Notes under the pieces: generated by a model
What the model was told of the DNA's origin: nothing
Databases searched by the model: none
The model's input: only the letters and a program-made list of their open reading frames with translations
Position numbers and translations under genes: made by a program
Part shown: in pieces, positions 1 to 36,527 of the stretch
Numbering within the stretch: the first letter of the stretch is position 1
How the letters are laid out: each line of letters starts with the position of its first letter
Source: Lachnospiraceae bacterium
GTDB taxonomy: Bacteria > Bacillota > Clostridia > Lachnospirales > Lachnospiraceae
NCBI GenBank assembly: GCA_017449745.1
Contig: JAFTFD010000128.1
Span: 1-36,527 of the forward strand
Direction of reading: 5' to 3'
DNA: 36,527 bases

Positions 1-2
1 AA

Positions 3-218
3 CAATCCGCGACTTGCTTGATTTGTTATGCATTTTCAGGCCGTTGCCGTGTATAGCAATCCGCGACTTGCTTGATTTGTTATGCATTTTCAGGCCGTTG
101 CCGTGTATAGCAATCCGCGACTTGCTTGATTTGTTATGCATTTCCTGGCGACTGCCGTACATAACAATCCGGAGCGCGTTTGACTTGTTATACATTTCAT
201 GATGGCGCATAGCTGTAT
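3..218. repeat. Four-copy 54-bp tandem repeat
   Basis: Units begin at 3, 57, 111 and 165, each opening with CAATCCG. The first two are identical over 54 bp; the third diverges in its second half and the fourth is degenerate. An open frame runs through the repeat (54 is a multiple of 3) and would give an 18-residue repeat, but it has no convincing ribosome binding site and no domain. It looks like non-coding intergenic DNA. The rest of the stretch to 324 shows nothing else I can support. The array may begin before the window edge. Confidence 0.9.
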
Positions 219-324
219 TTAATCCCGTTTAGATATAGCAAGACCTCAGCCATGTGTAATATGCCATGTCAGGCGTGACATAAATAATGAAACTGACACC
301 CTTTTCCAACAAGATAAGAGTTAT

Positions 325-1065
325 ATGAAAACAGATCTGCATACACATACCGTAGCAAGCGGCCATGGGACGAAAGATACGATATCCGATATGGCTAAAG
401 AAGCCGGCAGGAGGGGCATGACGCTGCTGGGTATTACCGACCATGGTCCGGCGACCCCCGGTGCAGCTTCCGTCTCCTACTTTATGAACCTGAAATATGC
501 TCCGAGAGAGCGGTTCGGGGTTCGCATGCTCTACGGAGCGGAGTGTAATATCCTCGTCGGCGGCGCACTGGATCTTCCTGACCCCGTTCTCGCCGGCCTG
601 GATTATTGTGTGGTTTCCATGCACCATCCGCCCCGCCCTTCCATATGCCGGAATGCAGCAGAAAGAAAAGCCACCGATATAGAGCAAATTACAAATGATT
701 ACATCGCCGCCATGCAGGATCCATATGTGCGCATACTGGGGCACTGCGACAACACCCAGTTTCCGGTTGATTATTACAGGATCGCGGAAGCCGCCGCTGC
801 TAATCACATCATCGTCGAGGTCAACAACGCTTCCCTGACTCCAGGCGGTTATCATCAGGTGTCCGGGATCGATTCGAGGGAAAATTATCTGCAGCTCCTT
901 GGCTTATGCAGAGAGCGCTCTATTCCGATCCTGATCTCAAGTGACTCCCATGGACATGAGGGAATAGGCTCTGCCCCATATGCAGAGGCACTTGTGCAGG
1001 AAGCCGGATATCCCGAAGCGCTTATCGTCAACAATGATCCGGAACGCTTTCTTCTTAAATATTGA
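325..1065 (+). CDS. PHP-domain metal-dependent phosphatase, YcdX-like
   Basis: The 246-residue protein is the length of E. coli YcdX, a trinuclear-zinc PHP phosphatase. The metal ligands of the PHP fold are visible: H6 and H8 (HTH), H14, D39-H40 (GITDHGP), E73 (GAEC), the SMHHPP and GHCD segments, and the C-terminal SSDSHGHEGIG motif. It is probably a soluble phosphoesterase; the substrate cannot be read from the sequence. The ATG has only a weak purine stretch (AAGATAAG) upstream. The gene stands alone on the plus strand, with a strong hairpin terminator about 60 bp downstream and the rhamnose genes convergent to it. I see no link to rhamnose use. It could equally be called a histidinol-phosphatase-like PHP hydrolase. 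Confidence 0.87.
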   Translation: MKTDLHTHTVASGHGTKDTISDMAKEAGRRGMTLLGITDHGPATPGAASVSYFMNLKYAPRERFGVRMLYGAECNILVGGALDLPDPVLAGLDYCVVSMHHPPRPSICRNAAERKATDIEQITNDYIAAMQDPYVRILGHCDNTQFPVDYYRIAEAAAANHIIVEVNNASLTPGGYHQVSGIDSRENYLQLLGLCRERSIPILISSDSHGHEGIGSAPYAEALVQEAGYPEALIVNNDPERFLLKY

Positions 1066-1122
1066 AATGAAATGATTCCCAGCCCGGCAGCCGAGCCGCA
1101 TTTTTCAAAATTACAGCAACCA

Positions 1123-1164
1123 AAAACGGAAGGCAGTTCACCAAAACGAACTGCCTTCCGTTTT
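1123..1164. terminator. Bidirectional hairpin terminator after PHP gene
   Basis: A perfect 17-bp stem (1123-1139 with 1148-1164) has an 8-nt loop, with A-rich and T-rich ends so that it can work on both strands. It ends the PHP gene on the plus strand and could end rhaD transcription on the minus strand. Confidence 0.9.
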
Positions 1165-1192
1165 ATATTTGTCCATTAAAATCTTATCGCTA

Positions 1193-1434
1193 TACTGTCA
1201 GCATGCTCTTATCTTCCGATCGTTACATGCTGTCAACATGCTCTCACCAGCAGATCATTACATACTGTCAGCATGCTCTCACCATCAGATCATTACATAC
1301 TGTCAGCATGCTCTCATCATCTGATCATTGAATACTGTCTAACATGCTCAATATTGCAAATCACGCGTTGTCAACACTCGCATATTGCAAATGACGCATT
1401 GTCAGCAAACTTGCATGCTGCAAATCACACGTTA
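1193..1434. repeat. Degenerate 35-bp tandem repeat array
   Basis: The motif CTGTCAGCATGCTC recurs with starts at 1195, 1230, 1265, 1300 and 1335, an exact 35-bp period. It then continues as diverged units (TTGTCA or TTATCA at 1368, 1399 and 1432) with 31-33 bp spacing. The last TTATCA contains the rhaD stop codon on the other strand (TCA at 1435-1437). No gene is seen in 1066-1434 apart from the terminator and this array. Confidence 0.85.
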
Positions 1435-2292
1435 TCAATATACTCCCGGCATGTGGCCGTTTTCGTCCTTCTCATAAAGGAATCTCTCATCCAGTGTGAT
1501 GTGGAATGCCTTAGCGAGATCGCGGAAATCCTGAGGTGTGATGGTCTGTCTCTTCATGTTGCCGGTGGACATGACCTTGATCAGCAGCTCTGCAGCCTTC
1601 TCGACAGTGTGCATGAGGCCGAAAGTCTCATCGAAGGTCTCGCCGGAAGCGAACATGCCGTGCATAGCCCATACGATGACATTGTATTTTTCCATCAGCT
1701 CGCTGGAACGGATGCCGATCTCTTTTCCGCCGGGAACCATCCACTCGATGACGCCGATGCCCTCAGGGAAGACGACCGGGCACTCTGTCATCATTTCCCA
1801 GAGCTCTCTTGTAAAGATCTCATCCTTGAGGGGCAGGATGAAGGAAAGTGCGATAACGTTGGTCGTATGCGCATGATAGATGATCCTGTGTCTTCCGTTG
1901 GTAACTCTCTTCTTGACCTGGTGGTTGAGAAGGTGGGAAGGAAGCTCACTGGTCGGGCGCCCGCCGTCAGCGTAGCCCCATACGACTTTGTAATTTTCAC
2001 CTGTCTCGTCGATCACAATAATTCCGAGGTTGACTTCCGGATCGATCGGCACATTACGGAAATATCTTCCCGTGCCGGTGACCAGGAAATACTCGCCAGC
2101 CAGATCCGGAACGGATGCTCCGATCGGCGTCCACTCACCGCGGTCATAGAGACGGTCTTTGATAGCCTCGACCTCATGGGGTTTGATCCTGTAGGTCAGG
2201 TTACCGCCGTTTCTCTCATGCCATCCCTGCTCATAACCTTCCTGTACCATATTGACAAAATCGATCAGAAATCTGGATTCAAGTACCTTCAT
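1435..2292 (-). CDS. rhaD: Rhamnulose-1-phosphate aldolase
   Basis: This class II aldolase splits L-rhamnulose 1-phosphate into dihydroxyacetone phosphate and L-lactaldehyde, the last step of L-rhamnose catabolism. The 285-residue frame keeps the zinc ligands H140, H142 (YHAHTTN) and H211 (AMHGMF) and the catalytic E116 (TSELPSH). These are one position off the E. coli RhaD residues E117, H141, H143 and H212. The chosen ATG (2292) follows a GGAGGA site; an ATG eight codons upstream would put that site inside the coding sequence, so I reject it. It lies downstream of rhaB on the same strand, with about 170 bp between them. Its stop codon falls in the last unit of the 35-bp repeat array. Confidence 0.95.
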   Translation of the reverse strand: MKVLESRFLIDFVNMVQEGYEQGWHERNGGNLTYRIKPHEVEAIKDRLYDRGEWTPIGASVPDLAGEYFLVTGTGRYFRNVPIDPEVNLGIIVIDETGENYKVVWGYADGGRPTSELPSHLLNHQVKKRVTNGRHRIIYHAHTTNVIALSFILPLKDEIFTRELWEMMTECPVVFPEGIGVIEWMVPGGKEIGIRSSELMEKYNVIVWAMHGMFASGETFDETFGLMHTVEKAAELLIKVMSTGNMKRQTITPQDFRDLAKAFHITLDERFLYEKDENGHMPGVY

Positions 2293-2396
2293 TTTTTCCT
2301 CCTGAAGTAAATGCATCGGCCGGATGTCTTTTTGGAAGCTCCGACTCTGTTAAACAATCTGTTATATAATCTGATAAACTATTGCTCTATTGTTTC

Positions 2397-2440
2397 CTGC
2401 AACTATGCTGCAACTATGCTGTAATTATGCTACAGCTATG
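2397..2440. repeat. Four tandem 11-bp units between rhaB and rhaD
   Basis: Units CTGCAACTATG (2397-2407 and 2408-2418, identical) are followed by two diverged copies (2419-2429 and 2430-2440). The array lies in the rhaB-rhaD gap just after the rhaB stop codon. The 11-bp period is about one helical turn. No hairpin terminator is seen in this gap, so read-through from rhaB to rhaD is possible. Confidence 0.8.
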
Positions 2441-2459
2441 TCTCTTAAAAGCTGGAATA

Positions 2460-3911
2460 TTACGCCTCATATACCTTGACGCCAAAAGAGTCAAATACGA
2501 GTCTGCGGAAATCAAACAGGTCTGCGCAGACGCCGTCCGCGATGAGCTGCGTGCCAAGGGTTCCGATGGCCGTTGCTTCGCCCGGACCTGCCAGGATCTT
2601 TTTGCCGGTCTCCTGTGCTGTCAGCTGGTTCAGCCAGACTGCATTGGAGCCGCCGCCGACGATATTGATCGCGTCAAAATGCTTGCCCGTGATCTCCTCG
2701 ATCTCTTCCGCTGCCTGTTTGTAGCAGACGGCAAGGCTGCGATAAATAACGCGGGCGATCTCCCAGGGAGTTTCGGGCACCTGCTGCCCGCTCTCGCGGC
2801 AGGCCGCCTGGACCTCGGCGATCATGGAAGCGGGGGCAAGGAATCTTCCGTCGTTTGCCGGCACTACAGAGCTGATCGTCTCTTTGGAAGCCATATCGCA
2901 GAGGTTGCCGAAGGAGTAATCCTCATTCTCTTTTCTGCCCTCATAGGCGTAGCCCTCTTCCAACTCTTTCTTGACAGACTGGATCATCCACAGGCCCATG
3001 ATGTTTTTGAGGAACCGGAAGCGGTAGTTGTACCCGCCTTCATTGGTGAAGTTGGCTTTCATTGCCTTCTCGGAGCAGTCCGCTTCTTTGAGCTCGCACC
3101 CGAAGAGTGACCAGGTTCCGGAGGAAATGTAGAGCGTATCGTCAGATGTAGACGGGACGCTCATGACAGCCGCGCCTGTATCGTGCGTTGCGGGCAGGAT
3201 CACGGTACAGTTGAAGCCGACCTCATTCCTGATCGCCTCCGAAAGATCGCCGACGACAGTGCCCGGCATGGAGATCTCACCAAACAGTCTTGTCGGGATC
3301 CCCAGTTTTTCGATCAGTTCATAATCCCAGGTCTTCTTGACGGGATCAACGAGCTGTCCTGTCGTTGCGTTGGTATATTCCTGTTTCTTGACACCTGTCA
3401 GGCGGAAATGGAGGTAATCCGGCATCATCAGAAGTGCCTGCGCCTTCTCCAGCGTCTCAGGCTCCTGGAGCTTTGCCGCCATCAGCTGATAAATGGTGTT
3501 GAAAATAGCTTTCTGAATACCGGTCCTGGCGTACAGGTCTTTTTCCGGGATGATCTTGTAGAGCTCTTCATCCACTCCTGTCGTGCGGCCGTCGCGGTAT
3601 GCATAGCATACGCCGATCTGCTCATCCTTCTCATCCAGCAGCACATAATCAACGCCCCAGGTGTCGATACCCATTGAAATCGGATCTTTGCCCGCCTCAT
3701 GGCATTTGCGCATGCCGGTGACGACTTCCTTGAAGAGTCTCTCCGTATCCCAGATGCGGTGCTCCGCGCCATTCACCTCTACGATGTCGTTTCCGTTCCA
3801 GAAGCGATACATTTCTTCCAGGACAAGCTTTCCATCTTCCATGTGTGCGAGGATATGGCGTCCGGAGGAGGCTCCGATATCAACAGCTAAATAGTATTTA
3901 GTTCCGTTCAT
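2460..3911 (-). CDS. rhaB: Rhamnulokinase
   Basis: An FGGY-family kinase that phosphorylates L-rhamnulose at O1 with ATP in the cytosol. The 483-residue frame shows the N-terminal phosphate-binding segment AVDIGASSGRHILA (about 9-22), the rhamnulokinase-typical GIDTWGVDY (81-89), and ATHDTG with the catalytic D244. The C-terminal nucleotide-binding half contains IVGGGSNAVWLNQLTA. I chose the start at 3911, preceded by GGGGAC; the open frame continues 47 codons upstream through the divergent promoter region but has no better site. The AraC-type regulator is divergent, with 182 bp between the starts, which suggests direct control. rhaD is downstream on the same strand. Confidence 0.95.
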   Translation of the reverse strand: MNGTKYYLAVDIGASSGRHILAHMEDGKLVLEEMYRFWNGNDIVEVNGAEHRIWDTERLFKEVVTGMRKCHEAGKDPISMGIDTWGVDYVLLDEKDEQIGVCYAYRDGRTTGVDEELYKIIPEKDLYARTGIQKAIFNTIYQLMAAKLQEPETLEKAQALLMMPDYLHFRLTGVKKQEYTNATTGQLVDPVKKTWDYELIEKLGIPTRLFGEISMPGTVVGDLSEAIRNEVGFNCTVILPATHDTGAAVMSVPSTSDDTLYISSGTWSLFGCELKEADCSEKAMKANFTNEGGYNYRFRFLKNIMGLWMIQSVKKELEEGYAYEGRKENEDYSFGNLCDMASKETISSVVPANDGRFLAPASMIAEVQAACRESGQQVPETPWEIARVIYRSLAVCYKQAAEEIEEITGKHFDAINIVGGGSNAVWLNQLTAQETGKKILAGPGEATAIGTLGTQLIADGVCADLFDFRRLVFDSFGVKVYEA

Positions 3912-4002
3912 AATGTCCCCTTTACTGTAAATCTTGGTCAGATCATAAGTGCTCCGATATGAATAATATAAGCCATTTCCCTGCTGTATGAAAGGTCCGC
4001 GG

Positions 4003-4027
4003 CAAGAATAAAAAGCGTCCTTTCTTG
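4003..4027. promoter_or_regulatory. Candidate operator between rhaB and the regulator
   Basis: A 7-bp inverted repeat GCAAGAA (from 4002) and TTCTTGC (to 4028) with a 13-bp spacer lies in the divergent rhaB/regulator intergenic region. Its right arm overlaps the putative -35 box of the regulator promoter. Position and symmetry fit autoregulation. There is no comparison with other sites, so this remains a guess. Confidence 0.35.
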
Positions 4028-4053
4028 CATTTTCTTCCCTCATCCCGTACAAT
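4025..4053 (+). promoter_or_regulatory. Sigma-A-like promoter of the AraC-type regulator
   Basis: TTGCAT (4025-4030), a 17-bp spacer and TACAAT (4048-4053), about 40 bp before the regulator ATG. Confidence 0.55.
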
Positions 4054-4093
4054 CGAATTACTCTCAGTAATATTTGCAGGAAAAGGTGATCAG

Positions 4094-5086
4094 ATGAATC
4101 AGGAATTATTACGACAGCTCAGTGTTATCACCGAAGAAGAGCGGTCGATCCTCTCCGGCAGCAAAGAAGTCAACCGGGCTTTGTATTATGACTCCGAAAA
4201 ATCCCGCGGCGCTTCCAATGAGATCGACTACGCCCGTGTTCTGACCAACGGCAAGCTCATCGATCTGCGTCCTCATGTGCGCTTCATTCATTTTCCCCGG
4301 CACACGCACAATTTTGTCGAGTTCATCTATATGTGCCAGGGAAGCACGACGCATATCATCGACGGCCAGACGATCGTCTTAAGGGAAGGGGATCTGCTCT
4401 TTCTGAACCAGCATGCCGCACAGGAGATCCTGCCCGCCGGGGAAAACGACATCGCCGTCAACTTTATGATCCTGCCCGAGTTTTTTGATACCGCATTCCG
4501 CATGATGGGGAACGAGGATAATGCGCTGCGCACCTTCATCATCAGCTGTCTGACAGAGCAGAACCGTGGAGGCAATTACCTCTATTTCCAGGTAGCCGAC
4601 GTGCTGCCGATCCAGAACCTGATGGAGAACCTGATCTGGATCATGAAAAGCGATCTCCCGAACCGCCGCTCCCTCTCCCAGCACACGATGGGACTGCTCT
4701 TTTTGCTGCTCACCAATTACGCCGACAAGATCTCCGTCTCCGGCAGCTCCTACGAGCAGAATATGATCATCCATCTGCTGAGCTATGTGGAAAATAATTA
4801 CAAGAACGCCTCCCTGTCTGTTTTTGCACAGCAGAACAGCATAGACGATTACACGCTCAGCCGCATGATCAAGAAAAATACCGGATCGACCTTTAAGGAA
4901 CTCCTGCAGGAAAAGCGCCTGAACCAGTCCTGTTTCCTGCTCACCAACACAGATCTGTCCGTGGCGGATATCGCCATCGCTGTCGGCTATGATAATACAA
5001 GCTTTTTCCACCGCCTGTTCCGGCGCACTTATGACATGAGTCCCAAGGAGTATCGCGCAAAAGAAGGAATTAGCTCTGACACATAG
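4094..5086 (+). CDS. AraC-family regulator of rhamnose genes
   Basis: The 330-residue protein has an N-terminal cupin-like sensing domain (metal or sugar pocket region HFPRHTHNFVEFIYMCQG, about residues 70-90). Its C-terminal AraC double helix-turn-helix lies at about 225-325 and ends VADIAIAVGYDNTSFFHRLF followed by MSPKEYR. By family and position it should be the activator or repressor for the divergent rhaB-rhaD group, functionally like RhaS/RhaR, though I cannot call it an ortholog. The ATG at 4094 follows AGGAAAAGGTG; the frame is open 23 codons further upstream but across the promoter. A strong terminator lies about 120 bp past the stop. Confidence 0.9.
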   Translation: MNQELLRQLSVITEEERSILSGSKEVNRALYYDSEKSRGASNEIDYARVLTNGKLIDLRPHVRFIHFPRHTHNFVEFIYMCQGSTTHIIDGQTIVLREGDLLFLNQHAAQEILPAGENDIAVNFMILPEFFDTAFRMMGNEDNALRTFIISCLTEQNRGGNYLYFQVADVLPIQNLMENLIWIMKSDLPNRRSLSQHTMGLLFLLLTNYADKISVSGSSYEQNMIIHLLSYVENNYKNASLSVFAQQNSIDDYTLSRMIKKNTGSTFKELLQEKRLNQSCFLLTNTDLSVADIAIAVGYDNTSFFHRLFRRTYDMSPKEYRAKEGISSDT

Positions 5087-5106
5087 ATCTGACAGATTTG
5101 ATAGAT

Positions 5107-5204
5107 ATGATGCAATAGCTTTGATGCAAAAGCCTTAATACAAAAGTCTTAATGCAAAAGCCTTGATACAAAAGTCTTGATATAAAAGTCTTGATGCAAA
5201 AAGC
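5107..5204. repeat. Seven 14-bp tandem units after the regulator gene
   Basis: Units of the form TTGATGCAAAAGCC or TTGATACAAAAGTC start at 5107, 5121, 5135, 5149, 5163, 5177 and 5191. GCAAAAGCC and ACAAAAGTC versions partly alternate, as if the array grew by duplication of pairs. The array runs directly into the terminator hairpin. Confidence 0.88.
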
Positions 5205-5250
5205 CCCGCGGCTTCCGGCGATCTTTATCGCACCGGAACACCGCGGGGCT
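5202..5250. terminator. Bidirectional terminator between regulator and isomerase
   Basis: An outer stem AGCCCCGCGG (5202-5211) pairs with 5241-5250 and an inner stem TTCCGG (5213-5218) with 5233-5238. It is followed by GCTTTTTA on the plus strand and preceded by an A-run, so it can end both the regulator gene and the convergent isomerase gene. Confidence 0.9.
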
Positions 5251-5292
5251 GCTTTTTATGCTTATTATTAATAATGGCTTAACTGATCAGTT

Positions 5293-6780
5293 TCAATCCC
5301 AGGGATTCTCGTCAGCATATCTGACGCCTGCAGGCTGGTTGTAGCCGATCTCTTCCGCTTCAACACCGATGTACTTAAGCGCATCGTACAGAGTCTTGCC
5401 ATAGTGGCCGAACATGACCGCACCGTGGTGAGGGAAGTTCTTGCCGATCAGCCAATAGCGATAGAATCTGCCCATCTCCTTGATAGCGAAAACGCCGATA
5501 CCGCCGAAGCTTCTGGTAGCAACAGGAAGGACCTCGCCCTGTGCTGCATATGCGCGAAGCTTGTTGTCCGCTGTGGACTGCAGTCTGTAGAAGGTGATGT
5601 TGCCTGCCTGGATATCGCCCTCGATGGTTCCGTCGCACCAATCCTGCGGGTGAGTGCGGGCCATGATTCTCTGATAGGACAGATGAGGGTTGTTGACTCT
5701 TGTGGAGCAGGTATTGCCGCAGTGGAAGCCCATGAATGTATCCGTGAACTTGTAATCGAACTTGCCCTCGATGGACTCTTTGTACATATCGTGAGGGACA
5801 GAGTTGTTGATATCAAGAAGAGTAACTTCCTGGCCGCTGATGCAGATACCGATGTACTCGGAAAGTGTTCCGTAAATATCAACTTCGCAGGAGACCGGGA
5901 TGCCCTGTCTCATCAGGCGGCTGTTGACATAGCAGGGAACGAATTTGAACATATCCTGGAATGCAGGCCAGCACTTTGTGGTCAGAGCGACATACTTTCT
6001 GTAGCCCTTGTGCTCCTCGACCCAGTCAAGAAGGGTCAGCTCATACTGAGCGAGCTTGGTGAGCATTGCGGGCTCTTTGCCCTTCTCATAGCCCATCTCT
6101 GCAGCCATATCTGCAGCAACATCAGCGATTCTGGAATCGCCTTCATGCTTCTGATAAGCTTCGAACAGATCCAGCTCGGATTCTTCCTCGATCTCAACGC
6201 CCAGGTTGTAGAGCTGCTTGATCGGTGCATTGCATGCCAGGAAGTTCTGCGGACGAGGACCGAAGGAAATGATCTTGAGGTTTGCAAGACCTTCCGCAAC
6301 TCTTGCGATCGGAAGGAACTCATGGATCATATCAGCGCACTCTTCTGCATTTCCGACAGGGTAGGAAGGGATATAAGCCTTTGTGTTGCGAAGTGCAAGG
6401 TTGTAGCTTGCGTTCAGCATTCCGCAGTAAGCGTCGCCGCGGCCATCGAGCAGGTCGTTCTGGCTCTCTTCTGCAGCAGCGCAGAACATTCTGGGGCCGT
6501 CGAAGTGCTTAGCCAGCAGAGTCTCGGAGATCTCAGGGCCGAAGTTTCCGAGGTAAACGCAAAGTGCGTTGCAGCCTGCTGCCTTGATGTCAGCAAGTGC
6601 GTTGACCATATCGATCTCGCTCTCGATGATCGTAATGGGACATTCATAGATATCTGCTGCGCCGTATTTAGCTGTGTAAGCTTCGACGAGAGCTTTTCTT
6701 CTGTTCTCAGTCAGGGAAGCCGGGAAGCAGTCTCTGGAGACGCCGACGATACCTACTTTGATGACAGGTACGTTATTCAT
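5293..6780 (-). CDS. L-fucose/L-arabinose isomerase-superfamily sugar isomerase
   Basis: A 495-residue protein of the FucI/AraA ketol-isomerase superfamily, which interconverts aldoses and ketoses with a Mn-type metal. It is shorter than E. coli FucI (about 590) and near the length of AraA. Candidate metal ligands in the expected order are E299 (SCEVDIYG), D323 (LLDINNS) and H451/H452 (NFPHHGAVMFGHYG). An N-terminal Rossmann-like part starts IKVGIVGVSRDCFP. The ATG follows CAGGAGGA. It sits downstream of xylulokinase and DUF4867 on the same strand and near rhaB and rhaD, with no classical RhaA in view. I infer that it makes L-rhamnulose, or supplies a ketose to the xylulokinase. Superfamily membership is secure; the substrate is not. 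Confidence 0.82.
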   Translation of the reverse strand: MNNVPVIKVGIVGVSRDCFPASLTENRRKALVEAYTAKYGAADIYECPITIIESEIDMVNALADIKAAGCNALCVYLGNFGPEISETLLAKHFDGPRMFCAAAEESQNDLLDGRGDAYCGMLNASYNLALRNTKAYIPSYPVGNAEECADMIHEFLPIARVAEGLANLKIISFGPRPQNFLACNAPIKQLYNLGVEIEEESELDLFEAYQKHEGDSRIADVAADMAAEMGYEKGKEPAMLTKLAQYELTLLDWVEEHKGYRKYVALTTKCWPAFQDMFKFVPCYVNSRLMRQGIPVSCEVDIYGTLSEYIGICISGQEVTLLDINNSVPHDMYKESIEGKFDYKFTDTFMGFHCGNTCSTRVNNPHLSYQRIMARTHPQDWCDGTIEGDIQAGNITFYRLQSTADNKLRAYAAQGEVLPVATRSFGGIGVFAIKEMGRFYRYWLIGKNFPHHGAVMFGHYGKTLYDALKYIGVEAEEIGYNQPAGVRYADENPWD

Positions 6781-6820
6781 AACTTAATCCTCCTGTAAAA
6801 TAATTTAGTTACTTCTTAAC

Positions 6821-6849
6821 AGTATACTTATATTTCTACTGCAAGTCAC
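6821..6849 (-). promoter_or_regulatory. Possible promoter of the isomerase gene
   Basis: On the minus strand GTGACT (6849-6844), a 17-bp spacer and TATACT (6826-6821) lie about 40 bp before the isomerase ATG. The -35 match is poor (4 of 6). It would let the isomerase be made independently of the upstream genes. Confidence 0.35.
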
Positions 6850-6920
6850 GAAATATCTCTGCTTTCTTTATGAAAGCGTGCTCCATAAGTAAAACTCAAG
6901 GCTGTATTTATGGATGTTCT

Positions 6921-7553
6921 TTACTCGGCAAGATCGATATTGACGCCGTCGAGCCCGATGAACGTACCCTCTGCGCATCCGCCGTCCGGATGAGCGATCA
7001 GCCACTTGTTTTTAGCAGCCAGGAGCTTTTCCTCGCCGTCAGCGACGACGGGTTTTTCCTCAAGGTCATAGTTGGTGCCCTTAGGCAGGACAACTACACA
7101 GCGGAATCCCTTATCGGATGTCTGGCAGGGAGCATAGTGAAGGGAGGTCGCATAGACCTCGACCATCGTGCCGGCCGGAACGCAGAATGCCTTTACCGTT
7201 GCCGTATCCAGATGGAAGTTCTCATCGATGTCCTGCTGTCTTGCCAGGAGCAGGACCAGATCCTCTCCGACAGCGATGTTGATCTCGGAATTTCTGTGAT
7301 ATTCCAGGGCGTTCAGCCTGGTATTGTGACCGTTGCAGTAGCCGATCTCGACCGGAAGATATCCCCAGAGACCCTCGCCGATCTGCTTGGAGACCGGGAT
7401 CGCTTCCATGACCGGATCAGACGCGACATAAATCGTCCCGTCCTCAGGGCAATCCGTTTTTGCCATTGCGTCCAGGAGTTCTGTCAGATCGTAGCCTTTG
7501 ATCACACGTCCGTACTGTTTGAACTCAGGATCATAAACACTGAATACCTGCAT
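6921..7553 (-). CDS. DUF4867 family protein, cupin-like
   Basis: I recognise this 210-residue protein as a DUF4867 family member (for example GYCNGHNTRLNALEYHRNSE). No function is established as far as I know. The pattern H76, H86, E90 and H139 (GHN, EYHRNSE, LHYAPC) resembles the three-His/one-Glu metal site of cupins, so a metal-dependent sugar isomerase, epimerase or mutarotase role is possible but inferred. It has no signal peptide. The ATG follows AGGAGGA. It lies between xylulokinase (29 bp upstream) and the FucI-like isomerase (140 bp downstream), a position that argues for a role in the same sugar pathway. Confidence 0.78.
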   Translation of the reverse strand: MQVFSVYDPEFKQYGRVIKGYDLTELLDAMAKTDCPEDGTIYVASDPVMEAIPVSKQIGEGLWGYLPVEIGYCNGHNTRLNALEYHRNSEINIAVGEDLVLLLARQQDIDENFHLDTATVKAFCVPAGTMVEVYATSLHYAPCQTSDKGFRCVVVLPKGTNYDLEEKPVVADGEEKLLAAKNKWLIAHPDGGCAEGTFIGLDGVNIDLAE

Positions 7554-7582
7554 TGCTTTTTCCTCCTAAATTGACATTTATT

Positions 7583-9061
7583 TTACTTACTGATCACCGC
7601 AAAGGCATCCTTAAGAGCGGGATACAGTGTCTTGAACTGCTGATAGCGCGCTTCATATTTTTCCACAAGGGCAGGATCCGGCTCTTCTGTCTCGCGAACG
7701 GAGACGATCGCAGCAGCAGCTGCCTCAACGTTCTCATACTCGCCTGCTGCCACCATAGCCAGCATTGCGCCGCCCATGCCGGGGCCCTGCTCGCATTCCG
7801 GTACATCCACCTTGATGTTCAGGATATTCGCGATCATCTTCCTCCACAGCGGGCTCTTTACGCCGCCGCCGCAGATCATCGTGCGATCGAGATGGATGCC
7901 GATGGATTTTGCCACTTCATACATATCTCTGGTAGCAAAGGCTACGCCCTCAAGAACTGCCTGGGTCATATCCTCCCTGGTCGTATCCATTGTGATGCCG
8001 GTAAAGGTGGCTCTCGCATCGGGGTCATTCCACGGTGATCTCTCGCCCATCAGATAAGGCAGGAAAAAGACGTGGTTGCTGCCGAGCTTGCTGACATCGA
8101 TCTTCTTCTGCTCTGCGGAATAGTCGCCGGTACCGACGATCTCTTCCATCCACCACCTGTTGCAGCTGGCTGCGCTGAGCATGCACCCCATCAGGTGATA
8201 GCTGCCATCCGCATGATCGAAGGAGTGCAGCGCGTTGTTTCTGTCTACGCCGAAGGTCCTGGAGGAAATAAAGATCGTGCCGCTGGTTCCGAGGGAGATA
8301 TTGCACTTGCCGTCTCCGACGGTGCCGGTTCCTACAGCGGCTGCAGCATTATCGCCGGCGCCGGCTGCAATAACGACATTTTCACCAAGGCCAAGCTCTG
8401 CCGCGAGTTCCGGACGAAGCGTTCCCACCTTTTCATAGCTCTCATAAAGAGCCGGCAGCTGATCCGTCGTGATGCCGCAGATCTCGCACATCTCCTGGGA
8501 CCACTTTCTGTTCTTGACATCAAGAAGGAGCATTCCGGACGCATCGGAGAGATCCGTGCAGAATGTTCCGCTGAGGCGGTAAGCAAGATAATCCTTAGGC
8601 AGCATGATCTTGCAGATCCTCTTGAAGTTCTCAGGCTCGTTCTCCCTGACCCAGAGGATCTTCGGAGCTGTAAATCCGGCAAAGGCGATGTTCGCCGTAT
8701 ATTCGGAGAGGCGCTCCTTGCCGATCGTACCGTTCAGGTACTCCACCTCTTTTGTCGTACGGCCGTCGTTCCATAAAATAGCGGGACGGATCACTTCATC
8801 GTTCTCATCGAGAATAACAAGGCCATGCATCTGGCCGCCGAAGCTGATGCCTGCGATCTGGGACTTGTCAGCGCCGCTGATCAGCTCTTTCAGGCCTTCC
8901 ATGGATTTCTCGTACCAGTCTTTCGGTTCCTGCTCCGACCAGCCCGGATGGGGGAAATACAAAGGATATTCCTTCGAGACGATATTGTGGATCTTTCCCT
9001 TCTCATCCATGAGAAGAAGCTTGACAGCTGACGTACCAAGGTCAATACCTACGTAAAGCAT
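7583..9061 (-). CDS. xylB: Xylulokinase (FGGY kinase)
   Basis: The 492-residue FGGY kinase phosphorylates D-xylulose or a related ketose. Visible features are GIDLGTSAVK (5-14), FGGQMHG (75-80) as in xylulokinases, the catalytic D237 in GAGDNAAAAVGTG, and the C-terminal ICGGGVKSPLW. Length and motifs fit XylB better than RhaB or FucK. The ATG follows an AGGAGGG site. It is the first gene of a minus-strand group with DUF4867 and the FucI-like isomerase. A second ketose kinase beside rhaB suggests that the cluster handles two sugars, for example rhamnose plus xylose or D-arabinose from one polysaccharide; that part is inference. Confidence 0.88.
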   Translation of the reverse strand: MLYVGIDLGTSAVKLLLMDEKGKIHNIVSKEYPLYFPHPGWSEQEPKDWYEKSMEGLKELISGADKSQIAGISFGGQMHGLVILDENDEVIRPAILWNDGRTTKEVEYLNGTIGKERLSEYTANIAFAGFTAPKILWVRENEPENFKRICKIMLPKDYLAYRLSGTFCTDLSDASGMLLLDVKNRKWSQEMCEICGITTDQLPALYESYEKVGTLRPELAAELGLGENVVIAAGAGDNAAAAVGTGTVGDGKCNISLGTSGTIFISSRTFGVDRNNALHSFDHADGSYHLMGCMLSAASCNRWWMEEIVGTGDYSAEQKKIDVSKLGSNHVFFLPYLMGERSPWNDPDARATFTGITMDTTREDMTQAVLEGVAFATRDMYEVAKSIGIHLDRTMICGGGVKSPLWRKMIANILNIKVDVPECEQGPGMGGAMLAMVAAGEYENVEAAAAAIVSVRETEEPDPALVEKYEARYQQFKTLYPALKDAFAVISK

Positions 9062-9226
9062 TTTAATAACCCTCCTGCATTTTTCGCTGTTTTAAGGCGC
9101 AGCCGATCCCTTTTCACGAGAATCCGCCACTACCGCACACTAATAAATATACCATTCCCTCCGATATTTTTCAGCATCATTAATTGCGTTTGTAATACAC
9201 ATTTTGCCAAAAACGTTACTATTCAC

Positions 9227-9298
9227 GGTTCAACAGAACAGACAGTACGGAACGCCGTGCATGCACGTAAGAGACGTACTGGCTGTTCTGTTGCAACC
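9227..9298. repeat. Long imperfect inverted repeat (cruciform-like)
   Basis: A left arm at 9227-9248 (GGTTCAACAGAACAGACAGTAC) corresponds to the reverse complement of 9276-9298 with one mismatch and one extra base. The 27-nt loop itself contains the palindrome CGTGCATGCACG. It lies in the gap between xylulokinase and the metallophosphoesterase (9062-9341). There is no adjacent T-run, so it is not a classical terminator. It may be a small mobile palindromic element. Confidence 0.8.
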
Positions 9299-9341
9299 TG
9301 TGAAGCAGGGACCTCCACCCCATGAGCAAAACACAGATGCG

Positions 9342-10016
9342 TTACCTTCTTCTCTCCTTCAGCGCAATATACAGATCATACAGGATCGATCCGGTCCTGC
9401 CATGCCTGGGATATTCATCCTCCCCGATCTCGAGAATGTAGTTTTCGTATGCGTTGATGATCTTTGTTCCGCCCGGATGCACCCTGACCCTCTGGAAATC
9501 GCGGGAGTAGTTCTGGTGGACGTGCCCGTGAAACATATAGGCCGGCTTCCACTTCATCATGAGGTCATTGAAGCATTCAAACCCCTGATGAGGCAGGTCG
9601 TCCATATCCCCCTGTCCCTTGGCCGGGGCATGCGTTACCAGAATATCAAAGCCGTTCATCAGAGTGATCTGCCGGGATACCTTTCGCACTCTCGCGCTCA
9701 TCTCCTGCTCCGTATACATATCAGAGCCCGGCTTGTAGCGCATGGAGCCCCCGAGGCCCAGGATCCTGAGACCGTGAAAATCGAAGACCTTATCTTCAAT
9801 GCAGTCGCATCCAAGAGGCGGATTTTTGTCGTATTTTCTGTCGTGGTTGCCGCGCACGTACAGGAGCGGCACGGCCGCCATTGTCACAAGAAACTGCAGA
9901 TAGTCGGGATGAAGGTCGCCGCAGGATATGATCAGGTCCACCCCTTTTACCCGCTCGGGGTCAAAAAAGTCCCACAGCGCCTTGTTCTCCTCATCTGCTA
10001 TCACCAATATTTTCAT
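9342..10016 (-). CDS. Metallophosphoesterase family protein
   Basis: A 224-residue calcineurin-like phosphoesterase. The motifs GDLH (33-36), GNHD (56-59), THAP (129-131) and GHVH (164-167) are in order and complete the dinuclear metal site. The first motif, normally D-x-H, reads IADEEN (D8 kept, His replaced), a variant to note but compatible with the YfcE-like group. Physiological substrate unknown; cytosolic. The ribosome binding site is weak (TAACGG). It is downstream of the BMP-fusion gene, separated by a REP-like palindrome, so cotranscription is uncertain. Confidence 0.85.
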   Translation of the reverse strand: MKILVIADEENKALWDFFDPERVKGVDLIISCGDLHPDYLQFLVTMAAVPLLYVRGNHDRKYDKNPPLGCDCIEDKVFDFHGLRILGLGGSMRYKPGSDMYTEQEMSARVRKVSRQITLMNGFDILVTHAPAKGQGDMDDLPHQGFECFNDLMMKWKPAYMFHGHVHQNYSRDFQRVRVHPGGTKIINAYENYILEIGEDEYPRHGRTGSILYDLYIALKERRR

Positions 10017-10038
10017 CCGTTAATCAATCCCGCCGGAA

Positions 10039-10132
10039 GGAGACAGGGGACGGTTCTCTGTCTCCTTCTGCACATTTGTATCGCTAATATGGTTTACGGG
10101 AGGAAGGAGACAGAGAACCGACCCCTGTATCC
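10039..10132. repeat. REP-like inverted repeat (GACAGGGGACGGTTCT core)
   Basis: A 30-nt left arm (10039-10068) matches the reverse complement of 10103-10132 with two mismatches, around a 34-nt loop. It begins two bases past the stop codon of the BMP-fusion gene. The core GACAGGGGACGGTTCT (10042-10057) is identical to that of the palindrome at 36213-36277, so the two belong to one repeat family. Confidence 0.88.
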
Positions 10133-10134
10133 TC

Positions 10135-12057
10135 CTACTGACAGACTCCGCTGACCTTCGCGGCGCTCTTGCCGGAATCGCTGAGTTCGTCCCCTTTCGG
10201 GATCCGGCCGACAACGTTCTCGTTGAGCCACTTCATGTTGATGATCTCTTCGCTCGTGGGTCTCGGAGATCCCGCCTCCCGCACGATCCCTTCCTGCGAG
10301 TGCATCTCCCCGTCAAACGGGTTGAAGGACCCGCTGGCTATACCGTGTTTAACGGCAGCCACAAGATTTCTCGTATGGTAAGGGAGGTGCTCCGAGACGA
10401 TCACATCGATCACTCCCGAGGACATTCCGTACCAGTAGTTGAGCGCCCGGCTCTCCTTTTCGATGTCCTTCGCCTCCCAGGAATCGTTGAGAATGCTGCG
10501 GATGATCAGTTCATAGTATTTTCCCCAGTCCCAGACAGGAGCTGCAAGGCTTCTGACCGATCCGTCCTCTTCCAGTTCAAAAATACCGTATTCTCTGGAT
10601 GCAATGGCTGGCATGATCAGATCCGGGCCCGAAATGACGCGGATCCCCTCTTTAAGGAAAGCGGCCTTCCAGTCCACATCCTTCTGTGAGGACCACTGCA
10701 GATAGACCTTGACCTGCGGGTCGACCATTCCGGCGCCGATCGCAAAAGCATTTATGTTCGCGATCACGCCCTTGATCGGATAGTCAGCAAGATATCCGAC
10801 CTTGTGGTCATGTGCCGCCTGTGCCGCGACAGCGCCCATAATGAATTTGGCCTCATGCATCCTGCCGTAATAGGTGCGCACGGCATTAGCCGCCAGATCG
10901 ATCGAGCAGTTCAGGAACTTGATCTGCGGATAGTGGATCGCGGCGCGCAGCGTATCGCTCATCATGGTGGGCGATGTCGTGATGATCACGTCATCCCCTC
11001 CTGCCACTGCCTTATCGATCGTTTCCATAATGGCTTCGGAAGACTGGCAGTCATCAAAGCGCTCCGTTTTAACGATCCCCTCAAATTTTTCTTCCAGGGC
11101 ATTTCTGCCAAGCTCATGGCCGTAGATCCAACGGGAGACCTCCGGGTTCTTATCATAGAGGAAGGCCACCTGCAGCGGGCGCGTGCGGCTGTAGGCCGGC
11201 AGGAGCTTGAGCGCATCGAGGATGCTGCCGCTCTGCGGGAGCTGCTCCGGCGCCTCGATCACGGCGATATGCTCGGTATTGGTCTGCGTGCGGAATTCCT
11301 TCCAGAGGCGGTCGATCCTCGCGCTGATCACAGAGGAGGAATCCTCCATCAGTGTCTGGACAGGATAAACCGTCAGATAGATCAGGAAAGCATCGCCGGA
11401 GGTCATATCCGACTTGTCCGCGTGCTTGGACTCATAGATCTTTTCAAACTCGGCAAAAGCTGCCTTTACGGTCTCCAGGACGTCATCCGGCCAGGGATCC
11501 TGCAGGTTCTGGCCGAGCGCCTCCGCAAACCTCTCGTAATATCCTTCTTCAGAGAAGAAGAATTCATAGATCGGAGCGACCTTGAAAAATTCAAGAAACT
11601 CGTAATAGACCTTGACAGGCTTTGCGTCGGAAAGCTTCGGGACGACGCGGGTGACGTCCGCCATAATGGAGCTGACGCCCACATATTTGCTGACGGAAAC
11701 GCGCTTATTTCCCTCCAGGACAAAGAAGCGGTTCATAAACTCGTAGGCCTTGATGGGATCGCGGATGCCCTCCTCGAGCTGGGAATCATAAAGGCTGCCC
11801 CACTTGGAGGCAAACTCCGTTTTTTCCTGCAGAATCGGCATAAAGCCGCTGGAAAACGCTGTCGTGCGCCCGGCTGTCCTTGTCCCGATTACATAGCGCA
11901 GCGGGATCTCTTTTAACCCGACCGGTACCTCCGCCAGGACTTCTACGTTTTTCAGAATATCATCCAGCACAGGGGGATAGGGCGAGCGGCCTGCTGCCAG
12001 GTCTCTTCTGTACTCTCTCATCCCCTGCCTTCTGGCATTTGAATAATCATCTATCAT
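10135..12057 (-). CDS. ParB-like/BMP-domain fusion protein, cytosolic
   Basis: A 640-residue protein. Residues about 55-135 look like a ParB/Srx-type fold region (YVIGTRTAGRTTAFSSGF, then EGNKRVSVSKYVGV, like the ParB-type EGNHR box). A helical linker (about 140-285) follows, then a BMP/PnrA-type periplasmic-binding-like domain (about 294-590, RPLQVAFLYDKNPEVSRWIYGHE onward). There is no signal peptide or lipobox, so it should bind its ligand, possibly a nucleoside or purine as in PnrA, in the cytosol. The start at 12057 follows AAAGGAAC; an upstream in-frame ATG at 12132 would add a hydrophobic stretch with no ribosome binding site. Usually annotated as a BMP-family substrate-binding protein, which is probably misleading. 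No ABC partner is next to it. Confidence 0.78.
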   Translation of the reverse strand: MIDDYSNARRQGMREYRRDLAAGRSPYPPVLDDILKNVEVLAEVPVGLKEIPLRYVIGTRTAGRTTAFSSGFMPILQEKTEFASKWGSLYDSQLEEGIRDPIKAYEFMNRFFVLEGNKRVSVSKYVGVSSIMADVTRVVPKLSDAKPVKVYYEFLEFFKVAPIYEFFFSEEGYYERFAEALGQNLQDPWPDDVLETVKAAFAEFEKIYESKHADKSDMTSGDAFLIYLTVYPVQTLMEDSSSVISARIDRLWKEFRTQTNTEHIAVIEAPEQLPQSGSILDALKLLPAYSRTRPLQVAFLYDKNPEVSRWIYGHELGRNALEEKFEGIVKTERFDDCQSSEAIMETIDKAVAGGDDVIITTSPTMMSDTLRAAIHYPQIKFLNCSIDLAANAVRTYYGRMHEAKFIMGAVAAQAAHDHKVGYLADYPIKGVIANINAFAIGAGMVDPQVKVYLQWSSQKDVDWKAAFLKEGIRVISGPDLIMPAIASREYGIFELEEDGSVRSLAAPVWDWGKYYELIIRSILNDSWEAKDIEKESRALNYWYGMSSGVIDVIVSEHLPYHTRNLVAAVKHGIASGSFNPFDGEMHSQEGIVREAGSPRPTSEEIINMKWLNENVVGRIPKGDELSDSGKSAAKVSGVCQ

Positions 12058-12293
12058 TGATTCTGTTCCTTTCAAATAAATCAAATAAAAACAAAGAAAC
12101 TGCGTTAAGAGCAGCTGCCCCATATTCATCACAATATGTTAATGATACCATCTTTTCGCAGTCTTGTAACTGTCCCTGTTTCCCGGCGCGCAGAATCTAT
12201 GCGATCTGCGCGATCTGTAAATGGTGCTGACATTACGTGCTGATGTAATCCGCAAATGTCGCTCCTGTTCAGCGCCGCTTCGATCTGCATGAG

Positions 12294-12313
12294 ACTGCAA
12301 AATCACTGCAAAA
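12294..12313 (+). promoter_or_regulatory. Candidate activator sites upstream of rhamnosidase
   Basis: Two ACTGCAAAA copies lie one helical turn apart, about 30-50 bp before the putative -35 box. This is the spacing and position expected of AraC-family half-sites. Inference only. Confidence 0.35.
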
Positions 12314-12341
12314 ATGAAACCAAACTCTGCAACAGCCGACG

Positions 12342-12369
12342 TTGTTTTTTTGCTCTGAATTGGTATGAT
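12342..12369 (+). promoter_or_regulatory. Putative rhamnosidase promoter, extended -10
   Basis: TTGTTT (12342-12347), a 16-bp spacer and TATGAT (12364-12369) preceded by TGG, an extended -10 element. The weak -35 fits activator control. Confidence 0.5.
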
Positions 12370-12414
12370 TATAAGTAACAAACCGTTATTTTTAACAGGA
12401 GGTTATGACTAATC

Positions 12415-15294
12415 ATGAAAATCGTTAACACACGAGTAAACCATTTACTCAACCCGGTCGGGTATCAGTTCCCCCATGTCACCTTCTCCTACGCTGTCGA
12501 AGAGGCGCAGGGAAAAAAGCAGACAGCTGCCCAGATCGTGATCTATGCGGACGAGCAGCAGCAGAAAGTCCTCTACGATACCGGTAAAGACGCAGGGATC
12601 AGTTCCCTCGCCCACAATATCGATCTGAAGCTCGAGCCCTGCACCCGCTATTACTGGAACGTCCGCGTATGGAGTGATGTCGAGGGCGAGGAGGCCGTCA
12701 GCGATCTTCAGTATTTTGAGACGGGAAAAATGGACCAGCCCTGGCAGGCACAGTGGATCGGCTGCGATGACAGCGAGCCCCGCCACCCGGTCTTCCATAA
12801 AAAAGTGGATCTCGATCCCTCCAGGAAGGTCTGCTGCGCCCGCCTTTATATCAGCGGTCTCGGACTCTACAGGGCCTGGATCGCGGGAAAAATGGTCGGG
12901 GATGAGTTCCTGGCTCCGTACTGCAACAACTATCACGCATGGATCCAGTATCAGACCTACGATGTGACTGAGCAGGTCCTCGCCCTTGGCAAGGGCGGTG
13001 AATGCTGCAAAAATGCCGCCGCTGCTGGCATCCGCACCGCGGACGATGAGATCACGGTCGCCCTCGGAAACGGTTGGTACAAGGGGCGCTTTGGTTTCGA
13101 CTCCCAGCCCGGCGGTCCCGCCTATTACGGCGACTCCTGGAAGCTGATCGCCGAGCTGCGCGTTTACTATGAGGACGGCACCTGCCAGGTCATCGGAACG
13201 GATGATTCCTGGACTGTGGACCGCTGCAACATCACATTCTCCAACATCTATGACGGTGAAAAAAGAGACGATACTCTCCCCGCTATCGCTCCGGTCCCTG
13301 CCGTTGCCCTTGGCAGCGTGGAGGCTCTGAAGGACTCCCTTCCCCTGACAGAGCGCCTGTCCATTCCTGTCAGACGCAAGGAATTCCTGACACCGGCCTC
13401 GCTGATCGACACGCCTGCCGGCGAGAAGGTCTTTGACCTCGGCCAGAACCAGGCAGGTACCTTCCGCCTTCGCGTCCATGAGCCTGCCGGCACGACGATC
13501 CACGTCCAGGTCGGCGAGGTCCTTCAGCAGGGCAATTTCTACCGCGACAACCTTCGCTCCGCTCTTGCCGAGTACTGGTATGTCTCCGATGGAAACGAGC
13601 ATGTCCTGGAGCCTATGTTCACCTTCTACGGATACCGCTATGCGAAAGTGGAAGGCGTTTCCGGTCTTAAGGCCGATGATTTCACCGGCGTTACCTGCTA
13701 CTCCGATTTCACGAATGCGGGTACCCTCACGACCGGCGTTGAGAAGATCAACAAGCTGATCTCCAATATTTTCTGGGGCCAGAAGAGCAACTTTATCGAT
13801 GTTCCCACAGACTGCCCCCAGAGAGATGAGAGAATGGGCTGGACAGCGGATACGCAGGTCTTTGTCCCGACAGCCTGCTACTATTCCGATCCTTACGCTT
13901 TCTATAATAAATACCTGTTTGATATGCACACCGAGCAGGCTGAAAAGGGCGGTCTGGTTCCCGACGTCGTTCCTGCCTTCAGCGGCAACTGCTCCGGTTC
14001 CAGTGTATGGGGCGATGCTGCTACGATCATCCCCTGGACGCTGTACGAATTCTACGGCGATGTCAATATCCTTCGCGACTCCATCGAGGGTATGAAAGCC
14101 TGGGTGGACTGGGTCACGGAAGCAGACGGCGATAATCACGCTTACGGACAGAGGTTCCATTTCGGCGACTGGCTTGCTCTGGACAATCCTGCCGGCGGCG
14201 TCGACCAGGTCAAGGGCGGCACGGAGGATGCCTTCGTTGCCAACGTCTACTACTATCACAGCGCGGATCTTGTCTCACGCGCAGCAAAGATCCTGGGTTA
14301 TGCGGAAGATGAGGAAAAATACAGGGCGCTGACAGACAGGATCTACAGTTACATCGAGAGCGAGTATTTCACGCCGAACGGCCGTCTTGCCATCGACACA
14401 CAGACAGGCTATGTTCTGGCCCTGTTCTATTCCCTGACTCCGTACAGGGAGCGGCAGCTTGACGGCCTTACAAGGCTGCTTAAGATCCATGGCAACAAGT
14501 TCGTGACCGGCTTCGTCGGAACACCTCTGATCCAGAAGGTTCTCTCTCTGGCAGGCAGGGACAAGCTGGCTTACAGGATCCTGTTCAATGAAGAGTTCCC
14601 GGGATGGCTCTACGAGATCAATCTTGGTGCTACCACTGTCTGGGAGAGATGGAACAGTATGTCTCCGGACGGAAGCGTCTCCTCGACTGGCATGAACAGC
14701 TTCAACCACTACGCTTACGGCTCTGTCGGCGAGTGGATGTTCCGCACGATCGGCGGCATCAATTCCGCTGAAGAGGGTCCTGGCTTCAAGAAGGCGACTC
14801 TCCGCCCTGTTCCGAACTATGACCTGCGCTGTGCATCCTGTGACTATCCTTCTCCGGCAGGTACTTATGCCACCAGCTGGGACGTGATCGACTACAAACA
14901 CGTTCATATGTCTGTCACTGTTCCGTTTGACTGCACGGCAGTCCTGTATCTGCCCCAGGCCAAAGCTGACACGATCCTTCCCTGGAGCGGAAAGGAACTC
15001 GGGAGCGAGAGGTGCGTCGAACTCACCGCGGGCACCTATGAACTCACCTATGAAGCTGATGACAATGCGCTTGTCACGATCTATACGGTAGACTTCCCTG
15101 TAGGCGAAATTCTGGACGACAAGAAAGTGATGGCTGCCCTGATGAAGGAATTCCCGCAAATCAGCCAGCTGCCTCTGTACATGGCAGGTGCACCGATGAG
15201 AGCCCTCCTGACTCAGTTTATGGGAGACACTCCGCAATCGGCTGCTCTGATGGAAAGGCTGAACACGATCATGAGAGAGGCTGTCCTCGCCTGA
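12415..15294 (+). CDS. GH78 alpha-L-rhamnosidase, cytosolic
   Basis: A 959-residue inverting glycosidase that releases L-rhamnose from rhamnosides. The N-terminal beta domains (about 1-330) contain the Bac_rhamnosid_N-type region. The (alpha/alpha)6 catalytic domain follows, with the hallmark DCPQRDERMGWTAD (466-479), which supplies the acidic catalytic residues, and TTVWERW (740-746) followed by MNSFNHYAYGSVGEW. A C-terminal beta domain and a helical tail of about 70 residues (from VDFPVGEILDDKK) follow. No signal peptide is present, so substrate must be imported first. AGGAGGT lies 11 bases before the ATG; a nearer ATG (12405) is out of frame. The gene is monocistronic with terminators downstream. 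It fits the rhamnose-catabolic genes in the same region. Confidence 0.95.
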   Translation: MKIVNTRVNHLLNPVGYQFPHVTFSYAVEEAQGKKQTAAQIVIYADEQQQKVLYDTGKDAGISSLAHNIDLKLEPCTRYYWNVRVWSDVEGEEAVSDLQYFETGKMDQPWQAQWIGCDDSEPRHPVFHKKVDLDPSRKVCCARLYISGLGLYRAWIAGKMVGDEFLAPYCNNYHAWIQYQTYDVTEQVLALGKGGECCKNAAAAGIRTADDEITVALGNGWYKGRFGFDSQPGGPAYYGDSWKLIAELRVYYEDGTCQVIGTDDSWTVDRCNITFSNIYDGEKRDDTLPAIAPVPAVALGSVEALKDSLPLTERLSIPVRRKEFLTPASLIDTPAGEKVFDLGQNQAGTFRLRVHEPAGTTIHVQVGEVLQQGNFYRDNLRSALAEYWYVSDGNEHVLEPMFTFYGYRYAKVEGVSGLKADDFTGVTCYSDFTNAGTLTTGVEKINKLISNIFWGQKSNFIDVPTDCPQRDERMGWTADTQVFVPTACYYSDPYAFYNKYLFDMHTEQAEKGGLVPDVVPAFSGNCSGSSVWGDAATIIPWTLYEFYGDVNILRDSIEGMKAWVDWVTEADGDNHAYGQRFHFGDWLALDNPAGGVDQVKGGTEDAFVANVYYYHSADLVSRAAKILGYAEDEEKYRALTDRIYSYIESEYFTPNGRLAIDTQTGYVLALFYSLTPYRERQLDGLTRLLKIHGNKFVTGFVGTPLIQKVLSLAGRDKLAYRILFNEEFPGWLYEINLGATTVWERWNSMSPDGSVSSTGMNSFNHYAYGSVGEWMFRTIGGINSAEEGPGFKKATLRPVPNYDLRCASCDYPSPAGTYATSWDVIDYKHVHMSVTVPFDCTAVLYLPQAKADTILPWSGKELGSERCVELTAGTYELTYEADDNALVTIYTVDFPVGEILDDKKVMAALMKEFPQISQLPLYMAGAPMRALLTQFMGDTPQSAALMERLNTIMREAVLA

Positions 15295-15320
15295 CCTTTC
15301 ACGAAATTATAACGGCAGTC

Positions 15321-15352
15321 AGGGCTTCGGTTCTGAAAAGATCCGAAACCCC
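15321..15352 (+). terminator. Hairpin after rhamnosidase
   Basis: GGGCTTCGG (about 15322-15330) pairs with CCGAAACCC (15343-15351) with one mismatch. No long T-run follows; it may be a 3'-end stabiliser ahead of the stronger terminator. Confidence 0.45.
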
Positions 15353-15390
15353 CTGTGTTACCTTCCAGTAAACGTTTTTGACATTTATGG

Positions 15391-15424
15391 CCGGCATTGC
15401 ACTTTGATCTGCAATGCCGGTTTT
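15391..15424 (+). terminator. Rho-independent terminator of rhamnosidase gene
   Basis: CCGGCATTGCA (15391-15401) pairs perfectly with TGCAATGCCGG (15410-15420), followed by TTTT. In the gene-free stretch 15295-15664 only the terminators and the next promoter are seen. Confidence 0.9.
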
Positions 15425-15501
15425 CATATGCTTATTTCCCATTCGTTCACACTTAGTTCACAGTTTCGTTCATATTCTATTCATATGTTTTGACAAATCC
15501 C

Positions 15502-15529
15502 TTGAATTCGCTGAAATTAGTAGTATAAT
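15502..15529 (+). promoter_or_regulatory. Promoter of DUF6465 gene
   Basis: TTGAAT (15502-15507), a 16-bp spacer and a perfect TATAAT (15524-15529). The leader to the ATG is about 130 nt long and holds a second AAGGAGG (15603-15609) with no good ORF behind it. Confidence 0.6.
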
Positions 15530-15664
15530 TTAAAGAAATAGATGTTTTCGTGTTTTCGCATGATGCGCAATCGGCTGTATCATCTGAACCCGGCGTACTC
15601 GTAAGGAGGGCCCGGGCATTTTGTCGAAGCGAAACAGGCAGAAGGGCCTGAAGGGAGGTCACCT

Positions 15665-15889
15665 ATGGAGAAAAAGGACGGAGAAGCCAAGATCCGCCTG
15701 GAGATCCAGAGCGGAGGACTTGGCATCACAGAAGAGCTGCTCGTAGCAAGAGCAAAGGAAGCCTGGAAGAATACCGGGCATTTGGTCAGCGTGATCGAAA
15801 AGCTGGATCTGTATGTCAAGCCTGAAGAAAATCGCGCGTACTATGTAGTCAATCAGACAACAACCGGAAGCCTGCTGCTCTTCAGCTGA
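15665..15889 (+). CDS. DUF6465 family protein
   Basis: A 74-residue soluble protein of the DUF6465 type: a short charged N terminus, a helix (ELLVARAKEAWKN), and the family ending IEKLDLYVKPEENRAYYVVN. Function unknown. The ATG follows AAGGGAGGT with good spacing. It has its own promoter and faces the sortase-regulator operon, sharing a terminator with it. Many family members have a longer Lys/Ala-rich N terminus, which this one lacks. Confidence 0.82.
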   Translation: MEKKDGEAKIRLEIQSGGLGITEELLVARAKEAWKNTGHLVSVIEKLDLYVKPEENRAYYVVNQTTTGSLLLFS

Positions 15890-15950
15890 CCGGCAGGTTC
15901 CACAATAAACTTAATTTCAACGGCAAAATACATCAACATCTGTAATCAGA

Positions 15951-15984
15951 AAAATCCCGGGCATTCTCTTATGCCCGGGGTTTT
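15951..15984. terminator. Shared bidirectional terminator
   Basis: AAAATCCCGGGCAT and ATGCCCGGGGTTTT form a 9-bp perfect stem (15956-15964 with 15971-15979) with A and T flanks. It ends DUF6465 on the plus strand and the sortase operon on the minus strand. Confidence 0.9.
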
Positions 15985-16022
15985 CTGTTCGTTCTATTTT
16001 AAGGATCTAAAAACTCTGAGGA

Positions 16023-16904
16023 TCAGAGATCAAAGAATTCGATTCCGCCCTCATCCTGCTGCGCATCGTAGTTGTCGCTGCTATATCTTCCGTTCGTATA
16101 GGAATAAGAATCCGTATACTGCTCACCGCCAAAGGTAAAGGAATCCGTAAAGTCCGCAACGCTGCCGATCGCGCCGGTCCCGTTTCCGTTTGTGCTCAGC
16201 TGTCCGAGTCCGGAAGGGATCTCAGCCGTGTTCATGCTGTTATAAGCGTTTTTGCGGCTGCCGCTGTTGACCTGCTCAGACTGTGCCATTCCGGAGGGTC
16301 TGGATGCCTTCTTTCGCGGTGCCGGCTCAGATGCGCTGTTCCTGCTTGCGGAGCTGCTCTTTGCCGCAGCGCTCTTACCGGAAGAACTGCTCTTTTTGCC
16401 GATGAGCCCGCCAGCCAGTCCGCTCTTGGAAGACGTGCCTTTTGAAGAACCGCTCCTGGAAGTGCTGTTTTTGGAAGAGCTGCTCTTACGTTTTACCGGC
16501 TCTGCCGGCTCATATCCATAACCGCTGTCATAGCTGTCCGCGGGATAAGGATCATAGGCCGGTTCATCATAGGCCGGCTCCTGATAGGACGGGGCATGAT
16601 AGGCCGGCGCCTCGTAGTGAGGCGTTCTGCGATAATCCGCAGTTGCACCGATGTTATAAAGATAGTCATCCGCCGCTTTCTGCGCTGCCTCGAAAATTCC
16701 GGAGAGCTGCAGAGCTGCCTCTGCGATTGACCCGGCGCGATCGATAACGATCTGCCTCTCATCGAGCTGGCGGTTTGCCGCATCCAACTCATCCCTGAGC
16801 CTGTCGATCTCCTTGCTCTGCTCGAGCAGGAGCTCCAGCAATTCTGCCCTTGTCAGGCGCTTTAGATCTCTATCCGTATGTCCCTGCTGACTTCTACCAG
16901 CCAT
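16023..16904 (-). CDS. Coiled-coil and low-complexity protein ('DNA repair protein' type)
   Basis: A 293-residue protein. Residues about 15-55 form a predicted coiled coil (LTRAELLELLLEQSKEIDRLRDEL). A conserved helical segment follows (AGSIAEAALQLSGIFEAAQKAADDYL, 56-82). The remainder is low-complexity: Tyr/Pro/Glu repeats of the form APAYxxPxY (about 94-125), then a Ser/Lys-rich stretch (about 139-200). Lachnospiraceae relatives with the same N terminus are often named 'DNA repair protein', but nothing here shows a repair activity. It has no signal peptide, membrane segment or sortase motif. The ATG follows AAAGGAG. It is the last gene of the sortase-led operon. Confidence 0.72.
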   Translation of the reverse strand: MAGRSQQGHTDRDLKRLTRAELLELLLEQSKEIDRLRDELDAANRQLDERQIVIDRAGSIAEAALQLSGIFEAAQKAADDYLYNIGATADYRRTPHYEAPAYHAPSYQEPAYDEPAYDPYPADSYDSGYGYEPAEPVKRKSSSSKNSTSRSGSSKGTSSKSGLAGGLIGKKSSSSGKSAAAKSSSASRNSASEPAPRKKASRPSGMAQSEQVNSGSRKNAYNSMNTAEIPSGLGQLSTNGNGTGAIGSVADFTDSFTFGGEQYTDSYSYTNGRYSSDNYDAQQDEGGIEFFDL

Positions 16905-16936
16905 GACGTGTTACTCCTTTCCTATTCCGCATCGCA

Positions 16937-16978
16937 CAGGAGAAATTCGCGACTGCACGAAGTACTGCGTTTCTCCTG
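16937..16978 (-). repeat. Hairpin between the last two sortase-operon genes
   Basis: CAGGAGAAA (16937-16945) pairs perfectly with TTTCTCCTG (16970-16978). Inside, CGC and GCG extend the fold. In the minus orientation it precedes the ribosome binding site of the downstream gene by about 20 bases, so it could act as a processing or translation-control structure. Confidence 0.6.
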
Positions 16979-17045
16979 AATTGCGATTTGAGTCGCTTGA
17001 GGTTCAAATCAAGTGATGAAAAATATACATCAGCATATTTTCACA

Positions 17046-17696
17046 CTACTCACTCTCCGTCTCATCCCAGACATGTTCCTCCAGGAGCTCGTCCGGATCC
17101 ATATTTTTATCCAATGCACTCTCCATCAAATGGATCATTTCCCAGATCGACCTGAAATTGAGGGTCTTGTTCTCATCCGCCCAGGTGATCCTGCCCTGCC
17201 ATGTGCTGTTCTGGCGATGCTGTACCCGGATAATAAATGTCTCAAGATACCCGTGCTGTTCCAGCAGATCTTTATCTGACATAACTCTTTTCCTGTCCTT
17301 TCTGACAAATGATGCCGGCTCCTGTGTGCTCATCTGCACAGCCGCTGCTGCCGGTTCCGATGCATCCTCCGCGGATCCGCCGCCGGCGTCTCCGTCCGCG
17401 GTCTCTTCCCTGACGATCCGGATCTCTTCATGCATGACATGACCGGCTTCCTTGCGCCGCGTTTCCTTTTTTTCCTGCTCTTCGGTAAATTCCCGGATGT
17501 TGGTTCCCTCTCTGGGAAAATCCAGGTACTCGAACAGCGCATTCATATTGTAGATCAGAGTATCTACATTTTCAAACGGTACCGCCACAGAACGGTATGC
17601 GCTGTACATCCTACCGCGTATAGATCTGTTCGCGATGGAATCCACGCATACGACTATGCCGTTAGGCGCACCGATATAGATCTGGGATCCTTCCAT
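17046..17696 (-). CDS. Protein of unknown function in sortase operon
   Basis: A 216-residue protein I do not recognise. It has a globular N-terminal part (about 1-65, SQIYIGAPNGIVVCVDSIAN), a charged and Ala-rich linker (70-145), and a compact C-terminal module (about 152-195, TFIIRVQHRQNSTWQGRITW then SIWEMIHLMESAL). It has no membrane segment. The ATG at 17696 has GGAG nine bases upstream; a TTG five codons earlier has no site. It lies 81 bp downstream of the SARP-type regulator and shares its operon. Confidence 0.75.
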   Translation of the reverse strand: MEGSQIYIGAPNGIVVCVDSIANRSIRGRMYSAYRSVAVPFENVDTLIYNMNALFEYLDFPREGTNIREFTEEQEKKETRRKEAGHVMHEEIRIVREETADGDAGGGSAEDASEPAAAAVQMSTQEPASFVRKDRKRVMSDKDLLEQHGYLETFIIRVQHRQNSTWQGRITWADENKTLNFRSIWEMIHLMESALDKNMDPDELLEEHVWDETESE

Positions 17697-17777
17697 AACA
17701 CAAAGCTCCAAAATTCAGCAGGCCTTGAATGCCGGTCACTTCCGTCCAGAATCTTTCAGATTCTGAACCGTCTCCTG

Positions 17778-18992
17778 TTACTGATTCTGTTCAAACTCGT
17801 CCTGCGTGTACACGACGCTGTTTACATAATACTGGATCCCGCTTCTCTTACTGTCTGCAAGGAAGCGGAAATTGATCCTCTTCTGAACGATATTACAGTC
17901 CTCTCTGGATGTATTGATCAGAAGAACAAGGTACTGCCCCTTACCGTACCGGCAGATCGAGTCGCTGTGACGGACAGAGTGCAGGATCGCATCTCCCAGC
18001 CGCGCCGAGAGTCTCTCCAGGGTAGGACCCTCTTCCATGACTTCTCCGCGCGCGTTGACGATCATGCAGAGCATCAGATAAACGGACTGACCGCTTCGTT
18101 CTGTCATCCGTTCGATCAACTGATAGATCCCCTGGAAGACCGGATAAGTGCTCATGTAACCGCCTTCAGGTCTGACATGAAGGCCTGTCAGCCTCTCCTG
18201 GATCTCATCCAGCAGTGCGTGGGAGTGCGTGATCTGTCCGCCGAGCTTATCCAGCAGGTTGACCGTCGCGAAGGAAGGCCGGAATCCCATGGCCTCCATA
18301 TAATCATTAACGGTAGTTTCATAGAGATTTCTCGCCTCGGACTGGCGTCCCAGAGCGATCAGCGCCTCCATTGTCAGCGGCTCCCACTCGGAGAGCGGCT
18401 GGATGCGCATAGCATAGCGGCCCAGGCTCTCTAGCTGCAGATAATCGTGATTCATCCGCATCAAGGCGGCAGCATTATTGACACATTTGCAGAAAATCTC
18501 GCGATATCTGCGATCCTCCTGCGCGACCCAGATCATTCGGGTCTGCTGCGGGAGAAATTCACCGGTGTAGCACTGGCATGCCTCCTGATACAGGCGCATG
18601 CGGACATCCGGATCTCCCTCATTTTCCGCCTCGTCGTATAGCTTTGTGAACCTGGTACAGTCCTCATCTACCGGAATCTTGTCCGTCCAGAAAAAGTTGC
18701 CGCCTCTGTTTTCAAAATAATCCACATCCGGGAGTCCTGCGCTCCTCAACAGTTTCCGGGCATTATAAATGACGATGCGCATGGTATGGTGTACATCGGA
18801 GAGTTCCCTGTCCTCGAAGAGCATATCCTCGAGCTGAGATCTCGTGACGCCCTTTTCCCTCTGGTGCAGCATCACTTCCATCAGCTTGGTAAAATAGGAG
18901 TCTTTTCCTTTCGTACTCGCGCCGACCGGAACACCGTTCCATGACATGGAAAAAGCCCCGAACGTATTAACATGCAGAATGTTATCTTCCAT
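17778..18992 (-). CDS. SARP/BTAD-type regulator with degenerate GGDEF-like tail
   Basis: A 404-residue protein. Residues 1-105 form an OmpR/SARP-like winged helix region (MEDNILHVNTFGAFSMSWNG, then TRSQLEDMLFED). Residues about 110-250 are a helical BTAD-type TPR domain. Residues about 285-395 resemble a GGDEF domain, in which the signature reads GKGQY (350-354, in CRYGKGQYLVLL), so cyclic-di-GMP synthesis is unlikely and a sensory or dimerisation role is more plausible. It lies 30 bp downstream of the sortase gene. The ATG follows AGGTAAC. It probably regulates its own operon or surface functions, which is inference from context. Confidence 0.85.
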   Translation of the reverse strand: MEDNILHVNTFGAFSMSWNGVPVGASTKGKDSYFTKLMEVMLHQREKGVTRSQLEDMLFEDRELSDVHHTMRIVIYNARKLLRSAGLPDVDYFENRGGNFFWTDKIPVDEDCTRFTKLYDEAENEGDPDVRMRLYQEACQCYTGEFLPQQTRMIWVAQEDRRYREIFCKCVNNAAALMRMNHDYLQLESLGRYAMRIQPLSEWEPLTMEALIALGRQSEARNLYETTVNDYMEAMGFRPSFATVNLLDKLGGQITHSHALLDEIQERLTGLHVRPEGGYMSTYPVFQGIYQLIERMTERSGQSVYLMLCMIVNARGEVMEEGPTLERLSARLGDAILHSVRHSDSICRYGKGQYLVLLINTSREDCNIVQKRINFRFLADSKRSGIQYYVNSVVYTQDEFEQNQ

Positions 18993-19022
18993 AGTCGTTA
19001 CCTGACGGATTTACTGTGCAGA

Positions 19023-19901
19023 TCAAAGCTCCGCCGTTCCAATGAGAGCTCCCTGTACTATAAAATAATAAGTATGTTCCGTTCCCCAGCAGGTCGAGAG
19101 TGTTACGATCGGAGGCCTTTCTCCGAAATCAACTTCCAGATCTGCCGGATGATACTGTGAACGCTCCCGGCATTCTTCCACGAAACGGTCATATTCCTCA
19201 TCGGTCTCATAGAAGGCGTCGGTCGCATACATAGAATCCCTGACTGATAACTGATTATAGGCAAAAATGCGGTATTTGTACACCTTTCCGGGTGTATAAA
19301 TGTAAAAATAGGGGTCTTTCGGACACAGTTCCGGGTCTGCGGAGAACTTCTTGAGGCTCCCGAACATGGTCCCGTTTTTCATGTTGTGACCAAAGATCAG
19401 CGTGTTGCGGTCCGTCAGATCTCTGTTTGCGAGACAGTCCATGAAGATGCACCCTGAGAAATTGTATTCCCCCATGAACGTTGTATGCAGATAGTCCTCA
19501 TTATCCTTGCTGTGGACGACCGGATAGAGCATTTCCAGGACCGGCATGTAGATAACGCCGATGAAATCTTCGTTCATCCCGGCCAGTTCGTCAAAGCCGA
19601 TGTCCAGTCCCGGATACGTGATCGTCTCTTCTGCAGGCTCCTGTGTCTCCTCCTGAACAGCTGCCGGTGCCTGCACAGCTGTCACTGGTTTTTCCGCCTT
19701 TGCGACGGTCTCCTGCCCCGTTACATGGATCGCCTGCTCCTGTACCCTGGCATAGCTCTCTTTGGCCGCTTTGTATTCCAGATACTCCGGCACAAAAAAC
19801 CATAGCGAGACGGCCAGCACCGCCAGGCAAAGAAAAGGGAACAGGTAGAACAGGAAACTGCTCAATCCGCCTTTTTTTCTGTCATTCTCTATTTTATTCA
19901 T
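19023..19901 (-). CDS. Class B sortase, catalytic Arg position altered
   Basis: A 292-residue membrane-anchored transpeptidase-like protein. One transmembrane segment lies at about 14-36, followed by an Ala/Glu/Pro/Val-rich stalk (about 45-95) and the sortase fold (about 100-292). The catalytic H172 (FGHNMKNG) and C271 (LSTCWG) are present. The Arg usually found in the last strand (R followed by a hydrophobic and V-V) appears as Y279 in TYYFIVQG. No sorting-signal substrate (LPxTG or NPQTN type) is encoded nearby. The ATG follows AGAGGT. It is the first gene of a four-gene operon with its own promoter. Confidence 0.9.
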   Translation of the reverse strand: MNKIENDRKKGGLSSFLFYLFPFLCLAVLAVSLWFFVPEYLEYKAAKESYARVQEQAIHVTGQETVAKAEKPVTAVQAPAAVQEETQEPAEETITYPGLDIGFDELAGMNEDFIGVIYMPVLEMLYPVVHSKDNEDYLHTTFMGEYNFSGCIFMDCLANRDLTDRNTLIFGHNMKNGTMFGSLKKFSADPELCPKDPYFYIYTPGKVYKYRIFAYNQLSVRDSMYATDAFYETDEEYDRFVEECRERSQYHPADLEVDFGERPPIVTLSTCWGTEHTYYFIVQGALIGTAEL

Positions 19902-20013
19902 ATTTACCTCTTCTGCTGAAATGAATACTATAAAACTCTTTAATCAGATCATACAGAATCAGGCGTCATTCTTACCGTCAAACAAGATTTATCACTATCC
20001 CGCAAACATATTT

Positions 20014-20043
20014 ATTATACGCGCTGCTCACTTTGAAATGCAA
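20014..20043 (-). promoter_or_regulatory. Promoter of sortase operon
   Basis: On the minus strand TTGCAT (20043-20038), an 18-bp spacer and perfect TATAAT (20019-20014). It is back to back with the tRNA promoter. Confidence 0.6.
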
Positions 20044-20051
20044 ATCCGCAC

Positions 20052-20080
20052 TTGCAAACAGGCATCCCCTATGGTACAAT
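20052..20080 (+). promoter_or_regulatory. Promoter of tRNA-Thr
   Basis: TTGCAA (20052-20057), a 17-bp spacer and TACAAT (20075-20080), about 40 bp before the mature tRNA. Confidence 0.65.
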
Positions 20081-20119
20081 ACGACATGTCGTTTGGGGGC
20101 AGACGCCTTCATTCACGCT

Positions 20120-20192
20120 GCTGGCATGGCTCAGTCGGTAGAGCGTCGCATTGGTAGTGCGGAGGTCACGGGTCCGATTCCCGTTGCCAGCT
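20120..20192 (+). tRNA. tRNA-Thr (anticodon GGT)
   Basis: A 73-nt cloverleaf: acceptor GCTGGCA/TGCCAGC, D stem GCTC/GAGC, anticodon stem TCGCA/TGCGG with loop TTGGTAG (anticodon GGT at loop positions 3-5), T stem ACGGG/CCCGT, discriminator T. CCA is not encoded. It reads ACC and ACT codons. Confidence 0.97.
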
Positions 20193-20200
20193 TTATTATA

Positions 20201-20233
20201 AAAGCGTTGATTTCTTAGGAAGTCAACGCTTTT
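20201..20233 (+). terminator. Terminator after tRNA-Thr
   Basis: AAAGCGTTGA (20201-20210) pairs with TCAACGCTTT (20223-20232), with T-rich sequence on the plus strand. It also lies just past the helicase stop and may serve both strands. Confidence 0.88.
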
Positions 20234-20239
20234 TATTTC

Positions 20240-22708
20240 TTATCTTCTCCGTCTTCTCATCTTGCTGCGGCAGGAATCACAGATCCCGAAGGGGAAGTTC
20301 CACGCCAACGGCTTTCCGCAGTTGCGGCAGATCTTGCCGGCGAGGCGCTTCTGGCTGAGGATCGAGATCATCTTTCCTGCCAGTTCCTTTTTGAATTCCA
20401 TGACTTCCGCCATCTCCTCGGGGTGATGCATTCTGCGCATGTAAGAGTACAGCAGGTCACATTTGCGGTACTCCGCTTCCAGCCCGTCGAGATCGTCGGG
20501 GAGGCAGACGTGCGCCTGCTCAAGTTTGTAGGCGCGGCCGAGCGTCTCCTCATCCACCATATCCCGCCAGATGCGCATGAGTTCTGCTTTTTCGATATCA
20601 AACGGGATCATCGCCATATTGTAGATCAGGTCCCGGTCCTCCGTGACCTTCTCCGCCTCTATACACAGGCGTATGCACTCGTGCATATCCGCCTTGACAA
20701 ATCCCTCCTCCGGCTCCATGCTGTTCCACTGCCGCATGATATCCGAAATGCGGCCGGGAATTCCAAGAAGCGGTTCCGGAAACCCGATAACAGCATCGAG
20801 GATCGGGGGCAGCTGTGCCGCAAGATGATGGCGGACCATGCGCTTATCCTGGTCGGCGTTGACATAGCCGTTGTCAAATATTCCGAATCTCCCGGCTCTT
20901 CCTCCGATCTGTTTTACCTCCTGCGGCTGAAGAGGTCTCTCCTGTCTGCCGTCAAACTTGGTCGTCTCAAGGAATACGACGCGGCGGATCGGCAGATTCA
21001 GGCCCATTCCGACAGCGTCGGTCGTGACCAGGATCTTCGTCTCGCCTTCCCTGAATTTTCTTGCCTCCTCATGACGGACGTCATATGGAAGGGCGCCGTA
21101 AATAATGCTGCACCGGATATCCCTTGTTTTCTGGAGTTCCGCCGCAACCGCGTGTACATTTGCCCGGGAAAATACGATCAGCGCATCTCCATCCTCCACA
21201 CTGTTCGGGAAGGTAAACCTGCTGCTGTCCATCTCCAGCGACGTCATGCGCTGATGCTCCACGACCTCATAGGTATCACCGCAGGATTCGATGATGCGGA
21301 TCACGATCTCCTTTGCCTCCGGTGCCATACAGACATGTACTGTCCTGGCCTGGACGCCCATGATCGCAGCGGACCATCCGCCGCCTCTCTCGGGATCCGC
21401 GATCATCTGCGCCTCATCGATCACGGCGACCTCATAGTCGATCTCCGGATTCATCATTTCGATCGTCGAGGACTGGTAGTGCGAGAGCGGGCTCCCCGCG
21501 GCCTCTTCCCCGGTCAGCAGATAGGCATCCAGGCCTGCCCCTGCCAGTCTTTCATACTGCTCATAAGCCATGAGCCTGAGCGGTCCGTAATAGACGCCCG
21601 TCTCCGCCATCATCATCGCGTACATGGCGTCGTGCGTCTTACCTGAATTGGTGGGTCCGATATGCAGGATAAAATGGCGCTCCAGCGCTCTGGTGGCAGG
21701 ATACAGATCCGGATAGTGTTCCGGCATCGCACTGACGATATTCTGCGGCATGAACCGCCGGTTGTATTCATCCCGGATGTACTCCTCCGCGATCCCCTCA
21801 TAGCGGGGATTCATCTGGAGCAGCCGCAGGATCTCCTTCTCCTTAAAATGCCTTCCCAGCGCGCTCAGGATCCTGTCCTCGTTAAAATAACTGAGCAGTT
21901 CTTCCTCCATGAACCGTCTGGTCAGGCCGTATTCTTTCCTGTAGAATCTGTGCAGCTGCGGCAGGCGATGCAGGAGCTCTTCCTGCGCGTAGTAGAGCAG
22001 CTCGTGTTTTCTCCCGAGGAAGGCACAGACAGCCTCCTCATCGGGGTATTCCAGGGCATCCGCCAGAGACCCGATCGTATCCCGTGACAATTCCGTATTT
22101 TCCGTGACGGTATGCCGCCTTCTGAACTCCATCAGAACGCCGGGATCGATCTGCTCTTTTTTCAGATAATCCGCGATCTTTTTCTGCAGGATCTTGCGAA
22201 GACTCTCCTCGATGGAACGGCAAAGCGCCGCCGGATCTGTTCCCTCCAGCGCTGCGCGGATCTCATCATAAAAGCGGAAGACATATTCGTCCTGCACCCC
22301 TTTGAGAGTCAGGTTCATCCCCTCCTCATGCATCGCCTCCAGTGTCGGACGGTAGGTCAGGAACGGCGAGATCAGTCCCTCTGCCAGAGCCGCCTCATCC
22401 ATCCCCAGTTCATCCAGCGCTGCGCGGATCATTTCTTTGCCCTGCTCCGATTCCAGGAAGGCTTCCTGATCTGCTCTTTTGGGCAGGATCCCTTTATAAT
22501 ACCGGTTCAGGACGTCCTTCTGTGCGTTCCTGGACGCCTGCTCGATCATGTCCGTCTTCGTGTCTTCCACAAACCGCGAAAACAGCGGATCCTGCAGCAT
22601 TGCTGCCAGATCCGCCGCCTTAACGCCCTGTTTTTTCCCCGATGAGAATGCTCCTCCGGTATTCTCCCCGGCTGCGCGTTTTTTTCTACCTGTTCTTTTT
22701 TTAGCCAT
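20240..22708 (-). CDS. SUV3-like superfamily 2 RNA helicase with zinc ribbon
   Basis: An 822-residue ATP-dependent helicase resembling SUV3/SUPV3L1, the helicase of the mitochondrial RNA degradosome. A helical N-terminal region (about 1-340) precedes motif I GPTNSGKT (351-358), DEAQ (431-434), a motif V-like TTDAVGMGLNLPIRRVVF, and motif VI QIGGRAGRFG (600-609). The C terminus ends in a four-Cys ribbon (C794, C797, C810, C813) and a poly-Arg tail, suggesting nucleic-acid binding. The N-terminal region is much longer than the minimal helicase core and I cannot assign it. No ribosome binding site is visible before the ATG. It is a single gene. Confidence 0.88.
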   Translation of the reverse strand: MAKKRTGRKKRAAGENTGGAFSSGKKQGVKAADLAAMLQDPLFSRFVEDTKTDMIEQASRNAQKDVLNRYYKGILPKRADQEAFLESEQGKEMIRAALDELGMDEAALAEGLISPFLTYRPTLEAMHEEGMNLTLKGVQDEYVFRFYDEIRAALEGTDPAALCRSIEESLRKILQKKIADYLKKEQIDPGVLMEFRRRHTVTENTELSRDTIGSLADALEYPDEEAVCAFLGRKHELLYYAQEELLHRLPQLHRFYRKEYGLTRRFMEEELLSYFNEDRILSALGRHFKEKEILRLLQMNPRYEGIAEEYIRDEYNRRFMPQNIVSAMPEHYPDLYPATRALERHFILHIGPTNSGKTHDAMYAMMMAETGVYYGPLRLMAYEQYERLAGAGLDAYLLTGEEAAGSPLSHYQSSTIEMMNPEIDYEVAVIDEAQMIADPERGGGWSAAIMGVQARTVHVCMAPEAKEIVIRIIESCGDTYEVVEHQRMTSLEMDSSRFTFPNSVEDGDALIVFSRANVHAVAAELQKTRDIRCSIIYGALPYDVRHEEARKFREGETKILVTTDAVGMGLNLPIRRVVFLETTKFDGRQERPLQPQEVKQIGGRAGRFGIFDNGYVNADQDKRMVRHHLAAQLPPILDAVIGFPEPLLGIPGRISDIMRQWNSMEPEEGFVKADMHECIRLCIEAEKVTEDRDLIYNMAMIPFDIEKAELMRIWRDMVDEETLGRAYKLEQAHVCLPDDLDGLEAEYRKCDLLYSYMRRMHHPEEMAEVMEFKKELAGKMISILSQKRLAGKICRNCGKPLAWNFPFGICDSCRSKMRRRRR

Positions 22709-22750
22709 ATATGAGAATTATTCTATCTTTCTATTAAATACAATGATACA

Positions 22751-22792
22751 AAGGTCAAAAGGCAGAAAAGCATCCTTTGGCCTTTTGACCTT
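22751..22792 (-). terminator. Terminator after CPBP protease gene
   Basis: A perfect 13-bp stem AAGGTCAAAAGGC (22751-22763) pairs with 22780-22792, seven bases past the CPBP stop codon in the minus orientation. Confidence 0.8.
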
Positions 22793-22798
22793 AGGAAG

Positions 22799-23806
22799 TT
22801 ATAACCACTTGACAAAGCCAGGAAGTGCCGCAGGCACTTCCTCTGCCGGCGCGGGCGTCCCCGTCATGGACAACGCAAAATGCATAAAGACGCACATGCC
22901 AAGGCAGATCACCAGGGCAAGGATCAGGGAAAAAGTAAAGATTCTCTGCTTTTTCCCGTTTTTCTCAAGGACCAGGTCTTCTTCCCTGACAAGGATCTCT
23001 CCGCGCACCTGTCTTCTGTAATCGATCGTCCGGTACTCGTTTGCGGATATTTTCCTGCAAACCACGAACACCAGCGGCGTACAGATCAGTGTAAGAGCAA
23101 AGGTAAGTATCCCGGCTTCTTTGGTGTCATAATTAAGATACTGCAGCGGCAGGAACTGGGCGACATCGGAGTTCCACTCAAAAACCATGTTCTCGAAAAC
23201 TGAGAAGAAATTATTCAGGAAGTGCATGAACATGGATGCCCAGATGCTCCCTGCGGACTCCATGACAAAGCTCAAAATTATACCCAGTATAAAGGCATAG
23301 GAAAACTGCGTGAAGTTCATGTGGAACAAGCCGAATTCCAGGGCCGTCAGCACGATGACCGGAACAAGCTTTCTTCCTGAGCGCAGATAGGAGTGATGCA
23401 GCACGCCCCGAAAGACAAATTCTTCAAAAAAGCCCGGCAGAGCCGCGACTGTGAACGCATCAATAAAGAAATTGTCCGTAAAAAGCATGTCCTCTGCATC
23501 CGCGAGAAAGTCCGGCGAAAACCTGGTCGAGAGCTCATAAAAAGTTGAGGACAGCGGCTGTACCATGAATGTGATCAGCGCCACCCAGCCGAGCGTGGAC
23601 CATCTGATCCTGCGGAAGCCAATGCCATCCCTTACAGATACCTTATCTGCCTTCAGATAGAGAAATGCTATCAGAATAAGGAGCAGATCTCTTGCCCCCT
23701 CTTCCAGCCAGATCGGGATATCCTGGAAGAAATAAAACAGAAAACTTTCCACCAGAAAGACAGCCAGTACAAGCAGAAAATAGAAATTGGCGTGTTTGAC
23801 CTTCAT
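22799..23806 (-). CDS. CPBP family intramembrane metalloprotease
   Basis: A 335-residue polytopic membrane protein of the CAAX-protease/bacteriocin-processing (Abi) family. The three active-site motifs are present: EExxxR at E128-E129-R133 (FEEFVFRG), FxxxH at F158-H162 (FGLFH) and HxxxN at H195-N199 (HFLNN). It may cleave peptides in the membrane or act in bacteriocin self-immunity; the substrate is unknown. Its ATG overlaps the potassium channel stop by 4 bases (ATGA), so the two genes are translationally coupled. AAAGGAG lies about 12 bases upstream. Confidence 0.9.
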   Translation of the reverse strand: MKVKHANFYFLLVLAVFLVESFLFYFFQDIPIWLEEGARDLLLILIAFLYLKADKVSVRDGIGFRRIRWSTLGWVALITFMVQPLSSTFYELSTRFSPDFLADAEDMLFTDNFFIDAFTVAALPGFFEEFVFRGVLHHSYLRSGRKLVPVIVLTALEFGLFHMNFTQFSYAFILGIILSFVMESAGSIWASMFMHFLNNFFSVFENMVFEWNSDVAQFLPLQYLNYDTKEAGILTFALTLICTPLVFVVCRKISANEYRTIDYRRQVRGEILVREEDLVLEKNGKKQRIFTFSLILALVICLGMCVFMHFALSMTGTPAPAEEVPAALPGFVKWL

Positions 23807-25059
23807 GTTCTTTTTTTCTCCTTTGAATACATATATACAGTATCACCTGCGGAAAGCCTCAGGCCGCCGCTTGGCACGATCGTGCGCCCGTTACGGCGTA
23901 CCATCACGATGTAGGTCTGCCTGGAAATATCCAGGTCCCGGATCGCCTCGCCTGTCCACTTGTTGCCATTTTCCAGGGTAACTTCCCTGAGTCTTACCGG
24001 CTGACTATCTCCCGTCGATTCCGCGCCGATGATCAGCAAATCGCCTTTTTTGAGGACCACGTCCCCTCTTGGAACCAGCGTGTCGTTCCCCCGCTGCACT
24101 GCCGCCATTATGCTGCCTTTTGGAAGCCCGATCTCCCTGATGGATTTACCGCTCCAGGGGTCTCCCGCCGTCAGCCTGACCCGGATGAACTGCAGGTCCT
24201 TTTCCGTCCCCTGATCGGAGATCTTCGTATAATTTGCGTACTGCTCCACAAATCCGGCAGAAATGATACCGGTAGGGATCGCCACAAGGCCGACGCCCAT
24301 GAACGCTATGAAGGTTCCCAGGAGTTTGCCCAGAAACGTGATCGGATAAATATCCCCATAGCCCACGGTCAGCAGCGTCGATACAGACCACCAGATCCCT
24401 GAAAAAGCATTCTTAAAAACATCCGGCTGCGCCTCGTGTTCAACGGAATACATACACAGGCTGGAAGCCATCATCATCACGACAATGATAAAGACCGAGG
24501 ACTGCAGCTGCTGCCGTTTTGCCTTGAGCACCTCCGTGATGACATTCATGGAATCCACATTGGCGTTGATCCTGAACAGTCTCATGATCCTGGCGACGCG
24601 GATCATCCGGAAAGCGACGGCTCCCGCCGGAAATACGATCGGCAGATAGTAAGGCAGGAAAGAGAGCAGGTCCACGATGCCCGCAAAGGACGTCATGTAT
24701 TTGCCCACCGCCTGCATCACCGTGCTGTTCGGGTAAGCGCTTCTGGCCGTCAGCACGCGAAGAGCATAATCCACGGCAAAAAACAGGACCGTAACTGCCT
24801 CGACGGCATCAAAAACAGCCCCGAACTTAAGATCCAGCTGCTCAAACGTCGACATGAAGGCAACCGTCAGATTCGCGATCAGCATCGTGATGCTCAGGAT
24901 GTCATACGCCTGATTGACCGGTACGTCCACAACGCCGACGCTCACCATCCGGTAGAGCCGGTCTCTCAAATTATTCCAGCTGCGGATCCTCTCCCTGCGG
25001 GCTTCCGCTTTTCCCCGATATTCAGTTTTTCCGCCCAGAGGGCGATCCGTATTATTCAT
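23803..25059 (-). CDS. Voltage-sensor potassium channel with two RCK_C domains
   Basis: A 418-residue ion channel. Four voltage-sensor-like helices span about 50-165; the S4 arginines occur every third residue (R151, R154, R157, R160, R163). The pore helix and selectivity filter TVGYGD (231-236) are intact. Two TrkA_C/RCK_C-type domains follow (about 291-345 and 353-415) with no RCK_N Rossmann domain between pore and tail. It probably gates K+ flux in response to voltage and a ligand bound by the RCK_C pair. The ATG has no clear ribosome binding site. It is coupled to the CPBP protease gene. Confidence 0.9.
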   Translation of the reverse strand: MNNTDRPLGGKTEYRGKAEARRERIRSWNNLRDRLYRMVSVGVVDVPVNQAYDILSITMLIANLTVAFMSTFEQLDLKFGAVFDAVEAVTVLFFAVDYALRVLTARSAYPNSTVMQAVGKYMTSFAGIVDLLSFLPYYLPIVFPAGAVAFRMIRVARIMRLFRINANVDSMNVITEVLKAKRQQLQSSVFIIVVMMMASSLCMYSVEHEAQPDVFKNAFSGIWWSVSTLLTVGYGDIYPITFLGKLLGTFIAFMGVGLVAIPTGIISAGFVEQYANYTKISDQGTEKDLQFIRVRLTAGDPWSGKSIREIGLPKGSIMAAVQRGNDTLVPRGDVVLKKGDLLIIGAESTGDSQPVRLREVTLENGNKWTGEAIRDLDISRQTYIVMVRRNGRTIVPSGGLRLSAGDTVYMYSKEKKRT

Positions 25060-25093
25060 ATTTTCAGTATAAACGATACAGGACTGAAAGTGT

Positions 25094-25119
25094 AAAAAAA
25101 GTAATACTGTGCTCAGTAT
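25094..25119 (-). terminator. Terminator after small membrane protein gene
   Basis: In the minus orientation ATACTG-AGCA-CAGTAT (25119-25104) is followed by a run of seven T (25100-25094). Stem of 6 bp. Confidence 0.65.
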
Positions 25120-25151
25120 GCCTGAATCGTTACAGAGCGTCCGGAGCGTCC

Positions 25152-25454
25152 CTATTTAAACCATATGAAATCACAGAATGCGATGAACAGTGCAAAGATA
25201 CCGCCGAAGACCAACGCCAGGATGAGCCCTGCCCTGACAGCCGCCCATCTGTACATACGCACCTCTTCGTCCGTCATCTGCTGCTGGTAACCTCCCGGTC
25301 CCGGAATAACAGGTACGTCCTGCCTGGCGGAGCGGTGATACCAGGGCATCCCGTCCACATTCATATCGGCGATCGTTCTGCCGTCATCCTCTTCTTCGAG
25401 GATCTCGTCGATCTGATCTTTTGATTCTCGCATATTTTTCACACTTTTCCCCAT
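25152..25454 (-). CDS. Small single-span membrane protein, unknown
   Basis: Up to 100 residues: an acidic N terminus (DQIDEILEEEDD), a conserved-looking segment MPWYHRSARQDVPVIPGPGG, and one C-terminal transmembrane helix (about 70-97, ending DFIWFK). No function known. The start is uncertain: the ATG at 25454 has no ribosome binding site; the ATG at 25433 (93 residues) has a distant GGGGAAAAG. It lies between the potassium channel gene and the peptide transporter. Confidence 0.6.
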   Translation of the reverse strand: MGKSVKNMRESKDQIDEILEEEDDGRTIADMNVDGMPWYHRSARQDVPVIPGPGGYQQQMTDEEVRMYRWAAVRAGLILALVFGGIFALFIAFCDFIWFK

Positions 25455-25471
25455 GCAGCAGCGTTAGAGAT

Positions 25472-25511
25472 ATTTTCCATTCGATTATGAAATTTTCCAT
25501 TCGATTATGAA
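25472..25511. repeat. Two identical 20-bp direct repeats
   Basis: ATTTTCCATTCGATTATGAA occurs at 25472-25491 and again at 25492-25511 without a gap, upstream of the small membrane protein gene. It could be a duplicated regulatory site. Confidence 0.85.
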
Positions 25512-25512
25512 A

Positions 25513-25544
25513 TGAGCCAGAGAGCAAAAAGCTTCTCTGACTCA
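25513..25544 (-). terminator. Hairpin at end of oligopeptide transporter operon
   Basis: TGAGCCAGAGA (25513-25523) pairs with TCTCTGACTCA (25534-25544) with one mismatch, about 45 bp after the oppF stop. The T-run is weak. Confidence 0.65.
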
Positions 25545-25587
25545 TTTGAATGCACCGATTTGCGGTCCGGCCGCTCATAAATGTGCC

Positions 25588-26676
25588 TTATAAAACTTCC
25601 TTGTCCACTGTGATCTGTCCGCTCTTCTTGGCTTCTTTTACGGCCTCCTCTGCCCTGGCCGTATCCTCTGCATCGTTGTAGAGGTGGCATGCGCAGAAGT
25701 GTCCGGGTTCGACCTCTTTCCAGGACGGGACTGCATATTTGCAGACTTCCATGCACTGCTCGCAGCGCGTGTGGAACTTGCAGCCTGCCGGCGGGTTTGC
25801 GGGACTCGGGATGGAGCCCTTCAGGATAATACGGTTGAGCTTGACGTCCGGGTCCGGAATCGGAATCGCGGAGAACAGAGCCTTTGTATAAGGATTCAGC
25901 GGATTGCTGAAGATCTTTTCCGTCTCTGCGTACTCGACCATACTGCCGAGGTACATGACGCCGACAGTATCCGAAATATGCTCAACGACAGAGAGGTCAT
26001 GAGAAATAAACAGATAGGTCAGCCCGAAGTCATCCTGCAGCTCTTTGAGCAGATTTATGATCTGTGCCTGGATGGAAACGTCCAGCGCGGAGACCGGCTC
26101 ATCGCAAACAATAAAATCAGGCGCAAGTGCAAGGGATCTGGCTATGCAGATACGCTGACGCTGTCCGCCGGAAAACTCATGCGGATATCTCTCTTTGTAG
26201 TAGCTCGGCAGCCCGCACACGTCCATGACGCGGGTGATATACTCGTCATATTCGGAAGGCTCTACAATGCCGTGCTCCCTGACAGCCTCGCCGATGATCT
26301 CCCCGACGGGAAGCCTGGGAGAGAGGGAGGAATAGGGATCCTGGAAGACCAGCTGCATTCTCGGGCGAAGCTTTCTTAATTCTTCGCGGCTTAAGGCGAA
26401 CACATCCTGTCCGTCGAAAATGACGTCGCCGGCTGTTTTGTCCTGCAGGCGCAGGATCGTTCTGCCGCAGGTGGATTTCCCGCAGCCGGACTCCCCGACA
26501 AGGCCCATGGTCTGGCGGCGCTTAATATTGAAGCTGACGCCGTCCACAGCCTTGACGTTGCCGATCGTCCTCTTGAAAAAGCTGGATTTGATCGGGAACC
26601 ATTTCACCAGATTCCTGACCTCCAGAATATTATCGTTTTCTGCGGCCGGAGCCGTGATATTTAAGTTCTCTGCCAT
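25588..26676 (-). CDS. oppF: Oligopeptide ABC transporter ATPase OppF
   Basis: A 362-residue ABC ATPase. Walker A GESGCGKST, Q-loop FQDPYSSLSPR, signature FSGGQRQRI and Walker B FIVCDEPVSALD are all intact. The C-terminal Oligo_HPY-type Cys cluster (CKFHTRCEQCMEVC) is typical of peptide/nickel transporter ATPases. With OppD it powers the OppBC pore. Its ATG follows the oppD stop after one base and uses GGAGGAG inside the end of oppD, so translation is coupled. Last gene of the operon. Confidence 0.94.
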   Translation of the reverse strand: MAENLNITAPAAENDNILEVRNLVKWFPIKSSFFKRTIGNVKAVDGVSFNIKRRQTMGLVGESGCGKSTCGRTILRLQDKTAGDVIFDGQDVFALSREELRKLRPRMQLVFQDPYSSLSPRLPVGEIIGEAVREHGIVEPSEYDEYITRVMDVCGLPSYYKERYPHEFSGGQRQRICIARSLALAPDFIVCDEPVSALDVSIQAQIINLLKELQDDFGLTYLFISHDLSVVEHISDTVGVMYLGSMVEYAETEKIFSNPLNPYTKALFSAIPIPDPDVKLNRIILKGSIPSPANPPAGCKFHTRCEQCMEVCKYAVPSWKEVEPGHFCACHLYNDAEDTARAEEAVKEAKKSGQITVDKEVL

Positions 26677-26677
26677 C

Positions 26678-27865
26678 TCAAAGCTCCTCCACGTTCACGG
26701 ACTGAGGGTACTTGATCACCTCGCCCTCCTTCATGTATCTGTAGCAGGATACAACATGTGTATCGCTCACTTTGATCTCCGGCGGATACTGCCCGCTGCA
26801 CTCCTCGCAGCGCATCTCGCAGCGATCACGGAAATAGCAGTAATCCGGCATTTCGACCGGGTTGGGAACACTGCCGGGAATGTTATACAGCTTGTCGACC
26901 TTCTTGCCGACGACCGGCTTGGACTTCATCAGGCCGATCGTATACGGATGCATCGGGTGATGGAAGATCTCATCCGCCGTGCCCTTTTCCACGACACGCC
27001 CTGCATACATGACGACCACATAATCCGCCATTCCGGCGACGACGCCGAGATCATGTGTGATCAGCATGATGGAGGAGTTCAGCTTGTCCTTCAGATTCTG
27101 CAGAAGGTCGAGGATCTGTGCCTGGATCGTAACGTCCAGTGCCGTCGTCGGCTCGTCTGCAATGATCAGGGTCGGTGAACATGCCAGCGCGATCGCGATG
27201 CAGATACGCTGCCGCATACCGCCGGAGAGCTCATGAGGGTACATGTTATAGACGCCCTCTTTGTTCGCGATCCCAACGAGCTCCAGCATTTCGAGGGTTC
27301 TCGCCTTGACATCCTCGTCGCTCATCTCCGGGTTGTGGAGCCTTGTCACCTCATCGACCTGTTCGCCGATCCTGAAGACCGGGTTCAGGCTCGTCATGGG
27401 CTCCTGGAAGATCATGGAGATGCGGTTTCCGCGGATCTTCTCCATGACGGAGTTCGGGGTGTTGACGATATTGATTGCCGTGCCGTCTCCCATGTTAAAG
27501 CGGATCTGGCCGCCGACGGTCTGGCCGCTCGGTCTTGCCAGCAGCTGCATGAGGGAGAGGCTCGTCACGCTCTTTCCGCAGCCGGATTCTCCGACGACGC
27601 CGACCGTGGAGTGCCTCGGCACGTTAAAGTTTACGCCGTCGACCGCTTTCACGGTTCCGACGTCTGTAAAGAAATAGGTGCACACGTTGTCAAATTCGAC
27701 GACATTGTTCTCGTCTTCCATCTTGACCGTGTACAGTGCCGGATCCTTGCCGGCATCCGCGCGCTGCTGCTCGAGCTTTCTTGTCACGCGCCTGTTAAAT
27801 CTCGATATTTTTCTGGATTCCTTCCCCGAGATATAGGAGGATTTTTTCTTGCCTTTTTCTGCCAT
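26678..27865 (-). CDS. oppD: Oligopeptide ABC transporter ATPase OppD
   Basis: A 395-residue ABC ATPase partner of OppF. Walker A GESGCGKSV, signature LSGGMRQRI, Walker B LIIADEPTTALD and the Cys-rich tail (CYFRDRCEMRCEEC) are present. It has an N-terminal basic extension of about 50 residues before the ABC domain, longer than usual. The ATG follows a GGAGG-type site, 14 bp after the oppC stop. Confidence 0.94.
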   Translation of the reverse strand: MAEKGKKKSSYISGKESRKISRFNRRVTRKLEQQRADAGKDPALYTVKMEDENNVVEFDNVCTYFFTDVGTVKAVDGVNFNVPRHSTVGVVGESGCGKSVTSLSLMQLLARPSGQTVGGQIRFNMGDGTAINIVNTPNSVMEKIRGNRISMIFQEPMTSLNPVFRIGEQVDEVTRLHNPEMSDEDVKARTLEMLELVGIANKEGVYNMYPHELSGGMRQRICIAIALACSPTLIIADEPTTALDVTIQAQILDLLQNLKDKLNSSIMLITHDLGVVAGMADYVVVMYAGRVVEKGTADEIFHHPMHPYTIGLMKSKPVVGKKVDKLYNIPGSVPNPVEMPDYCYFRDRCEMRCEECSGQYPPEIKVSDTHVVSCYRYMKEGEVIKYPQSVNVEEL

Positions 27866-27879
27866 TGTTCCGTTCCTCC

Positions 27880-29928
27880 TTATCTCTTTGCCTTCGGATC
27901 GTAGGCGTCACGCAGACCGTCACCGACAAAGTTGAACGCGATAACTGTCACGCAGATGAGTAATCCTACAGGGATCCAGATAAATGCGTAGTGTGCCATA
28001 GCCGATGCCGAGGAGACCGAGTTGATGATCGTTCCCCATGTCGCCAGCGGATGCTTAACGCCAAGGCCCAGGAAAGAAAGTGTGGACTCTGTCAGGATAA
28101 CGGAGCCGATACCCATGGTAGCTGTAACGATCAGCTGAGGCATAACGTTCGGGACAAGGTGACGGAAGATCCTCGCGCCGACCTTGATGCCGGTCGCCTC
28201 TGTCGCCACCATGAACTCCTGCTCACGGAGGGAGAGGATCTGGCCGCGGACCAGTCTTGCGACGCCGGCCCAGCCCATGATACCAAGTGCCGCCATCATG
28301 ATCATCAGGCGGATATAGGTGTCCATGCGCAGAGCATCCATCATGGCACCGAGGATGATCATGATCGGCATGGAAGGCAGGCAGTAGAACACGTCGACCA
28401 TTCTCATGATCAGGTTGTCTACCCAGCCGCCGTAGTAGCCGGCAATACCGCCCATGATGACGCCCAGCAGGATCTCGATGAAGACGACAACAAAGCCTAC
28501 CATCAGGGAGACGCGGCCGCCGTACATGATACGGGCCATAACGTCAAATCCGTCGCCGTCCGTTCCAAGGATGTGTTTTGCGGAGGGCGCCGCATACATA
28601 TCGATGACATAATTGATCTGATCGCAGTTGATGACATACTCGCCGGTATCTCTCTGCGTGATCTTCATCTCTGTCTCGTTGTAGATGAGATTTCCTTCTT
28701 CGTCGCGGCTGTAGGAACCATCCTCGTTCTGCTGGGGAAGATCATAGACCATCGTGCCGCTCTTGACACCGGAGAGCTTCATCTCTTCGATCTTGGCAGC
28801 GACGGCATTCTTGAGCGCGTACTCCATCGTATCCTCGCCGGAGTAACGGCGGACAGAGAACGGATTAAACTCCGCGTAGCTCTCGCCGGCGGCATCATAG
28901 ATATCAAGAGCGCCTTCCGAGGGAACGACCGTGTAGGTCTGTCCGTCAACCGTAAATTCGCCGTCTCCATAAGCAGCCATCAGTGCCGCCGCCTTGAATT
29001 CATCGGAGACCCTGCCGGAAACTTCCATCGTATCCAATGTATAGTTTGTGAAGACACGGGCGTCTTTCAGATCGCTGACAGAGTAAACATTATAGAGAGA
29101 ACCCTCTTTATTGATGAGATAGCTCTCACCGTTATAGGAGAAATCCGTTCCCGCTGCCACAGCCTCTGCGAGTGCAGATTCAAATCCGGCATCCATTGTT
29201 CTGCCAGTGTAGCTGATACCGCTGAGTTCCGCAAAAATATCGTAGCTCTTTGCAGCTCCTCTGGTATAGGAATAAGTCGTGCCGTTAAAATCAAACGTGC
29301 CTTCTTTTCCCTTCAGGTTCGCAGCTGCCGCCTCTTCAAGGCCTTCCACAGTTTCACCGGCATAGGTGATCTTCTTGCTCACACCGCTGTAAGAACCCAC
29401 TTTGACAGTACCTTCGCCGGTGGAACATACCTGTTCCGCTTTGCCTGCAGAGAGGACATAAACAGCTTCTCCGATCTTGCCGATCTTATAGCCGCCGTTA
29501 TCTCCCAGAACCAGCATCTCATCTTTGCCGGCCGCCTGCATTTTTTTGATGTTGCTGTTCATGGAGTTCACGACCGGCCTGTCGAGGGTGAGCCCTTCGT
29601 CGAGGACATAACCGTTGTACGTCGTATTTTCCTTGGCCAGCGCATAGTTGACGTTCTGGCGGTCATACTTGTAAAAGATCTGTTTCTGCCCGTAAGAGTA
29701 GAAAAGAGGACCTATAAAGGAGAACACGAACATCGTGATCAGCAGCAGGGATCCGAAAACCGCCAGGCGGTTTCTGATAAAGCGCTTAAAGACCTGTCTT
29801 CCGGGGGAGAGCACCTTGACACGGCTGATATCATCCAGTGCCAGCTCTTTGCCGGTCGTCGCCGCTTCCCAGGCAGCCTTCTGCGCTTCTCTTTGTTTTA
29901 AAACTTCATTCAGATTATATGTTGCCAT
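27880..29928 (-). CDS. oppC: OppC-type permease with a large extracytoplasmic insert
   Basis: A 682-residue permease, about twice the usual OppC length. TM1 lies at about 55-77. Residues about 85-440 form a soluble insert with no hydrophobic span. The canonical permease core follows (about 450-680), starting HILGTDGDGFDVMARIMYGG and carrying the EAA-type loop EFMVATEATG. The insert contains at least three units of an Ala-rich helix followed by G-x-F-x-F/Y-N/D-G-x-x-Y, at about 195-232, 249-282 and 310-343. The insert faces outside, where peptide is delivered by OppA. The frame is continuous and lies between oppB and oppD, so this is not a misjoined gene. Confidence 0.92.
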   Translation of the reverse strand: MATYNLNEVLKQREAQKAAWEAATTGKELALDDISRVKVLSPGRQVFKRFIRNRLAVFGSLLLITMFVFSFIGPLFYSYGQKQIFYKYDRQNVNYALAKENTTYNGYVLDEGLTLDRPVVNSMNSNIKKMQAAGKDEMLVLGDNGGYKIGKIGEAVYVLSAGKAEQVCSTGEGTVKVGSYSGVSKKITYAGETVEGLEEAAAANLKGKEGTFDFNGTTYSYTRGAAKSYDIFAELSGISYTGRTMDAGFESALAEAVAAGTDFSYNGESYLINKEGSLYNVYSVSDLKDARVFTNYTLDTMEVSGRVSDEFKAAALMAAYGDGEFTVDGQTYTVVPSEGALDIYDAAGESYAEFNPFSVRRYSGEDTMEYALKNAVAAKIEEMKLSGVKSGTMVYDLPQQNEDGSYSRDEEGNLIYNETEMKITQRDTGEYVINCDQINYVIDMYAAPSAKHILGTDGDGFDVMARIMYGGRVSLMVGFVVVFIEILLGVIMGGIAGYYGGWVDNLIMRMVDVFYCLPSMPIMIILGAMMDALRMDTYIRLMIMMAALGIMGWAGVARLVRGQILSLREQEFMVATEATGIKVGARIFRHLVPNVMPQLIVTATMGIGSVILTESTLSFLGLGVKHPLATWGTIINSVSSASAMAHYAFIWIPVGLLICVTVIAFNFVGDGLRDAYDPKAKR

Positions 29929-29938
29929 TCCGCACCCC

Positions 29939-30928
29939 CTAGCTCAGTCTTACTCTGGGATCCACGACCGCATACAGAAGATCGGAGATCAGGTTCCCGA
30001 GGAGTGTCAGAATAGAAATGAACGCAAGGTAGAACATGATAAAAGGAATGTCGCCCTGTGTCATCGATGTATAAGAGGCATAGCCGATCCCGCGGATGGA
30101 GAAAAGAGTCTCCGTGATCAGCGCGCCCGAGAAAAGTCCCGGAAGGGAGCCGCCGAGCGTTGTGACGAGCGGGATCAGGGTGTTTCGGAATGCATGGTAA
30201 TTGATGACCTTCTTCTCCGGCACGCCCTTTGCTCTGGCTGTCCTGATGTAATCGGCATTCAGGACCTCCAGCATATTTGTTCTGGTATAACGCATCAGAC
30301 CGCCAATACTGATGATAATGATCGTAATCGACGGGAGCACGAAGTGCTTGGCCACGTCGAGGAATTTTCCAAAGTCAGACAGATTCATATAGTTTCTGCC
30401 CTGCATACCGGAGAGGTCGAACCATCCGAGCTTGACAGAAAATATGTATTTCAGCACCGTCGCAATAAAGAAAGTCGGCATGGAAATGCAGACCATGGAG
30501 ACAACGGTCGTAAAATAGTCGGTGAAGCTGTATTGATTTTTTGCCGCTGTAATTCCGAGCGGGATCGCAATAAGGATCTCGAAAACGAAAGAAACGAATC
30601 CAAGAATAAAGCTGTACCAGACAGTATTGTGGAATTCCTGTGTAACAGGAATCGTCCATGCCCAGCTGTCACCCCAGTTGCCCCTGAGCGCGCTCTTGAG
30701 CCATGTAAGATACCCCAGCACGACGCCTTTATCCATACCGTACTGAGCGTTCAGATCCGCCAGCCACTCCGCATAGCTCTTGGTGGCGCCGGGTCTGGAA
30801 GCGAGTTCTCTCGCCTTTGTCTCAATGTACCCCATAGGCATGTTGTACATCAGGACGTAGATCAGAAACATTACGAAAAATAGAATCAGAATGCTGTACA
30901 GCACTCGTTTTATTGTAAACTTTGCCAT
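29939..30928 (-). CDS. oppB: Oligopeptide ABC transporter permease OppB
   Basis: A 329-residue six-span permease of normal length. It begins MAKFTIKRVLYSILILFFVMF (TM1) and carries the EAA-type loop DYIRTARAKGVPEKKV. It pairs with OppC to form the channel. A 10-bp gap separates it from oppC. No strong promoter is seen in front of it; it is probably read from the oppA promoter through the intergenic hairpins. Confidence 0.94.
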   Translation of the reverse strand: MAKFTIKRVLYSILILFFVMFLIYVLMYNMPMGYIETKARELASRPGATKSYAEWLADLNAQYGMDKGVVLGYLTWLKSALRGNWGDSWAWTIPVTQEFHNTVWYSFILGFVSFVFEILIAIPLGITAAKNQYSFTDYFTTVVSMVCISMPTFFIATVLKYIFSVKLGWFDLSGMQGRNYMNLSDFGKFLDVAKHFVLPSITIIIISIGGLMRYTRTNMLEVLNADYIRTARAKGVPEKKVINYHAFRNTLIPLVTTLGGSLPGLFSGALITETLFSIRGIGYASYTSMTQGDIPFIMFYLAFISILTLLGNLISDLLYAVVDPRVRLS

Positions 30929-30953
30929 AACACAGCCTTTCTTCTACAAACAC

Positions 30954-30981
30954 GCGCGGAAGGGGAAATCCCCTTCCGCGC
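30954..30981 (-). terminator. Intercistronic hairpin between oppA and oppB
   Basis: A perfect 12-bp stem GCGCGGAAGGGG (30954-30965) pairs with 30970-30981 around a 4-nt loop. It could attenuate oppBCDF relative to oppA or protect the oppA mRNA 3' end. A second hairpin lies closer to oppA. Confidence 0.8.
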
Positions 30982-31017
30982 TGCTTAAAGCTCAGTCAAT
31001 GCCGGTGATCCGGCTCC

Positions 31018-31046
31018 GGAACCGGCCGCGTCACGCAGCCGGTTCC
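31018..31046 (-). terminator. Second intercistronic hairpin after oppA
   Basis: GGAACCGGC (31018-31026) pairs with GCCGGTTCC (31038-31046), about 65 bp after the oppA stop. No T-run follows. Confidence 0.6.
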
Positions 31047-31112
31047 GATCTGATCAGCACTTCAGGATACGCTGCACATTTTCGTCCAGCGCAGTCCGGT
31101 CAAAGATCAGAT

Positions 31113-33494
31113 TTACTGCATTGCCAGAGTCTCAACCTCTGCATACCAGCCCCAGTAAGGAGTCATGTCATGCGGAAGGGTATCGACAACAACGCGCTCT
31201 GTAGAAGCGACTGTGCAGTCCTTTCTCTGATACAGAGGAAGCTCGCAGCCCCAATCCATGATGATGTTCATGGCATCTCTGTAAACAGACTTACGATACT
31301 CTGTATCTGCGCTGCCGCGGCCCTCAACGATAAGCTTATCCAGCTCAGGATCATCCACGGAATAGTGGTTGGAGTTCGTGCCTGCGCCGTGAGCGTTGGA
31401 GCTGTGGTAGACCTGTGTCATGTCGGGATCGACTGTGGACTGCCATGCAGCTGCCCACATCATAGCTGTGTTGGACTCAAGAGCATTGTTCCATACGCTT
31501 GTTCCTACGTCGTTGACCTGAAGCTTGATGCCCAGGCTCTCAAGGACTTCACTTGCTGCGACAGCAACACCGTAAGCCGGGTGATCCTGCTGGCCCTGGC
31601 CGGGGATCATGACTTCGTATGTCTCTGTGACATCTGTGAACTTGCCTGCTGCCTCATCATAGGTGAAGCCTGCAGCCTTGAAGTACTCGATCGCCGCCTG
31701 CTTTGCAGCTTCATATTTCTGCTCCTCACTCATGGAAGCATCATAGATCGGATCTCCGTTCACATCGACGGAATATGCAAGCTGGTAGCCTTCATCTGCC
31801 GGCTTAGGAGCTGCCCAGGATGTGTTGGAAATAGGATACTGGATGACCGCTGCACGGTCGCCATAGTAGGAGTTGATGACTGTGTCACGATAAACTGCGA
31901 ACAGAGTCATGAAGCCCTTACGAAGAGCCTTGGAGGCATCGGAGCCCGGATCGCCTCCGACATTGACGAGGTCAGCGTTGATTCCGAGGTAACCATAGCC
32001 GCGGTAGTCAACAAGGATCGTTGTCAGTGTGTCACCGACCAGCTCGCCGTTGGAGTTTCCATCCTGGATCGCCTTCAGAGTAGCGTCGCTGATGGAGGGC
32101 TGAGCGATATCGAAGCTGCCTGTGATGATTCCGGGAACATAGTCGGAATCGATGCCTTCCTGGAGCAGGAGGACCTTGGTCTCAGGCTCGCCCTGGAAAT
32201 AGTTCGGGTTAGCCTTCAGCGTAACAACGCCGTTTGCATAGCCGTCAAATACGTACGGGCCAGCGCCGACGGGCTCGGAAGTCTTAGCCTTCACTGTGGA
32301 CAGATCGCCCTTTGTGAATCCGAACTTGTTGTTGTCATAGTCATAAGCTGCCGGATCGCCATAGTAGTGAAGCGGAGCCAGTGTCAGGCCGACGTTGTAG
32401 ATCGCAGTCGCGTCAAACTCAGTCATATGGATGTTGACTGTGTAATCATCGACCTTGGTAAGGCCTGTCACGCTTGCAGCGCTGTTGCCGGTCTCAACAC
32501 CGGTCTCATACTCGGCGCCGAGAGCTTTGATCGTCAGCTGCAGACGTGTGGAGCCGGCTGTCTCAGTCTCTTCAGCCTCTTCGACAGTATCATAAGCTGC
32601 AACGATCGCATCCCAGAAATCCTGAGCGGTCGCATCCTCTGCGAGCTCAAAGCCCCAGTTTGCAGCAGCCTGTGCGACTGTGTCGTCAGGTCCGTTGTAG
32701 CCGTTGCTGATGCAATAGTCAACGATCTCCTGCGCGAAGTCAGCGCCGGCATTGTTGTTGTAGTAATCCCAGAATGCGTTATACTGCTCTTCTGTATAAC
32801 CGTCGTTCTCGACATAGCCGTCCTCGCCTGCTGCGAAGATCACGTTGCCGCGGGAATCCATACCGCTTCTGTACTCCTCCATGCCCTCGATCGGGAGTGC
32901 ATAGATCGTGGAGGATCCATCATAAGTAGGATCGACCAGTACATAGAAGGTAAAGATATAGTCATCGATCGTGACAGGCTCTCCGTCGGAGAACTTCACG
33001 TCATCACGGATATGCAGCTGGTAATCAACTGTTCCGTCATCATTCTGTGTGACCCCGACATCACCCATGCCATAGTAGGTATAGTCTGTGCCGTTGTAGT
33101 TGACGGTCTCGCCCTCGATGCCCTTGTAGATAACGGCACCGCCGCGGTCCGCTGCAAGAGCGCCGACCTGTGTCAGGTCAACGACCTCCATATCATATGC
33201 AGTTGTTGCGAAGAACGGGCTGAACTTCTGTCCGAACGTAGATGTGACATACACAGCGTTCGCGTCAGAACCACCCTCCTCCTCTGCGGGAGCTTCCTCT
33301 GCTGCCTCTTCGGCAGGAGCGGCCTCTTCCTCAGCCGGAGCAGCCTCTTCCTCAGCCGGAGCTGCTTCTTCTGCCGGAGCTGCTTCCTCAGCGGGAGCGG
33401 GCTCAGCTGCAGGTGCGGACTGTCCGCCGCAGGCTGCAAGAGAAGCTGCCATGACCAGAGAAAGGCCCATTGCTAACAGCCTTTTTTTGCTCAT
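31113..33494 (-). CDS. oppA: Oligopeptide-binding lipoprotein OppA, enlarged
   Basis: A 793-residue SBP_bac_5-type binding protein; the usual length is about 500-600. It has a lipoprotein signal with LAAC and C22 as the anchor, then a low-complexity acidic stalk of APAEE-type repeats (about 26-76), then the binding domain. An extra segment of about 135 residues (about 205-340) interrupts the usual path after IYALPIEGMEEY and resumes at VTGLTKVDDYTVNI. The ATG follows AAGGAGG. First gene of the oppABCDF operon; ligand presumed peptides, from context. Confidence 0.93.
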   Translation of the reverse strand: MSKKRLLAMGLSLVMAASLAACGGQSAPAAEPAPAEEAAPAEEAAPAEEEAAPAEEEAAPAEEAAEEAPAEEEGGSDANAVYVTSTFGQKFSPFFATTAYDMEVVDLTQVGALAADRGGAVIYKGIEGETVNYNGTDYTYYGMGDVGVTQNDDGTVDYQLHIRDDVKFSDGEPVTIDDYIFTFYVLVDPTYDGSSTIYALPIEGMEEYRSGMDSRGNVIFAAGEDGYVENDGYTEEQYNAFWDYYNNNAGADFAQEIVDYCISNGYNGPDDTVAQAAANWGFELAEDATAQDFWDAIVAAYDTVEEAEETETAGSTRLQLTIKALGAEYETGVETGNSAASVTGLTKVDDYTVNIHMTEFDATAIYNVGLTLAPLHYYGDPAAYDYDNNKFGFTKGDLSTVKAKTSEPVGAGPYVFDGYANGVVTLKANPNYFQGEPETKVLLLQEGIDSDYVPGIITGSFDIAQPSISDATLKAIQDGNSNGELVGDTLTTILVDYRGYGYLGINADLVNVGGDPGSDASKALRKGFMTLFAVYRDTVINSYYGDRAAVIQYPISNTSWAAPKPADEGYQLAYSVDVNGDPIYDASMSEEQKYEAAKQAAIEYFKAAGFTYDEAAGKFTDVTETYEVMIPGQGQQDHPAYGVAVAASEVLESLGIKLQVNDVGTSVWNNALESNTAMMWAAAWQSTVDPDMTQVYHSSNAHGAGTNSNHYSVDDPELDKLIVEGRGSADTEYRKSVYRDAMNIIMDWGCELPLYQRKDCTVASTERVVVDTLPHDMTPYWGWYAEVETLAMQ

Positions 33495-33548
33495 TTTTCA
33501 GTTTCCTCCTTATAAGAAATTTTTATAATAAACACACTGCTGTGATTA

Positions 33549-34103
33549 TTAACGTTGCTCGTTATCAGCGGCACACTTTTCCACCCGGAGCCGTTTTCTT
33601 GTCTTCATCAGGTAGAACGCGCCCCCCGCAAGGAGCAGTGCACATGCGGAAAAAACAAAATCACCCGGCACTCTTTCATCTGAAAGGGCCAGATGCAAAA
33701 CCGACAGCGACGCAGCGATCCCTGTAAAAAACAGGAGCGCAAAGAGCTGCGCAGGGTGGTTATTATCCAGTTTGTCCGCGATCCGGTGTTCCAGCGGCTC
33801 TTTTTGTGAAAATACAGTAAACGCAAGCTCCGTTGTAAAGGCCAGCGGTACTGCGGAAAAGACATACGGCAGTGCGATCCAGAGCCGCCGCATAGCCGTA
33901 GAATATGGAATCAGAGCTGCAATAAACAAGATCCACCCCGATAAGGCCATCAGCACCCACAATTTCCTGTGCCTGTCGACGATCTTCCCCGCTTCTGCAA
34001 ACCTGTATGCCTCACCTATATACTCATAGGTTACTTTCACGCGTCCTTTTTCGTCGAATTCCTCAATCAGCCTGTAGTCCGCGGCATATCTGTTTTTAGC
34101 CAT
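33549..34103 (-). CDS. Four-span membrane protein, unknown
   Basis: A 184-residue protein with a cytosolic N terminus (MAKNRYAADYRLIEEFDEKG) and four hydrophobic helices (about 48-67, 72-95, 118-138 and 147-166), ending in a basic tail. I do not recognise a family. AGGAAG precedes the ATG. It lies 54 bp upstream of oppA on the same strand, so it may be cotranscribed with the transporter. Confidence 0.7.
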   Translation of the reverse strand: MAKNRYAADYRLIEEFDEKGRVKVTYEYIGEAYRFAEAGKIVDRHRKLWVLMALSGWILFIAALIPYSTAMRRLWIALPYVFSAVPLAFTTELAFTVFSQKEPLEHRIADKLDNNHPAQLFALLFFTGIAASLSVLHLALSDERVPGDFVFSACALLLAGGAFYLMKTRKRLRVEKCAADNEQR

Positions 34104-34119
34104 AAATCCACTTCCTAAT

Positions 34120-34148
34120 ACTGTACTCGTTTAAAGCGTTATTGTCAA
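34120..34148 (-). promoter_or_regulatory. Possible promoter before the four-span protein gene
   Basis: On the minus strand TTGACA (34148-34143), a 17-bp spacer and TACAGT (34125-34120). The -35 is perfect, but the implied start point falls inside the ribosome binding site, which weakens the call. Confidence 0.35.
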
Positions 34149-34252
34149 GAAATCCGGCGTAATGCAAAACCGTTTAAATGCTGATTTTCTGCCGTTTTTC
34201 ACTTCTCCTGAAAGAAAATGCGGGTCAAGAAGTGAGTCTGGGTGAGTCAGGG

Positions 34253-34283
34253 GTGAGTCAGGGGGACGTATCCCCTGACTCAC
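34253..34283. repeat. Hairpin downstream of M32 carboxypeptidase
   Basis: GTGAGTCAGGGGG (34253-34265) pairs with 34271-34283 (one G-T), with a 5-nt loop. GTGAGTC on one side and GGCTCACCT on the other are each repeated around it (34211-34313), so the stem can re-pair in other registers. It ends the carboxypeptidase transcript or is a relative of the REP-like palindromes. Confidence 0.7.
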
Positions 34284-34321
34284 TGGCTCACCTGGCTCAC
34301 CTGGCTCACTGCTCCCCGGAA

Positions 34322-35830
34322 TTAAAGTTCATAAATTGCGCTGTATTTTTCCTCGAGATAATCCAGGAAATCATCCGGTGCAAACTCTCTGCCCGTGATC
34401 CCGCGGATCCAGGTGTGCGCATCCAGGCGGTCCGCCTGCGCAAACACGTTCTGCGCCATCCAGTCGTTGATCTTCGCGAAGTCGCCCGCTCTTACTGCCG
34501 CGTCGATGTCCAGCTCCGTTTTCATCCGGTTGTAATACATCGCATTATACATGTTGCCCAGTGCATAGGTCGGGAAATATCCCATGCCGAAGGTCCAGTG
34601 TACATCCTGGAGGATCCCTTCCCTGTCATTAGCCGGACGGATGCCGAGGTAATCTTCATATTTCTGGTTCCAAAGAGCCGGCAGATCTTCCACTCGCACG
34701 TCGCCGCGGATCATAGCCTTCTCGATCTCGTATCGGATAATGATGTGGAATGTATAGGTAAACTCGTCCGCCTCCGTGCGGATCAGGGACGGGGTGACCG
34801 TATTCATCGCTTCGTAAAGCTCATGTGCGCTCACTCTCTCGAGCACCGTCGGGAAGAGTTCCTTCATCTTCGGATATACAAGGTCAATGAAGCTCTCGGA
34901 GCGTGCGATCCTGTTTTCATAAAAGCGGGAGACGGATTCGTGCATGCTCATGGATTTCAGGTCATTGATGTGGTGATCGTAGTTTTCACGGGGCTGCAGC
35001 ATCTCAAAGAGCGCATGGCCGCCCTCGTGCGTCACCGTGTACATATTCGCGTAGAACATGTCCTCGTGATAGTGCGTCGTCAGGCGCACATCGTTTCTGC
35101 CGAGGCCGTCCGTAAAAGGATGCTCGCTGGTCGTAAAGGCGCCGCGCTCGAAATCGAACCGCATCAGCTCGAGCAGATATCTTGCGAACTGTCTTTGCGG
35201 CTCTTCCGCAGCAGGTCTTGACAGGAAATCCGTCCGGATCACCTTTTTGCTGTTTTTGATCCTCTCCAGGAGCGGCAGAAGCCTTTCCTTGCATTTACCG
35301 AAGGTTTCGTCCAGATCCTTCTGCGTGAGTCCTCTCTCATAGTCGCCAAGCAGATTGTCGTAGAGGTCGGGGAGCGCTTCTTCCCTCAGGGAAACATCTT
35401 CCCTGTTTATCCGGATCACATCGGAAAGAGACGGGGCAAAAACAGAAAAGTCCGCTTTCTGCTTCGCCTCCAGCCAGGTGACAAAAGCCTTGTTATAAAC
35501 CAGGGAAAACTCGTGATTTTTCTCCGGCGTGATATTTTTCGTTTTCAGATAGTTCCTGTGCAGCGATTCCGCCAGCGAGCGGTCAAAACTGTCCAGGTCC
35601 TCCCTGTGTGCGTAGAGATATTCCCCTGCCTCAACGAATTTCTCGTCTTTAGTCAGTTTAAAGGACATATTCCCGAGCTCTGCGATCACCTCGCCCTGCT
35701 CTTCCATCGCTTTCGGCGGGCAGATCGTCTCCTGGTCATAGGTCAGCACATGGATCGCATGCCCGAACACCTCCGCGCGGGTCAGAATTTCATCCACATA
35801 CGTCAGAGCTTCTTTTACATCTGTAAACAT
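34322..35830 (-). CDS. Carboxypeptidase M32 (Taq type)
   Basis: A 502-residue zinc metallocarboxypeptidase, typical family length. The zinc motif HEGGH lies at 268-272 and the third ligand E298 lies in HESVSRFYEN, the M32 signature. It trims residues from peptide C termini in the cytosol and could process peptides brought in by the nearby transporter (inference). The ATG follows AAGGAAAGGA. It is 16 bp downstream of the CYTH-domain gene and probably in the same operon. Confidence 0.93.
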   Translation of the reverse strand: MFTDVKEALTYVDEILTRAEVFGHAIHVLTYDQETICPPKAMEEQGEVIAELGNMSFKLTKDEKFVEAGEYLYAHREDLDSFDRSLAESLHRNYLKTKNITPEKNHEFSLVYNKAFVTWLEAKQKADFSVFAPSLSDVIRINREDVSLREEALPDLYDNLLGDYERGLTQKDLDETFGKCKERLLPLLERIKNSKKVIRTDFLSRPAAEEPQRQFARYLLELMRFDFERGAFTTSEHPFTDGLGRNDVRLTTHYHEDMFYANMYTVTHEGGHALFEMLQPRENYDHHINDLKSMSMHESVSRFYENRIARSESFIDLVYPKMKELFPTVLERVSAHELYEAMNTVTPSLIRTEADEFTYTFHIIIRYEIEKAMIRGDVRVEDLPALWNQKYEDYLGIRPANDREGILQDVHWTFGMGYFPTYALGNMYNAMYYNRMKTELDIDAAVRAGDFAKINDWMAQNVFAQADRLDAHTWIRGITGREFAPDDFLDYLEEKYSAIYEL

Positions 35831-35846
35831 TTTTGTATTCCTTTCC

Positions 35847-36422
35847 TTATTGACAGCGTGTGCGCAGCCAGTAAGACCCCATGGTCTGCCCCGGCACTTC
35901 CGTCACATCGTTATTCAGGTAATCCGCCAGTCCTGCAGCCTCCGCCGAAAACTCCGCCGCCTCTTCCACGGATGAGAATTCTACCTCAGCATACCAGTAC
36001 TCCGTAGGCTGTCCCTCGTCCACGTGGTTGACCTCCAGTTCCAGTCCTCCCGGCAGCGCGTAGGTCCTTCTCTCCTTCGGGATCAGCGGAAGTCCGATCA
36101 TTTCCTCCAGCTGCTCAAAATGTGTCTCGGAGATCGGGAACTCGATCTCCTGTCTCACCAGTGTTCCTTTGGATTTAAAGCAGAGGATATATTCGGTGGT
36201 ACATGGGGACGTGGGGACAGGGGACGGTTCTGCGTCCCCTTCCTGCAGAAGGGGACGCAGAACCGTCCCCTGTCCCCCCTCCATCCGCGTCTCCTGCCGG
36301 ATCCGCACGGTAGGTTCCACCGTCAGATATCCCTGCCTCATATATTCACGTTTTAAGAGCGGCAGGTCTGCCTGCGGCCAGCCGTTTACGATCCATTTCT
36401 TTTCTATTTCCATCGGGTTCAT
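35847..36422 (-). CDS. CYTH-domain protein carrying an in-frame REP insert
   Basis: A 191-residue protein of the CYTH (adenylate cyclase/thiamine triphosphatase) superfamily. The ExExK motif is E5-I-E-K-K (EIEKKW). Conserved strand motifs VRIRQ (39-43), YILCFKSKG and RQEIEFPI follow, then LELEVNHVDEG and EVEFSSVEEA. Its probable role is binding and hydrolysing polyphosphorylated substrates with Mg. Residues about 49-71 are encoded by a perfect palindrome in the loop between VRIRQ and YILCF; without them the length (about 165) is normal for the family. AAAGGAG precedes the ATG. It is upstream of the M32 gene. Confidence 0.88.
   Translation of the reverse strand: MNPMEIEKKWIVNGWPQADLPLLKREYMRQGYLTVEPTVRIRQETRMEGGQGTVLRPLLQEGDAEPSPVPTSPCTTEYILCFKSKGTLVRQEIEFPISETHFEQLEEMIGLPLIPKERRTYALPGGLELEVNHVDEGQPTEYWYAEVEFSSVEEAAEFSAEAAGLADYLNNDVTEVPGQTMGSYWLRTRCQ
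36213..36277. repeat. Perfect REP-like palindrome inside CYTH gene
   Basis: A 30-nt left arm (36213-36242) is the exact reverse complement of 36248-36277, with a 5-nt loop CTGCA. The core GACAGGGGACGGTTCT (36216-36231) also occurs at 10042-10057. Total 65 bp; the reading frame stays open through it. Confidence 0.95.
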
Positions 36423-36445
36423 GATTTGCTCCTTTGAAATAAACA

Positions 36446-36510
36446 GGAGACAGGGGACCGGTCTGTGTCCCCTTATTCAGGAAGGGGACACATAACCCTC
36501 CCCAGTCTCC
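36446..36510. repeat. REP-like imperfect palindrome at window end
   Basis: Arms starting GGAGACAGGGGAC (36446 on) and the reverse complement of the stretch ending CCCAGTCTCC (36510) match with several mismatches. It belongs to the same family as the elements at 10039 and 36213. It lies just upstream of the CYTH ribosome binding site. Confidence 0.75.
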
Positions 36511-36527
36511 ACCGGAGACCATTAGTT

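Follow-up and report, generated by a model that had tools for sequence, protein, structure and literature searches.

A REPIN palindrome probably inserted in frame into a length-variable turn of a CYTH-type gene in a Lachnospiraceae bacterium

We report a hairpin-forming repeat of a genome-wide REPIN family that lies in frame inside a gene for a CYTH-type (triphosphate-tunnel type) protein in a gut-type Lachnospiraceae bacterium. The stretch of DNA analyzed, hereinafter the window, is the whole 36,527-nt contig JAFTFD010000128.1 of the assembly GCA_017449745.1. The weight of the evidence strongly favors the view that a REPIN entered a turn of this gene in frame, most likely through a RAYT-type transposase, and that its extra length was tolerated. 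It constitutes a clear new case, in a Lachnospiraceae-type genus, of a phenomenon described in other bacteria.

The palindrome spans positions 36213-36277, with arms at 36213-36242 and 36248-36277 separated by a 5-nt spacer. The two arms are complementary at 30/30 positions, and the perfect 30-bp inverted repeat that a first-pass annotation of this DNA had placed here holds to the base. Within it, the 16-nt REP motif GACAGGGGACGGTTCT occurs at 36216-36231 on the forward strand and at 36259-36274 on the reverse strand. The same annotation had anticipated a very stable mRNA hairpin in mid-gene, and the mRNA strand of 36195-36290 is indeed predicted to fold at -80.9 kcal/mol, versus -39.9 (sd 3.8) in 200 shuffles, none of which did as well (0/200; z -10.7). 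Two further copies are found in the window: a second, degenerate REPIN (36446-36510; 78% identical) immediately ahead of the ATG of the CYTH-type gene, and a third with a longer spacer (10042-10129) between the reverse-strand ORFs 9342-10016 and 10135-12132; like the first, neither is assigned a strand. The element contains no stops in any of the six frames, and a special pre-adaptation to coding was considered and rejected, such openness being common in shuffled palindromes (1646/3000 dinucleotide-shuffled and 993/3000 base-shuffled).

The repeat is present elsewhere in the source genome, where the 16-mer is matched 75 times when a single mismatch is allowed (71 of these matches being exact), versus none for the reversed control. 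Facing pairs of plus- and minus-strand motifs account for 35 of the 43 elements recovered, with the other eight, including that at 36446-36510, scored as single. The motifs of a pair are offset by 41 to 297 nt and its arms are separated by roughly 3 to 260 nt, with the window copy representing the short form (offset 43), as do the copies on contigs C67, C98, C118, C32 and C356. Given the over-representation of the 16-mer and this facing-pair architecture, the window palindrome is a REPIN, a hairpin made of two REPs in opposite orientation, and belongs to a genome-wide family. The exact motif is present in 8 of 37 genomes of the same genus (source included) and in none of 24 genomes of the same order. 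The REP arms are kept matched to each other beyond chance, also in the source genome alone. There, the arms of nine short-spacer pairs differ at 2.11 positions versus 3.49 when the right arms are re-dealt among the pairs 2000 times (1/2000 as low), and those of 26 long-spacer pairs at 2.77 versus 3.5 (0/2000). Pooling 58 short-spacer pairs across five genomes gives 2.74 versus 4.31 (0/2000), a contrast that between-genome differences may inflate.

We also observed some variations in how these repeats are disposed. In one congener (G010:C55:3006-3103 and 5139-5195), REP motifs are repeated in the same direction at 41-base intervals instead of facing each other as the pairs elsewhere do. At seven loci (L050, L052, L055, L056, L064, L066 and L092), REPINs begin 1 to 12 bases after a stop codon that closes a long ORF. 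The contigs C67, C98, C118, C31 and C349 of the source genome start or stop in or near REPINs, suggesting that assembly is interrupted by the repeat.

The host ORF (35847-36422, reverse strand) begins with an ATG and comprises 191 codons, with its frame open through the whole element. The palindrome thus lies entirely within coding sequence and keeps the frame, as had been claimed, and the predicted protein is an intact 191 aa, with the insert following residue 49 or thereabouts. This protein by itself yields no Pfam match and aligns with 2fbl at an E-value of 9.6e-8. A profile built from the window protein together with 42 homologs (43 sequences in all) recovers NE1496 (2fbl, 3typ), which we take to be a CYTH triphosphatase, at an E-value of 3.7e-33, and the Pfam CYTH domain is detected in 12/43 family members, the window protein not among them. 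It is this family profile that supports the earlier naming of the host as a CYTH-domain gene. The ExExK signature is the characteristic motif of the CYTH or triphosphate-tunnel fold; E5 and E7 are invariant and K9 nearly so in the family, and the window protein displays EIEKK. On the same strand, just 16 bases (35831-35846) away, lies an M32 carboxypeptidase gene. We considered a conserved CYTH and M32 peptidase neighborhood and discarded it, as the adjacency recurs in 0/42 homolog loci, whose flanks covered roughly 1.5 to 3 kb and were shorter on one side in several.

The possibility that the gene is a pseudogene whose frame stayed open by luck has to be weighed against these features. A stop-free palindrome is in itself not improbable, as the 1646/3000 shuffled versions with six open frames indicate. 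Nevertheless, of the 29 alignment columns with 95% or higher conservation among the other 42 sequences, the window protein retains 28, it runs full length to the usual C-terminus, and codon usage is coding-like on either side of the insert. Hence, we regard a pseudogene as extremely unlikely.

The alignment with 2fbl breaks into two blocks, one matching query positions 4-49 to residues 4-45, which is weak by itself, and the other matching 76-158 to 46-127, leaving 26 query residues between them without a counterpart. The insertion site thereby falls between residues 45 and 46 of NE1496, in a length-variable turn. The first-pass annotation had spoken of a surface loop; the turn is borne out by this alignment, and a location at the surface is suggested by the alignment alone. 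To place the insert among its relatives, 61 genomes, source included, were searched, and 39 gave a match, including 26 congeneric and 12 more distant ones. From these, 29 homologs were aligned (24/26 congeneric and 5/12 more distant), the other nine, all weak matches, being left out. The inserted residues appear in none of the 29, nor in any of the 42 loop strings extracted from homologs, in accord with the expectation that they would be peculiar to this strain. These strings, delimited by the RIR and K-S/G motifs, could be measured in 42 of 43 distinct homologs (29 aligned and 14 named records, deduplicated). The loop has 35 residues in the window protein; in the homologs it has ten in 31/42, nine in four, five in four, and 13, 17 and 48 in one each. 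As homolog loops vary from 5 to 48 residues, the turn also tolerates changes of length in other species. In one CYTH homolog (L010:1483-2103 in the congener G031), the corresponding loop is a different one of 48 residues, and G031 is devoid of the exact REP motif.

Measured against the usual loop, the net gain is about 25 residues or 75 nt, rather than the roughly 22 residues estimated earlier. Because of this gain (35 residues versus the usual ten), about ten bases adjoining the palindrome, 36203-36212, probably belong to the insertion as well. The likely inserted DNA accordingly comprises 36203-36277 (no strand assigned), about 75 nt or 25 codons, with borders drawn from the loop length. As no genome of the same species lacking the insertion was found, its exact borders and age are only inferred. 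The insertion may be recent, as had been suggested; the nearest homologs of the window protein are only about 66% identical and provide no date.

An insert of this kind could alternatively represent a lineage-specific extension selected for CYTH function or for regulation through the hairpin RNA. The perfection of the palindrome, the matching of arms throughout the family and the predicted stability of the mRNA hairpin would fit such a role, as would the different 48-residue version of the loop in the congener mentioned above. However, matched arms are expected of any REPIN and are not specific to the window copy, and the insert is known from one species only. We therefore consider a selected extension very unlikely.

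A further alternative is that the arrangement is an artefact of assembly, in which a REP served to join the CYTH halves of two strains, or else to fuse a stray repeat to a genuine gene. The assembly comprises 393 contigs with 4.84% contamination, the window contig itself ends 250 bp from the element, and the five contigs listed above likewise begin or end in or near REPIN copies. Furthermore, the identities of the N- and C-terminal parts to the 42 homologs are weakly correlated (Spearman 0.26, p 0.09), and at this strength the homologs offer no independent proof of a single strain of origin for the two halves. Against this, the two halves read as a single gene in a single frame, whose loop exceeds the usual length by 25 codons, and a search of the source genome returned, beyond the gene itself, REP copies only (three of four matches). 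A second in-frame case is moreover found in another genome (G008). Hence, we hold a misjoin to be improbable and return to a genuine in-frame insertion as the favored explanation.

The frequency of such insertions was estimated from 201 distinct elements of eight congeneric genomes, namely the source, G008, G009, G010, G011, G014, G027 and G029, with some contig-end elements and some places in G027 left out. Nine of the 201 lie too near a contig end, leaving 192 testable. An open, coding-like frame runs through the element in 2/192, the CYTH-type gene and a gene for an ABC-transporter ATPase in G008, and the remaining 190 are without one, which upholds the prior description of the family as otherwise intergenic. 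In control runs, the through-frame test detected 1018/1080 simulated in-frame insertions, and falsely accepted 18/1080 frame-breaking ones and 2/1000 with shuffled flanks; the codon table behind it derives from the very window genes that served in the first two of these controls. An earlier codon-usage test with 120-nt flanks on 155 distinct elements scored nine as being on the same strand and in frame, seven of which are gene ends, with a stop before or within the element, and two the CYTH and ABC ATPase cases. With 180-nt flanks and a threshold of 0.25, that test failed to pick up the CYTH case.

The second in-frame REPIN, an independent case, resides in a gene for a 376-aa ABC-transporter ATPase (G008 L152:861-1991, on G008:C40, reverse strand), which matches PF00005 at 4.2e-31 and reaches no NCBIfam cut-off among the best 25 of 183 families. 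At the DNA level, the homologous gene in G011 shows 96% identity ahead of the insert and 91% behind it; the site itself comprises 19 bases in G011 versus 97 in G008, a net difference of 78 nt. REPs are absent from this site in all six homologs aligned, and the loops of these homologs vary in length. Taken at the level of sequence comparison, in-frame REPIN insertion is real and rare, and it occurs in two species, in both instances in variable loops. In a search for intergenic empty sites, the matches of two long G008 queries to three relatives stop beside the elements, as judged from hit coordinates only.

Four matches to Y1 transposases were recovered from the source genome, on contigs C358, C167, C256 and C310. 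The gene at C358:3797-4636 is RAYT-like: it matches PF01797 at 6.6e-14 and reaches 71.6 bits with NF047646, the NCBIfam model for REP-associated tyrosine transposases, just short of the required 80. REPINs of the family lie on both sides of it, at 3562-3726 and at 4654-4781. The contigs bearing the other three have no REP motif. A relative of the C358 gene is found in 6/8 motif-bearing genomes, that of G010 being only a fragment with stops, and in 18/53 motif-free genomes (13/29 of the same genus and 5/24 of the same order). No match to it was detected in G008 (83 exact motifs, 92% complete) or G027 (48 exact motifs, 82% complete). A co-distribution of RAYT and motif was therefore rejected, as the presence of one does not track that of the other well. 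With G008 and G027 devoid of a match and a relative present in 18/53 motif-free genomes, the responsible transposase is not settled, and the mobilizing enzyme of these two genomes may differ, may have been lost or may be missing from the assembly.

We propose that a REPIN of the genome-wide family would have inserted into the codons of the length-variable CYTH turn, with a RAYT-type tyrosine transposase, such as that encoded by C358:3797-4636, most likely catalyzing the insertion on single-stranded DNA. Being a multiple of three and stop-free, the insertion leaves the gene open and, at the level of sequence, lengthens the protein by about 25 residues. This copy would have survived on account of a turn that tolerates extra length, whereas selection would presumably have removed other copies that landed in genes, as suggested by the 190/192 testable elements without an open coding frame. 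The insert need have no function for the host, and the protein probably retains its activity despite it, while the hairpin in the mRNA may impede translation to a modest degree or draw in RNase III. The present analysis supplies a counted rate of 2/192 testable elements for protein-coding palindromes, together with an ABC ATPase case for which a close homolog without the insert, that of G011, is at hand. Such natural filled and empty pairs of one gene would render the effect of a mobile hairpin on protein and mRNA directly testable.

Judging by titles and the beginnings of abstracts, we found no published report of a REPIN family in a Lachnospiraceae-type lineage. REPINs, as characterized in the consulted portion of Bertels and Rainey 2011 (PMC3116915), derive from an over-represented 16-mer, form inverted hairpin doublets and are almost always extragenic; in P. 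fluorescens SBW25, 14 16-mers overlap genes, and the three commonest 16-mers occur 1067 times. The present family agrees with that account in its over-represented 16-mer, hairpin-forming inverted doublets and mainly extragenic population, and departs from it in sequence, in its Lachnospiraceae-type host, in spacers of about 3 to about 260 nt and in the intragenic location of the window copy. REP dimers wholly within ORFs of several species were described by Di Nocera 2013 (PMC3733652), with over half of the insertions contributing 20-30 residues and the intragenic REPs considered, in the sections consulted, to be potentially neutral where they fall in flexible linkers or loops. Further REP copies in that study lie near the 3' ends of ORFs, and RAYT genes have REPs on their flanks; the word "Firmicutes" is absent from its main text. 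Like those intragenic GTAG/CGTC REPs, the elements reported here comprise a REP pair inside an ORF, an insert on the scale of 20-30 residues and a REP-flanked RAYT. Unlike the GTAG superfamily, with its unpaired terminal GTAG, the window element lacks GTAG altogether. The CGTC superfamily, as presented there, has a terminal unpaired CGTC, a stem of 8-9 bp and no transposase, whereas here CGTC occurs only inside the arms and there is an association with a transposase.

The same source describes TIR repeats, which flank TIRYT transposases and contain the motif GGGGWSAS. Our elements resemble these, in a comparison by motif alone, in forming dimers and flanking a Y1 transposase, and GGGGACAG of the window copy fits GGGGWSAS, as does one REP beside the transposase (C358:3559); in contrast, most copies of the family read GGAGACAG, which does not fit. 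Finally, the Rickettsia palindromic elements (RPEs), the classic example of the phenomenon, measure about 150 bp and are inserted in frame in protein genes, with nearly half of them in ORFs according to the part of PMC10969869 consulted. The window element is likened to these by description rather than by sequence, as a palindrome in frame in a protein gene, and differs in that only 2/192 elements of its family are so placed. A broader proposal would hold that the RAYT-driven REPINs of this genus form an ongoing equivalent, in a distant phylum, of the Rickettsia elements, repeatedly supplying in-frame peptides of about 25 residues to the variable loops of ordinary enzymes (so far in two independent genes of two species) with the hairpin tuning expression of the recipient; we offer it as a speculation that is unlikely to hold in full. 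As far as the consulted text of these sources extends, intragenic in-frame REPs and palindromes that create protein sequence are already in print (PMC3733652 and the Rickettsia RPEs), and the elements reported here join them from a Lachnospiraceae-type genus.
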